Shown here piece by piece: positions 1-64,000 of a stretch of 64,000 bases of DNA. The notes beneath the pieces are model-generated. The model was not told the origin of the DNA. It did not search any database and worked only from the letters and a program-made list of their open reading frames with translations. Each line of letters opens with the position of its first letter. Within the stretch, counting starts at the first letter, position 1. Made by a program: the position numbers and the translations under genes. The stretch comes from Devosia sp. A8/3-2 (GTDB lineage: Bacteria; Pseudomonadota; Alphaproteobacteria; Rhizobiales; Devosiaceae): the NCBI GenBank assembly GCA_025452255.1, contig CP104974.1, positions 2,830,156 to 2,894,155 of the forward strand, given 5' to 3'.

Positions 1-1026
1 GCCCCGGCGTGCTCTACACCACGCCCAGCAACCAAGCGGTCTACGCCGTCGAAGGGGCGGCCAATCGAGTATCGGCCATAAGCAGCGGCATCGCGATCGA
101 AGATCACGGTGATCACGGCGATATTCATGTCAGCAGCGCCAGCGGCCATCGTGGCCACTGTTCCGGGTGAAAAGCCGGTGCATTTCGTCGAGCATCACGG
201 GCAGATTGCCCTGTTCTATGACGGCGAAGGCGTTGGACGGCTGGTTTCGGAGAAGGATTGGCTGGACGGCGACGATGCGCTGGCTGTCCGTGAAATCGAT
301 ACCGGCGCGCTGCATCATGGCGTCGCCATCCCGTGGGGCGACTACACGATTGCCACTGATTTTGCGCCCAATGGCGAAACCACGCGGCCGCAGGGCGTCT
401 ACGTCTACGATGCGCAGAACGCCAAGGTTGGCGGCCTATATGAATGCCCGCTGCTGCATGGCGAGGCGACATCCGGCAATATCACCGCCATTGCCTGCGC
501 CACGGGGCTGTTGATTGCCACCGGTTCAGGCGCGCCAGCCATTACGCACCTGCCCTATCCGGCGAGCCTGCCCGAGGGTAATGTTTCGACGCTGCTGGGC
601 GGGGTCGGCCTGCAATATTTCTCGGGCAATTACGGGCCGGACAAGGTCGTGCTGATCGATCCGGCCGAAGCCGAGGCCTTCCGCTTGATCGAATTGCCGA
701 CGCGCCGGGTGCATTTTGCCGTGGATCCGCAGCAGCCCAAATTTGCTTATATCTTCACCGAAGATGGCAAGCTGCATCAGCTCAATGTGCTGTCGGGCAA
801 GATCGCCAAGTCGATCACGCTCACCGAGCCCTATTCCATGGATGGCGAATGGAGCTTGCCGCGGCCGCGCATTGCGGTGGCGGGCAATGAGATCGCCGTC
901 ACTGACCCGCTCAAGGGTGTGGTGCATATCGTGGATGCCGGCACGTTCGAGCTGGATCGCGATATCCCGGTCGAGGGCCTGCCCTACAATATCGTCGCAG
1001 TCGGCGGCTCGGGCGCGACGCACTGA
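1..1026 (+). CDS. aztD: Zinc metallochaperone AztD, 5'-truncated by the window edge and frameshifted
   Basis: Periplasmic zinc chaperone that hands Zn(II) to the AztC solute-binding protein of the AztABC importer (family knowledge). The window starts inside the gene. Before about position 130 the frame that reads VYAVEGAANR and the His-rich GDHGDI stretch is open. After it the next frame carries GEKPVHFVEHHGQIALFYDG and a WD40/propeller-like repeat protein to the stop at 1026. One extra base near 127-137 separates the two. The neighbouring ZigA-type GTPase supports a zinc role. aztABC would lie upstream, outside the window. Confidence 0.8.
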
Positions 1027-1033
1027 CCCTGCC

Positions 1034-1060
1034 CGGCCACCCTGCGGGGTGGCCGTTTCC
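1034..1060 (+). terminator. GC-rich hairpin between aztD and zigA
   Basis: CGGCCACCC (1034-1042) pairs with GGGTGGCCG (1047-1055), followed by TTTCC. It begins 8 bases after the aztD stop and ends about 20 bases before the zigA start. It may be a partial terminator or an mRNA-stabilising structure that lowers zigA expression relative to aztD. Confidence 0.6.
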
Positions 1061-1076
1061 ATATAGGTGACCCCGA

Positions 1077-2270
1077 ATGAACCGCCTCCCTGTAACGGTC
1101 CTGTCCGGCTTTCTTGGCGCCGGCAAGACGACACTTCTCAATCACATCCTCAACAATCGCGAAGGGCGGCGTGTTGCCGTCATCGTCAACGACATGAGCG
1201 AGGTCAATATCGACGCGACGCTGGTGCGCGAGGGCGGCGCCAATCTATCGCGCACCGACGAGCAATTGGTGGAAATGAGCAATGGCTGCATCTGTTGCAC
1301 GTTGCGCGGCGACCTGCTCAAGGAGGTCACCAAGCTGGCCAATGCCGGGCGCTTCGATTACCTGCTGATTGAATCCACTGGCATTTCCGAGCCGCTGCCC
1401 GTCGCCGCCACGTTCGATTTCCACGACGAAAACGGCGTCAGTCTTGCCGACATCACCCGGCTCGATACCATGGTGACGGTGGTGGATTGCGCCAATCTGC
1501 TGCGGGATTACGGCTCTGTCGATTTCCTGCGCGATCGCGGGCAAACCATGGGGCCGGAGGATGAGCGCGCTTTGGTCGATCTATTGGTCGACCAGATCGA
1601 ATTTGCCGATGTCATCGTGCTCAACAAGGTCTCGACCGCCGCCGCCGCCGATCTGGCTGCCGCGCGAACCATCATCAAAGCACTCAATCCGGTGGCCCGG
1701 GTGATTGAAACCGACTTCTCCGATGTGCCGCTGGATCAGGTCCCGGATACCGGGCTGTTTAGCCTCGAAGCTGCCGAGCAGAACCCGCTTTGGTTCAAGG
1801 AACTCAATGGGTTCACTGAGCATATTCCCTGAAACGCTTGAATATGGCATCAGCTCGTCTCGTCTATCGCGCCTGCCGCCCGTTCAATCCCATGCTGCTG
1901 AACAACTTCATCACCAAGAGCTGGGCCGGCGTCATCCGTTCCAAGGGCTTTTTCTGGCTGGCCACAAGGCCCGATCTGGTGGGAGAGCTCAGCCGAGGCC
2001 GGCGCGTTGGTGCGCACCAGCCGCCGGGGCATGTGGTGGGCCGCTGTGCCCAAAACCCGTTGGCCGGATGACAGCGACTGGCGGGCATCCATGGCACCCT
2101 ATCTCGATGCGGAATGGGGCGACCGGCGGCAGGAAATCGTCTTTATCGGCGCCGGCGACATGGACGAGGCCGCCATCAGGCGCGATCTTGACGCCTGTCT
2201 GATCCCGGCCAAGGGATTTACGCCGACGGCTTGGCAAGACCTGCGCGATCCGTTTCCGGCCCGGTCCTGA
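1077..2270 (+). CDS. zigA: ZigA-type zinc chaperone GTPase (COG0523, CobW/P47K family), frameshifted
   Basis: G3E GTPase thought to deliver zinc to client enzymes under zinc limitation. The Walker [10 protein letters not shown] lies near residues 11-19, the metal-binding CxCC motif as NGCICCT near residue 66, the ESTG switch near 103-106, and NKVS supplies the guanine-specificity loop. The C-terminal CobW domain ([32 protein letters not shown]) is split over three frames. Single extra bases lie near 1830, 1855 and 1993. Restored length is about 396 residues, normal for ZigA. Probably cotranscribed with aztD and under Zur control, but no Zur box lies in this window. Confidence 0.88.
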
Positions 2271-2274
2271 AACC

Positions 2275-2308
2275 AAAGCGGCCGGGACGTCACCGCCCCG
2301 GCCGCTTT
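2275..2308. terminator. Bidirectional terminator between zigA and the YidB-like gene
   Basis: AAAGCGGCCGGG (2275-2286) pairs perfectly with CCCGGCCGCTTT (2297-2308). A-rich and T-rich flanks let it work for both convergent genes. Confidence 0.85.
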
Positions 2309-2324
2309 TAAAATGCACGATGTA

Positions 2325-2873
2325 TCAAACCAGATGGCTGGCTTCCTGCTCGGTCGGAATCCGGCCATTCGGCGTCAGTTTGTTCACCGCATCGGGCAAG
2401 GTCTTGGCCAAACGCTCCAGCAATTCCTGACGGCTGAGCCCGGTCTGCTGGGTCAGCGTATCGATGGTGTCGACGCCCAGCGTCTGTTCCGAGCTGGCAA
2501 CGTCAATCTCTTCATTGTCGCCATCCTGCACCCAACTTTGCGCCTTGGAGCCCTGCCCGCTATTGTTGAAGCGGTCGACGAGATCGCCCGAGCCGCCGCT
2601 GAGCACACTGCCCGTGCCGCCTGCAGCCGCTGTACCGCCGAGCGCGCCGCCCAGATTGCCCAGCATGCCCTCAAGTCCGCCTCTGCCGGGCGTGACGCCG
2701 GCCTGTGAATTTTCGGCACCGGCCCGGCCATTGCCCAGCCGTTCGCCGTCACCTGCGCCGGTCTGGCCATTGCCCAATCCGCCGAGCAGTGAGCCCAGCT
2801 TGTCTCTGTTCTGAAAGCCTGCCACGGCCAACAGGCCCAGCAGCGCAACCATTGACGGCATTCCCTTGGCCAT
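2325..2873 (-). CDS. YidB/DUF937 family protein
   Basis: 182-residue protein of unknown function, intact. It has a short hydrophobic N-terminus (MVALLGLLAVAGF), a long Gly-rich low-complexity middle (residues about 25-95), and a C-terminal DUF937/YidB-like segment with VDTIDTLTQQTGLSRQELLERLAK and LPDAVNKLTPNGRIPT. The start is supported by GAGGAGG just upstream. It lies next to a small membrane stress protein, but nothing in the sequence assigns a pathway. Confidence 0.75.
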   Translation of the reverse strand: MAKGMPSMVALLGLLAVAGFQNRDKLGSLLGGLGNGQTGAGDGERLGNGRAGAENSQAGVTPGRGGLEGMLGNLGGALGGTAAAGGTGSVLSGGSGDLVDRFNNSGQGSKAQSWVQDGDNEEIDVASSEQTLGVDTIDTLTQQTGLSRQELLERLAKTLPDAVNKLTPNGRIPTEQEASHLV

Positions 2874-2897
2874 TGCGGCCTCCTCTATGTTGAGCGC

Positions 2898-3149
2898 CTA
2901 GCGGCGCTTGGCGACAAGACCCCAGACGAACAGCACGATGATGGCGCCGACCACGGCACCGATCAGGCCCGCACCCTCGCCCGGCGCATACCAGCCCGTG
3001 GCCTGCCCGAGATAGGACGCGACGAAAGCGCCGACGATGCCCAATATCGTAGTCAGAATGAAACCTGACGGCTCATTGCTGCCCGGCATGATGAACTTGG
3101 CGATGATGCCCGCAACAAATCCGATGATGATCGTCCAGATAATACCCAT
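2898..3149 (-). CDS. GlsB/YeaQ/YmgE family stress-response membrane protein
   Basis: 83-residue inner-membrane protein with three hydrophobic segments rich in Gly and Ala (MGIIWTIIIGFVAGIIAKF, then ILTTILGIVGAFVASYLG, then GAVVGAIIVLFVWGLVAKR), the usual GlsB/YeaQ/YmgE layout. Proposed to be a general-stress envelope protein; the biochemical role is unknown. The ATG at 3149 is preferred over upstream in-frame codons because the added N-terminus would be polar and not conserved. Confidence 0.85.
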   Translation of the reverse strand: MGIIWTIIIGFVAGIIAKFIMPGSNEPSGFILTTILGIVGAFVASYLGQATGWYAPGEGAGLIGAVVGAIIVLFVWGLVAKRR

Positions 3150-3240
3150 GACTAACAGTCCTTGTTGAAGTTGGACTGCAACGCGCCGCAAAGCCACGAG
3201 TTCCCTTTTTCCTGCGCCCACAGGCATGTGCCAAAAACAA

Positions 3241-3267
3241 AACCCGCCGAACCGAGTTCGGCGGGTT
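3241..3267 (-). terminator. Rho-independent terminator of the tct operon
   Basis: A 12-bp perfect stem (3241-3252 with 3256-3267) with a 3-base loop, followed on the minus strand by a T-rich tract (TTGTTTTTGG). It lies 23 bases after the tctA stop. Confidence 0.9.
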
Positions 3268-3290
3268 GAAATGCGTTTCCGTCACGGATC

Positions 3291-4796
3291 TCAATCGTCT
3301 TCGACGAACACTTCCTTGCGCTTGCGCCGGATCGAGGGCAGCACGGCGATGATCACCGCCAGCAGCGCCAGCCCCAGCAGCGTCGCCGAGATCGGCCGTT
3401 CGAGGAACACCATCGGATCGCCCCGCGAGATGATCATGGCGCGGCGCAGATGTTCTTCCAGCAACGGCCCCAGCACGAAGCCGAGCAGCAGCGGCGCCGG
3501 CTCGCAGCCGAAACGGATCAGCACATAGCCGACCACCCCGAAAAAGCCGATGGCGAACACATCGTAGATATTCTGGTTGATCGAGAAACATCCGATACAG
3601 GCGAACAGCACAATGGCGGGGAACAAGGCGCGGTAGGGGATGGAGAGCATCTTCACCCACAGCCCGATCAGCGGCAGGTTGAGCAGCACCAGCAGCACAT
3701 TGCCGATCCACATCGAGGCGATGATGCCCCAGAACAAAGCCGGCTGGTCGTTGATGACATTGGGGCCGGGCGTGATGCCCTGCAGGATAAACGCCCCCAC
3801 CATCAGCGCCATCACCGGATGCGCCGGAATGCCCAGCGTCATCAGCGGAATGAACGAGGTCTGCGCAGCCGCATTATTGGCCGATTCCGGCCCGGCAACG
3901 CCTTCGATGGCGCCATGCCCGAATTCCTCGGGCGTCTTGGACAGGCGCTTTTCGGCCGAGTAGGAGGCGAAGGAGGCCAGAATATGCCCGCCGCCCGGCA
4001 GGATGCCGAGCACCGATCCCAAGGCCGTGCCGCGTATGACCGGGGCGGCGATGCGCTTGAAATCGTCCTTGCTGAGCCACAGGTTCTTGACGGCCTTGAC
4101 CATCACGTCGCGGCCCTTCTCGTTTTCGAGATTGCGCAGGATTTCAGCGACGCCGAACACGCCCACGGCGAGCGAAACGAAATTGAGCCCCGAATAGAGT
4201 TCATGAATGCCCATCGTGAAGCGGGGCTGGCCGGTATAGATATCCTGCCCCACCATGCCCAGCAGCAGGCCCAGCACGATCATCGCCAGCGCCTTGAGAA
4301 TGGAGCCATGCGCCAGCGCGATGGAGACGAGCAGTCCCAAGACGATCAGGGCGAAATATTCCGGCGCCCTGAAATTGAGCGCTGCTCGCGCAAGGGGCGG
4401 TGCGAAGAAGGCCAGCAGCAGCGTGCCGACCGTGCCTGCAAAGAACGACCCCAGCGCCGCCGTCGCCAAAGCCGGACCAGCCCGGCCCTTCTTGGCCATC
4501 TGGTAGCCGTCGATCGCCGTGACGGCCGAGGAGCTTTCACCCGGCAGGTTGATCAGGATAGCGGTGGTCGAGCCGCCATATTGGGCGCCGTAATAAATGC
4601 CGGCGAGCATGATCAGCGCTGTCGCGGGCGACAGCGAAAAGGTGATGGGCAACAGCATGGCGATGGTCGCTGTCGGCCCGATGCCGGGCAAGACGCCGAC
4701 CAACGTGCCCAGCAGCACGCCGATGAAGCAGTAGAAGATGTTGATCGGGTCGAGGGCGACCGAAAAGCCCGAGCCAAGCGAAGCAATGATGTCCAT
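3291..4796 (-). CDS. tctA: Tripartite tricarboxylate transporter, large membrane subunit TctA
   Basis: About 501-residue integral membrane subunit with some 11-12 hydrophobic segments. Family signatures include GVLPGIGPTATIAMLLP, YGGSTTAILINLPGE and LGIPAHPVMALMVGA. It forms the transport channel with TctB, and TctC delivers the substrate. In the raw sequence it reads as a fusion with tctB, but the tctB stop TAG, a GGAG ribosome binding site and this ATG are all present in the neighbouring frame, so the fusion comes from one missing base near 4815. The start at 4796 follows GGAG by about 7 bases. Confidence 0.92.
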   Translation of the reverse strand: MDIIASLGSGFSVALDPINIFYCFIGVLLGTLVGVLPGIGPTATIAMLLPITFSLSPATALIMLAGIYYGAQYGGSTTAILINLPGESSSAVTAIDGYQMAKKGRAGPALATAALGSFFAGTVGTLLLAFFAPPLARAALNFRAPEYFALIVLGLLVSIALAHGSILKALAMIVLGLLLGMVGQDIYTGQPRFTMGIHELYSGLNFVSLAVGVFGVAEILRNLENEKGRDVMVKAVKNLWLSKDDFKRIAAPVIRGTALGSVLGILPGGGHILASFASYSAEKRLSKTPEEFGHGAIEGVAGPESANNAAAQTSFIPLMTLGIPAHPVMALMVGAFILQGITPGPNVINDQPALFWGIIASMWIGNVLLVLLNLPLIGLWVKMLSIPYRALFPAIVLFACIGCFSINQNIYDVFAIGFFGVVGYVLIRFGCEPAPLLLGFVLGPLLEEHLRRAMIISRGDPMVFLERPISATLLGLALLAVIIAVLPSIRRKRKEVFVEDD

Positions 4797-4806
4797 GATT
4801 GCGCTC

Positions 4807-5267
4807 CTACTGCCCGAGCCGGGGCCGAACATCGGCACGCTCATGCCGAGGCCGACGACGAAAATCAGCGTGCACATCACCGTCAGCGCCACGGCCAGGA
4901 TGATGGAGAACAGCGGTGAATTGAGCCGGCTGGCCATGGCCGCGGCGAACGAGCCGATCAGCACCACTGGCACGAAGCCCGAGCCGCGAATGGTCAGCCC
5001 GAAAAACACGATGACGCCGATGATCAGCGCCATGCCCCGCCAAGGCGGCGCGAGTGGCTTTTCCGCATCGGGCTTCTTCCAGCCGCTGGCGGCAATGCCG
5101 AGCCCCAGCGCCACCAGCACGCTGCCCAGCAGCAGCGGCATGAATCCGGGTCCCATGCGAAACGCCGTGCCGGTCTCGTAATTGAGCGCCTCGATCGCAA
5201 AATAGGCCCCCGCTGCGACAAAGATGCCGCCCGATACGAGGTCCTTGGTCGAAAAATTGGAAACCAC
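4807..5267 (-). CDS. tctB: Tripartite tricarboxylate transporter, small membrane subunit TctB, one frameshift at the 3' end
   Basis: Restored length about 153 residues with four hydrophobic segments, typical of TctB. GTG start at 5267 preceded by GGGAGG. The end should read MFGPGLGQ then TAG at 4809-4807. One missing C turns CCTCGG into CTCGG at about 4815, removes this stop and joins the frame to tctA. Lies 69 bases after tctC and 10 bases before tctA. Confidence 0.88.
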
Positions 5268-5296
5268 TGCTGCCTCCCTCCCCCTTGTTCTTTGGC

Positions 5297-5326
5297 CGCC
5301 TCCGCATCCCGAAGGACGCGGAGGCG
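5297..5326 (-). promoter_or_regulatory. Intercistronic hairpin between tctC and tctB
   Basis: CGCCTCCGC (5297-5305) pairs with GCGGAGGCG (5318-5326). Such hairpins after binding-protein genes usually stabilise upstream mRNA or partly terminate, so that more binding protein than membrane subunit is made. That role is inferred. Confidence 0.6.
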
Positions 5327-5336
5327 TTGACTCGGT

Positions 5337-6316
5337 TTAGTCGGCGTAAACGCCCGCGGCTTCGATAACCGCGCGCCACAGCTCGATCTGGCTGGCCGTG
5401 GTCTGGGTCAGCGCGGCCGGGGTGGCTTCCTCGGCCGTCACCGGCAGAGTGCCCAGCTCGGCAAAGCGGCTCACCACGGTCTCATTGGTTAGCGCCTTCT
5501 GCAGCGAGGCTTCGAGCTTGGCGATGATGGCCGCGTCGGTGCCAGCTGGGGCATAGAGCCCGTGCCACACGCCGATCTCGATCTCGAGCCCACCTTCCTT
5601 GACCGTCGGCAGATCAGGCAGGTTCGGCAGGCGGGTCAGCGTGGTCACGCCATAGGCCTTGACCTCACCGGCCCGGATCTGGCTCGTCGTATTGGTGGTC
5701 TGGTCGCAGATCATGTCGATCTGGCCGCCGATAATATCGGTCATGGCCGGGCCGGCACCCTGATAGGGCACGGTGGTCATCTGCGTATCGAGCGCATCCA
5801 TCAGCAGCATGCCACAGAGCTGGCTGGCTGAACCGATGCCGGCATTGGCATAGGTGACGTTCTCGCCATTGGCTTTGATATAGGCGGCGAGCTCAGCAAG
5901 CGTGTTGGGCTCGAAGTCCTTGCGGGCCACCAGCGTCATCGGCACGGAGGTGATCAGCCCGATCGGGGCAAAGTCGGTGATCGGATCATAAGGCAGGCTG
6001 CGATAGAGGGTCGGCGCGGTGGACATGCCGATATGGTGCAGCAGCAGCGTGTAGCCGTCATTGGGGGCAACCGCCACCGGCCGGCGCCGAGGGTGCCACC
6101 GGCGCCGCCGACATTCTGGATCACCACTTGCTGGCCCAGATCATTGCTCATCACTTCGGCAACCAGCCGCGCCACGGTATCGGTCGGGCCGCCAGCCGAG
6201 AACGGCACCACGACGGTGATCGGCTTGGTGGGGTAATCCTGCGCCATGGCCGTGCCCGTCAGGCTCGCGCCTGTCAGCATCAAGCCGGCGGCAAGGGACA
6301 GCATTGTCTTGTTCAT
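5337..6316 (-). CDS. tctC: Tripartite tricarboxylate transporter substrate-binding protein (Bug/TctC family), one frameshift
   Basis: Periplasmic binding protein, about 326 residues when restored. It has a signal peptide (MNKTMLSLAAGLMLTGASL, cleaved near AMA-QDYP), the family opening YPTKPITVVVPFSAGG, then GGAGGTLGAG, DGYTLLLHHIG and SVPMTLVARKD. The ligand is probably a carboxylate but cannot be read from sequence. One base is missing near 6083 (CCGGGTGG read as CCGGTGG). Start ATG at 6316 with GGGAGG upstream. First gene of tctCBA, behind a sigma-54-type promoter. Confidence 0.92.
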
Positions 6317-6361
6317 TTTGGTTCCTCCCGAAAGATCAGCGCTCCTCGCGCAGCATTCCCT

Positions 6362-6379
6362 AAGCAGCTTCCGTGCCAA
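6362..6379 (-). promoter_or_regulatory. Sigma-54 promoter for tctCBA
   Basis: The minus strand reads TTGGCACGGAAGCTGCTT. Compared with the consensus TGGCACG-N4-TTGCW there is one mismatch, with exact -24/-12 spacing. The -12 element lies about 46 bases before the tctC ATG. The divergent gene pair encodes a sigma-54-type activator, which fits. Confidence 0.7.
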
Positions 6380-6453
6380 ATCACGCAAACCCTGCATTTC
6401 CAGCATATCACCAATGCAACAACGCAGCAGCAAGATGCATTTCCGGCAATTTC

Positions 6454-6481
6454 TTGCCAAGCCCGGATGGCGACTTGGCAA
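6454..6481. promoter_or_regulatory. Inverted repeat, candidate DctD-like enhancer site
   Basis: TTGCCAA (6454-6460) and TTGGCAA (6475-6481) form an inverted repeat with a 14-base spacer. It lies roughly 80-110 bases upstream of the sigma-54 promoter and 43 bases before dctB, a suitable place for an activator that controls tctCBA and possibly its own operon. Confidence 0.45.
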
Positions 6482-6524
6482 AAATCCGCCAATGGCATAG
6501 GACCACTTATGGAGGATTTGCATC

Positions 6525-8381
6525 ATGGCCGGCCGCACAATGCCTTTGTCGCCCTATCAGCGCCTGCTGATCGCGGTCGGCTGTGCCGTCGTGGTGCTGG
6601 CCTCGTGCCTCGTTGCCTATGAAATCGCGCTGCAAAGCGGCATTGCCGCCGCCCACGATACCAGCGAACGGCGGCTGCAGATTTTCGATCGCATGCTCGA
6701 AGCCAATATCGAGCGCTACCACTTTTTGCCGACGACGCTCGCCCGGGCCTCCGAAATCCACGACGTGCTGGCTCATCCCGAGGACGACGCTCTGCGCGAT
6801 CGCGCCAATGGCTTTCTGTCCAATATGGGCGGCACGGCCGCGGCCGAGGAGCTGTTCATTGTCGATGTCACCGGGCGCTCCATCGCCGCCAGCAATTGGT
6901 GGACGCACCAATCCATGGTGGGCCGCCACTATGCTGAACGCCCCTATTTCCAGGAGGCGATGTTCGACGGCGCGGCAAAATATTATGCCGTGGGCATCAC
7001 CACGGGCGTGCCGGGCTATTTCATCGCCAACCGCATTGACGGCCCTGATGGCCCGCTGGGCGTCGCCGTGGTCAAGATCAATCTGGGCGAGATCGAAGCC
7101 GTGTGGTGGCGCTCGGGCGAGCTGATCGGGATTTTCGACAGCAATGATGTGGGTATTCTCTCGACCCGCCCTGATTGGCGCTATCGCACGCTGGTCGATA
7201 CCCACCCCACCGGCCTCGAAGCCATGGCCCGCGACCAGCGCTATCTCGGCGTCGCCATCAACGGCAATGGCATCGTGCAATCGATCGAACCACCGGCGTG
7301 GCACCGAACTCGCCGTGCTGCGCAGCGGCGATAGCGAGATCAATGGCGAGTTCTCGGTCGATCGCCTGCGCATGCCGCTGCATGGCTGGCGCCTGCTGTC
7401 CTTCGTGCCCCTCGGTCCGATTTCCAACTGGGCTCGGACCGCCACTTTCTTTGTCGGCGTCGCCGTCAGCGCCATTCTGCTGGCCGCCATGCTGTTCATG
7501 CAGCGCCAGCGCCTGATCCGCGCCCGACTTGAGGATCACGACCAGCTCGAGCAACGCGTCTTGCTCCGCACCAGCGAATTGCAGGAAGCCAATAGCCGGC
7601 TCGCCGGCGAAATTGTCGAGCGCCGGGAGGCCGAGAAGGCCCGTCAGGCCGCCCAGCAAGGGCTGGTGCAAGCGGCAAAGCTGGCCACCCTCGGCCGGGC
7701 CCCGGCCGGTGTCGCCCACGAAGTCAGCCAGCCCATCGCCGCGCTGCGCACCCAGACTGCCAGCGCCAAGCTGCTGGCCCGGGGCAAGGTGCCCGAGCTT
7801 GCGGATCTGTTCGGCAGCATGGAGGGCGTGATCGGCCGGCTGGTGGCGCTTACGGGGCATCTCAAGACCTTCGCCCGCAAGGAAACCGAAATCTCGATCC
7901 AGAGCGATGTCGTCCACATCGCCCACAATGCCATCGAGCTGGCCCAACCATTTCCACGAGGACCCCAGCCTCACCATCACGCTCGACGCGCCCCCGCACG
8001 CCCTCATCGTCACCGGCAACCCGGTCCATATCGAGCAGGTGCTGGTCAACCTCATCTCCAATGCCGCCGACGCCATGGAGGGTCTGGAAGACGCCACCAT
8101 AAAGATCATCGCGCGCGATAGCGGCCAGCACGCGGTCATTACTGTCACCGACAATGGCACCGGTATCGATCCGGCCATTATCGACACACTGTTCGATCCC
8201 TTCGTCACTACCAAGGAACCCGGCCGCGGCTCTGGGCTTGGGTCTCTCCATCTCCTATGGCCTGATCCGCGAAATGGGTGGCCGTATCGAGGTCGAAAAC
8301 CGCCTTGGCGAAGGCGCCACCTTCACCATCACCCTGCCCCTCGCCGAAATCACCACGCCTCAAATCAGAGATTTCGCATGA
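6525..8381 (+). CDS. dctB: DctB-like membrane sensor histidine kinase, three frameshifts
   Basis: Restored length about 617 residues. One membrane segment lies at residues 13-35, then a periplasmic double-PAS (dCache) sensor ([42 protein letters not shown]), a second membrane segment ([18 protein letters not shown]), a coiled coil, the phospho-acceptor His in [13 protein letters not shown], the N box [10 protein letters not shown] and the G boxes DNGTGI and GLGLSISYG. Extra bases lie near 7286, 7950 and 8233. Its position next to tctCBA suggests it senses the carboxylate carried by that transporter. The stop overlaps dctD by ATGA. Confidence 0.85.
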
Positions 8382-9730
8382 CAAGCAAAACATCGGTGAT
8401 GATCGTCGAAGACGAGGGCATCGTCCGCAACGCGCTCGACCAATGGCTTAATCTGTCGGGCTTCGCCGTCACCACTGTGGGCAGCGCCCGCGAGGCCATG
8501 ACGCGCCTCGGCGATGCGCAGCCCGAAGTGGTCATATCCGACGTCCGCATGCCTTCCGTCTCCGGCCTCGACCTGCTCGCCCAGATCCGCGACAAGGACC
8601 CCACCACCTCGGTCATCCTGATTACCGCCCATGGCGACGTGCCCATGGCGGTCAAAGCGATCCACGACGGCGCCTATGATTTCCTGCAAAAGCCCTACGA
8701 GCCCGAACAGCTCGTCAGCGTCATCGAACGCGCCGCCGAACAAGCCCGCGTCCGCCGCGAATTGGTCAATCTGCGCCGCCGGCTCGATGGGGGCGCGGCC
8801 GAATTGTCCAATCGCCTCATCGGCTCCTCCCCTGTCATGGAGGATTTGCGCCAGCTCATTCTCGACGTCGCTGCTATCGACACCGACGTCATCATCCCGG
8901 GCGAAACCGGCACCGGCAAGGAAGTCGTCGCCCGCGCCCTGCACGATTTCTCCCCTGCTCCGCCGCCCCCTTCGTCGCCGTCAATTGCGCGGCTATCCCC
9001 GCCGAGTTGATCGAAAGCGAGCTGTTCGGCCACGAAGCCGGCGCCTTCACCGGCAGCGCCGGCCCGCGCATCGGCAAGTTCGAATTCGCCAATGGCGGCA
9101 CGCTATTGCTCGACGAAATCGAATCCATGCCCCTGCTCGCCCGAGCCAAGGTGCTGCGCGTCATTCAGGAGCGCACCGTTGAGCGCGTTGGCTCCAACCG
9201 CCAGATTCCGCTCGATCTGCGCATCATCGCCGCCACCAAGGTCGACCTGCTCGACGAAGCCGAAGCCGGCCGCTTCCGCGCCGATCTGCATTATCGCCTC
9301 AATACCGCCAGCGTCGCCGTGCCCCCGCTGCGCCAGCGCAGCGAAGACGCTCTGCTGCTGTTCCACTATTTCCTCGAACTGGCCCAAAAGCGCTTCAACC
9401 GCCCCTCCCAGCCGCTTCATCCGGCCGATATCGAGGCCCTGTCCTGCTACGCTCGGCCCGGCAATGTCCGCGAACTGAAAACCGTGGCCGACAAATTCTG
9501 CCCCGGGTCTCTCCAGCGCCAATTATTCCATTCAGAGCGCCATCGGCATCAAGCCCGGCACACCCGACGAGAACCTCAGCCTCGCCGACCGCCCGGCACA
9601 ATATGAACGCAGCATCATCGAAGCCGAACTTCGCAAGCACGACAATTCCATCGCCGACACCGCCGACGCCCTCAGCGTGCCGCGCCGCACGCTCAGTGAA
9701 AAGATGACGCGGCTAGGGGTGCGGCGCTAG
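8378..9730 (+). CDS. dctD: DctD-like sigma-54-dependent response regulator, two frameshifts
   Basis: About 450 residues. Receiver domain with the acidic pair in VEDEG, phospho-acceptor Asp in VVISDVRMP, and K in LQKPYEP. AAA+ domain with Walker A GETGTGKE, the sigma-54-contacting loop [15 protein letters not shown], Walker [12 protein letters not shown], and a Fis-type C-terminus ([19 protein letters not shown]). One base is missing near 8955 and one T is inserted at 9499. The GAFTGA loop reads GAFTGS here. It should activate the sigma-54 promoter found in front of tctC. Confidence 0.88.
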
Positions 9731-9938
9731 GATAGTGAAGCGGTTTACGTCCATGAGCGGCGCGCTTGGAATAGCTTTCCCGAAATGCTGTCTTCATCCG
9801 AAAGGCATTTCGATCCAAATGCGTAGCAAAGCATGGATAGACTACTGATTTCGTAGAGTTTTCTGGCATCAAGCGATATGTCTTTCATCAGATGGCGCTG
9901 TCCCGCGGGCAGGCCGACACATAAGGAGCTTTCCAGCC
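9731..9938. other. Intergenic region before the peptide ABC operon
   Basis: 208 bases with no gene. It contains an imperfect inverted repeat (GAAATGC near 9781, GGCATTTC near 9804) and AAGGAG about 7 bases before the next start. No confident promoter was recognised. Confidence 0.4.
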
Positions 9939-11433
9939 ATGTCCCTCATTTCGCGCCGCAATCTGCTGGTCGCTACCCTGCTCGCCAGCATCGCCCTTGC
10001 CCCGACCGCCTTCGCCCGAGATTTCGATGCCAATGCGACCATCCGCATCGGCTCGCTCTATGAGCCGCAGAATCTGGACAACACGGCGGGCGCCGGCCGT
10101 GGCATCAACGAAGCCTTCAACGGCAATGTCTACGAAGCCCTGTTCCAGCTGACCGATGCCGGCAGTGTCGAACCCGCGCTTGCCGCCGACTACACCGTCA
10201 GCGACGATGGCTTGACCTATACCTTCACCCTCAAGGACGGCGTCACTTTCCATTCGGGCGACCCGCTGACCGCTGCCGACGTAAAATATTCCATCGAGCG
10301 CGTCACCGCCGAAACCTCCAAGAGCTCGCGCAAGAAGAGCCTCTCGACCATCACCGCGATCGAGACGCCCGACGACAAGACCGTGGTCATTACCCTGTCG
10401 GCTCGCTCTGATCTCGCTGCCCTACAATCTGAGCTATGTCTGGATCGTCAACGACGCGGCAACCGACATCACCGCCACCGAAGACGGCACCGGCCCCTAT
10501 ACGCTGGAAGAATGGCGCCGCGGTTCGGCCCTCGCTTTGGCCCGCTTCGACGGCTATTGGGGCACTGCCCCCAGCAATGGCGAAGTGATCTACACCTATT
10601 TCACCGACGCCACCGCGCTCAACAATGCGCTGCTGACCAACGCTGTCGACGTCATTACCTCAGTGCAGAGCCCGGATTCGCTGGCCCAATTCGCGGGCAA
10701 TCCATCCTTCACAGTCACCGAAGGCGCCTCCACCACCAAGGAATTGCTGGCCTATAACGACCGCGTCGCCCCCTTCGACAATGTCCAGTGTGCAAGGCCC
10801 CGGCCCGTGCCGTGGACAAGGCCAAACTGCTCAACTCCATCTGGGGTGATTACGGCACGCTGATCGGCTCCTTCGTGCCCCCAACCGATCCACCGGTATG
10901 TCGATCTCACGGGCGTCGATGCCTATGACCCCGACAGCGCCAAGGCCCTGCTGGCCGAGGCCGGCTATCCCGATGGCTTCGCCTTCACTCTCGACACCCC
11001 CGATTACGATCCACACCCCTCGGTCGCCCAGTTCCTGCAGACCGAACTGGCCAAGGTCGGCGTCACAGTGAACATCAACATCATCACCGCCAATGAGTGG
11101 TACACAAAGATCTACCAGGAGCACAATTTCGAGGCGACGCTGCAGGAGCACGTCAACCACCGCGACATCGTCTTCTACGGCAATCCCGACTTCTACTGGG
11201 GCTATAACAATCCCGAAGTGGTCAAGCTGATCGCTGATTCCGAGGCTGCCAGCTCCATCGACGAGCAGACGGAAAAGCTCACTGAAGCCAACAAGCTGAT
11301 CGCCGAAGACGCCGCCAGCAACTGGCTGTATCTCTATCCGCAGATCGTGGTTTCCGCGGCCAACGTCACCGGCTATCCGGTCAATGGGCTGAACTCGCAG
11401 TTCTTTGCCTATGGGATCAAGAAGGCGAACTAG
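9939..11433 (+). CDS. ABC transporter substrate-binding protein, family 5 (peptide/opine/nickel type), three frameshifts
   Basis: Periplasmic protein of about 497 residues. Signal peptide MSLISRRNLLVATLLASIA with an RR pair. Family 5 landmarks are EPALAADYTVSDDGLTYTFTL, FHSGDPLTAADVKYSIERV, GTGPYTLEEW, and late AGYPDGFAFTL. Indels occur near 10410, 10797 (CAGGTG read as CAGTG) and 10892 (extra C). Its permeases and ATPases follow in the same direction after a repeat-filled gap. A di- or oligopeptide or similar substrate is likely, but specificity cannot be told. Confidence 0.85.
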
Positions 11434-11466
11434 GCGGCAGACAAGCCCGGATCCGTCAGCCATCGC

Positions 11467-11490
11467 CTCCCTCCCCCTTGTGGGGAGGGG
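11467..11490. repeat. Short C-rich/G-rich palindrome
   Basis: CTCCCTCCCCC and GGGGAGGGG flank TTGTG. It resembles dispersed intergenic palindromes of alphaproteobacteria and could act as a weak terminator after the binding-protein gene. Confidence 0.5.
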
Positions 11491-11562
11491 ACAACGAGAG
11501 CCCTGATCTGGAAGCGACACAGGACACTCACTGTCTCGCTGACAATCACCAATACGCAAAAA

Positions 11563-11657
11563 CCACCGCGTCTCCCTCGGGCTTGACCCGAGGGCCACCC
11601 GCAACTCGGCACAAGCGGCGAAAGACCCTCGGGTCGAGTCCGAGGGAGATGCGGTGG
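11563..11657. repeat. 95-bp imperfect palindromic intergenic repeat
   Basis: Two arms of about 31 bases (11563-11594 and 11627-11657) are near-perfect reverse complements. Each carries the segment CCCTCGGGT/ACCCGAGGG, and they are separated by about 32 bases. Together with the shorter palindrome at 11467-11490 it fills the 307-base gap between the binding-protein and permease genes. Probably a mobile-derived palindromic repeat. Confidence 0.75.
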
Positions 11658-11740
11658 GTGACGATGCTTCAGGGTATTCGGCCAGTGGCCCACCTCCCCC
11701 AAAACCGCTACCCTGCCGCAACTGACTCGGAGGCCTCCCC

Positions 11741-12704
11741 ATTCTCGCTTACACCCTGCGCCGCTCGGTCATTCTCATTGCGTCCCTGCTGATCGCGGCC
11801 GTCGTGCTGTTCGTGCTGCTGCGCCTGTTGCCGGGCGATCCGGCCAATGCGCTGCTCGGCGTCGGCGCCACCGAGGCCCAGATCGCCGCCGCCCGCAGCC
11901 GAGTCGGCTCCGATCAGCCGCTTTACACCCACTTCGCCGCCTTCATCGGCAATCTCGCCCGCTTTGACTCGGGCACTTCCTTCGTCAGCCGCGCCTCCGT
12001 CATCAGCGAAATCGGCAACCGCATGTCGGTCACCCTGCCGCTGACCTTTCTCGGCTTCCTGCTGGCCCTCGCCCTCGCCATCCCCCTCGGAATCATCGCC
12101 GCCGTCCGCTCCGATCGCTGGTATGGCGGCCTGATTTCCGTGGTATCGCAACTGGGCATCGCCATCCCCGTCTTCTGGGTCGGTATCCTCCTCGGTTACG
12201 CTTTTCGCCATCAATCTGCGCCTATTGCCCTCGGGCGGCTTCCCCCTGCGCGGCTGGACCAATTTCGACGAAGCTGCCACCGCCATGATCCTACCCGTCC
12301 TCACCATCGCCCTCGTCATGGCCGCCTCGGTCCTACGCTATGTCCGCGCCGCCACTCTCGACGTGCTCGGCAGCGATTATCTGCGCACCGCCCGCGCCCT
12401 CGGCTCGTCTTTCCCACAAGCCCTGATCCGCCACGGCCTGCGCAACGGCGCCGTCCCGGTCATCTCCATTCTGGGCATTGAACTGGCCAGCACTTTCCTC
12501 GGCGCCGTCGTCATCGAGCGCGTCTTCAGCCTCCCGTGCCCGGGCTCCATGCTCCTCCTTGCCATCCAGCAACGCGATTATCCCAACGTGCAGGGCGTCC
12601 TCTTCATCTCCACCCTCCTCGTCCTGCTGATCGGCTTCGCCGCCGACCTGCTGCAGCGCTTCATCGACCCGCGCCTGCGCGACCGTGGAGCTGGCACGCC
12701 ATGA
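11741..12704 (+). CDS. ABC transporter permease, DppB/OppB type, one frameshift, start codon damaged or non-canonical
   Basis: About 320 residues with six hydrophobic segments. The N-terminus LAYTLRRSVILIASLL and RLLPGDPA are typical of DppB. The EAA-like loop is DYLRTARALGSSFPQALIRHGLRN. The codon before LAYTL is ATT and no in-frame ATG, GTG or TTG lies between it and the upstream stop, so either ATG was misread or ATT is used. One extra T near 12210 separates the two halves. Its stop overlaps the next gene (ATGA). Confidence 0.85.
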
Positions 12705-13546
12705 CCACGCTCGAGATCACACCCAAGCGCCGCAGCTATGGCTCCCTCACCCTCTGGGCGGGCCCGGCGCTCGTGGGCCTTCACATCGCCATCGGTCTGC
12801 TCACCCTCGTCTGGACGCCGTATGATCCCACAGGCATGAGCGGCGGGCGCCTCGAAGCCCCATCATGGCTGCATTGGGCCGGCACCGACCGGCTCGGTCG
12901 CGATTTCCTCACCCAGATCATGATCGGCTCGCGCATCGCCCTCATCGTGGGCACCGGCGCCGTCGTTATCGGCGCGGCTCTCGGCGTCACGCTGGGCATT
13001 CTCGCCGCCTTCGCCAGCAAACTGCTCGACGACGCCCTCGCCGCCACCCTAGACATCCTCATCGCCTTCCCGACCCTGCTCATCGCCATGCTGGTGGTCG
13101 CGGCCAGCGATACGGCGAACCCGGCCTCCGCCATCATCGCCATCGGCATTGCCCTCTCGGCCATCGTCGCCCGCCTCACCCGCATTCTCGCCAAGCGCGT
13201 CCTGCTGATGGATTACATCACCGCCGCCCGCACCTCCGGCTCGTCCCGGCCCGCCATCGTCTTCGGCCATATCCTGCCCAATATCTGGCCCACCCTGTCG
13301 GTCAATTTCGCCCTGCAATTCGGCCTCGCCGTCATCGTGGAAGCCTCGCTCTCCTATCTCGGCCTCGGCGCCCCGCCGCCCAATGCCTCCCGGGGCCGCC
13401 TGTTGCAGGAAGCCCGGGGCACGGTCTACACCGCCCCCATCGGCGCTATCGCCCCCGGCATTGCGCTCGTCTCGCTGGTGATCGGCATCAACCTCCTCGC
13501 CGATGGCCTGCGCGACAGCATCGATCCCACAAGGCGCGCCCGATGA
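12701..13546 (+). CDS. ABC transporter permease, DppC/OppC type
   Basis: 281 residues, intact. Second inner-membrane subunit of the peptide-type importer. Hydrophobic segments start at residue 18, with the DppC landmark HWAGTDRLGRDFLTQIMIGSR near 62 and the ATPase-contact loop DYITAARTSGSSRPAIVFGHILPN. It starts with the ATGA overlap to the upstream permease and ends with an ATGA overlap to the ATPase gene, so the subunits are translationally coupled. Confidence 0.92.
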   Translation: MTTLEITPKRRSYGSLTLWAGPALVGLHIAIGLLTLVWTPYDPTGMSGGRLEAPSWLHWAGTDRLGRDFLTQIMIGSRIALIVGTGAVVIGAALGVTLGILAAFASKLLDDALAATLDILIAFPTLLIAMLVVAASDTANPASAIIAIGIALSAIVARLTRILAKRVLLMDYITAARTSGSSRPAIVFGHILPNIWPTLSVNFALQFGLAVIVEASLSYLGLGAPPPNASRGRLLQEARGTVYTAPIGAIAPGIALVSLVIGINLLADGLRDSIDPTRRAR

Positions 13547-14351
13547 CCGCTCTCCTCGCCATCACCGGCCTTACCCTCAAAACCGCCGATACCACGCTGG
13601 TCGACAACCTCAATCTGACCATCGCGCCCGGCGAACGGCTGGGTCTAATCGGGGAATCCGGCTCCGGCAAATCCCTCACCGCCATGGCCGCCACCGGCCT
13701 TTTGCCCCCAGCATCAAAGCCACCGGCTCCATCACCCTCGCCGGCCAGCAGATCATCGACACCCCCGACCACCAGCTCAATCACCTGCGCGGCACCGCCG
13801 TCGCCGTGGTCTTCCAGGAGCCGTTGACCGCCCTCGACCCTCTCATGCGCATCGGCCGCCAGATCGCCGAGCCCCTGCAACGCCGCGCCGCCCGCGACGG
13901 CAATCCGCTCTCCGGCCCCGCGCTGGACAAAGCCATTCTCGACCTCATGGCCGATGTCGCCCTGCCCGATCCCCAGCGCATCGCCCGCGCCTATCCGCAC
14001 GAAATCTCCGGCGGCCAGCGCCAGCGCGTCGCCATCGCCATGGCCCCGGCCTGCCGCCCCGATCTGCTGATTGCCGACGAGCCCACCACCGCGCTCGATG
14101 TCACCACCCGAGCCGAAATCCTCCGCCTGCTCGATAGCCTCGTCCGCCAGCGCAACATGGCCCTGCTCTTCATCAGCCACGATCTCCCCGTCGTCGCCGG
14201 CATAGTCGATCGCGTCGCCGTGCTGCGCCGTGGCGTCATCGTCGAAACCGGCCCCGTCGCCGAAATCTTCGCCCGCCCGCAACACGACTACACCGCCACC
14301 CTCGTCGCCGCCGCCCACGCCTTCGACGCCGCCTTGGGAGCCCAGCCATGA
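13543..14351 (+). CDS. ABC transporter ATP-binding protein, DppD/OppD type, one frameshift
   Basis: Restored length about 269 residues, somewhat short for OppD (usually above 300) because the C-terminal Fe-S/oligopeptide extension is missing. Walker A GESGSGKS, Q loop VVFQEP, signature [14 protein letters not shown], Walker B LLIADEPTTALDV and H loop LLFISHD are all present. One C is missing in a C run near 13708. Overlaps both neighbours by ATGA. Confidence 0.9.
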
Positions 14352-15090
14352 GCCTCCTCAGCGTCCAGAATGTCACCTTCGGCTACACTGTCAGCAAACG
14401 CGTGCTCGACGGCGTCTCGCTCACCATCGAGCCCGGCGACAGCATTGGCCCGGTTGGGGAATCCGGCTCCGGCAAAACCACCCTGCTGCGCCTATTGCTC
14501 GGCCTCACCCGCCCCTCGAGCGGCATTATCACATTCAAGGGCACCCCGCTCGATCCGCGCAGCGCCTGCTTCATGCGCGACTATCGCCGCCAGTGCAGGT
14601 GGTCTTTCAGGACCCCTATTCCTCGCTCGATCCGCGCCAGACCGTGCTCTCCATCGTCTCCGAGCCCCTGCGCGCTGGCCATTGCCGGCGACCACCGCCA
14701 GATGGTGTCCGACGCCCCGGCCTCAGTCGGCCTCGAACGCAATATCCTCACCCGTTACCCCCACGAATTCTCCGGCGGCCAGCGCCAGCTGCATCGCCAT
14801 CGCCCGCGCCATAGTCGCCGGCCCCAGCCTGCTCTCGGCCGACGAAGCCGTCAGCGCTTGATCTCTCCACCCGCATCCGCATCGTCGATCTGCTCAAAAG
14901 CCTCAGCGAGCAGATGACGCTGGTCTTCGTCTCGCACGATCTGGGCGTCGTCGCCGCCCTCTGCCAAAAGATCGTCATCCTCGAAAAAGGCCGGATCGTG
15001 GAAGCCGGCGCCACCGCCTCTATTCTTGCCAATCCGCAACACCCATATACGCAGCGGCTGCTCAATAGCGTGCCGCGCATGCCTGCCTGA
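14348..15090 (+). CDS. ABC transporter ATP-binding protein, DppF/OppF type, about four frameshifts
   Basis: About 247 residues. Walker A GESGSGKTTLL, Q loop VVFQDPYSSLDPRQT, signature FSGGQRQR, Walker B with LSADEAVSALD, H loop LVFVSHDLGVVA, and the family ending PQHPYTQRLL. Walker B reads SADEAVSALD where most relatives have DEP. Indels occur near 14590 (CAGGTG read as CAGTG), about 14675, 14790 (T inserted) and 14867. Last transporter gene of the operon, 12 bases before the DUF1684 gene. Confidence 0.85.
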
Positions 15091-15102
15091 AGGAACATCG
15101 CC

Positions 15103-15892
15103 ATGTCCGATTATCTCACCACCCTCGACGCCCGGAAGGCTAAGCGCCTCGCCAATCTCACCGCTTCCGATGGCTGGCTCAACATTATCGGCCGCTTCTG
15201 GCTCGCCGAGGGCACCGTCACCGTGGGCACCGCTGAAGACAATGACATCGTCCTCTCCGCCGGCCCGGCCCATGTCGGATCGATCACGCAAGCCCCCGAC
15301 GGCAAGGTCACCTACACCCCAGCCGATGGCGGCGCCCCCAAGCCATCAAGCTCGACAAGCACCATCCCCTGCGCTTTACCGCCGGCTCCCTGCTGCTCGA
15401 AATCACCACGCTCAACGGCGAAAACGCCCTGCGCATCCACGACACCGCCTCGCCCGAGCCAGCCCGCTTCCCCGGAATCGATTATTTCCCGGCCCAGCCC
15501 GAATGGCGCATCGTGGCCGATTGGGTCCCCTTCGCCACCCCCAAGGGCATGACGGTGGACACCACCAAATCCATCCCCACCGATATCCAAGCCACCCACA
15601 AGGCCGTCTTCACCCATGACGGCAAAACCTACGAGCTGATCGCCACCCACGGCACCCCGCAATCCCCCAATTCGTGCTGCGCGACCCGACCTCCAAGGAT
15701 TCCACCTACCCCGCCTCGCGCTTCCTCTATGGCGAAGACGTCACCGACAAAACCATCGTCCTCGACTTCAACAAAGCCATCAACCCACCCTGCGCCTTCA
15801 CCGAACACGCCGTCTGCCCATTGCCGCCGCCGGAAAATGTTTTGCCCTTCCGCATCGAAGCCGGCGAGAAGCGCCTGAAGGACAGCCACTAA
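15103..15892 (+). CDS. DUF1684 domain protein, two frameshifts
   Basis: About 263 residues when restored. DUF1684 landmarks are GRFWLAEGT near residue 31, the central PGIDYFPAQPEWRI, and the C-terminal VLDFNKAINPPCAFTEHAVC with CPLPPPENVLPF, a conserved Cys-containing signature. Breaks lie near 15342 and 15664. Biochemical role unknown. Being the last gene of a peptide-transporter operon suggests work on an imported compound, but that is only context. Confidence 0.85.
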
Positions 15893-15972
15893 GGCAGGCC
15901 AGCGGCCCCCTCAGTAGGCCTCATGGTGAGCTTGTCGAACCACAGGGTCGTGCCCAAGATGCCCTTCACCCA

Positions 15973-16056
15973 CAGTGTCATTCCCGCGAAAGCGGAACCT
16001 CTGTTTGGGATGCAAAAGAAGAAAACGGAGGTTCCCGCTTTCGTGGAATGACACTG
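15973..16056. repeat. 84-bp palindromic intergenic repeat
   Basis: Arms of about 33 bases (from CAGTGTCATTCC at 15973 to GGAATGACACTG ending 16056) are near-perfect reverse complements around a short A-rich loop. The inner part, TTCCCGCTTTCG plus GGAATGAC, recurs at 35941-35963. It lies between two convergent transcription units and may also terminate them. Confidence 0.8.
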
Positions 16057-16082
16057 CGGGGGTAGTAAGGTTTGGGGGATAA

Positions 16083-16905
16083 TTACCCTCCCAAAATCCC
16101 CTGCGCCCGCGCAATCACCGGCGCATCCACCATCATCCCATCCACCACAAACGCGCCCTCATTGCTCGCCGCAGCCTCAACCACCCGCCGCGCCCAATCC
16201 AGCTCATCCGCACTCGGCGCAAACGCCGCATTGAGCACCGCCACCACCGACGGATGCACGCAACTCGCCCCATCAAACCCATGCATCCGCGCCTCGCGCG
16301 CCGCCTCGGCTGTGGCCTGCGTATCCGCATAATCCGCCGTGGACCGCAGCAGCCCAAATGACAGCCGCCCCTCGGCCTTAGCCGCGTAATGCACCATCAG
16401 CTTGGGAAATTTCAGCACCTCCGGCGCAGGCTGCGCCCCCAGCAAAAACGCCAAATCTTCCCCGCCCGTACTCAGCGCCATCACCCGTGGCGCCCGCGCA
16501 ATCGCCCGCGCATCCAGCACCGCTGCCGGGCTTTCGATCAGCGGCACAAAAGCCAGCTCATCCCGCCGCAGCGACACTTCCAGCGGATGCAGCTGCGCCG
16601 CCAGCTCGCGCAGCGTCTCCGCATCCTCCACCTTGGGCACATACAGCCCAAACGCCCCCTGCCCGGCATGCCGCCTCCGCGTCCCCAAGCATCAGCGCCG
16701 GATCGGCATTGATCCGCACAAACACCTTGGCGCCATTCCGCCCCACCGCAGACACCGCCTCAGCCAGCCGCGCCTGCGCACCGGCCTTGTCAGCCGCCAC
16801 CACCGCGTCCTCAAGATCGAGAATGACCGCGTCGGCCCCGCGCTCATGCGCCTTGGCAATAAACCGCTCCGAACTCGCCGGCACATAGAGCAGCGATCGG
16901 ATCAT
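16083..16905 (-). CDS. HpcH/HpaI aldolase / citrate lyase beta-subunit (CitE) family enzyme, one frameshift
   Basis: Restored length about 273 residues, normal for CitE-like malyl/citramalyl-CoA lyases. N-terminus RSLLYVPASSERFIAKA, DAVILDLEDAV with the acidic metal ligand region, VRINADPALM, VPLIESPAAV, and GEDLAFLLG. One G is inserted in a G run near 16665. It overlaps the CoA-transferase gene by ATGA, so the pair probably activates an acid to its CoA ester and cleaves it. The substrate is unknown. Confidence 0.85.
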
Positions 16906-18112
16906 GCCCCTGTCTCCATCGCCGCCGCGATCTGCCCTTCATCAAGCCCAGCCTCGCCCAAAACCTCGCGCGTATGCTCGCCCAGTCCCGGTGCCGGCCG
17001 CCGCCAAATGCCCGGTGTGCCCGACATGCGCGGCACGATATTGTGCATCGGCAACGTGCCGAATTCGGCATCTTCGACATCCACGATGATTTCGCGCTCA
17101 TCGAAATGCGGGTCCGCCATCGCATCGGCAATATTGAAGATCGGCCCCACCGTCGCCCCCGATTTGCGCATGATATCAAGCGCATCCACACTGTTCCGCC
17201 CAGAAAACCACCCGCCAATCGCCTCGTCCACCAGCGCGCGGTTCTTCACTCGGTCCGAATTGCTGGCAAAGCGCGGGTCGTCATTCATGTCGCCACGCCC
17301 GATAATCTCGAAAATCCGCCGCGCCACCGCCGGCGTCGAGCCCGACAGCGCCAGATATTTCCCATCGGCACAGCGATAGACATTGCGCGGCGAGGCCGTA
17401 TTGGACGCGCTCCCCACCCGCTGCTTGATCTTGCCTGTCACCGCATGAATAGCCGCCTCCGGCCCCAACACCGAAAACATCGGCTCCAGCAACGACAGGT
17501 CAATCACCCGGCCCCGCGCCTGCCCCTGTTGCCGCGCATAAAGCGCCATGGTTGTGGCCGACGCCCCATAAATCCCCGCAATCATATCGGCCAGCGCCAG
17601 CGGCGGCAGCACCGGCTCCCGATCGGGAAATCCCGTCCGATCCGCAAACCCGCTCATCGCCTCGACAATAGTGCCAAAGCCCGGCAATTGGGCATAAGGC
17701 CCGGTCTGCCCGAAGCCCGAAATCCGCACAATGATCAGATCAGGATTGCGCTCAAGCAACGCCTCCGGCGCCAGCCCCATCGCCTCAAGCGTGCCCGGCC
17801 GATAATTCTCGATAAACACATCGGCCCCATCGACCAGCGCCCACAGCGCGTCCATAGCCGGCCCATGCCGCAGGTTCAGCGCCACCGAGCGCTTATTGCG
17901 CCCATAGGTCTTCCAGAACAGGGAATGCCCGTCATCCTTCCAGTCCCGCAGGGGATCGCCATCATGCCCCTCGATTTTGATGACATCGGCACCGAAGTCA
18001 GCGAGCTGCAAGCTGAGCATATTCCCCGCCATCAGCCGCGACAGATCGAGCACCCGAATGCCATCAAGCGGCCCGGTGGCGGAAGGGTCGAATGTCTTAG
18101 CCGGACCGTGCA

Positions 18113-18113
<1 letters not shown>
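16902..18113 (-). CDS. CaiB/BaiF family (class III) CoA-transferase
   Basis: 403 residues, intact. N-terminal LDGIRVLDLSRLMAGNMLSLQLADFGADVIKIE, YGRNKRSVALNL, and ENYRPGTLEAMGL are class III signatures. The usual catalytic Asp position (GAD followed by the FIENYRPG region) is in place. It transfers CoA between carboxylic acids; acceptor and donor are not evident. Starts with a TGATG overlap to the upstream MalK-type gene and ends with an ATGA overlap to the CitE-like gene. Confidence 0.9.
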
Positions 18114-19170
<1,057 letters not shown>

Positions 19171-19190
19171 TCTGGTCTCCTTCCTCTTCA

Positions 19191-19226
19191 CCTCTCCCTT
19201 TGGGGGAGAGGTCGATGCGCAGCATC
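19191..19226. repeat. Tandem short palindromes
   Basis: CCTCTCCC and GGGAGAGG (19191-19211) followed by GATGC-GCA-GCATC (19214-19226). It is a typical short alphaproteobacterial intergenic palindrome, here in the 86-base gap between the second ADP-ribosylglycohydrolase gene and the ATPase gene. Confidence 0.6.
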
Positions 19227-19256
19227 GGGCGAGGGGGCCTTCCCCTCGATTGCGGC

Positions 19257-21353
19257 TTACGCCGTCTCGACGATCTCAATCCGCCCAACGCCAATCCGCC
19301 CCGCGCTCGCGAGCCGAATGCCCGTCATGCCATAGGCATAGCTGGCATCCACCGCCTCGATCAGCACCTTGCCATCGACAGCAAAGCTCAGCCGATCGCC
19401 CTTGAGCGTAAACTCAAACGAATAGCTCTTGCCGGTCTCGATCTTGAACGGCGCCCGCGCCAGCACAGTGCTGCCGAAATCCTCCTTGAGGATCACAACC
19501 TCATCGCCCTCGAACCCAGCCGCATAAAACCGCCCCGTCCCTTGCACCCGCGCCGTCACCAGCTGCGAAATGCCCGACAGGCGCTGCACATCGGCGGTCA
19601 CGCTCAAATCCCGCGCATAATAATGCCCGGTCCATAGATCAGCATCCGACGCCGTATGCCCCTGAATGCGGTCACCCGACTTGGTCCAGTGCCCCCGGTT
19701 CCAGCTAAAGCGCGTGATGGAGCCCAGCTCCTGCATTTCCCGCGCCGGCTCGATCACCGTCTTGCCCGCCCCGCCGATCTGGAAATCAGCCAGGAACAAC
19801 CGCCCAAGGAATTTCAGCCGCCCGAAATATTCGATGGAGATACCCACCTCGTCGATCGCCTCATCGCCTTCCGGCACAACAAAGCTGATCTCCTGCCAGC
19901 CCTCGGCCGATGGCACATGCCGAGCGCCCGTCTCCTCGATGGCCCCGCTCATCGTCCGGCGGATATAGGGCGCAATACGCAGATTGCCGTCGCCATTCCA
20001 CGGATCGAGCCACACCTTGAACGATACCGTCTGCCCGGCATCCAGCACCGGCGAGAACATCGGGCGATAGCGCTCATCGTCAAAATCGGCCCGGCGATAG
20101 AACGGCTTCCAGAACACCCGGCCGCCCTGCCCGCGCTCCAGCCGATCAAGCTGGATTTCCAGCGACCCGCGCGCCCTCGGTATGCCGCTCCGTCCCGCCC
20201 TTCAGCGTGATCTGGTTGAACCCCTCGGTGCGGAAACCATGCGTCGCCCCCGGCAGATCGAAATCGAACCGCACCCCGCGCCGCGTCATATCCTCAAGCC
20301 ACAGTGCCGGAACCTCGCGCCCCGCCAATTGCAGCGCCAGCACCGTCAATTCCCGCGCAAAGCTAGGGATATCGACAATGTTGATTGAGCCCACAATGCC
20401 CGACGCGACCAGGAAATCATTGATCGGCTTGCGATACTTATCCCAGCCCGGCTGCAGCCCCTCGAACGTGCCGACAATCGCGCCTGCATTGCCCGCATTA
20501 CAGTCCGTGTCCCAGCCCGCCATGGTCGCAATCTCGACCGTGCGCGGCAGGTCGCCCTTGCCATACAGGATCGACATGATCGTCACGCCCGCATTGGGAA
20601 TAATGTGGCAAACGCCCGGATAGCGGTCATAGCCCCATTCCGCCGTCAGCATGTCGCGGCAAGCGCGCCAGTCACCGGGATTAGCCTTGAAAAAGTCGAT
20701 CACCGCCCGGCAAACCCGCGCATAGGTCGAGCCTGCGTCAATGGTCCCCATCGCCGTAGCGATGATCTCGTCGATCGACTTGGCCTCAAACGCTGCCGCA
20801 ATCGCCGCCGCGCAGAACCGCGCGCCATTGAGCCCGTCGCCATCATGGGCCACTGATGCCGCCATGGCCGACATGTCAGCGGCCTTCTGCGGATTGCCCG
20901 GATTCACCCAGCCCCAGCTATCGATGAATATCTGCCCGCCGATCTGCTCGGCTACAGTCGTCCCATTCTGCGCAATCGAGCCAGACTGCGGCGCCGCAAT
21001 GCCGGCCCGCAGATTGCGATAAGCCGTATGCTCGGTCGAAACGCCAAACCCGCCCCACCAATACATGCCATGCTCTTCGGCCGCATAATTCAGCCACGTC
21101 TTGCCGACGTCCTCGGCCGTCGCGTTCAGCCCATAATCGTGCAGCGCGGATGAAATAGACCGGACCATTGGTGTCATCATCCGCCACGAAGTTCTTGAAA
21201 TCAGCGCAGATATTGCGTCACCTCGCCATAGGTCTTCTGGATGCGCTCATAGCTCCAGATAGTCGGCTCCACAGGCGCGCCGAGGCGCACGCCAATGGCC
21301 TTGCCGATAAAGCCGGCATAGATTTTTTCAAGGATTTGGATTTCGGAGAGCAT
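19257..21353 (-). CDS. ADP-ribosylglycohydrolase-family enzyme with C-terminal beta-sandwich extension, about three frameshifts
   Basis: Restored length about 698 residues. Residues about 1-400 are an ADP-ribosyl-glycohydrolase (DraG/ARH) fold with both metal-binding motifs: ADDDTN near residue 57 and [16 protein letters not shown] near residue 285. The last ~290 residues are predicted beta-rich, with [32 protein letters not shown] and a laminin-G-like end ([23 protein letters not shown]), so they look like carbohydrate-binding-type domains. Breaks lie at 21203 (inserted base), about 21157 and about 20170. No signal peptide is seen. The natural substrate is unknown; cleavage of a ribosyl- or glycosyl-type bond is a family-based guess. 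Confidence 0.8.
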
Positions 21354-21364
21354 CAGAAAGTCTT

Positions 21365-22527
21365 TCAAACAAGAGTAAGGCGAGCGCGCTGACGCTTCGG
21401 CGGCTTGATGGTCGGCGGCGAGAATGGTCTTGGCCGTTTGCGTGAACGCATCGGCCGATGCGGTCAGATCGAGCCGATTGGCGCTATCGAGCAGCGCCCG
21501 GTCTTCGGCGAGAATGACGCTTTCGCCATGCAGCGCGCCCAGGATCGCCCCAGCCATCACGCCGATTGAATCGGTATCGCGCCCCGAATTGATCCCGTCC
21601 TCGATCGACACGCGGAACGCCCCGTCATTGAGCAGGCAAAAGCCCAGCGCCAGCGGCAGCTCCTCAATCGCATTGAGCCGTGAAGGCCGATAGGCATCGG
21701 TCAGCCGCCCCACCCGCTCGGGGCGGTGGGTCACATCGTCCCCCATGGGCGAATATTTGGCGATTGCCGCATGGAACGCCTCGCACACCGCCGCATGGCT
21801 CGCCCCGGTGCCGCGCAGCTCGCGCGCAATCCGGGCAATCTCCACAATGGCGTTGCGCGTCCCGTCCTTGGCCACCGCAATTGCCGCGTCGACAATAGCA
21901 TCAATACCGGTTCCCGGCACGAATGCCGCCGCCACCGCAGCCGCCATCACCCCGGCCGCTTCCAGCCCAAAACTCTCCTGATGGCCCGCGGCAAAGGCAA
22001 TCGCCTCGTCATAGGCCGCCTTGGGATCAGCCGCATGCACCACGCCAATCGGCGCGATATACATAGCCGCCCCGCAATTGACCATATTTCCGATCCCGCC
22101 CTGCCGCGGATCGCACTGAACTCAGCTGATGCCGCTGGAAAATCCACTTTTCGGGATAAAATAGCCGGTCGATCAACATCGCCTCGCGCTGCAATTCCGG
22201 CACCCAGCGCGGCTTCCACGCGATTTCGCGCACCATGCCGTCCGCCATGTCCCGGGCATCCAGATGCCGCTCGGTATCGCCATAGATATCCATCAACGCC
22301 AGCGTCATCAGCGTGTCGTCGGTGACAATGCCGTCCCTGCGCACCTGATTGTTGCGCGCCTCGGGCGCCATATCCATCTTGTGCCAGCGCGTCTTGAGCG
22401 AGGTCACGCGGCCATAGCGCGCCCTGATATCGGCCGCAGACAGCTTCTCCACCGGCGCGCTGAGCGCATCGCCTGGGGCAATGCCGTGCAACATGGCGCG
22501 GACCCGGCCGCGAAGGGATTTCGTCAT
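21365..22527 (-). CDS. ADP-ribosylglycohydrolase-family enzyme, single domain, two frameshifts
   Basis: Restored length about 387 residues. N-terminus RVRAMLHGIAPGDALSAPVEK is the typical ARH opening, IVTDDTLMTLALMD holds the first metal motif and GINSGRDTDSIGVMAGAILGALHG the second. Breaks lie near 22090 and 21390. In the raw sequence the frame runs on into the next gene, but a TGA at 21367-21365 in the expected frame ends it 11 bases before the start of the second ARH gene. Tandem with it, apparently within a sugar-type ABC operon. Confidence 0.78.
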
Positions 22528-22543
22528 TTCAACCTCTACTATC

Positions 22544-22581
22544 GGGGGTACACCCCTCCAAACCTCCCCGTGAGGGGAGGT
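22544..22581. repeat. Short intergenic palindromes
   Basis: GGGGGT-AC-ACCCC (22544-22556) and ACCTCCCC with GGGGAGGT (22562-22581). Lies between the binding-protein gene and the first ARH gene and could attenuate transcription into the enzyme genes. Confidence 0.55.
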
Positions 22582-22630
22582 GCCGTCTTGTGTGCCGTCC
22601 GGGCCACTGAACCACCCGGACGCCCCGGAC

Positions 22631-24035
22631 CTACTTCAACACAGTCCGCGCATAGTCATTCAGCCGGGTCCCGCCCGCCGCTTCCCATTCCACGACATAG
22701 GTAGGCCACTGGTCCATCCCGGCTTCCCCGGAGATGAACTTGAAGACCCGGGCGCGATAAACGCTTTCGGTCGCATCCGGGTCCGCCGCATAATCAGCGG
22801 GGAACACGAAGGCATTGTCCGGCTTGAAATTGTCCGACACCTGCTGCAGCGAGGCCCGGGCGGCTTCGCTCATCCGGGGGTCGGCGGCGTCCAATTGGCG
22901 GAAGCAAAGAAGCGGGCGTACCGAGTCGCGATCTTGTCGGTCATCGTGTAGGTGTCGCCCGACTTGGTATATTCCTCGCCTTCAAAGCCGAGGCGGTCGA
23001 GCAATTGGCCTTCCGGGCTCGCCATGAAATCGAGCAGCGCCATCACCGTGTCCTTGTGCTCGGACAGCGAGGACATGGCAAAGCCGCGCGCTTCCTTGGA
23101 CACGTCGATGGCCTGATTGCCCTGCTCGGCCGGCCCCTTGGGCGGCGCCAGCAGCACCAGCTCGGTGTCCGGATGCACTGGCGCATCTTGCCGCCATAAA
23201 TGTCGATGACTTCCGCCGACGAGCCGAAGATCACGCCAGCCTTGCCGGTATAGAACTTGTCTTCCTTCACATCGAATTTCGACGTGATGTATTCCGGGTC
23301 AAACAGGCCCTTCTCCCGCAGCGAGGCATAGAAGGCGATCTTGTCCTTCTCTCGGCTGGTAATGCGGGCATTGACCCACTCGCCCGCCTCATTCTTGATC
23401 CAGCTCCCGGTCACCCCGAAGGCCCGGTTGAAGATGGAATCCAGCTCATTGGTATTGTCGGCCGTGGTCACGCCATAGGTATTGGCCACCCCGTCGCCGT
23501 CGAAATCACCGTCCTTGATGGCGGTGAACAGCGCGACATAATCCTCAACCGTCTGCGGCGCCGGTAGGCCTGACTTTTCCAGCCAATCCTTACGGATCAC
23601 CGGCTGCGGCATACGCGGCGGATAGACGTAGAGCAGGTAGGGATAATTGGCCAACCGCTCCACATTATGCGGATAAAGCGCCGCCTTCAGGTTCGGCGAT
23701 TTCTCGATCCAGGGCGTCAGATCTTCCAAAATCCCCTGCTCCACCATCTTGGCGTCGCCACCCCGGAAATAGATCAGGTCGGGAATATCGCCCGAGAGCA
23801 GCATGACGCTCAGCGCATCGGCATAGCCGGAGCTGGGCAGGTCAACGATCTGGATATCGATCTCGGTGCCCTTGGCCGCCATAGCCGCCTCGATCCGCTC
23901 GATATGCTTCACATCAGGCGGGTTGGTCGACACGAGATCCTTGCTGACCATCCGGATCACCACGGGCTCGGCAAATGCCGGCGCAATGGCAAAAGCCAAC
24001 GCAGTCGTCGCCAGCAACAGTTTCCTCATAAGCAT
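22631..24035 (-). CDS. Extracellular solute-binding protein, family 1 (Lpl/LipO-like), two frameshifts
   Basis: About 468 residues. Signal peptide MRKLLLATTALAFAIAPAFA cleaved before EPVVIRM; no lipobox Cys, so periplasmic. Family landmarks: YADALSVMLLSGDIPDLIYF, YPHNVERLANYPYLLYVYPP, VIRKDWLEKSGLPAPQTVEDY, GDFDGDGVANTYGV. Breaks at about 23176 (CAGGTG read as CAGTG) and 22885. AGGAGG lies 8 bases before the ATG. Relatives bind oligosaccharides or glycosides; the ligand here should be what the two downstream ARH-family enzymes act on. Confidence 0.88.
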
Positions 24036-24120
24036 TGCAGTCTCCTCCTAGTGTTTTTGGTTGTCACTCGGCCGCTTGCGCGGGATTTTGGTTGTGTCTC
24101 AGAAATTTCCCACGCACCAG

Positions 24121-24218
24121 GTCATTCCGGCGCAGGCCGGAATCCATGTCCGTGGCAAACCGCACCATCCAGCGCCGGGATGGCCTTCAGCATGGATTCC
24201 GGCCTGCGCCGGAATGAC
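24121..24218. repeat. 98-bp palindromic repeat with perfect 28-bp arms
   Basis: Positions 24121-24148 and 24191-24218 are exact reverse complements (GTCATTCCGGCGCAGGCCGG and onward). The loop is 42 bases. It sits between the permease stop and the binding-protein start in the same operon, where a strong hairpin may raise or protect part of the transcript. Confidence 0.85.
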
Positions 24219-24244
24219 ACCGTGGGTGATGGAAGCGCCGCGGA

Positions 24245-25147
24245 TCATCCCTTCAACGCCCCCGACATCGTCCCCTTGGTGAAAAACTTCAAAATCAGCG
24301 GGTAGATCACCGGGATCGGCACAATGGTCAGGATGATCATCCCGGCCTTCAGCGCCCGTAGGTCGATCTGGCTGGCTCCGGTGTAATTGTTGGCCGCGTC
24401 CACCCCGACAATGGCCAGCTTGTCCCCACCGATCACGAATTGCCGGAGCACCACCTGCAGTGGCCATTTGCCTTGGTCGGTGATGTAGATCATCGCCCGG
24501 AAAAACTCGTTCCAGTGGAACACGATGTAGAACAGGGTGATCGTCGCCAGTGCCGGCTTGGCCAGCGGCAGCACCACATACCAGAAGGTCTGGAACGCGT
24601 TGGAGCCGTCCAGCTCGGCAGCATCGAGCAATTCCTGCGGAATTTCCTCAAAGAACCGGATCAGGATGATCAGGTACCGAGCGTTGACCAGCTTGAAGAG
24701 GATCACCGACCAATAGCTGTCCAGCAGCCCCAGCCGCTTGTTGACGAAATAATCCGGGATAATGCCGGGATCGAACACGATAGTGACCAGCACCATGATG
24801 AACAATATCCGCCGCCCCGGCAGGCCGGGCCACGATAGCCCCTGTGCCATCAGCGCAGTGAAAATGATGTTGAGCAGCGTGCCCAGCCCGGTGATCAGGA
24901 TCGAATTGAGCAGCCCCGCCCGCACATTGGGGTGGTTGATCAACAGCGTCCACACATCGAACGATAGCCCGCGCGGCAGCACTTCCATGCCGCTCATCCC
25001 CGGCAGCCCGGCCGGATCGGACAGCGACACCGCCAGCAGATTCAGCAGCGGCTGCACCGTCACCACCACCAACAGCAGTAGTGTCGAAACGATGATCGCA
25101 TATTCCACGCGCTCGAGCGGGGTGCGGCGATTATTGGCGGCCATCAC
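24245..25147 (-). CDS. Carbohydrate ABC transporter permease, LplC/YtcP type
   Basis: 300 residues, intact, six hydrophobic segments. The ATPase-contact EAA loop is EEIPQELLDAAELDGSNAFQ, followed by TFWYVVLPLAKPALATI. N-terminal RTPLERVEYAIIVSTLLLLVVV is the first membrane helix. Its ATG overlaps the stop of the first permease (ATGA), so the two are coupled. Together they form the channel for the solute-binding protein encoded next. Confidence 0.93.
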   Translation of the reverse strand: MMAANNRRTPLERVEYAIIVSTLLLLVVVTVQPLLNLLAVSLSDPAGLPGMSGMEVLPRGLSFDVWTLLINHPNVRAGLLNSILITGLGTLLNIIFTALMAQGLSWPGLPGRRILFIMVLVTIVFDPGIIPDYFVNKRLGLLDSYWSVILFKLVNARYLIILIRFFEEIPQELLDAAELDGSNAFQTFWYVVLPLAKPALATITLFYIVFHWNEFFRAMIYITDQGKWPLQVVLRQFVIGGDKLAIVGVDAANNYTGASQIDLRALKAGMIILTIVPIPVIYPLILKFFTKGTMSGALKG

Positions 25148-26156
25148 CAGACTCCCTTGCCGGTCAGTCGTTTGGAAAAGAGGTGCGCCAGCAGGATCAG
25201 CAACATGCCCAGCACGGCCTTGAACAAGCCCGCCGCCGTCGCCAGCGAGTATTCACCGGTCTGCAAACCGATGCGGTAGACATAGGTATCAACGATATCG
25301 ATCTGGCTGCGCACCACGTCGTTGGAGAAGTTGATCACCCGGTTGAGGTCGGCGCTCAGGAACATGCCGGCATTCAGAATGAACAGCGTGGCAATGGTCG
25401 GCACGATCCCCGGAATGGTCACGTAGAGGATTTTCTGCCAGCGATTGGCCCCGTCCATTTCCGCCGCGTCATACAGCGCCTGATCGATGGCGATGATGGC
25501 CGCCAGATACAGCAGGCTGTCCCACCCCGCCGAGCGCCACATTTCCGAAAACACCAGCACCCAGCGGATCGCGCCGGTATCGGTCATGTAGGATTTCGGC
25601 TGCCCGCCGAAGAAGCCGGTAATGTCGTTGACCACGCCGTCGCTCGGCGACAGTGCCACGATGAACACGCCCGCGATCACCACCCAGCTCAAAAAATGCG
25701 GCAGATACACTGCCGACTGGATGAACTTGCGCAGCGAGCCGCTCCGCACTTCATTCAGCATCAGCGCCACCACGATCGGCACCGGAAACACGAACAGCAT
25801 TTTCATGCCGGAAATGATCAGCGTGTTGACCAGAACCTGCCAGAACACCGGCGAGGTGAACAGCACTGGAAGTGCTTCAGCCCCACCCAGATATTGGGCG
25901 GAATGATCCGCACCTGTTCAAACGCGATCTTGGCTTCCCAGATCGGCAGATAGTGAAACAGCACGAAGAAAATGATGCCCGGCGCCATCATCGCGTAATA
26001 GGGCCACCATTGCCGCACTTTCGCGCTGAAACTGCCCGTCGATGCTAACAGTCTGTTAGCCGAATCCGCACTCGCGTTACCGGTGGCGGCACTGTCGGCG
26101 GGAACGTTCCCATTCCCAGATATAGCTACGTGTTGCTGCCTTGGCTTCGCAACCAT
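25144..26156 (-). CDS. ABC transporter permease, LplB/YteP type, one frameshift
   Basis: Restored length about 337 residues. A 40-residue polar N-terminal tail precedes the first helix (YYAMMAPGIIFFVLFHYLPIW, the LplB hallmark). Then NTLIISGMKMLFVFPVPIVVALMLNE and the EAA loop DQALYDAAEMDGANRWQKILYVTIPG. One G is missing near 25866 (CAGGTG read as CAGTG). ATG at 26156 has GGGAGG upstream. The 5' coding region contains the palindrome GGGAACGTTCCC at 26100-26111. Confidence 0.9.
26100..26111. promoter_or_regulatory. Perfect palindrome GGGAACGTTCCC, candidate LacI-family operator
   Basis: A 12-bp perfect palindrome with the central CpG typical of LacI-family sites. It lies about 45 bases inside the first permease gene and 58 bases past the regulator stop. 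A near-identical site, GGGAACGTTACC, lies in front of the regulator gene at 27279-27290. Confidence 0.5.
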
Positions 26157-26168
26157 CGTTAGTCCTCC

Positions 26169-27214
26169 CTACCCCACCGCAACGCGTTTGGGGTTCGGCA
26201 CCGACAGATCGGCGAGTGAACCTCGCTCTATCAGCCGGCACGGCATATAGATTCGGCCGTGTTCTGGCCGGTGTTCGATTTCGTCGAAAAGCTGCTCCAC
26301 CGCCCGCACGCCGATTTCCCGGCCGGGCTTCGCAATCGTGGTCAGCCCCGGCCGTGCAAATTCGCCCGACGGAATGCCGTCAAAACCAATGATCGACACA
26401 TCGGCAGGGCAATTCAGCCCCGCCTCCCGCACCGCCATCATGGCGCCCAGCGCCATCATATCATTGGCTGCAAATACACAAACGTGCCCGACATGCGGCC
26501 GCTCCAGCAGTCGCCGCATCGCTCGGCGCCCGCCCTCGACGGTATATTCTGCCGTCTTCCATGGCCAATATGCCGTGGTCGATATCACGCTCCACGCAAT
26601 GCTCATGCACCGCTCGCAGAAACCGTGCCCGCGCCAGTCGTGACTTGGGGCCGACGATAAAGCTTGGTGCAGAATGTCCTTTTGAAACAAGGTGATCCAT
26701 CCCTAGACGGACAGCTCGGGTGATGTCGGAACCGACGCTCGAAATATCGGCAAAGCGCTCGGCGCTCGATCCGATGAACACGAATGGCAGCCCAAAACGA
26801 TGGTGATCGTCGAAATTGTCGGCCACCGGATTGATGATCGCGCCATCCACCCGCGCCCGCCGCAGCGTGCCAATATGCGTGGCTTCCTTGGCCGCATCCC
26901 AGTCCGACGAGAACACCAAAAGCGAGGCGCCACTCTCCGCCGCCCGGTCCTGCGCGCCACGCGCAACCTCGCCCCAGAACGGATTGGTGATGTCGGGAAT
27001 GACCAGCCCCAGCATGCCCGAACGGCCCGATCGCATCCCCACCGCCGGTGGTTGCGCTCATAGCCCGTCGCCGCCGCCGCGGCAAAACCCGCTCGCGCGT
27101 CTCGTCATTGATATTGCCCGAGCCGGCAAGCGCACGCGCCGCCGTGCTCTTGGACACGCCAGCGCGTTCTGCCACATCAATGATGGTCGGCCGACGATTG
27201 CGGCTGCTGTTCAT
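26169..27214 (-). CDS. LacI-family transcriptional regulator, about three frameshifts
   Basis: Restored length about 348 residues. N-terminal helix-turn-helix TIIDVAERAGVSKSTAARALAGSGNI, the hinge region ERVLAAAAATGY restored, then a periplasmic-binding-like sensor domain: GMLGLVIPDITNPFWGEVARGA, FAANDMMALGAM, DVSIIGFDGIPSGEFARPGLTTI. Breaks occur near 27080, 27045 and 26552. It is the first gene of the operon, ending 12 bases before the first permease. Ligand probably the imported glycoside or a metabolite of it. Confidence 0.87.
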
Positions 27215-27278
27215 AAACCCATCCCCACAACGCGCTCCAGAGGAGCAAACGGCTCTTAAACCGACCGTCTCGCGTTAT

Positions 27279-27310
27279 GGGAACGTTACCGCGAATCCAA
27301 AACAAGTCAA
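27279..27310 (-). promoter_or_regulatory. Promoter and operator of the LacI-led operon
   Basis: On the minus strand, TTGACT (27310-27305) and TAACGT (27288-27283) are 16 bases apart and resemble -35 and -10 elements. The candidate operator GGTAACGTTCCC (27290-27279) overlaps the -10 element, as expected for autorepression. The regulator ATG is 65 bases downstream. Confidence 0.5.
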
Positions 27311-27513
27311 TTACTTTGTGTCGCTGCGCAGGGCCGACGACCAAAACGCAATCAAAATCAAAACCTTACCGCATGTGCAAAACCACGCCCGCTGGTTGGC
27401 AGATTGCAGCGCATCAGACTCGCGGGCACCTTCCCACCTCCGATCACAACAAAATTCTCGGCAATTTCACCCAAGCCCATGATTTCGTCGCACCCATCAT
27501 CCAAGGATTGCCG

Positions 27514-28516
27514 ATGATGTTCCGCAGCCTCCTCCTCGCCTCTTCAATGCTCCTCACCACACCCGTCTTCGCGCAGGACGCAGCGCCCTCGCGCACGCTG
27601 ACCGAAGTGCTGGAGGACGCCGAACGGTTAGAGCCACTGGAAACCGTAATCGTCTCGCAGAATGGCGAAATCATCGCCGAGCGGGGCTATGGCGGCCACC
27701 GCCTGGACGCCCCGACCAACATAAAATCGGCTTCAAAAACAATCATTTCCGCCCTGATCGGCATCGCCATCGACAAGGGCATTCTCGAAAGCACCGACCA
27801 GAAGATCGCACCAATCCTGCACGATGACCTGCCCTCCAATGCCGATCCGCGCATCGAGGACATCACCATCGGCGACCTGCTGACCATGCGGGCTGGCCTC
27901 GAACCCACCTCGGGCGTCAACTACGGCCGCTGGGTCGCCAGCGACAATTGGGTCCGCGCCGCCCTCACCCGCCTCTTTGTCGACGATCCCGGCGCCGGCA
28001 TGCTCTACTCCACCGGCTCCAGCCACCTGCTGTCAGCCATCCTCACCCAGCAAACCGGCCGCTCCACCTCGGCAAACGCCCGCGAATGGCTCGGCCCCAT
28101 CCCCGGCTTCGCCATCACCAGCTGGGAACGTGACCCACAAGGCATCTATCTGGGCGGCAACCAGATGGCCATGACCCCATATTCGCTCCTCGCCTTCGGC
28201 GAATTATGCCGCAATGGCGGCCTCGCCCCCGATGGCACACGCGTCATCTCGCAAGCCCGGATCGACCAATCTCGGTCCCCGCATACGCGCTCCATTCGCA
28301 CCGGCGACAGCTATGGTTATGGCTGGTTCTTGCGTAATATCGGTGGTGAAGACACCCGCTTTGCTCGGGGTTTTGGCGGCCAGATGCTCTACATCGTGCC
28401 TGCGCTGGACCTGACCGTCGTGATGACCTCAGACAGAAACCACCGGTGCCGCAAACACCGGCCACCGCGACGACCTACACAACCTGCTGGCCGAAATCAT
28501 CGCCACTATCCGCTAG
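27514..28516 (+). CDS. Serine hydrolase of the beta-lactamase class C / 6-aminohexanoate-dimer hydrolase group, one frameshift
   Basis: About 333 residues. Signal peptide MMFRSLLLASSMLLTTPVFAQ, so periplasmic. Catalytic SxxK as SASKTIIS near residue 73, second motif YSTGSSH near 168, and a late RGFGGQML region where the third motif (HxG type) is expected. Stop restored at 28516 after an extra A near 28438; the end then reads GAANTGHRDDLHNLLAEII. It is divergent from the LacI operon with a 299-base gap. Physiological substrate unknown; esterase or amidase activity is most likely. Confidence 0.82.
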
Positions 28517-28520
28517 GTCG

Positions 28521-28703
28521 CTACTCGTCCTCGCCCCGCTTATGGGCATCGGTCCGCTTATCCGCCAGCGCCTTCTCGGCCTCAGCCAAAGTCTTCTCAG
28601 CCTTGGTCCGCCCAAACTTGACGCGGTTCTCCGCCGCCAGCGCCTCTTTGCCAGCCCGGGCCTTGGCCTTACGCGCCTTGGACAGCGAAATAATCTCAGC
28701 CAT
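28521..28703 (-). CDS. DUF4169 family small protein
   Basis: 60 residues, intact, highly charged, with no membrane segment. MAEIISLSKARKAKARAGKE and RVKFGRTKAEKTLAEAEKALADK match the DUF4169 pattern of alphaproteobacteria. Role unknown. It starts 2 bases downstream of the GNAT gene stop, so it is probably cotranscribed with that gene and pyrG. Confidence 0.8.
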   Translation of the reverse strand: MAEIISLSKARKAKARAGKEALAAENRVKFGRTKAEKTLAEAEKALADKRTDAHKRGEDE

Positions 28704-28705
28704 GT

Positions 28706-29208
28706 CTAGCTCGCCTCCGGACGGGTCAGCCGAAGATAAACACTGTGGCACCATTCGTCACCCAATAGGAACGTATTCCGCGCCCGACCGGTCTCGATAA
28801 ACCCCAGCTTACCCAGCACGCTCAGCGACGCCGCATTGCGCGGATCAACATCAGCATCCAGATGCGTCGCCGCCGTATCGGCAAAGGCATAGGCAATAAA
28901 CGCCCGCGATGCCTCGGTCGCGAGCCCGCGCCCCCAACAGTCCCGGCGCAACATGAAACCGAAATCGGGCAGCCGCCCTGCTCCAACCGTGCCGATGGCC
29001 TTGCCATCCAGCACCATGATGAAGTCCTCGCCGCCATTGGCCGTGCGCTCAAGCATCTTATCGAGCCAGCGCCTCGTCACCTCGCGGTCGGCATGCGGCA
29101 ATGTCGACCAATACCGCATCGCCTGCGGGTCCGACATGATGGCGAACATCGCCTCCAGGTCGCTCGCGAGCGGCCGCCGCAACAGCAGCCGCTCACTGCG
29201 TAATTCCA

Positions 29209-29209
<1 letters not shown>
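28706..29209 (-). CDS. GNAT family N-acetyltransferase
   Basis: 167 residues, intact, RimJ/RimL-like. Opening MELRSERLLLRRPLASDLEAMF, acetyl-CoA binding motif A region FMLRRDCWGRGLATEASRAF, and the late DVDPRNAASLSVLGKLGFIETG. The acceptor may be a protein N-terminus or a small molecule. Its ATG overlaps the pyrG stop (TGATG), so translation is coupled to CTP synthase. Confidence 0.85.
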
Positions 29210-30845
<1,636 letters not shown>

Positions 30846-30904
30846 TTAATCACATCGTCAGTCGATTCTGTAGAGCCCGCGTGCGGCTCTACACAAAAGA
30901 AGAA

Positions 30905-30922
30905 GGGGATGTTTCCATCCCC
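30905..30922 (-). terminator. Rho-independent terminator of secG
   Basis: GGGGATG (30905-30911) pairs with CATCCCC (30916-30922). On the minus strand it is followed by TTCTTCTTTTG. Lies about 25 bases after the secG stop. Confidence 0.75.
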
Positions 30923-30946
30923 CTCTGCCGTTACGCCTTGCGGCGG

Positions 30947-31465
30947 TTAGTTGGTCGCCGGAGCGGCCGGTGTTTGCGTCGGCGTCTCCGCCGGAGTCTG
31001 CGGCACCGGCAGGTCGCTATTAGCAGCCGGAGCAGTCGTCGTGGTGGTGTCGGTGGCCGGGGCCATCGTGCCGATATCTCGGGTCACCGGGTCGGCGCCA
31101 GCCGGGGCTGTCGGGTCGGTCGCCGGAACCGGCAGATCAGTCGTGGTGCCGCCCTGCAGCGAATTGAGTGCATCAAGCACGCTGGTCGGCGCGGCTCGGT
31201 CGGTGCCCTGCACGGCGCGCTCGAGAATGCCCGAAGTGCCGCGATCCAGTTCGCTGAGAACGGTCAGCCCGATCGCCGTGGCAAAAAACAGCGTCGCCAG
31301 AATCGCCGTGGTCCGGGTCAAAAGATTGGCCGAGCCGCGGGCGGTCATAAAGCCGCCGCTGCCACCGCCAATGCCCAGCGCACCGCCCTCAGAGCGCTGC
31401 AGCAGGATCACCGCGATCAGCGCCGGGACGATCAGCAGATAGGCAACAATCAGGACGTTCGCCAT
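30947..31465 (-). CDS. secG: Preprotein translocase subunit SecG
   Basis: 172 residues, intact. Part of the SecYEG channel. Two transmembrane helices (VLIVAYLLIVPALIAVILLQ and the one near residues 53-70) with the conserved LLQRSEGGALGIGGGSGGFM between them. The ~90-residue C-terminal tail is rich in Pro, Thr and Ala, as is common in alphaproteobacterial SecG. tpiA lies upstream on the same strand, as in many relatives. Confidence 0.92.
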   Translation of the reverse strand: MANVLIVAYLLIVPALIAVILLQRSEGGALGIGGGSGGFMTARGSANLLTRTTAILATLFFATAIGLTVLSELDRGTSGILERAVQGTDRAAPTSVLDALNSLQGGTTTDLPVPATDPTAPAGADPVTRDIGTMAPATDTTTTTAPAANSDLPVPQTPAETPTQTPAAPATN

Positions 31466-31575
31466 CGGGTCTCAGTTTCAGGTCGTGTCAAAAGATGGCG
31501 CGTCTTACACGCCTCGTGCCGCAATTGCCAGAGGCCGGGCGGAATTTCCAGCCGGCCTCTGCCGCCTCGCGCTTA

Positions 31576-32332
31576 TTATACGCCCGAGATAATGGTGTAG
31601 AAGTCCTTTGCCAAGAGGCTGGCACCCCCGACAAGCCCGCCATTGACGTTTTCAATGGACAAAATCTCACGCGCATTTTGCGGCTTGAGCGAACCACCGT
31701 AAAGGATGCGGATGGCAGCGCCCTTGTCGCCGAACCGGTCGACCGGGATGGTGCAGAATACGATTGTGCATCTGCGCAATCTCTTCGCCCGTCGGTGTGC
31801 GGCCGGTGCCGATGGCCCAGACCGGCTCATAGGCGACGATCACCTCGTGTTGACCGGCATGGTCGGGAATCGAGCCGGCGAGTTGGGTGGCGACCACAGT
31901 TTCGGCTTTGCCACTATCGCGCTCGGCTTCGGTTTCCCCGACGCAGATGATCGGATTGAGCCCCGCTCCCATGGCCGCTTCAGCCTTGGCACGCACGACA
32001 GCATCGGTTTCGCCATAAGCGGCACGGCGCTCGGAATGCCCGACAATCACATATTGCGCGCCTGCGTCGGCCAGCATTCCGGCCCCGATATCCCTGGTAT
32101 GGGCGCCGGACGCAGCGGCATGGCAATCCTGCCCGCCGGCCAGAATTCCGCTGCTGGCACCCTGCCGGGCCACGGCCGCCAAAATCGTTGCAGGTGGACA
32201 AATGACCACGACGGCGCGGGGCGCTTCACCGGTCGTCAGCATGTCGGCCAGACTCTGGAGCTCGTCCAGCGAAGCGCGAATGCCGTTCATTTTCCAGTTG
32301 CCTGCGATCAGCGGCGTCAATGTCGTTGTCAC
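31576..32332 (-). CDS. tpiA: Triosephosphate isomerase, one frameshift
   Basis: About 252 residues. Interconverts dihydroxyacetone phosphate and glyceraldehyde 3-phosphate. Substrate Lys in AGNWKMNG, catalytic His in VGHSERRA, catalytic Glu in [15 protein letters not shown], and the phosphate loop ILYGGSL are all present. A break lies near 31775. Start GTG at 32332 chosen because GGAG precedes it by 8 bases. Divergent from ppiD across a 122-base gap. Confidence 0.93.
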
Positions 32333-32454
32333 TCTTAATACTCCTGCCTCTTGCACCAGAGCGGGCTTTGCCCTAACCCCGAACGTCAAATTGGATTACT
32401 AGTGCCCACCCGCTGCTGCGGTAAAGCCTAGATACGCGTTATGGAACGTCTGAC

Positions 32455-34330
32455 ATGCTCGATAGTTTGCGCGGTTTTGCAAAATCTCGGCCGGTAAGGT
32501 CATGGGTGCATTTCTTTTGGTGGGCGTTGCCGGGTTCGGCATCAACAATGTCATTACCGACACGGGCACCAATACCGTAGCACGTGTCGGCAATGAGGAA
32601 ATCAACTCCCGGGAATTCCTGCGCGCCTATCAGAGCCAGATGAACCAGGTGGCCCAGCGGCTGGGGTCAGTCCCCACCCAGCAGGAAGCCGTGAGCCCGG
32701 GCATTCCCTCCATGGTGCTGCAGAGCCCGGCGCAGGACGCCGCCCTCAACCAGATGGCGAATAATTTCGGGCTCGGCGTTTCCGAGCAGAAGCTGAGCGA
32801 AATGCTGCGCGAAGATCCCTCCTTTGCCGGCACGCTCGGCACCTTCGATCCTGCCGCGTTCTCGCAGGTGTTGCAGCAGAGTGGACTGACCGAGGCTGAA
32901 TATTTTGCTGACCGGGGCAAGGCCGCCCAGCGTCAGCAGCTGGTGCTGTCGCTGTTTGGCGATACCAAGCTCTCCGCTACGGCCTCCAACTCGGTCAACC
33001 GCTACGCCGCCGACCAGCGCACCATGGATTATTTCTGTCATTGGCGACACCAATATCGAAACGCCTGCCGCGCCGACCGAAGCAGAACTGGCCGCCTATC
33101 TCACCGAGCACCGGGCCGAATACCGCACTGTGGAAACCCGCACCGTGCAGATGCTCGAGCTGTCGCCGGCAAGCCCGGCTAAAACCAAAACCATTTCCGA
33201 CGACGCCATTGCCGCCGAATATGAGCGCACCAAGGCGAGCCTCAATACACCCGAAACCCGCACCATTCAGCAGGTCGTGCTCAACCCCGAGCAGGTCACC
33301 GCCTTCGAGGCCGGCCAAACCGCTGGCACTCCCTTTGAAACGCTGGTGACCAATGCCGGTCTGACGCCGACCGATCTGGGCACACTGGCCCAGTCCAACG
33401 TTACCGACACTGCCCTTGCCACGGCCGCCTTCGGGCTGCCGCAGGGCGGGTTCACCATCATCGATGGCATTGCCGGCAAGCGCGCCATCCACGTCTCGGC
33501 CATTCAGCCTGCACGCGAGCCGACGCTGGCCGAGGCCCGCGAGCAGATCTCGCAGACCACGGCTTTGGCGGAAGCGCGCAATGAAGTGTCCGACGTTCTC
33601 GACCGAGTCGAAGAACTGCGCGCCGCCTTCCAGCCGCTGACCGACATTGCCGCTCGTTTCAACCTCGATCTCTATGAGGCCAATGTGACTGCCGGCGGCA
33701 GCGAGCTCTCCGTCATCCCCGGCCTCAACGATACCGACCGTCCCCGCGTCGCCCAAGCCATCTTCAAGGCCGAAGAGGGTAAGCTGACCCCGGCGACCCA
33801 GCTGGCCGGGAGTGCCAATCTATGGTTCGACTCGGTCAAGATCGACCCCGCCCGCGACCAGACACTCGATGAAGTGCGCGAACAGGTGACGACCACGATC
33901 ACCACCGAACGCACCAATGCCGCCATCGCCACCGCGCAGGATGCTGCCGTAAAGCGCATCGCGGCCGGCGAAGCCATTGCCGATGTGGCCGCTTCGCTCG
34001 GGGTATTCCCGCAGCTGAGCACGCAATTCACCCGCTTCGGCTCGCAGGACCAGACCATTGACCAGACGGTCGCAGCCGCTGCCTTTGCTGGTGGCGAAGA
34101 CCATCATGGCGCCGTCGTCAGCAATAGCGGCGAGCATATCGTGTTCCGTGTCACCGCTGTCACGCCGGCTGAAGGCGGTCTGGCCGAGCAGGCCAATGGG
34201 AGCCTCGAAAACGAAGTGCGGATCGGCATCTATGGCGATTTCTGTAACCGCCGTGCGCGACGAAGCGGGCCTGCGTGTCAATGAGCAAGCCTTGCAGCAA
34301 TCGCTTTCTCTCCTCACCGGCGCGCAATAG
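32455..34330 (+). CDS. ppiD: PpiD-like periplasmic peptidyl-prolyl isomerase/chaperone, three frameshifts
   Basis: About 625 residues. Membrane-anchored SurA_N-type folding factor: one N-terminal helix (VMGAFLLVGVAGFGINNVI), then ARVGNEEINSREFLRAYQSQM (SurA N domain) and a long helical body with a parvulin-like region around residues 230-330 that is weakly conserved. Breaks occur near 32484 (CCTCGG read as CTCGG), 33036 and 34243 (T inserted in TTTCG). Precedes trpE, the classical alphaproteobacterial order. Confidence 0.85.
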
Positions 34331-34361
34331 CGCCGGCCCAACCCAACTGGAACACCTGACG

Positions 34362-35871
34362 ATGGGCGACGATTCCTACCAGCGCTTTGCCGAGCAATAT
34401 GAAGCCGGGAAATCGCAGATCGTCTGGCGTCGCATCGTGGCCGACCTCGAAACACCGATCGGCACCTATCTGAAGCTCGCGCAGGATCGCACCAACACCT
34501 TCCTGCTCGAATCGGTGCAGGACGGGGCCATTCGCGGCCGCTACTCGATCATTGGCCTGTTGCCCGACGTCATCCTCAAGGTCGAGGCCGGCCGGGCGTC
34601 CATCAATCGCTCGGCCCAGTTGGACCCTGACCATTACGAGCCATTGAGCGAAGCCCCGCTCGATGCGCTGCGTACCCTCGTGGCCGACAGCAAGATCGAC
34701 GTGCCCCCCGGCCTGCCCCCGCAGTCCGCCGGCATTTACGGTTTTCTCGGCTATGAGATGGTCCGCTACATGGAAGTGCTGCCCAACAGCAATCCGGACC
34801 ATCTGGAACTCCCCGAAGCGACATTGATGCGCCCCTCGTTACTGGCCATCTTCGATACGCTTAAGGACGAGCTTTACCTGACCGCCCCCATCTTCGTGCG
34901 GGAGGGCGTCACCGCCCGTCAGGCCAACGAAGCAGCTGAGGCCCGCATCGAAGAGGCCATCGCCCGACTGGGCCGCGCCCTACCGACTACAGCCGCCCTG
35001 CCCGACCTTGAAAGCATCGCCGTCACCAGCAATACCAGTCGCGAGGAATATTTCGCGATGGTGGCCAAGGCCAAGGACTACATCACGGCCGGCGACATCT
35101 TCCGAGTCGTGCTCAGCCAGCGCTTCGAGGCTGAATTCACCCTGCCCGCCACCGCGCTCTACCGCGCGCTGCGTCGCACCAATCCTAGCCCCTACATGTA
35201 CTTCCTCGATTTCGGCGGCTTTGCCATTGCTGGTTCGAGCCCCGAAGTGCTGGTGCGCGTGCAGGACGGCCAAGTCACTATCCGCCCCATCGCCGGCACT
35301 CGCAAGCGCGGCGCCACCCCGACGCGGGATCAGGAACTGGCCGCCGAACTGCTTGCCGACCCCAAGGAGCTGGCCGAGCATCTGATGCTGCTCGATCTAG
35401 GCCGCAACGATGTCGGCCGCGTCGCCAAGACCGGCACGGTCAAGGTCACCGACAAGTTCTTCCTCGAATTCTATTCCCACGTCATGCACATCGTTTCCAA
35501 CGTGGTTGGCGTGCTTGATCCCAAATACGATTTCGTCGATGCCCTCTCGGCCGGCTTCCCGGCCGGCACCGTCTCCGGCGCCCCCAAGGTGCGCGCCATG
35601 GAAATCATCGACGAGCTGGAAAAGTCCCGCCGCGGCATCTATGGCGGCTGTGTCGGCTATTTCAGCGCCGATGGCACCATGGACACTTGCATCGTGCTGC
35701 GTACCGCCATCGTCAAGGATGGCAAGCTCTACGCCCGAGGCCGGCGCCGGCATCGTGGCTGACAGTAAGCCCGAACTCGAACAGCTCGAATGCGAAAACA
35801 AGGCCCGCGCCCTTTTCAGCGCCGCCGAGGAAGCGCTACGCTATGCCGGCGAGGCGAGGATTGGGCAATGA
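34362..35871 (+). CDS. trpE: Anthranilate synthase component I, one frameshift
   Basis: 503 residues restored. Converts chorismate to anthranilate with TrpG. LLESVQDGAIRGRYSIIG (tryptophan-site region), NPSPYMYFLDFG, GSSPEVLVRV, IAGTRKRGATPTRDQELA, LLDLGRNDVGRVA, and FPAGTVSGAPKVRAMEIIDELE are all family signatures. One extra C near 35738 (GCCGAGG read as GCCCGAGG) displaces the last 40 residues. Stands apart from trpG by 129 bases that contain a palindromic repeat. It is not fused to TrpG, unlike in Rhizobium. Confidence 0.95.
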
Positions 35872-35940
35872 GCGCTATATTCGACACATGCGGCGCCCTG
35901 ACCTCCGTTTTGCGATGGCGGGTCTGGTTCTGAAACAGGG

Positions 35941-35963
35941 GTTCCCGCTTTCGCGGGAATGAC
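35941..35963. repeat. Palindromic repeat unit between trpE and trpG
   Basis: GTTCCCGCTTTCGCGGGAATGAC contains the stem TTCCCGC/GCGGGAA and matches the core of the repeat at 15973-16056. Here only one arm is present, so it is a truncated or single-unit copy within the trp operon. Confidence 0.7.
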
Positions 35964-36000
35964 CCGGTGATGGAAACAAACCCACACAGGACCAAGCGAA

Positions 36001-36600
36001 ATGACCCGCACTCTCGTCATCGATAACTACGACAGCTTCACCTACAATCTCGTCCACTTCCTCGGAGAATTGGGCGCCGACGTCACTGTCTACCGCAACA
36101 ACAAGATCACCCTCGATGAGATCGCCGCCATGGCGCCCGAGGCCATCGTGCTGTCCCCCGGCCCTTGCACGCCCAATGAGGCCGGCATTTGCCCGGCCGT
36201 GATCGACCGCTTCAAGGGGCAGATCCCGATCCTCGGTGTGTGCCTCGGGCATCAGGCCATCGGCCGAGCCATGGGCGGCGACGTGATCCGCGCGCCGCAT
36301 CTGGTCCACGGCAAGACCAGCAAGATCCATCACACTGGCAAGGGCCTGTTTCGTGGCCTCAACAACGACTTCGAGGCCACGCGCTATCACTCGCTGATCG
36401 TCAGGCCAGAAACCCTGCCGCAAACCCTTGATGTCACCGCCACCACCGATGACGGGTTGATCATGGGCATCCAGCACAAGACCCTTCCGGTCCATGGCGT
36501 GCAATTCCACCCCGAAAGCATCGCCTCGGAAAACGGCCACGCTCTGCTGCAGAACTTCCTCAACATCGCCCGCGACTTCAACGGCCAGAGGGCTGCGTGA
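36001..36600 (+). CDS. trpG: Anthranilate synthase component II (glutamine amidotransferase)
   Basis: 199 residues, intact. Supplies ammonia from glutamine to Trp[15 protein letters not shown] opening, oxyanion region [12 protein letters not shown], catalytic Cys in [11 protein letters not shown], and His-x-Glu in [10 protein letters not shown]. May also serve PabB, as in many bacteria. Overlaps trpD by TGATG. Confidence 0.95.
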
Positions 36601-37617
36601 TGGATATCAAGGCTGCCCTCAACAAGATTGCCGACCGCCGCGACCTGACCGGCGAGGAAATGCGCGCCGTCATGCGCACCATCATGGCCGGCGAAGCCAC
36701 AGCCAGCCAGATCGGCGCTTTTCTGATGGGCATGCGTATCAAGGGCGAAACGGTGGGCGAAATCGCCGCCGCCGTCTCGATCCTGCGCGAGCAGATGGTG
36801 CCCGTCGAAGCCCCTGAAGATGCCGTCGACATTGTCGGCACCGGCGGCGATGGCGGGGGACGCTCAACATATCCACCGCCAGCGCCATCGTCGTCGCCTC
36901 CATCGGCGTTCCCGTCGCCAAGCATGGCAACCGCGCCCTCTCCTCCAAATCCGGCGCCTCCCGGGTTCTCGAAGCCCTCGGCGTCAAGCTCGACCTGACC
37001 CCGGCCGAAATCTCCCGCTGTATCGCCAAAGCCGGCATCGGCTTCATGTTCGCGCCCAGCCACCACCCGGCCATGCGCCATGTCGGCCCCCGCGCACCGA
37101 AATGGGCGTGCGCACCATGTTCAACCTGCTTGGCCCCCAGTCCAATCCGGCCGGCGTGCGCCGCTACATGCTGGGCGTCTATGCCGAGGAATGGGTCGAG
37201 CCGGTCGCCGCCGCGCTGCTCGCCAATCGGGCCATCAAGGCACGGGTCGTCCATGGTAGCGATGGCCTCGACGAAATCACCGTCACCGGCCCCAGCTTCG
37301 TGGCCCAGATCGCCAATGGCGACCTGCGCAGCTTCGAAGTCACCCCCGAACAGGCCGGCCTCAAGCGCCACGATGCCAAGGATTTGCTTGGCGGCGACCC
37401 GGCTTATAATGCAGCGGCAATGCACGCGCTGTTCGATCGCGCGCCCGGCGCCTATCGTGACATTGTACTGCTCAATTCAGCTGCAACCCTCATCGTGGCC
37501 GACAAAGCTGCCGACCTCAGCGAAGGCGCCGCCATGGCCGCCGCGGCAATCGACAGCGGCAAAGCAAAACAAACTCTGGCCCGCCTCGTGGCGGTTTCCA
37601 ACGGACAGGACCAATGA
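36600..37617 (+). CDS. trpD: Anthranilate phosphoribosyltransferase, two frameshifts
   Basis: About 339 residues. Attaches phosphoribose from PRPP to anthranilate. Signatures: [33 protein letters not shown] (PRPP loop), [50 protein letters not shown], and [11 protein letters not shown]. Breaks near 36858 and 37098. Overlaps trpG (TGATG) and trpC (ATGA), forming a coupled trpGDC unit. Confidence 0.95.
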
Positions 37618-38425
37618 GCGACATCCTGCAGCAGATCGAGGCCTATAAGCGCGAAGAAATCGCCGCGGCCAAAGCCATGCGCCCACGGGCCGAGGTCGTG
37701 GCGCAAGCCCATGACCAGCCCGCCGCCTCGGCTTCATCAACGCCATCAAGGCCAAGCGCAGCCGGGGCCAATATGCCCTGATTGCCGAGGTGAAAAAGGC
37801 CAGCCCCTCCAAGGGATTGATCCGCCCCGATTTCAACCCCGCCGAAATCGCTCGCGCCTATGAAAGCGCCGGCGCCGCATGCCTCTCCGTGCTGACTGAC
37901 CGCCCCTCTTTCCGGGGCTCGCCCAGCTATCTGATCGAGGCCCGCGCCGCCACCTGCCTGCCGGTGCTGCGCAAAGATTTCCTGTTCGAGACCTATCAGG
38001 TCGCCGAAGCCTGCGCTCGGGGCGCCGACTGCATCCTGGTTATCCTCGCCGCCATTGGCGATGACGTGGCCCGCTATCTGCTCGATGCCGCCGCCGAATG
38101 GGGCATGGACGCCCCGGTGGAAGTGCATGACCAGCTCGAACTCGACCGCGCCACGGCCCCGGGCGCCGAGTTCATCGGCATCAACAACCGTAATCTGCGC
38201 ACTTTCGAGACCACGCTTGATACCTCGATCAATCTCGCCATCGGCGTGCCGAAAAACGTCCTCTCGGTCAGCGAGAGCGGCATTATGAGCCATGAGCATG
38301 TGGTCAAGCTCGAACAGGAGGCAGGGATCGGCACTTTCCTTGTCGGCGAAAGCCTGATGCGCCAGGACGACGTCGCCGCCGCCACCCGTACCCTGCTGAT
38401 GGGCGCGCCCGAGGCCGTCCGCTAA
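37614..38425 (+). CDS. trpC: Indole-3-glycerol phosphate synthase, one frameshift
   Basis: About 270 residues; TIM barrel that closes the indole ring. Signatures: [83 protein letters not shown]. One C is missing near 37722 (CCTCGG read as CTCGG). The stop overlaps the moaC start (TAATG). Confidence 0.95.
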
Positions 38426-38906
38426 TGGCCGAGGCCGGGCTCACCCATCTCAACGAGCGCGGCGAAGCCCATATCGTGGATATCGGCGACAAGGCCGCCA
38501 CCAAACGCCGCGCCGTCGCCTGGGCACGTGTCATCGCCCAACCTGCCACCATCACTGCGATTCTGGGTGGGAGCCTCAAAAAGGCGACGCCTTGGCCGTG
38601 GCCCGCATTGCCGGCATCATGGCCGCCAAAAAGACCGCCGAGCTGATCCCGCTCTGCCATCCGATCCCGCTCACCAAGGTCAGCGTCGACATCTCGGTAG
38701 AGAACGACACCACCATCCGCATTGAAGCATCAGCCGAAACCACCGGCCAGACCGGTGTCGAAATGGAAGCCCTCGTCGCTGCCTCCACCGCCGCGCTGAC
38801 CCTCTATGACATGGCCAAGGCCATCGACCGCGCCATCATCGTCACCGACATCTGCCTTCTCGAAAAGTCCGGCGGCAAATCCGGCGACTTCGTACGCACA
38901 CTATGA
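38425..38906 (+). CDS. moaC: Cyclic pyranopterin monophosphate synthase MoaC, one frameshift
   Basis: About 160 residues. Acts after MoaA in molybdopterin synthesis. [23 protein letters not shown] opening, [48 protein letters not shown], and [12 protein letters not shown] are the family signatures including the catalytic Lys and His. One G is missing near 38584. Coupled to trpC (TAATG) and moeA (ATGA). Confidence 0.94.
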
Positions 38907-40104
38907 GCCTATTGCCCGTCGAAGACGCCATCGCCGCCATTCTCGCGCGTACCGGCCGTCCGCCCCGAAAGCGTCGCCCTCGCCCACGCCAATGGCCGTG
39001 TGCTGGCGCAAACGCTCTTTGCCACTCACGACCAGCCCCCTTCAATGCCAGCGCCATGGATGGCTACGCAGTCCGTGCCGCCGATATCATCCCCGGCCAC
39101 CGCCTGACGCTGATCGGCGTGTCGCAAGCCGGTGCCGGCTTTGCTGGCAGCGTCGCCGCAGACCAATGCGTCCGCATCTTCACCGGCGCTCCGGTTCCCC
39201 CGGCGCCGACGCCGTCATCATGCAGGAAGAAGCCACCGTAAACGGCAATCTGGTGACCTTCACCGAGCAGCCCAAGCCCGGCCGCAGCATCCGCGCCATT
39301 GGCAATGACTTCGCCATCGGCGATGCCCTGATCGAGACAGGCGCTCGCATGGGCCCGATGCAGCTGGCCGTAGCCGCTGCTGCCAATGCCCCTACGCTCA
39401 CGGTCGCCACGCGCCCCCGCATCGCCCTCCTCGCCACCGGCGACGAGCTGGTGCTGCCCGGCTCGCCCCTCGCGCCCGACCAGATCGTCGCCTCCAACAG
39501 CTTCGGCCTCGCCCCCATGCTCGCGCCCTATGCCGCTGAGGTCACCGACCACGGCATTGCCCGCGACGACCGCGCCGCCCTGCGCGCCAAGCTCAGAATC
39601 AATCTTCGCCGCCGAACCCGACATTCTGATCACCACTGGCGGCGCCAGCGTGGGCGACCACGATATCGTCCGGGATGTACTGCTCGAACTCGGCGTGACC
39701 CTCGACTTCTGGCGCATCAACATGCGCCCGGGCAAACTCGCTCATGTTCGGCACTCGCGGCAAGGCGCTAATTTTCGGCCTGCACGGCAATCCGGTTTCG
39801 GCCATGGTCACCGCCACAGTCTTCATCAAGCCGGCTTTGCGCAAATGGCTCGGCTATGCCGAACAGCCCAGCTGGCGCCTGCCCCCGGCCGGCCCCACCC
39901 CGCCCAATTCCGCGCGCCGCCACTTCATGCGCGCCCAGCTGGTGCACACGCCCACCGGCCCCGAGCTCATGCCGATCTCCCAAACCGACAGCGGTCACAC
40001 CTCGTCCCTGTCAAACGCGGATATGCTGATCATCCAGCCAGAATTAGACCCCGGCGCCCATGCCGGTTCCGATTGTCGAATCCATCCAGATCGACGCCTT
40101 TTGA
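38903..40104 (+). CDS. moeA: Molybdopterin molybdenumtransferase MoeA, about five frameshifts
   Basis: About 400 residues. Inserts molybdate into adenylated molybdopterin. Signatures: [24 protein letters not shown] then [37 protein letters not shown], and [13 protein letters not shown]. Breaks near 38958, 39203, 39595, 39741 and 40057. Restoring the last break gives an ending [12 protein letters not shown] and a TGA at 40102-40104; the distal frame otherwise runs into the lexA promoter. Placed before lexA, the usual order. Confidence 0.9.
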
Positions 40105-40149
40105 CTGTCGAGCCAAGAAAATCGCGCTGGGGGCGACAGGGATATTGCG

Positions 40150-40164
40150 GAACATAACTGGAAC
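40150..40164 (-). promoter_or_regulatory. LexA box, minus-oriented
   Basis: GAAC-N7-GAAC on the plus strand equals GTTC-N7-GTTC on the minus strand, the alphaproteobacterial SOS box. It is the first of two boxes upstream of lexA. Confidence 0.75.
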
Positions 40165-40174
40165 ACGTATAGTC

Positions 40175-40189
40175 GTTCTGCCTATGTTC
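40175..40189 (+). promoter_or_regulatory. LexA box, plus-oriented
   Basis: GTTC-TGCCTAT-GTTC is an exact match to the alphaproteobacterial LexA box. It lies 24 bases before the lexA ATG and implies autoregulation. Confidence 0.88.
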
Positions 40190-40212
40190 CGAATCCCTGT
40201 GGAAGGCCGCCA

Positions 40213-40924
40213 ATGCTGACGCGCAAACAACACGAGCTGCTGATGTTCATCCACGAGCGGATGAAGGAAAGCGGCATTCCCCCTCATTCGACGAAATGAA
40301 GGATGCCCTCGATCTGGCGTCCAAATCCGGCATTCACCGCCTGATTACCGCGCTGGAAGAGCGCGGCTTCATCCGCCGCCTGCCCAATCGGGCCCGGGCG
40401 CTCGAAGTGGTCAAGCTCCCCGATTCGATGAATCCCTCGCTGGGCGGTCGCAAGGCACGCTTCGAGCCTTCAGTCATTGAGGGCACGTTGGGCAAGGTAT
40501 CCAATCCGCCGGCCCGCAAATCCGCCGGCGAAGACTATGCCCGGCCAATCTCGATTCCCGTCATGGGCCGGATCGCCGCCGGTACGCCGATCGAGGCTAT
40601 CCAGACTCATTCCCACACCATCATGGTGCCCCCCGAAATGCTGGGCGCTGGCAGAGCATTGCGCTTGAAGTGCGCGGAGATTCGATGATCGAGGCCGGCA
40701 TTTTCGATGGCGACACCGTTCTCATCAAAAAGCAGGAATCAGCCAGCACTGGCGAAATCATCGTCGCCCCGGTCGATGACGAGGAAGCCACGCTCAAGCG
40801 CCTGCGTCGCAAGGGCAATACCGTCGCCCTCGAAGCCGCTAATCCGGCTTACGAAACCCGCATTTTTCCTCCTGACCGGGTCAAGGTTCAGGGCCGACTT
40901 GTTGGGCTGTTGCGGAAGTACTGA
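40213..40924 (+). CDS. lexA: SOS repressor LexA, two or more frameshifts
   Basis: About 237 residues. N-terminal winged helix [44 protein letters not shown]; the alphaproteobacterial linker is long. The C-terminal S24 protease domain has [13 protein letters not shown] (cleavage-site region, Ala-Gly), catalytic Ser in [11 protein letters not shown], and catalytic Lys in [11 protein letters not shown]. Breaks near 40284 and 40653-40665. It represses SOS genes and is cleaved when RecA is active. Followed by a strong terminator. Confidence 0.95.
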
Positions 40925-40926
40925 AC

Positions 40927-40956
40927 AAAAGGGCCGCTCCATTGAGCGGCCCTTTT
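40927..40956 (+). terminator. Rho-independent terminator of lexA
   Basis: AAAAGGGCCGCTC (40927-40939) pairs perfectly with GAGCGGCCCTTTT (40944-40956), loop of 4 bases. It starts 3 bases after the lexA stop. Confidence 0.95.
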
Positions 40957-40980
40957 GATTTGTCGCAGTCCCCGAGCGTC

Positions 40981-41054
40981 CCTTCTCCCCTCTTGGGACT
41001 TCAGAGCCGGCCGAAGGCAAAATCGCTTCGGTGGAGCGATTTTAGGGGAGAAGG
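40981..41054. repeat. Nested palindromic repeat between lexA and the dehydratase gene
   Basis: Outer arms CCTTCTCCCCT (40981-40991) and AGGGGAGAAGG (41044-41054) enclose inner arms AAAATCGCT (41019-41027) and AGCGATTTT (41035-41043). It lies at the edge of the galactonate module. No gene is seen in 41055-41135. Confidence 0.7.
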
Positions 41055-41135
41055 CCATGAGAGCTATGCTCGAATGGCTGCGTGCCCGAAGGGCGGATGA
41101 GGAGCTTGCGCCATACGGCGCAATGCCCCAGCCTT

Positions 41136-42933
41136 CTAGTGATTATCCCGCGGAATGCCGTTGGTCTGAGCAATCCGCTGGTACTTCTCGGCTGGCTTGA
41201 GGATGGCGCCGTCGCCAAGCTGGCCGACGATACTGCGCTGGATTTCCTGCCGGGGCGTCTGATGCTTGGGGTATTTGTACCCGCCCATCGATTCCGGGTC
41301 CGCCCGGCGCGTCATGATTTCTTCGTCAGAAATCAGGATATTGGCTGTGCCCGTATTGAGGTCGATGCGCACCCGGTCGCCGGTCCGCAGGATAGCGAGA
41401 TTGCCACCGGCGGCAGCTTCCGGCGAGGCATTGAGGATCGAGGGCGAACCCGAGGTGCCGGACTGGCGGCCATCGCCGATACAGGCCAGCGCATGAATGC
41501 CCTTCTTGATCAGGTAATCGGGCGGCCGCATGTTGACGACTTCCGCCGCGCCAGGATAGCCGATCGGCCCGGCGCCACGCATGAACAGCAGGGTATGTTC
41601 GTCAATCTCAAGCGAGGGATCGTCGATCCGGTGGTGGTAGTCCTCCGGGCCATCGAACACCACAGCCTTGCCCTCGAACGCACCGGGGCTGGCTGGATTG
41701 TTGAGGTAACGGTCGTGGAATTCCGAGGAAATCACGCTGGTCTTCATGATGGCGTTGTCAGAACAAATTGCCCCGCAGCACCGGGAACCCGGCTTCGGCC
41801 TTGAGCGGATTGTCGAAGGGGCGGATGACCTTGTCGTCTGGATCGTGCTGTCGCGACAGTTCTCGCCGATGGTCTTGCCGTTAACGGTCGGGGCGTTCTC
41901 GTGGATCAGGCCCCGGCCCATCAACTCATGGACCACTGCCGGCACGCCGCCGGCATGATAGAAGTCCTCGCCCAGATATTCACCGGCAGGCTGCATGTTG
42001 ACCAGCAGCGGCACCTTGTGGCCATAGGTCTGGAAATCCTGCAGTTCCAGTTCCACGCCAATATGCTTGGCGATAGCCTGAATATGGATCGGGGCATTGG
42101 TCAGAACCACCGATGGCCGAATTGACCACGATAGTATTGATGAAATTGTCCTTGGTCAGGATGTCGGAGGGCTTCAAATCCTCATGCACCATGTCCACGA
42201 TGCGCTTGCCGGTGCGATAGGCCATTTCACGGCGATCGCGATACGGCGCAGGAATGGCGGCCGAACCCGGCAACTGCATGCCCAGCGATTCCGCCAGCGA
42301 ATTCATCGTGCTCGCGGTGCCCATCGTGTTGCAGAAGCCGGTCGATGGCGCCGAGGACGCCACCAATTCGATGAACTGGGCATAATCGATCTCGCCGGCC
42401 GCCATCATCTGGCGGGCCTTCCACACGATGGTGCCCGAGCCGGTGCGCTCGCCCTTGTGCCAGCCATTGAGCATCGGCCCGACCGACAGCGCGATCGCCG
42501 GAATATTGACCGTCGCCGCGCCCATCAGCATGGCCGGGGTGGTCTTGTCGCACCCAATAGTCAGCACGACGCCGTCCAGCGGATAGCCATAAAGCACTTC
42601 GACCAGACCCAGATAGGCCGGGTTCCGGTCAAGCCCCGCCGTCGGCCGCTTGCCGGTTTCTGGATTGGATGCACGGGGAATTCGATGGCAATGCCACCCG
42701 CTTCCCGAATGCCTTCGCGCACGCGCTCAGCCAGCACGATGTGGTGGCGGTTGCATGGCGAAAGGTCGGACCCCGTCTGCGCTGATACCGATGATCGGCT
42801 TGTCCGATTGCAGCTCTTCGCGCGACACGCCAAAGTTCATGTAACGCTCGAGATAAAGCGCCGTCATGTCTGGATTGTCTGGGTTATCAAACCAAGCGCG
42901 CGAACGCAGCTTCTGGGGCTTGCTGGCAGTCAT
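41136..42933 (-). CDS. IlvD/Edd family sugar-acid dehydratase, about five frameshifts
   Basis: About 598 residues. Fe-S dehydratase that turns an aldonate into its 2-keto-3-deoxy form. N-terminus [22 protein letters not shown], cluster Cys in [50 protein letters not shown], and [22 protein letters not shown]. It resembles L-arabinonate/xylonate dehydratases, but with dgoK and dgoA next to it galactonate is the likely substrate. Breaks at about 42783, 42665, 42103, 41815 and 41760; three are an inserted base in TTCG or GCG^AT contexts. Divergent from dgoK. Confidence 0.88.
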
Positions 42934-43233
42934 TTCCTCATACCTCACTGTCCGCGCTGGCGGATCGTGCCTCAACGATTGCAGCTTTCTAGCATGCCCG
43001 TGCCGAGAGTGAATGGAATTCTGCCGAAAAATCATACTTTTTAGAGGCGCACGAAAAAGCGCTGTGCAATGTTCCGAAACGCGTCTGCTCGCTTACCAAA
43101 TGAGGAGACGAAAACTTGGGCTTGGGCCTTTGTTCTGTCGCGCCGTAAGCCGCAGATTCTTGCTGGCTCCACCGGCGCTCTGCGATTAGGGTCGCCCTGC
43201 CGGGATAAGGCATGCGGCTCAGGGGGAGTGACT
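42934..43233. other. Divergent promoter region between the dehydratase gene and dgoK
   Basis: 300 bases with no recognisable gene. It is AT-richer than its surroundings near 43020-43060 and holds the near-palindrome GTTCCGAAAC near 43073, a possible regulator site. No regulator gene lies in the module itself. A short plus-strand open stretch from 43069 into dgoK is judged to be leader sequence. Confidence 0.4.
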
Positions 43234-44155
43234 TTGACTGACATCGTGGATTGGGTCGCCGTTGATTGGGGCACCTCGAATTTGCGCGCTCGGGGCATCG
43301 CTGCCGATGGCGCGGTGACATTTGCGCGCAACTCCCCCAAGGGCATGGGCAAGCTCACGCGCGAGGAATACCCCGCCGCGCTGAGCGAATTGCTCGACGG
43401 AGTCACCGGCACACGCGCTGGCGCCATCGACGTGCTGGTCTGCGGCATGGCCGGCGCCCGCCGAGGGTGGCTCGAAGCCCCCTATCTCGAAGCCCCCACC
43501 GATCTGCGCCATCTGCTTGCGGGCGCTGTCCAGCCCGCCATGCCCAACACCCGCTTCGCGGTCTCGATTCTGCCCGGTGTCTGCCAGAAAAACAGCGCCG
43601 ACAATGTCATGCGCGGCGAAGAAACCCAGCTGCTCGGCCTCGCCGCCCTGCGGCCCGGCTATACCGGTGTGGTCTGTATGCCCGGCACCCATTCCAAATG
43701 GGCCCAGCTCAACGGCACCCGCATCGAGCGTTTCGCCACCGCCATGACCGGCGAAATGTTCGAAATTCTCAGCACCCATTCAGTGCTACGCCATTCCCTC
43801 AATGGCAGCCTCGACGGCCCCGGTCGCGCCGAAGGTTTTGCCTCCGGCGCCGAAGCAGGCCTTGAGCGTCCGCAGGAATTGCTCGGCCAATTGTTCCGAG
43901 TCCGCGCCGGTTCTGCTCCTGTCCGGCCGCGCGCCCGATTGGTGTGCCGGCTTCCTGTCCGGCCTGTTGATCGGCACCGAGATCGGCAGCAATCGTCATC
44001 TGATCGGTGCCGAACCTGTGCCATTGATCGGCTCGGCCGCACTTTGCGCGCTTTATGCCGATGTGCTGGCCAAAACCGGCGCCACCGGCACCCCTATCGA
44101 CGCTACAGATGTGGTACTGGCCGGCCTCAAGGCCGCCCGCAGCGCCATCGCCTGA
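43234..44155 (+). CDS. dgoK: 2-dehydro-3-deoxygalactonokinase, one frameshift
   Basis: About 306 residues. Phosphorylates 2-keto-3-deoxygalactonate. DWVAVDWGTSNLRARGI is the ASKHA phosphate-1 loop, followed by MGKLTREEYPAAL, VLVCGMAGARRGW, GEETQLLGLAAL, CMPGTHSKWAQL, and FLSGLLIGTEIGS. An extra base lies near 43900. TTG at 43234 is chosen because AGGGGGA lies 6 bases upstream; the GTG at 43228 is too close to it. Starts the dgoKA-lactonase-GH42 operon. Confidence 0.92.
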
Positions 44156-44169
44156 TCGGAGTTACCCCA

Positions 44170-44782
44170 ATGAATCACCGTCACATCATCGCCATCCTGC
44201 GCGGCATCACGCCGCCCGAAACCGTCGCCGTCTGCGAAGCGCTGGTCGCCGCGGGGATCACTATGATCGAGGTGCCGCTCAATTCCCCCGACGCGCTGAC
44301 CAGCATTGCGCTGGCCTCCAACGCCCTGGGCGACAAGGCCGCTATTGGCGCGGGCACCGTGCTCACCAAAAAGCAGGTCTGGGCCGTGGCCGATGCCGGG
44401 GGCACATTCATCGTTTCTGCCCGACACCAATAAAGCGGTGATCGAAGAGACCGTGCGCATCCAGTTGCTCTCCTATCCGGGCGTTTTCACCCCTACCGAA
44501 GCCTTCCGCGCCATCAAGGCGGGCGCCACTGGGCTCAAATTCTTCCCCGCCGAAGTGCTGGGCGCTAAAGGCATCAAGGCTATGAAGGCCGTGCTGCCGC
44601 CAGAAATGCCGGTTTATGCTGTGGGCGGCGCCAATCCAGACAATTTCGGCGAATTCTTCGCTGCCGGCTGCACCGGCTTTGGCTTGGGCACCTATATCTA
44701 CAAGCCCGGCATGGATGTGGCCCGGGTCGCCGAACGCGCCGCCATTGCCGTTGCCGCCTACGACAAGGGTATGGCCCAATGA
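44170..44782 (+). CDS. dgoA: 2-dehydro-3-deoxy-6-phosphogalactonate aldolase, one frameshift
   Basis: About 203 residues. Cleaves KDPGal to pyruvate and glyceraldehyde 3-phosphate. HIIAILRGITPPETVAV holds the catalytic Glu/Arg region of class I KDPG aldolases, GAGTVLTKKQVWAVADAGGTFIVSP follows, and the Schiff-base Lys is in GLKFFPAEVLG. One T is inserted at 44418 (TTTCGCCC read as TTTCTGCCC). The stop overlaps the lactonase gene (ATGA). Confidence 0.94.
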
Positions 44783-45657
44783 CCCAGACGGCAAAGCTCC
44801 TGCTCGATAGCCAATGCGCCCCGGGCGAAGGCCCCATCTGGCATCCTGGCCGCCATCAGCTGTTCTTCTTCGACATCAACGAGCAAACGTTGTTCGCCGT
44901 CACCGCTGCAGGCGAGGTCGCCGACAGCTGGCTGTTCAACGAAATCGTGGCTGCCGCTGCCATTGTCGATGACCACACGCTGGTGCTGGCTACCGAAACG
45001 GGCCTCAAACAATTCGATCTGGCCACTGGCGGCATGAACCGCATCAACGAGATCGAGGCCGATAACGCGCTGACCCGCACCAATGACAGCCGCGTACATC
45101 CCTCCGGCGCGTTCTGGATCGGCACCATGGCCAAGGGCGAAGCGGAAACGCCGATCGGCGCGGTCTATCACTACCGCGCCGGCACACTGACCACACTAAA
45201 ATCCGGGATATCTATTCCCAACGCCACCTGCTTTTCGCCCGATGGCAGCATCGCCTATTGGAGCGACACGCCGACCAAAAAGATCATGCAATGCCCCACC
45301 GATCCGGCAACGGGCCTGCCCACCGGCGAATGGACCCTCTTTGCCGACGTCTCGAACCATCGTGGCTATCCCGATGGCGCCGTGGTCGATAGCGAGGGCT
45401 ATCTGTGGAACGCCCGCTGGGGCGGCTCCTGCGTCGTCCGCCACGCGCCTGATGGCTCTATCGACCGCGTCATCGAGGTGCCCGTCAGCCGAGTCACCTG
45501 CCCCGCTTTCGGCGGCCCCGACCTCAAGACGCTGTTCATCACCACCGCCAACAAGAATCTCAGCGCCGAGCAGCTCGCCGCCGAGAAAGTTGCCGGCGGC
45601 CTCTTTACCATTGCCGTCGATGTTGCTGGCCTTCCTGAAACTCCGATTGCCCTCTAG
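44779..45657 (+). CDS. SMP-30/gluconolactonase/LRE family protein, probable galactonolactonase
   Basis: 292 residues, intact six-bladed propeller. APGEGPIWHPGRHQLFFFDI carries the conserved metal-ligand Glu, TNDSRVHPSGAFWIGTM a second ligand region, and GYPDGAVVDSEGYLWNARWGG the Asp ligand. Relatives hydrolyse sugar lactones. Between dgoA and a beta-galactosidase, D-galactonolactone is the natural substrate candidate. Nine bases separate it from the GH42 gene. Confidence 0.88.
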   Translation: MTQTAKLLLDSQCAPGEGPIWHPGRHQLFFFDINEQTLFAVTAAGEVADSWLFNEIVAAAAIVDDHTLVLATETGLKQFDLATGGMNRINEIEADNALTRTNDSRVHPSGAFWIGTMAKGEAETPIGAVYHYRAGTLTTLKSGISIPNATCFSPDGSIAYWSDTPTKKIMQCPTDPATGLPTGEWTLFADVSNHRGYPDGAVVDSEGYLWNARWGGSCVVRHAPDGSIDRVIEVPVSRVTCPAFGGPDLKTLFITTANKNLSAEQLAAEKVAGGLFTIAVDVAGLPETPIAL

Positions 45658-45666
45658 AGCCACAAA

Positions 45667-47627
45667 ATGACCCCTACCCTTGGCGTTTGCTATTACCCCG
45701 AACACTGGCCCGAAGACTGGTGGGACCGCGACGCCGCTCGCATGGCCGAGGTCGGCATCAAATTCGTCCGCATCGGCGAATTCGCTCGGTCGAGGCTCGA
45801 GCCAACACCCGGCGACCTTCGCTTTGATTGGATCATCCGGGCCATGGACGTGCTGGGCCGCCACGGCCTCAACGTCGTGTTCGGCACGCCCACAGCCACG
45901 CCCCCGCGCTGGATGGTCGACAAGCATCCCGATATGCTCGCCGTCGACGCCAATGGCCGCAAGAAAGGTTTTGGCTCGCGCCGGCACTATGATTTCTCGC
46001 ACCTTGGCTATCGCGAGGAAGCCGCCCGCATTACCCAGCTGCTGGCCGATGCAATTGGCAATCACCCAGCCCTCGGCGGTTGGCAGACCGACAATGAATA
46101 TGGCTGCCATGGCACCACCTATTCCTATTCGCCCGCGGCCGAAGCCGGCTTCCGCACTCGGCTTGAGGCCCGCTACGGCACGATCGAGGCCCTGAACGAG
46201 GCTTGGGGCAACGTCTTCTGGTCCATGGAATATAACCGCTTCTGACCAGATCGAATTGCCGAACCTGCTGGTCTGCGAAGCCGCACCCGCCCACGATCTC
46301 GATTTCCGCCGCTACGCCTCCGACCGAGTCGCTGCCTTCAACAAGGTCCAGTACGACATCCTCAAGACCAAGCGCCCTGACCTGCCGGTCATCCACAATT
46401 TCATGGGCCGCTATACCGAATTCGACCATTACGATGTGGCCGAAACACTCGACGTCGCCAGCTGGGACGCCTACCCGCTCGGCCACCTCGCCCAGAGCGA
46501 CGAACCCGAAGACGTCAAGCGCCACTATATGCGCCGGGGCGAACCTGACTATCAGGCCTTTCACCATGATCTCTACCGCGCCGTCGGCCATGGCCGCATG
46601 TGGATCATGGAGCAGCAGCCCGGCCCGGTGAACTGGGCCAATTTCAATCCCGATCCGCTTCCCGGCATGGCTCGCCTCTGGGCACGGGAAGCCTTTGCTC
46701 ATGGCGCCGAGGTTGTCTCCTATTTCCGCTGGCGACAGGCGCCGTTTGCGCAGGAGCAGATGCATGCCGGCCTCTTGCGGCCCGATAGTGAACCGGCGCC
46801 CGCCTATCACGAAGCCAGTCAGGTCGCCCAGGAACTGCGCCAGACCGGCATTGCCGGAACCGCCGCCAAGGGCCGCGTCGCCATCGTTTTCGACTATCAG
46901 AGCGAATGGGCTCGGCAGATCCAGCCCCGGGCCAAGGGCTTTTCTCACAGCGCCCATGTCCGCGCCGTTTATGCCGCCTTCCGCAAGCATGGCGTCGATA
47001 TCGATATCCTGCCGCCCAGCACCAAGAGCTTTGCCGGCTATGACATCGTCGCCATTCCTGCGCTGTTTGCTCGGAATGACGCCCTGCGCGAAGCCATTGC
47101 CGATTTCGAGGGGCACTTGCTGCTCGGCCCGCGCTCCGGCTCCAAGACGCAGAACTTCGCCATTCCGCTCGGCCTCGCGCCAGACCTGCCGAGTAACCTG
47201 CTCGACGCCAAAGTCCTGCGCATTGATAGCGTCGATCCCACTCTTGAGGTCGAAGTGCGTGGCGGCGGTGGGGCCGTGCGGCATTGGCGCGAACGCATCG
47301 AAACCCGCGCCGAAGTCGAAATCGAGGATGCCGAAGGCTGGCCGGTGCTGATCGCCCGGGGCAAGCTGCATTACCTTGCCGCCAGCGGCAACAAGGCCCT
47401 GACCCAGCGCATCATCGACTATCTGATTGCCGAGGCTGATGTGCCCACCCTGCTGCTGCCCGCCGGCGTTCGCTCCCGCGTGCGCGACGGCTTCCGCATC
47501 TATGTCAATTACGGTTCCGGCGCCGCGACGCTCAACCCCGCCGCCGACAGAATCTGGCTACGTGCTGGGCACTGCCGAAATGCCGGCTGCGGGCGTCACC
47601 GTGGCGCGACTCGCCAAGGCCGAGTGA
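45667..47627 (+). CDS. Beta-galactosidase, glycoside hydrolase family 42, two frameshifts
   Basis: Restored length 652 residues. Catalytic barrel: [52 protein letters not shown], acid/base Glu in [13 protein letters not shown], nucleophile Glu in [14 protein letters not shown], then the trimerisation domain ([15 protein letters not shown]) and a small C-terminal domain. No signal peptide, so it is cytoplasmic and would act on imported galactosides. A T is inserted at 46243 and an A near 47550. Ends 32 bases inside the convergent comEC end. Confidence 0.93.
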
Positions 47628-49742
47628 TATTGGGAACGGCGGTGCGGATATCGAACCGCCCCGCCGTTTCATCCCAGCGCAGCCAATGCACGCCGCCCGT
47701 CCGCAGCGCCGCCGCGTCGATATATTGTGCCACGGCACATGTTGCCGGCACCCTGATGCGGCTGATCACCAGATCATGCAGCGGACAATCCTCGGCAAAC
47801 GCCGCCGCGCTCTTGATCACTGCAATCGAAAATTCCGGCGTCGTCGCCACGCAGGCAATGCTATCGCACCGCGCCTCCGCCAGCCCCTCATCGATCCCTT
47901 CCTGATAATGCTGGCTCCAGACTTCCACGGCAAAGCTACCCGCGCCCGGTCACCAGTCCCACGCCTTCCGCGCCGCGTAGTGCGATGGCCTGCGTCGTAT
48001 CAGCCACCAGAATATCGGGCCGCTGATCGAGGCCCAGCAGCAGGATCAACGGCAGCGCGACCACAGGCCCCAGCATCCGCCACCAATTGCCGACAAAGGC
48101 AAACCGAGGCCAGCGCGGCAATTCCGATCAAGATGGCGACAGGCGTAAGCAGCGGGTTACCGGTAAGCCCCTCGCTCCACCCGGCCACCAGCACGCCACC
48201 ATCGACCATGCGGTCGATTCCCCACCCCATGACGGATACCGCCGCACCCTCAATGCCAAAGGGCATGAGCAAGACCGAGATCACGGCGAACGGCATGATA
48301 ACGAGGCTCACCACCGGCAGCACCAGCACATTGCCGACCACGCCGAGCGGCGCCGTCTGCTGGAAGTGGTAGGCGGAAAATAACAGCGTCGCCAAACCGG
48401 CGATAAAGCTGGTCATCGCCGTCACCCAGACCGTGCTGCCAATTCGCAGCAGCCAGCCGCTCTGCCCCTTTACCGGCCGGCGCGGCAGCTCGAAATATCC
48501 GATCAATCCGACCACGGCGGCAAAGGACAGCTGAAAGCTGGGCCGGAACACGCTAGCAGGATCGATCAGGATGATCGCCAGCGCCGCAAATGCCACATTG
48601 CGCATGGTCAGCGCCCGCCGCCCGGCCAGCACCGCGCCAAAAATCAGCGCCAGCATGATGGTGGAGCGCAAAGCCGGCACATTTGCCGGCCCACCTGCCA
48701 GCATCAAATAACCCGCCGCTGCGACCAACCCGCCAATTGCCGCCAATTTCTTGACCGGCAGCCGCGTGCCCAAGGCCGGCACCGCTGCCAGTCCGAGCCG
48801 CAACAGCCAGAACACGCCGCCCGCCACAATCGACAGATGCAGTCCCGAAATCGAATAAATATGCGCCAGCCCCGACTCGGCCAGAATATCCCGCGTCTCG
48901 TCGCTCAGCGCACTCTGGTCGCCCATCACCATGGCCCGGCCGATGGCCGCCGTATCGCCATCCAGTACTGCATCGATCCGTGCCCCGATGCCAAAGCGGA
49001 GGCTCTCGATCATCCGGCTCACATCGAACCCGCTCGCCGGCGCCACCAGCGCAAAATCGCCGATTACCGAGCCATAGGCTCCGATGCCGGAAAAATAGGA
49101 ATGGAACTGCCCGTCATAGCCGCCGGGCAAAACCGGCCCCGGCACGGGCGCTAGCCGGAACCGGCCGAATATGGTGTCACCCAGTTCCAGCGCCGGTTCG
49201 GCCGGCACCAGCAACCGCGCCCGGCTGATAGCCACCGGCCGCGTCGTCCCCATTGGCACCAGCCCCGATACGACAATCCGGCGCTCCTCCGCATTGGCCG
49301 AGATGATCTCATCGACCCGCGCCTCAAACTGGCCATAGGCAGGAAATGCCAGCATTGGCGTGCCGAACATCCCGCTGTGAATTGGCAGCAGGCAAAAGCC
49401 GACCCAGAACGCGCCAAGCAATGCGACTACGGGCAAAGCGCGGAACCGCCGAGCCATGGCGATGGCCGCACTGAGCGCCAGAGCGACGCCAATCAAAGCC
49501 TGCGGCAGCGGTTCAAATGGCAATTGCGCATAAGCCGCCAGTCCGAAAATCATGGAAAAGGGCAGCAGTACAAACAGCCGCCGTGTCGCGACGGCAGTAG
49601 CGAGCCCATCGTGAAGCGAGGCAAAAACGCCGCCTTTGTCTTTAGTTAGCGGCCATACCTGTCGTTTTACTGGAACCGGATTCGGCCGTGCATGGGCCCG
49701 CTCCGGCGCGGTTCTCGGCTCAAGTGTTTCTGCCCCCAACAC
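47596..49742 (-). CDS. comEC: ComEC/Rec2-family DNA-uptake membrane protein, two frameshifts
   Basis: About 715 residues. Competence channel homolog. N-terminal extracellular DUF4131 domain ([23 protein letters not shown]), then the competence domain [69 protein letters not shown]. The C-terminal part is degenerate and lacks an obvious HxHxDH metallo-hydrolase motif, as in many alphaproteobacteria. Breaks near 48112 and 47942. The start is uncertain; GTG at 49742 is the farthest possible. Confidence 0.85.
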
Positions 49743-49821
49743 CCGCCTAGCCCCCGCCCTTGCGCTCGTGCCCCTCTATGGTACACACGGCTCGCAAATT
49801 CGTCCAAACTTTCCGGTCGCC

Positions 49822-51239
49822 ATGTCTCAGGTTGTCACCCGCTTCGCCCCTTCGCCCACCGGCTATCTGCATATTGGCGGTGCCCGCACGGCGCTGTTCA
49901 ATTGGGCCTATGCCCGCAAGACCGGCGGCAAGATGCTCCTGCGCATTGAAGACACCGATCGTGAACGCTCCACCGAAGCCGCCGTCGTGGCGCTGATCGA
50001 TGGCCTGACTCGGCTCGGTCTCACACGGGAAGGCGAGCCGATTAGCCAGTTTGGCCGCGCTACCCGCCACGCCGAAGTGGCGCATGAGCTGGTGAAAATG
50101 GGCCACGCCTATTATTGCTATTGCTCGCCCGCCGAGCTCGACCAGATGCGCGAAGAAGCCCGCGCCGCAGGCAAGCCCCCGCGCTATAATGGCTATTGGC
50201 GCGACCGCGACCCCAAGGAAGCTCCTGCCGGCGTCGAGCCCGTTATCCGCATCAAGGCCCCACTCACGGGCGAGATCGTCGTCGACGATCACGTCCGGGG
50301 CAAGGTCGTGTTCAAGACCGAGAACCCGGATGATTTCATCATCCTGCGTTCCGACGGCACGCCCACCTATATGCATGCCGTTGTGGTGGATGATCACGAT
50401 ATGGGCGTCACCCACATCATCCGTGGCGACGACCACCTGACCAATGCCGCCCGCCAGATCGTTATCTACAATGCCATGGACTGGACCGTGCCGGAGATGT
50501 CCCACATCCCCCTGATTCACGGCCCCGACGGCGCCAAGCTCTCAAAGCGCCATGGCGCGCTCGGCGTCGAGGCCTATCGGCAGATGGGGTATCTGCCCGA
50601 GGCCTTGCGCAATTATCTCGCCCGCCCGGGCTGGAGCCATGATGACGACGAGATTTTCTCCACCGAGCAGATGGTGGAATGGTTCAGCCTTGAGGGCCTG
50701 AACAAGGGCGCCGCCCGCTTCGACTTCGTCAAGCTCGAGAGCATTAACGGCCATTATATCCACGAGGCCAAGCCGGACTATCTCTACGACATCATGATCG
50801 CGACAGCCGAGGAAGTCGGCCGCTTGGCCGATCTGGAGGGCCTCGTTGCCAATAAGGCCACGGCCCTTGCCGCCCTGCCCGAGTTGCAGCCCCGCGCCAA
50901 GACCATTCTCGAGCTGATCGATCTGGCCCAGTTCATCTATGCGTCACGTCCGCTTGCTATCGACGCAGCAGCATCGGCTCTGTTGACTCCCGACGCCCGT
51001 GGCGTTTTGGCAGATATGGCAGAGATGCTGCGCGGTCTTAACGAATGGACCGTGCCGGCAATCGACGCCGCCATGCGGACGCTCGCGGAGGCGAAGGGAT
51101 TGAAGCTGGGCAAGCTTGCCCAGCCTCTGCGTGCCGCTCTTACTGGCCGCACGGTTTCACCGGTATTTTCGAGGTCATGGTGCTGATCGGAAGGGAAGAA
51201 AGCATGGCGCGCCTGACCGATCAGATCGGCACTGTCTAG
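49822..51239 (+). CDS. gltX: Glutamyl-tRNA synthetase, one frameshift
   Basis: 472 residues restored. Charges tRNA(Glu) and, in organisms without GlnRS, tRNA(Gln). HIGH-type motif in [36 protein letters not shown], and KMSKS-type [11 protein letters not shown]. One G is missing near 51164 (CCGGGT read as CCGGT); the end then reads [21 protein letters not shown] at 49822 fits the conserved N-terminus. Divergent from comEC. Confidence 0.95.
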
Positions 51240-51250
51240 TGCTATTAGGA

Positions 51251-51269
51251 GGGTAAGGCTTGCTTACCC
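51251..51269 (+). terminator. Weak hairpin after gltX
   Basis: GGGTAAG (51251-51257) and CTTACCC (51263-51269) can pair over a 5-base loop 12 bases after the gltX stop. There is no T run, so termination would be partial. The remaining 127 bases before gltA should hold its promoter, which was not identified. Confidence 0.45.
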
Positions 51270-51396
51270 ATTAGTTGCTTCGGTCGGGCAAAAGCTGGTA
51301 CCAATCCCGACACACTCAAGACCGCCAAATTTTGCGGCCCCATCCCCACCGAAACTTCCTTCTTTGTGGGGTTCAGGGGCCTTCGAGGAGAGCTGA

Positions 51397-52683
51397 ATGA
51401 CCGATAAAGTCGCCAAACTCGTCATCGGGGACCAGACCTACGAATTTCCGGTACTGGCCGGCTCCGTCGGGCCGGAAGTGATCGACATCCGATCTTTGTA
51501 CGCCAAGACCGGGCTGTTCACCTACGATCCCGGCTTCACCTCGACTGCCGCCTGCGACAGCGCGATCACCTATATCGATGGCGACAAGGGCGAATTGCTC
51601 TATCGTGGCTATCCGATCGACCAGCTTGCCGCCAAGAGCAATTACCTCGAAGTCTGCTATCTATTGCTCTATGGCGAGCTGCCCAGCAAAGCCCAGATGG
51701 AAGAATTTGACGAGCTGGTGACCCGCCACACCATGGTGCATGAACAGATGCACTATTTCTTCCGTGGCTTCCGTCGCGACGCTCACCCAATGGCCGTCAT
51801 GACCGGCGTGGTCGGCGCCATGGCCGCTTTCTATCACGACTCCACTGACATCAACGATCCGCGCCAGCTGAGATCGCTTCGATCCGCATGATCGCCAAGA
51901 TGCCGACGATCGCCGCCATGGCCTACAAATATTCGGTGGGCCAGCCCTTCGTCTATCCGCGCAACGATCTCGACTATGCGGCCAATTTCCTGCATATGTG
52001 CTTTGCTGTGCCGGCCGAGGAATACAAAGTCGATCCCCGCATTGCCCGCGCCATGGACCTGATCTTCACGCTCCATGCCGATCACGAGCAGAACGCCTCG
52101 ACCTCGACCGTGCGTCTGTCCGGCTCGTCCGATGCCAACCCCTTCGCTTGTATCGCCGCCGGCGTTGCCTGCCTCTGGGGCCCAGCCCATGGCGGCGCCA
52201 ATGAAGCCGCACTCAACATGCTCAAGGAAATTGGCACCGTCGATCGCATTCCCGAATTCATTGCGCGCCAAGGACAAGAACGATCCGTTCCGCCTGATGG
52301 GCTTCGGTCACCGCGTCTACAAGAACTTCGACCCGCGCGCCACGGTGATGCAGGCGACGGCCAAGGAAGTGCTCGATCTGCTCGGCGTGCACAATAACCC
52401 CACGCTGCAAGTTGCTCAGGAACTTGAACGGATCGCGCTCGAAGACCCCTATTTCATCGACCGCAAGCTCTATCCGAACGTCGATTTCTATTCCGGCGTC
52501 ATCTCGGAAGCCATCGGCTTCCCCACCTCGATGTTCACCGTGCTGTTCGCCGTCGCGTGCACCGTCGGCTGGATTTCGCAGTGGAAGGAAATGATCGGCG
52601 ACCCGCAGAAGAAAATCGGTCGTCCACGTCAGCTTTATAACGGCTCGCCGGCCCGCGACTTCGAGCCTATTGCCTCGCGCTGA
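51397..52683 (+). CDS. gltA: Citrate synthase, two frameshifts
   Basis: About 428 residues; type II, hexameric, NADH-sensitive class by length. First step of the TCA cycle. [32 protein letters not shown], the catalytic His in [28 protein letters not shown] with the second His, and the catalytic Asp region [12 protein letters not shown]. Breaks near 51871 and 52270. GAGGAGAG precedes the ATG. Followed by a strong terminator and convergent with lpxB. Confidence 0.95.
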
Positions 52684-52706
52684 GGTATCTGCCCGGCATG
52701 CAAGCC

Positions 52707-52741
52707 AACGGCCCCATCCTTATCGAGGATGGGGCCGTTTT
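52707..52741 (+). terminator. Rho-independent terminator of gltA
   Basis: AACGGCCCCATCCT (52707-52720) pairs with AGGATGGGGCCGTT (52726-52739), followed by TT. 24 bases after the stop. Confidence 0.9.
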
Positions 52742-52780
52742 CATGGGCAATAGCTGAGTGCTTAACCTCGCCACCATGCA

Positions 52781-52802
52781 AGGACCCGGTCGGCCGGGTC
52801 CT
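52781..52802 (-). terminator. Hairpin after lpxB
   Basis: AGGACCCGG (52781-52789) pairs perfectly with CCGGGTCCT (52794-52802), directly after the lpxB stop on the minus strand. Confidence 0.65.
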
Positions 52803-52803
52803 G

Positions 52804-53891
52804 TCATGGAGCGGCGGCCTCACCATTCTCCATTAGGTCTGACAATTCGCCAAAAGCGGCGATCTGGGTCTGGCGAGCAGCCTTGTCGTCGAGCAATTTG
52901 CGTACCGCCCCGGTCAAGACCGCAGCGTCCGGTTGCGACAACACCAATTCTGGCGTGGCCGCTCGTTTGAGCACGATATTGGGCAGGCCGATCATTGGCC
53001 TGCCGATTTTCTCGTAGACCCGCGCCCGGTGTCCATCCATGACATAGCTGATGACCATCGGCACACCCGCCGGGGCCAGTTCCAGTGTTGCCGTGCCGGA
53101 GACGGCGAGGGCCAGCACCGCCCGCTGATACAGCGCGGCTCGCTCAGAGCGCTCGGCAATCACCGTGACCGGAACGGGCCAATCGGCTACCTCGCGGCGC
53201 AGTCGCTCCGCAAGGATTGGCAAGGTGGGGATAACAAAACCGGTCACCGCAGGATGATTTGCCATCTCCGCGGCGACCTGCCGGAATAGCGGCAAATGTC
53301 GTCGCAATTCGCCATCCCGGCTGCCCGGCAGCAATATTAATGGCCCCGCTTCAACTGCGTCCCGCTGCTGCAGCCGCTCGCGCAATGCAGGATGGCCGAC
53401 ATAGGCCGTTGGCGGTCCGCCCAGCCGGGCCATCACCTCGGGCTCGAAGGGCAAAACAGCCAGCACTTCGTTGAATAGCGGCGTGAGCTTGGCCGCTCGC
53501 CCGGGCGAGCGCGCCCAAACCGAGGGCGCCACGTAAAGCAGGATCGGTCCGCTATGCCCCATAGCACGCAGCCGCCGCGCCAGCAGGGCGGAGAAATCTC
53601 GGGCATCGAACAGCACGACAATATCTGGCTGGCTTGCCCGGATCACGCGAGCGGTCTGCTCTGATCCGCCACAGCAATAGCGGCAGGCGCAGCAGCACGT
53701 CGGTGACGCCCATTACCGACAGATTGCTCATCGGAAACAGGGAGCGCAGCCCCTGCCCGATCAGCTCATCGCCGCCGACGCCGCTCAGGTCGAGCGCCAC
53801 CCGCTCGCGCAGGCGGCGGACCGAGTCGGCGGCAATCCTGTCGCCGGAAGGTTCGCCGGCCAGCACGAACAGCTTGAGCGGCTCCGGCCAT
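52804..53891 (-). CDS. lpxB: Lipid-A-disaccharide synthase LpxB, two frameshifts
   Basis: About 362 residues. Joins UDP-2,3-diacylglucosamine and lipid X. VLAGEPSGDRIAADSVRRLRE opening, GVGGDELIGQGLRSLFP, VVLFDARDFSALLARRLR, YVAPSVWARSPGRA, LLPGSRDGELRRHLP, and AVSGTATLELAPAGVPMVISY are family signatures. ATG at 53891 with an extra G after it (GCCGAGCC read as GCCGGAGCC) restores MAEPLKLFVLAGEPSGD; a second break is near 53650. Follows lpxA directly, without lpxI between them. Confidence 0.93.
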
Positions 53892-53924
53892 GGGCAATGT
53901 CATGCAGCGCTCCGCTTCTGGCGC

Positions 53925-54735
53925 CTAATCGAGCGTGGGACCGTTGCGTGGCAACAGGATCGGGCGATCCGAAGCGGCGGCGATGAACGCGACGACGTCC
54001 TGCACCGAGACATCACCCTTGAACAATTCCGCCGCATCCTCGACGCGCTCGCGCAGCGTGCCTTCGCTGGCAAAAATCATGCGATAGGCCGCGCGTAGCT
54101 TGTGGATCGCTTCACGATCGAACTTACGCCGCTTGAGACCAACGAGATTGAGGCCCATAAGCGATGCCCGATTGCCCACGGCCATGCCATAGGGGATCAC
54201 GTCGCCATCGATCATGGAATGGGCGCCGATAAAGGCATGCGACCCAATCCGGGTGAACTGGTGCACAACGCAAGCACCCCCGAAAGTGACGTTGTCGCCA
54301 ACTCTGGCAATGACCGGCAATGCCGACATAGTTGGCCATGACGACATTGTCGCCGATAATGGCATCGTGGGCGACATGGGCGCTTGCCATGATCAGGCAG
54401 TCATTGCCGATCTTGGTCAGCATGCCGCCCCCGTCGGTGCCCGGATTGAGGGTTGCCGATTCCCGGATGACGCAGCGCTCGCCAATCACCGGGCGAGAGT
54501 TCTCGCCGTGATACTTGCGGTCCTGTGGCTCAAGCCCGACCGAGGCGAATGGAAATATCCGCGAGCTCGCACCGACCTCGGTATTGCCGTCGATGACAAC
54601 ATGGGACACCAGCTCCACATTGTCGTGCAGAATGACCTTGTCCCCCACGATGCAATAGGGGCCGATCTTGACGCCTTTGCCGATGCGCGCGTGCTGCCCG
54701 ACAATTGCCGTCGGGTGAATTGCGGCATCGCTCAC
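53925..54735 (-). CDS. lpxA: UDP-N-acetylglucosamine acyltransferase LpxA, one frameshift
   Basis: About 269 residues. First acylation step of lipid A. Left-handed beta-helix with hexapeptide repeats: HPTAIVGQHARIGKGVKIGPYCIVG, NVELVSHVVIDGNTEVG, catalytic His in MASAHVAHDAIIG, and the C-terminal helical part LRERVEDAAELF. One C inserted near 54308. GTG start overlaps the fabZ stop (GTGA). Confidence 0.95.
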
Positions 54736-55208
54736 GATGTCGCCTCGATGATCATGGCTGTGATCTCCGCCTCCGCGATAACGGTGCCTTCGACGATGGC
54801 CTTGGCTTCATAGCGCCCGACATTACGCCGCCGCTGGATCTTGGCGATATGGAATTCGATGACGTCGCCGGGGCCTGCAGGCTTGCGGAACTTGGCCTTG
54901 TCGACGCCTAGCATCAAGACGATGTTCTTCTTGCCGCCGCCGGCATCGTGCTTGATCACAATCGCACCGGCCGTCTGCGCCATGCCCTCGATGATCAGCA
55001 CACCGGGGAAAATTGGATTTTCGGGAAAATGACCCCGGAAGATGGGTTCATTGAAGGTCACGTTCTTGATGCCCACGGCCGTCTCATCGCCGTCGATCTT
55101 GATAATCTTGTCGATCATCAGGAACGGATAGCGGTGAGGCAGGCTCCTGAGGATTTCGGCAATATCCATCGCCGCCAGTTCAGTACCCTCTATCGCGCTG
55201 TCGGTCAT
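54732..55208 (-). CDS. fabZ: 3-hydroxyacyl-ACP dehydratase FabZ
   Basis: 158 residues, intact. Dehydrates beta-hydroxyacyl-ACP in fatty acid synthesis. Hot-dog fold with LPHRYPFLMIDKI and the active site FRGHFPENPIFPGVLIIEGMAQ (His and Glu). ATG at 55208 overlaps the lpxD stop (ATGA), and its stop overlaps lpxA, so acyl supply and lipid A synthesis are coupled. Confidence 0.96.
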   Translation of the reverse strand: MTDSAIEGTELAAMDIAEILRSLPHRYPFLMIDKIIKIDGDETAVGIKNVTFNEPIFRGHFPENPIFPGVLIIEGMAQTAGAIVIKHDAGGGKKNIVLMLGVDKAKFRKPAGPGDVIEFHIAKIQRRRNVGRYEAKAIVEGTVIAEAEITAMIIEATS

Positions 55209-56229
55209 CCCCGCTTGTCCCCTTTTGTCAGTTTGCGCATTGTGGCGATCTCGCGCCAGAAATCTCTTATATCCTGCGCCGGAGCTCCGGCAAGTTTGGA
55301 TCCCGCTGGCCAATCCTTGGTGACGGCTGCCCGGCCGTGGATCACCGAGCCCGACCCGATCGTCAGATGGCCGGAGGTACCCGAGCCGCCGCCCATCAGG
55401 ACGCTGTCCCCGATAATGGTCGACCCGGCCAAACCGCTCATCGCCGCAATAATGCAATTGCGGCCAATCCGACAGTTATGCCCGATCTGGACCAGATTAT
55501 CGATCTTGGTGCCTTCACCGACCATGGTGTCGCCCAGCGCGCCCCGATCGATGGTCGAATTGGCGCCCACTTCGACGCGATCCCGGAGTAGGACGCGGCC
55601 CAGTTGCGGCAGCTTGCGGTTGCTGATGCCGAAGTCCAGCCAGCCGAACCCTTCGGTGCCGATACGCACGCCGGATTGGATGACGACGTGATTGCCGATA
55701 TGGGCGCAGTCAATGGTGCAATTGGCTGCGATGATGCAATTGCGCCCGATGGTGACCCCTGCGCCGATAACCGTATTGGCGCCGATTATCGTGCCGCGAC
55801 CGATCTCAACACCCGCGCCAATGACGACATTGGAGCCCAGCGTTACATCGCGCTCAAAGATCGGCGCGCCAAGATCGTCCCGGCCAGCCGAAATGATGGA
55901 GCGCGTGTTGGACGGGTAGAGCTGGTCAAGAATATCAGCGAACAGGTGATGGGGCTTATCCGTGACAATCGCCACGCTGCCGGCTGGAACGGCATCGCGC
56001 AGTGCGGGCAATACGATGACGGCGCCTGCCGAAGTTTTGCGGAGAGCCTCGGTATAATTGGTGTGGGCGGCAAGTGCGAGATCGCCGGGAGCGGCAAGGT
56101 CCAGCTCGGCGACACCCGATATTGCCGGATCGGCTTGCCCGGGGGCAGCAATTCACTGCGGCCTACCGCAGTCAGGATCGCGCCAAGCGTGGCCGTTCCG
56201 GCGAAACGATGAAATCGGGTATCGACCAT
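55205..56229 (-). CDS. lpxD: UDP-3-O-acylglucosamine N-acyltransferase LpxD, one frameshift
   Basis: About 341 residues. N-terminal uridine-binding domain (restored: GVAELDLAAPGDLALAAHTNY), then a hexapeptide beta-helix (GSNVVIGAGVEIGRGTIIGANTVIGAG), catalytic His in VQIGHNCRIGRNC, and the C-terminal helix. One base is missing near 56143. The start is 18 bases after the bamA terminator hairpin and has only a weak AAGTGA ribosome site, so the gene may rely on read-through from bamA. Confidence 0.93.
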
Positions 56230-56246
56230 GATATCACTTAAAAACA

Positions 56247-56280
56247 ATTGAGCCGCGGCGCTACCGCCCTGCGGCTCAAT
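56247..56280 (-). terminator. Rho-independent terminator/attenuator between bamA and lpxD
   Basis: ATTGAGCCGC (56247-56256) pairs with GCGGCTCAAT (56271-56280). On the minus strand it is followed by TGTTTTTAAG. 23 bases after the bamA stop and 18 before the lpxD start, so it may set the level of the lipid A genes. Confidence 0.8.
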
Positions 56281-56302
56281 AACTGAGTCACTGCACTTTA
56301 GC

Positions 56303-58456
56303 CTACAGCAGAGTCTGCAGGGTCAGCTGGAACAGCTGGGTGCGGTCGTCGGTCGACTTGTTCAGCACGTGGGCAGAAGTCGCCACGCAGCGGGCCGAAC
56401 GGCGAGTCCCAGATCAGCGAGGCGCCGATCGAGGTCCGCCACGGCGAGTCAATGCTCTCGGGATCAACCGCATTGCCATTGGTGTTCGGCAGAGTGCCAT
56501 CATCGATCCGAGCCGCATCAGCCCAGATTGCACCCGACAGACCATAGGTCTCCGGCAGAACCGGGATCGGGAACTGGATTTCCGCAGACAGACCGGCATA
56601 CATGGTCGCGCCCAGATATTGGTCACCCACGATACGCGGACCCGGGCCACGGCTTTCAAAGCCACGGATCAACTGCGAACCGGGCATGAAGGCTTCCACG
56701 ACGCTGACACCATCGCCGCTGAAGTCATTGATCATGCCAGCCCGGCCCCTGACGCTGGCAACGATACCGCTGTCGTCAAGCAGAGGTACGAAGTAGCGGG
56801 CACGAGCTTCGCTCTTGAGCAGGTTGTGGTCCCAACCGATATATTGCTGGGTAAAGGTCGCATAGAGACCGCTCGTTGGCTTCTTGGTGTCGTCCGGGCC
56901 ATTCCGAGTCAGTGTATAGCCAACGAATGCCTTGTAGTATTCGTGACCATCGACAACGAGCTTCGAAGCGTTGGCCGGATTTGCCGATGTGTTAAACGGA
57001 TCCTGATCCTCATCGGTTACAAGCTTACGCTCACCGCCAGCAAACACCGTTGCCGACAGGTCACCCATGATCGGCATGCTAGCGCGCAGCTGACCACCGG
57101 TCGCTCGGACGCCATAGAGATTGCGCGAGGATTCGTCGGTGATGCGGTGATAGGCATCCACGCCGGCGGCAACCTTGAGACCCATGAAGCGGGGTTCAGT
57201 GAACGAGAAGTCGAAGGTACGGCCTGATTCCGACGCACCGATTGCGGCGCGCAGATACTGGCCACGGCCAAGGAAGTTGCGTTCGGTCAGCGAGATTTCG
57301 CCCAGAATGCCTTCCGAGGTCGAGTAGCCGGCCGTCGCGCCATATTCACCCGTCGACTGTTCGGTCACCGCGATGTTCAGCACGACCTTGTCGGCAGCCG
57401 AGCCAGAGCGGTCGACAGCTGCACGGCGGAGAAAAAGCCAAGCGCTTCGATGTTCTTGCGGCCACGGATCACCATGGAACGGTTGAAGGGGTCGCCTTCA
57501 CCGAATTCCAGCTCGCGACGGATCACAAAATCGTGGGTCTTGGTATTACCGGTGATGTTGATGCGCTCGACATAGATACGGGCACCCTCGTCCACGAGAT
57601 ACGTGACGTTGAAGCGACCATTGGTGACATCGCGGTCGAGACGGGCACGGACGTCGGCAAAGGCATAGCCCTGCGACGTGGCCTCGTATGACATGTCCTC
57701 GATGGTCTTCTGCAGATCGGTAACCGAGTAGCCGCCACCCTCACGGGTATCGACCGAGCCGGTCAGTGCATTGGTGTTGAGGCCATCGATGCTGGTCTCG
57801 ATGCCGACATTGCCGAACGTGTACTTCTGGCCTTCATTGATGGTGAAGTTGATGAAGTAGGCATTGCGCGAAGCATCGAACTCCCCGACCGAAGTCACCT
57901 GCGTGTCGGGATAGCCACGATTGGCGTAATAGAGGCGGATGCGCTCACGGTCCACGGCGAGCTTCTGCTCGTCATAGCTGTCATCCTTGAAAAGCCAGCT
58001 CAGGAAGCCGGTTTCCTTGGTGAGCATTGTGCCCTTGAGATTGCCGGAATTGAACGCATTGTTCCCGGTGAAATTGATTGCCGCGATGCCGGCGCGATCG
58101 CCTTCATTGACCACGAAGGTCACGCGGACGCGGCCATCCGGAATAACTTCGGTGCGCGCCGTGACGGACACGCCGCGGAAGCCATCGCGATCATAGGCCT
58201 GACGGATGCTTTCAGTATCGGCCGCGAGGCGCTGCTGGGAGAAGATGCCCGAAGTGGACATGTCCACCATAGTGAGCAGCTGCTTGTCGGAGAAACGACG
58301 GTTTCCCTCGAACAATACCGAACCAACAAGCTGTTGTTGCTGGGCGTGAGCAGAGACAACGCCAAGAAGCGGAACACCGGAGCCTGCCAGCGGGGCAGCG
58401 CCCGAGATTGCCAGCGCCAGGAAAGCGCCGCGCATCAGCTTGGTGGGGTGGATCAT
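56303..58456 (-). CDS. bamA: Outer membrane protein assembly factor BamA, two frameshifts
   Basis: About 717 residues restored. Inserts beta-barrels into the outer membrane. Signal peptide MIHPTKLMRGAFLALAISG ending SAHA-QQQQ. Five POTRA repeats (VLFEGNRRFSDKQLL, INFTGNNAFNSGNLK, INITGNTKTHDFVIRREL), then the 16-strand barrel with PGSQLIRGFESRGPGPR carrying the conserved VRGF/Y-like motif. Breaks at about 57405 and 56375 (inserted base in TTC^GCCC). ATG at 58456 follows AAGG. The ending restored is LFQLTLQTLL. Confidence 0.95.
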
Positions 58457-58641
58457 ATTTTTATTGCCTTCTGCGACCGGGCCCAAGGGCTCGCCATGCA
58501 CAGCGCTCCCCCAAGCAAACTCCATTGCACCGTTTTACCGTCTTTTTAACCAACGGCAAGGCGGAAGCCTCGACGCGGTTAGCAAATGATTGGTGCCCTT
58601 GTATTCCTGCAACACCTTGCAGAACCAAGGTTAACCAAAGG

Positions 58642-59778
58642 CTAACCCAGAGTTCTCAGATAGGCAAACAGGGTGTCGTTAAAGAGCGTGAACACCATGA
58701 GAGCCAGGACCAAGGCAAACCCGAAACGGAACCCTATTTCCTGAACTTTCATGCTGAGCGGACGCCCTCGCACGGCTTCGACGAGATAGTACAATAAGTG
58801 CCCGCCGTCGAGCATAGGTACCGGTAAAAGATTGAAGATTCCGATATTAAGCGACAACAGGGCCGTCAGATTGATCAGCGCGATGATGCCCAGCGTCGCT
58901 ACTTCCCCGGAAACCTTGGCGACTTTGACCGGTCCACCCAATTGTTCTGACATCGCCCCGGCCGACGAAAAAATCGCCGAGGAAGGCGCCGGTGCGCTGC
59001 ACGATGAAGCGGATTTCCTCCACCGTCATGCCAATCGCCTCGATCGGGCCGGGGCGATAGAGGCTCACATCGGCCTGATCGACGCTCCGACTCACCCCGA
59101 TGCGGCCAATCCGCTGGTTATTGCCGAAGCGATCCTGCACCTCGACGGCCTCGGGCGTCAGCTCGATGGTCTGGTCGGTGCCGCCACGCTCGATGACGAT
59201 GCTGACCGGTCGTTGCGGCGCCGTGGCAATGAAGCGCTGGAAATCGTCGAAGCCATGCACGGCATAGCCGTCAACGGACACGACGGTGTCACCCGCCTCA
59301 AGGCCGGCGGCCTCAGCAACGGAGGCCACCACCACCTCCCCGATCACCGGGGGATAGTGTAGCGGCCATAGCCAAGCAGCAGGGCATAGAGGATGACGAA
59401 GGTGAGGATGACATTGGCGATGGGGCCGGCAGCGACCACAGCGATGCGCTGCCAGACGTTCTTGTTGGCAAAGAGCCGCGGCGCGAGTTCGGGATCTACG
59501 TTGGCGAGCGCCTCGGTATCCGGCACGCTTGCCGCGTTCATGTCGCCGACAAACCTCACGTAACCGCCCAGCGGAATTGCGGAAATCCGCCAGCGTGTGC
59601 CGTGCTTGTCATCCCAGCCGATCAATTCACGGCCAAACCCGATGGAAAAGGTCTGGATCGCCACGCCGTTCCAGCGCGCCACCGTGTAATGCCCCATCTC
59701 GTGCACGAACACGATGACGGTGAGCACCGCCAGGAACGGAATGACGTAGGAAAGCAACCAGAAGGCGAAGTCGAACAT
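58642..59778 (-). CDS. rseP: RseP/RIP site-2 metalloprotease, two frameshifts
   Basis: About 378 residues. Intramembrane zinc protease. Active site VFVHEMGHYTVAR in the first helix, GYVRFVGDMNAASVPD, NVILTFVILYALL, PDZ domain (VVASVAEAAGLEAGDTVVSVDG), second motif IFNLLPVPMLDGGHLL, and the C-terminal helix. Breaks near 59346 (missing C) and 58955. The ATG at 59778 is 40 bases after the cdsA stop. Likely cleaves an anti-sigma or signal-peptide remnant. Confidence 0.94.
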
Positions 59779-59818
59779 GTCGTTCCTTATCGATCCGGCC
59801 ACCACAGCGGCCGGGTCA

Positions 59819-60679
59819 TCACCAGTAGAGCAGGCCACGGGCCACGGCGTCAAAGCCGCCATGCAGGCCGCCCACGATCAAAACCAGCAAGACGCCAAAT
59901 GTGAGGCTATCGAGTCGATCCATCAGGCCGCCATGACCCGGAATAATATCGCCGCTATCCTTGATGCGGAAATGACGTTTGATTGCGCTCTCGCCCAGAT
60001 CGCCCAATTGCCCCAAAATGCTGATCGCGGCCGAGAGGGTGAGGCCGATCCACCACGGGGAATCCGTGATGATGATCCACAGCAGCAGCCCTGCCCCGGT
60101 TCCCAGCGCCAGCCCGCCAAGCGCACCGGACCAGGTCTTGGACGGCGAAATATCGGGCGCCAGCTTTTCTCCGCCGATCTGCCTTCCGGTAAAAAAGGCT
60201 GCAGAATCAGTCATCCACACCACCGTGCCGAGATAGAGGCCGGCCCAGACGCCATGGATCGTCGTGCCCCGCATCATCAGGGCGGCAATAATGATGGCGC
60301 CGAAAATCACCAGCCCCAGTATGCGCCACCAGATCCCCTCGCCGCGCATCGCCAGCGCGACCACACAGGCCACGGCGATGACCGCCATGCTGCCCAGTGG
60401 CCCGAACAGCGGGAAAATCACACCAGACAGTACCACCAGCCCGATCAGCGCCATGCCACCGGGCGTCAACGGAGCCCACGACACCATGGCTTCCCATTCG
60501 CGATAGACGCCGCCAAATACCCCGCCGACCACGGCCGAAAACACATAGCCGCCCAGATAGAGGGCGGTGGCAGTCAAGGCGATCAGAACGGCGGCGGAGA
60601 CGAGACGCGGCCCGAGATCGGACCATAAGCGGCGGCGATTGGCAGAAGGTTCTGACGATGTATCGCCTGGATTGGTCAA
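59819..60679 (-). CDS. cdsA: Phosphatidate cytidylyltransferase CdsA
   Basis: 286 residues, intact, about eight membrane segments. Makes CDP-diacylglycerol from phosphatidate and CTP. The family signature SAIKRHFRIKDSGDIIPGHGGLMDRLD is complete near the C-terminus. Start is TTG at 60679 overlapping the uppS stop (TTGA), so the two are coupled; no later start fits as well. Confidence 0.95.
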   Translation of the reverse strand: MTNPGDTSSEPSANRRRLWSDLGPRLVSAAVLIALTATALYLGGYVFSAVVGGVFGGVYREWEAMVSWAPLTPGGMALIGLVVLSGVIFPLFGPLGSMAVIAVACVVALAMRGEGIWWRILGLVIFGAIIIAALMMRGTTIHGVWAGLYLGTVVWMTDSAAFFTGRQIGGEKLAPDISPSKTWSGALGGLALGTGAGLLLWIIITDSPWWIGLTLSAAISILGQLGDLGESAIKRHFRIKDSGDIIPGHGGLMDRLDSLTFGVLLVLIVGGLHGGFDAVARGLLYW

Positions 60680-61437
60680 GGTGATGCCGCCTCGATACCG
60701 CCGAAGCGCCTGACACGCTGGGAGAAAATCTCAAGGACGCGGAGGAATGTGGCCTCGTCGAAATCAGGCCAATACTCATCCACGAAGACGAATTCCGAAT
60801 ATGCTGCCTGCCAGAGCAGGAAATTGGAGATGCGCTGTTCGCCGCTGGTGCGGACGATCACATCGGGATGCGGAATGCCGGTCGTGTAGAGCGCCGCTTC
60901 TATCGTCGCCTCGGTAATATCGGCGGGCGCCAGCCGGCCAGCGGCGACTTCGACGGCGATCCGCCGCGTCGCATCGACGATTTCGGCCTTGCCGCCATAG
61001 TTGAAGGCGACGATCAGCACGAGCCCGGTATTGGCGGCCGTCTTGGCCTCGACGTCGTCGATCAGCCGGATCAGCGAGGGCTCGAGCCCGTCGCGCGAAC
61101 CGATGATCCGCACCTGCACATTATTGCGGATGAGCCGTTGCAGGTCCGACGCAACAAACCGGCGCAATAGATTGAAGATGAAGACGATCTCATCCTTCGG
61201 GCGCGTCCAGTTTTCAGATGAGAAACTGAATACGGTGAGGTTCGCCACACCGTAATTGATGCACAGCTCAACGAGATTGCGCAGCGCCTTGACGCCTTCG
61301 ATATGCCCCTCGGTGCGGCGCTTGCCGCGTGCTTTCGCCCAGCGGCCATTGCCGTCCATGATCACGCCGATATGCGCCGGAATGCGCAGCGACGCGGGTG
61401 GAGCGATTTCGGCAATGCTGGCGGGGTCGATGGACAT
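60676..61437 (-). CDS. uppS: Undecaprenyl diphosphate synthase (cis-prenyltransferase)
   Basis: 253 residues, intact. Makes the C55 lipid carrier for peptidoglycan. HIGVIMDGNGRWAKARGKRRTEGH holds the catalytic Asp, FSFSSENWTRP and VRTSGEQRISNFLLWQAAYSEFVF the other conserved blocks. ATG at 61437 chosen as the start closest to the conserved core. 29 bases downstream of frr. Confidence 0.96.
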   Translation of the reverse strand: MSIDPASIAEIAPPASLRIPAHIGVIMDGNGRWAKARGKRRTEGHIEGVKALRNLVELCINYGVANLTVFSFSSENWTRPKDEIVFIFNLLRRFVASDLQRLIRNNVQVRIIGSRDGLEPSLIRLIDDVEAKTAANTGLVLIVAFNYGGKAEIVDATRRIAVEVAAGRLAPADITEATIEAALYTTGIPHPDVIVRTSGEQRISNFLLWQAAYSEFVFVDEYWPDFDEATFLRVLEIFSQRVRRFGGIEAASP

Positions 61438-61466
61438 CGACGCTCTCTGGCGCAGTGGGCGCAAGC

Positions 61467-62026
61467 TTAGACCTGCATGATTTCCTGTTCCTTGGCGGCA
61501 ACGACCGCATCGATTTCGGCCACAGCCGCATCGGTCGCCTTCTGCACCGAGTCGGTCTGCACGCGAGCATCGTCCCGGCTCATATCGCCGTCTTTTTCGG
61601 CCTTTTTGAGAATATCCATGCCATCGCGACGGATATGGCGCACCGCCACCCGGGCCTGTTCGGCATAATTGTGGGCAACCTTGGTCAGGTCGCGCCGGCG
61701 CTCTTCATTGAGCTCGGGCAGCGGCACACGAATGATCTGCCCCTCCCCCATCGGATTGAGCCCCGGGCCGCTATCACGGATGGCTTTTTCGACGGCATTG
61801 GCCATCTGGCGGTCCCACACCTGCACGCTGAGCATGCGCGGTTCCAGTACCGTCACGGTCGCCACCGGTTGAGCGGCATGCGCGAACCATAGGCTTCCAC
61901 CGTTACGGGTTCCAACAGGCCTGCACTGGCGCGGCCCGTGCGCAGTCCGGTCAATTCCTCGCGCAGCGAGGTAATGGATTTCTGCATGCGATTTTTGAGT
62001 TCGCTCAGGTCGTAGCTGACGGCCAT
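61467..62026 (-). CDS. frr: Ribosome recycling factor, one frameshift
   Basis: 186 residues restored. Splits post-termination ribosomes with EF-G. N-terminus [82 protein letters not shown]. One base is missing near 61869, where the frame change falls between PLN and QVATVT. 18 bases after the pyrH stop. Confidence 0.95.
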
Positions 62027-62044
62027 AGCTAAAGTCCTTCTCGT

Positions 62045-62764
62045 CTAGTTCGACGCGCTGACCAAGGTGCTGCGGGTCTTGCCGGCAAGCACGCCGGACA
62101 ACCCGCCCGGATCGTCGAGCGCATATACGATTATCGGCATGGAATTGTCGCGGGCAAGCGCGAATGCCGCAGTATCCATGACCTTGAGGTTTTTTCCGAT
62201 GACTTCGTCATAGCTGACCGTGTCATAGCGGCGCGCATTGGGGTTCTTCATCGGGTCTTCGGTATAGACCCCGTCGACCTTGGTGCCCTTGAGCACGACA
62301 TCGCATTCAAGCTCGATGGCGCGCAGCGTGGAGGCCGTGTCGGTCGTAAAGAATGGATTGCCGATACCGCCGCCCAGCACCACCACAAAACCGTCTTCCA
62401 GCGCCGATTTGGCGGCGCGAGCGGTAAAGGTGTCGGCCACATTGGGCATGGTGACGGCGCTAAAAGCCTTGGACTTGATGCCCTGACGGGAGATCGCGTT
62501 ACTGAGCGCCAGCGCATTGATCATGGTGCCGAGCATGCCCATCAGGTCCGCGGTGACGCGATCGGTGCCGTCGGCAGCGCCCGCCATGCCGCGAAAGATA
62601 TTGCCGCCGCCCACCACGATGCCGATCTGCACGCCCGTATTGGCGACATCGGCGATCTGCTTGGCGATGGCTTGCAAAAAGGGTGGCTCTATACCGAAGG
62701 AATTGTCCCCCGCCAGCGCTTCGCCCGAGACCTTGAGCAGAATGCGTTTATAGGCAGGCGCCAT
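62045..62764 (-). CDS. pyrH: UMP kinase
   Basis: 239 residues, intact. Phosphorylates UMP to UDP and is the first committed nucleotide kinase of pyrimidine salvage and synthesis. [57 protein letters not shown], and [14 protein letters not shown] are the amino-acid-kinase signatures. 199 bases separate it from tsf. Confidence 0.97.
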
Positions 62765-62930
62765 TGGCGAACCCCTTCAAGAAAAATTGTTTTGGGGCAC
62801 CGAATCCGGCGGCACCCGCGCGACACTAGGCAATCGCGCTGCCAAGGGGAAGCACCGAACCTGTGCAAATTGTAGCTAGGCGAGGTTTCTGCGCTCAATC
62901 CCCGGCCAAATCATGGCCAGACGGAGAGCA

Positions 62931-62956
62931 GCGGACGGGCCCGGAGGCCCATCCGC
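62931..62956 (-). terminator. Hairpin after tsf
   Basis: GCGGACGGGCC (62931-62941) pairs with GGCCCATCCGC (62946-62956) with one mismatch, 7 bases after the tsf stop. No T run follows, so it is an attenuating or stabilising hairpin rather than a clear terminator. Confidence 0.55.
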
Positions 62957-62963
62957 AATTGGC

Positions 62964-63891
62964 TTACTTCACGCCGGCAGTAGCGGCGACTTCGGCAGCA
63001 AAGTCGGTCTCGACCTTCTCGATGCCCTCGCCCAGTGCAAAGCGCACGAACTTGGTCAGCTTGATCGGAGCGCCGACATCCTTCTCGGCATTCTTGAGCA
63101 CGTCAGCGACCTTGGTCTCGCCATCGACGACGAACACCTGCGAGAGCAGCGTGACTTCTTCGAAATACTTGCGCATGCGGCCTTCGACCATCTTTTCAGC
63201 GATCTCGGCGGACTTGCCCGATTCCTTGACCTGCTCAAGAATGATGGCGCGCTCGCGAGCGACCACATCCTCGGTCCAGTTCTTCGGGGGCAATTGCCTG
63301 CGGCTGGGCCGCAGCAATGTGCATAGCGAGCTGCTTGCCGAGGCTCGACAGGGCAGCCTTGTCACCGGTGGATTCAAGAGCCACAAGGATGGCGATCTTG
63401 CCGAGGCCCGGCTTGACGGCGTTGTGCACGTAGCTTTCCACCACGCCATCGTTGACCGAAACGGTCTGCGTGCGGCGCAGGTTCATGTTCTCGCCGATCT
63501 TGGCGATGGCTTCGGTCAGTTCGGCCGAAACCGAATGGCCCGAACCGGGGAACGGCATTTCGCCGAGCTTGACCACGTCGCCATCGGCGTCGAGTGCCAG
63601 CTTGGCAACATTGCTCACGATCGACTGGAACTGCTGGTTGAGCGCAACGAAGTCGGTCTCGGAATTGACTTCGACGGCAGCCGCGGTGGTGCCGTTGGTG
63701 GCAACGCCAACCAGGCCTTCGGCGGCAACGCGGTCAGCCTTCTTGGCAGCCTTGGCCGGGCCGCGCGTGCGCAGCCAATCGACTGCTGCTTCCATGTCGC
63801 CATTGGTCTCGGCCGGGGCCTTCTTGCAGTCCATCATGCCGACGCCGGTCGCGTCACGGAGCTGCTTAACCAGTGCTGCTGTGATTTCCAT
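62964..63891 (-). CDS. tsf: Elongation factor Ts, one or two frameshifts
   Basis: About 309 residues. Guanine nucleotide exchange factor for EF-Tu. N-terminus [24 protein letters not shown] is the hallmark, with [10 protein letters not shown] the second conserved block; the C-terminal part reads [44 protein letters not shown] break near 63285 moves the frame between APEELDR and the EDVVARERA part. ATG at 63891. Confidence 0.95.
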
Positions 63892-63960
63892 GGGTACACT
63901 TCTTGGCAGCCCCTCGCGGGGCCGCATATTTCAGATCAAAACGAAATCGGATTAGCCGAC

Positions 63961-64000
63961 TTAGTTGACACTTGCTTCGTCGGTCGGCAGGTCTTCAGCC
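63961..64000 (-). CDS. rpsB: Ribosomal protein S2, last 12 codons only
   Basis: The window edge cuts the gene. The open frame ending at TAA (63963-63961) reads AEDLPTDEASVN, an acidic Ala/Glu-rich tail like those of alphaproteobacterial S2, and rpsB is the universal upstream neighbour of tsf. The 69-base gap to tsf contains a small hairpin (GCCCC/GGGGC, 63909-63922). Confidence 0.6.
   Translation of the reverse strand, partial: AEDLPTDEASVN

Follow-up and report, generated by a model that had tools for sequence, protein, structure and literature searches.

The tctCBA operon in the window (the whole 64-kb stretch of DNA that was analysed) is very probably controlled by a real sigma-54 enhancer switch, since the parts of this switch are conserved across related species. 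We also place high confidence in the mechanism as a whole, in which a DctBD-like pair would drive tctCBA via two palindromes and a sigma-54 promoter. Seen directly in the sequence were the genes of the locus, an rpoN gene, the promoter element and the two palindromes, and also the conservation of these parts and their narrow range of spacings. The features of the locus are:

3291-5267, minus strand: tctB (PF07331) and tctA (PF01970) in one fused open reading frame; separate frames in the related locus L004
5337-6316, minus strand: tctC, substrate-binding protein (PF03401); frame broken near 6079
6364-6379, minus strand: sigma-54 -24/-12 element TTGGCACG-GAAG-CTGC, one mismatch to the consensus, kept in 49/49 readable orthologous loci
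6403-6417: dyad GCAT-N7-ATGC, which may correspond to the TGCATATCTGCCTTGC block of other species of the genus (judged by eye)
6443-6460: putative proximal enhancer palindrome, minus-strand sequence TTGGCAAGAAATTGCCGG; its centre precedes the -24 box by ∼73 bp
6454-6481: repeat TTGCCAA-N14-TTGGCAA, the facing halves of the two palindromes and no independent site
6475-6492: putative distal enhancer palindrome, minus-strand sequence TTGGCGGATTTTTGCCAA; its centre is another 32 bp upstream, and one of its half-sites is degenerate
6525-8381, plus strand: DctB-like sensor kinase gene; approximate end estimated from relatives; frame breaks near 7292, 7943 and 8232
8378-9735, plus strand: DctD-like regulator gene, sigma-54 AAA+ domain with the loop GAFTGS; approximate limits estimated from relatives; frame breaks near 8952 and 9499

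According to Pfam, TctA, TctB and TctC are all encoded and the components of a TTT importer are thus complete. The plus side gave matches to HATPase_c, a receiver domain and a sigma-54 activator domain, and a weak one to dCache. The loop GAFTGS is present in the regulator of the window and also in those of two relatives (L003 and L004), and the intact regulator of L003 combines the receiver and the sigma-54 activator domain with a Fis-type HTH. The divergent kinase and the activator with a sigma-54-contacting loop, both named in a preliminary description of this DNA, were therefore found as described. Variants of the loop occur in other regulators: GAFTGA in L185 and GAFTGT in L188. Among the best 25 NCBIfam models listed for each, none was above the cut-off for the kinase or the regulator, and NCBIfam gave no model for the three Tct proteins. 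The N-terminus of the kinase is 94% identical to that of Devosia sp. LC5 and 96% identical to that of the Rhizobiales isolate AFS059704.

The genome assembly (4.55 Mb, 2 contigs, 84% complete) is rich in single-base indels, and tctC, dctB and dctD are each split over several frames. The indels are absent from L003 and L004. As these two loci carry the genes intact or in separate frames, we take the frame breaks to be probable sequencing errors. Other genes lie close to the locus. A CobW/ZigA-like metallochaperone GTPase is encoded near the tct operon at 1077-1832 (NF038288, E 2e-123, below the cut-off; the open reading frame covers part of the model). Downstream of the regulator, at 9939-13546, there are frame-split genes of a peptide-type ABC transporter (SBP_bac_5 by Pfam, permeases by eye), and similar ABC transporter genes occupy the equivalent position in L004.

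The promoter element was expected to be one mismatch away from the sigma-54 consensus with correct spacing, and this is what we found: the core TGGCACG-GAAG-CTGC at 6364-6378 on the minus strand differs at one position from TGGCACG-N4-TTGC. The GG and GC dinucleotides by which a sigma-54 promoter is recognised are present at -24/-12 with the fixed spacing. The longer sequence TTGGCACGGAAGCTGCTT occurs once in the genome, at C1:2836517-2836534 on the minus strand, which corresponds to 6362-6379 of the window. The element does lie upstream of tctC as described; the distance had been given as 46 bases, and with the ATG of tctC at 6316 we counted 45. An element with one mismatch is expected 0.58 times per 64 kb, and 46 of 100 shuffled versions of the window contained one, so that the single match is weak evidence by itself. 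Across the genome there are 46 matches with at most one mismatch compared to 13 for the reversed pattern, a rate that by arithmetic amounts to ∼0.002 matches per 208-bp gap. The genome contains an rpoN gene (Sigma54_DBD, E 1.7e-65). Its open frame seems to be split into two overlapping frames (L002, 438-2010), probably by a sequencing error. A perfect TTGGCACG-N4-TTGC is located ∼100 bp before the apparent rpoN start (G000:C1:550664-550679, position 393 of L002), and this suggests that rpoN may be transcribed from its own sigma-54 promoter.

The decisive evidence for the sigma-54 promoter and the paired palindromes is their conservation as read from aligned loci. We searched the 136 genomes of the family and found a relative of the kinase N-terminus in 89 of them. 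The upper group of matches consists of 50 places with at least 52% identity, all in genus g1 (75 genomes), and all 50 were fetched. L053 was left out as it ends at a contig edge, and L003 and L004 were not counted as they are duplicates of L007 and L008; 49 readable loci remain. In all 49 a divergent TctC is encoded beside the kinase gene, with only the first part of TctC present on the contig of L034. Each locus was anchored at its best-matching element no more than 220 bases from tctC. The match to the consensus core was perfect in 28 loci, had one mismatch in 18 and two mismatches in 3. Thus 46 of the 49 loci have an element with at most one mismatch against a shuffle mean of 0.40, and all 49 have one with at most two mismatches against 2.03; as the loci are related, these counts do not represent independent events. 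The conservation of the -24/-12 element in related genomes had been proposed as a check, and the element was present on the tctC strand in each of the 49 genus loci. The -12 box reads CTGC in all 5 loci of the clade to which the window belongs (four with TGGCACG, one with TGGCATG) and TTGC in the other 44. The background columns of the anchored alignment are scarcely conserved.

Upstream of the promoter there are two tandem 18-bp palindromes of the form TTGGCAA-N4-TTGCCAA, whose centres are 32 bp or about three DNA turns apart. Across the genus at least one exact copy of GGCAA-N4-TTGCC was found in 48/49 loci and two exact copies in 18/49, and all 49 contain at least two palindromes within two mismatches. 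In shuffles the average per locus was 0.001 for exact palindromes and 0.17 for those within two mismatches. For the 44 loci outside the own clade we located the sites (at most three mismatches) 66-67 bp (42 loci) and 99-101 bp (all 44) upstream of the TGG, with a site spacing of 32-33 bp in most of them, again about three helical turns. In the 5 own-clade loci the sites are 80-81 and 112-113 bp upstream of the TGG and 32 apart, and all five have a degenerate half-site in the distal palindrome. As the shift of ∼13 bp is slightly more than one turn and not a whole number of turns, the sites of this clade are not in strict phase with the promoter. Elsewhere in the window we found a third palindrome match, with two mismatches, at 62661. 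The exact palindrome occurs at 12 places in the genome; when the list of these places was compared with that of the 46 sigma-54 elements, the tct locus was the only one at which the two are at most 500 bp apart.

The gap between tctC and dctB contains further conserved sequence. Besides palindromes and promoter, the anchored alignment of the 44 loci that are not of the own clade displays two conserved blocks, at about -48 and -26. A strongly conserved TGCATATCTGCCTTGC block, specific to this locus, lies between enhancer and promoter in these loci at about -26 to -10 from the TGG. The TGCATATC block was encountered in 24 of the 75 genus genomes at one place each: 23 of these places are at the tct locus and one is in apparent coding sequence. 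With 23/24 occurrences confined to the tct locus we rejected this block as the site of a general regulator. We also compared it by eye with IHF, NtrC and sigma-70 sites, and none of these readings fits well.

As controls we fetched 20 of the 70 lower family matches (27-45% identity) in stretches of ∼5 kb. TctC was encoded in 0/20 of these stretches around DctB-like genes, and 0/20 have an exact palindrome among the 450 bp that precede the kinase gene; weak two-mismatch elements occur there in 4/20. For the 20 paralogous kinases the surrounding genes were listed as open frames, with annotation at G119. Here the palindrome GGCAAGAAATTGCC and a sigma-54 element lie after dctBD-like genes and before TAXI-TRAP genes (L182, 3817-3950), and the palindrome motif is therefore not exclusive to tct. 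In L177, L234, L235, L237 and L238 the kinase gene is opposite a dctA symporter gene or a look-alike, with a sigma-54 element; the symporters of L177 and L237 were confirmed by the Pfam domain SDF. By eye we detected tandem palindromes of the GTGCGGA type in L177 and less exact ones in L237. Among the 136 genomes of the family, 32 contain the paired-palindrome pattern, in most cases at the tct locus. We opened five such places away from tct: a sigma-54 element is close by in L180, L181 and L182, and none is close by in the other two (L183 and L184). In genome G023 the paired palindromes and the element precede a secreted M28-type peptidase (L180, 2777-2880) and, in the same arrangement, a large protein that seems to be secreted and matches no Pfam family (L181, 2870-3031).

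The kinase is more widespread than its association with TctC. At the level of the order, own genus included, 176 of 397 genomes contain a relative, and among 25 loci examined with 1.5-kb flanks TctC was encoded in six: four of the genus, L159 and L161. L159 (family f10) has a TctC with 73.5% and a kinase with 50% identity as well as the element TGGCACAACGGCTGC, and the palindrome is absent from the gap. In L161 (family f42; TctC 41%) the genes tctC-dctB-dctD are on one strand and the element TGGCATGTTTCCTGC is located before tctC. L185, from another family, has TctC, the kinase and a -24/-12 element, and the palindrome is absent from the gap between tctC and the kinase gene. In the class, own genome included, 41 of 385 genomes contain a kinase relative, with TctC in 0/29 of the loci opened (1.5-kb flanks). 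Among plasmids 292 records contain a relative. We opened eight of these loci: seven adjoin TAXI-TRAP genes and one adjoins a dicarboxylate/amino acid symporter. The latter has a TctC-type gene ∼1.6 kb beyond the kinase gene, and its adjacent response regulator is not annotated as sigma-54 dependent.

The sensor domain of L004 matches the S. meliloti DctB structures 2zbb and 3e4o (E 1e-32). We computed a tree of 89 sensor domains, with 24 of the 50 genus rows, by a quick method with SH-aLRT support only and a midpoint root. The TctC-linked genus kinases and L159 form a clade of their own (25 rows, SH-aLRT 99), and S. meliloti DctB and the G119 kinase are placed elsewhere. A clade of 24 (support 97) comprising the seven plasmid TAXI-TRAP-linked kinases and 16/20 paralogues belongs to the same larger branch as the TctC-linked clade. 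The L161 kinase could join the TctC-linked clade in one origin, with a support of only 63. Several rows have long branches, hence the deep placements are unsure. The gene next to the kinase gene is tctC, and not dctA, in 49/49 loci. On this sequence comparison the pair is DctBD-like and no orthologue of S. meliloti DctBD: the DctB/DctD-type label given at the outset holds in the sense of likeness, and the orthology does not. The wider claim of a sigma-54 promoter for tctCBA with an upstream enhancer facing such a pair was upheld at 49/49 genus loci, with the single-site form of the enhancer given up together with the orthology.

For the TctC of L004 the nearest solved relative is BugD (E 1.7e-98), and the second is 6hke, which we take to be MatC of R. 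palustris. BugD and MatC bind the C4 ligands aspartate and malate, as stated in excerpts of PMC8556258. The nearness to these two proteins makes a C4 acid likelier as cargo than citrate. The cargo is thus probably a C4 acid, and 'tricarboxylate' would probably be a family name only in this case. With a C4-acid cargo a DctB-like sensor is also less odd than the preliminary description held, and DctBD-like pairs can serve acids other than C4, as the available part of PMC4482717 indicates for MifS/MifR.

Several other explanations have to be weighed against this reading. That the resemblance arose by chance and has no function might be argued from the one-mismatch matches in 46/100 shuffles of the 64-kb window; we rejected this, because the element is conserved in 49/49 loci against an otherwise scarcely conserved background, and we regard the probability of a chance match as negligible. 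The enhancer could also consist of one site, TTGCCAA-N14-TTGGCAA, bound as a unit. This inverted repeat had been reported upstream of the promoter, and it does exist exactly at 6454-6481, with 7-bp arms and not a single occurrence in 100 shuffles. However, the N14 register is misleading, since it joins the inner halves of two separately conserved palindromes. The column profile of the 44 other loci shows conservation of all four half-sites, and each GGCAA-N4-TTGCC stands alone, 32-33 bp from the next in most of them; one N14 site would not account for the outer half-site on either flank. A single bound unit is thus highly improbable, and we rejected the repeat as an enhancer in favour of two palindromes.

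The promoter might be RpoN-dependent with the palindromes bound by another enhancer-binding protein, in which case the divergent pair would control other genes. The palindrome GGCAAGAAATTGCC also stands at the TAXI-TRAP-linked DctBD-like system of another genus (G119), so that such regulators may have sites in common. Yet all 49 loci combine the sites with both the kinase and the TctC gene, and the sites are missing before 20/20 other DctB-like genes opened, which makes a different binder fairly improbable. Lastly, a second promoter of the sigma-70 type, formed by TTAACA-like and TGCATATC blocks, could overlap at tctC, and the sigma-54 element would then be one of two inputs. In line with such a promoter are the two extra blocks that the 44 other loci keep (about -48 and -26 relative to the TGG) and the restriction of the TGCATATC block to the tct locus. 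The -10 box, however, is a poor match by eye, and the blocks are rearranged in the own clade and could serve dctBD or another regulator. We consider the second promoter possible, albeit unlikely.

Under the favoured mechanism, tctCBA would be read from the sigma-54 promoter with a predicted start near 6352 of the window. The DctB-like kinase would sense a periplasmic carboxylate, probably a C4 acid or an aspartate-like compound, and phosphorylate the DctD-like regulator. The regulator would bind the palindromes at 6443-6460 and 6475-6492 and then oligomerise. By looping of the DNA its GAFTGS loop would contact the RpoN-polymerase at 6364-6379 and the promoter would open, so that the importer would be made when its substrate is present. 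We infer the divergent regulator as binder, the C4-acid signal and the need for RpoN.

The closest model is the control of dctA by DctB/DctD and sigma-54 in Sinorhizobium/Rhizobium. Both systems have a divergent layout, a DctB-related periplasmic sensor kinase, a receiver-AAA+-Fis-HTH regulator, a -24/-12 promoter and, upstream of it, palindromic sites arranged in tandem (as in L177 and L237). In Devosia, however, the target is a TTT importer instead of the DctA symporter, the half-site is TTGGCAA instead of GTGCGGA and the TctC-linked kinases form a separate clade. TctD, BctDE and CitAB are regulators of the OmpR or CitB type. They resemble the present case in that a dedicated regulator or two-component system controls a TTT operon, whereas the Devosia regulator is an NtrC-type sigma-54 activator. 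The available part of the TTT review PMC5812351 describes the regulation of TTT operons by these systems, several of them encoded beside the operon; the word sigma is absent from its text. MifS/MifR of Pseudomonas aeruginosa is likewise a DctBD-like pair that, with RpoN, is linked to a transporter gene with a -24/-12 promoter, but PMC4482717 describes its transporter PA5530 as one for a dicarboxylate (alpha-ketoglutarate) and not as TTT. The TAXI-TRAP-linked DctBD-like pairs are alike in that seven plasmid kinases fall in a clade near the TctC-linked one and G119 shares the palindrome and the sigma-54 element; they differ in an importer of another family and a same-strand gene order, and the G119 kinase stands elsewhere in the tree. 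Among the matches listed for the open-licence literature, as far as their accessible text goes, there is no description of sigma-54 or DctBD control of tctCBA. Judged from the locus and its relatives, the type of switch is thus very probably a known one, and new would be its wiring to a TTT importer with a different enhancer half-site.

A joint reading, speculative and rather doubtful in our view, would have a distinct DctBD-like subfamily serve a TTT importer for C4 acids or aspartate. The locus-specific TGCATATCTGCCTTGC would give a second input, or the binding protein would act as co-sensor (as proposed for BctC), integrated at the sigma-54 promoter. The regulon would reach secreted peptidases in some species, as at the two G023 sites, and form a programme for scavenging acidic amino acids.

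TTT importers are numerous in Proteobacteria and, to our knowledge, few of them have known regulators. With the switch described here, sigma-54 enhancer control would join the types of regulators described for these importers, and the genus would gain a binding motif and a regulon that can be tested. The comparison also illustrates how one sensor-regulator module has come to serve importers of the DctA, TAXI-TRAP and TTT kinds, with altered enhancer half-sites.
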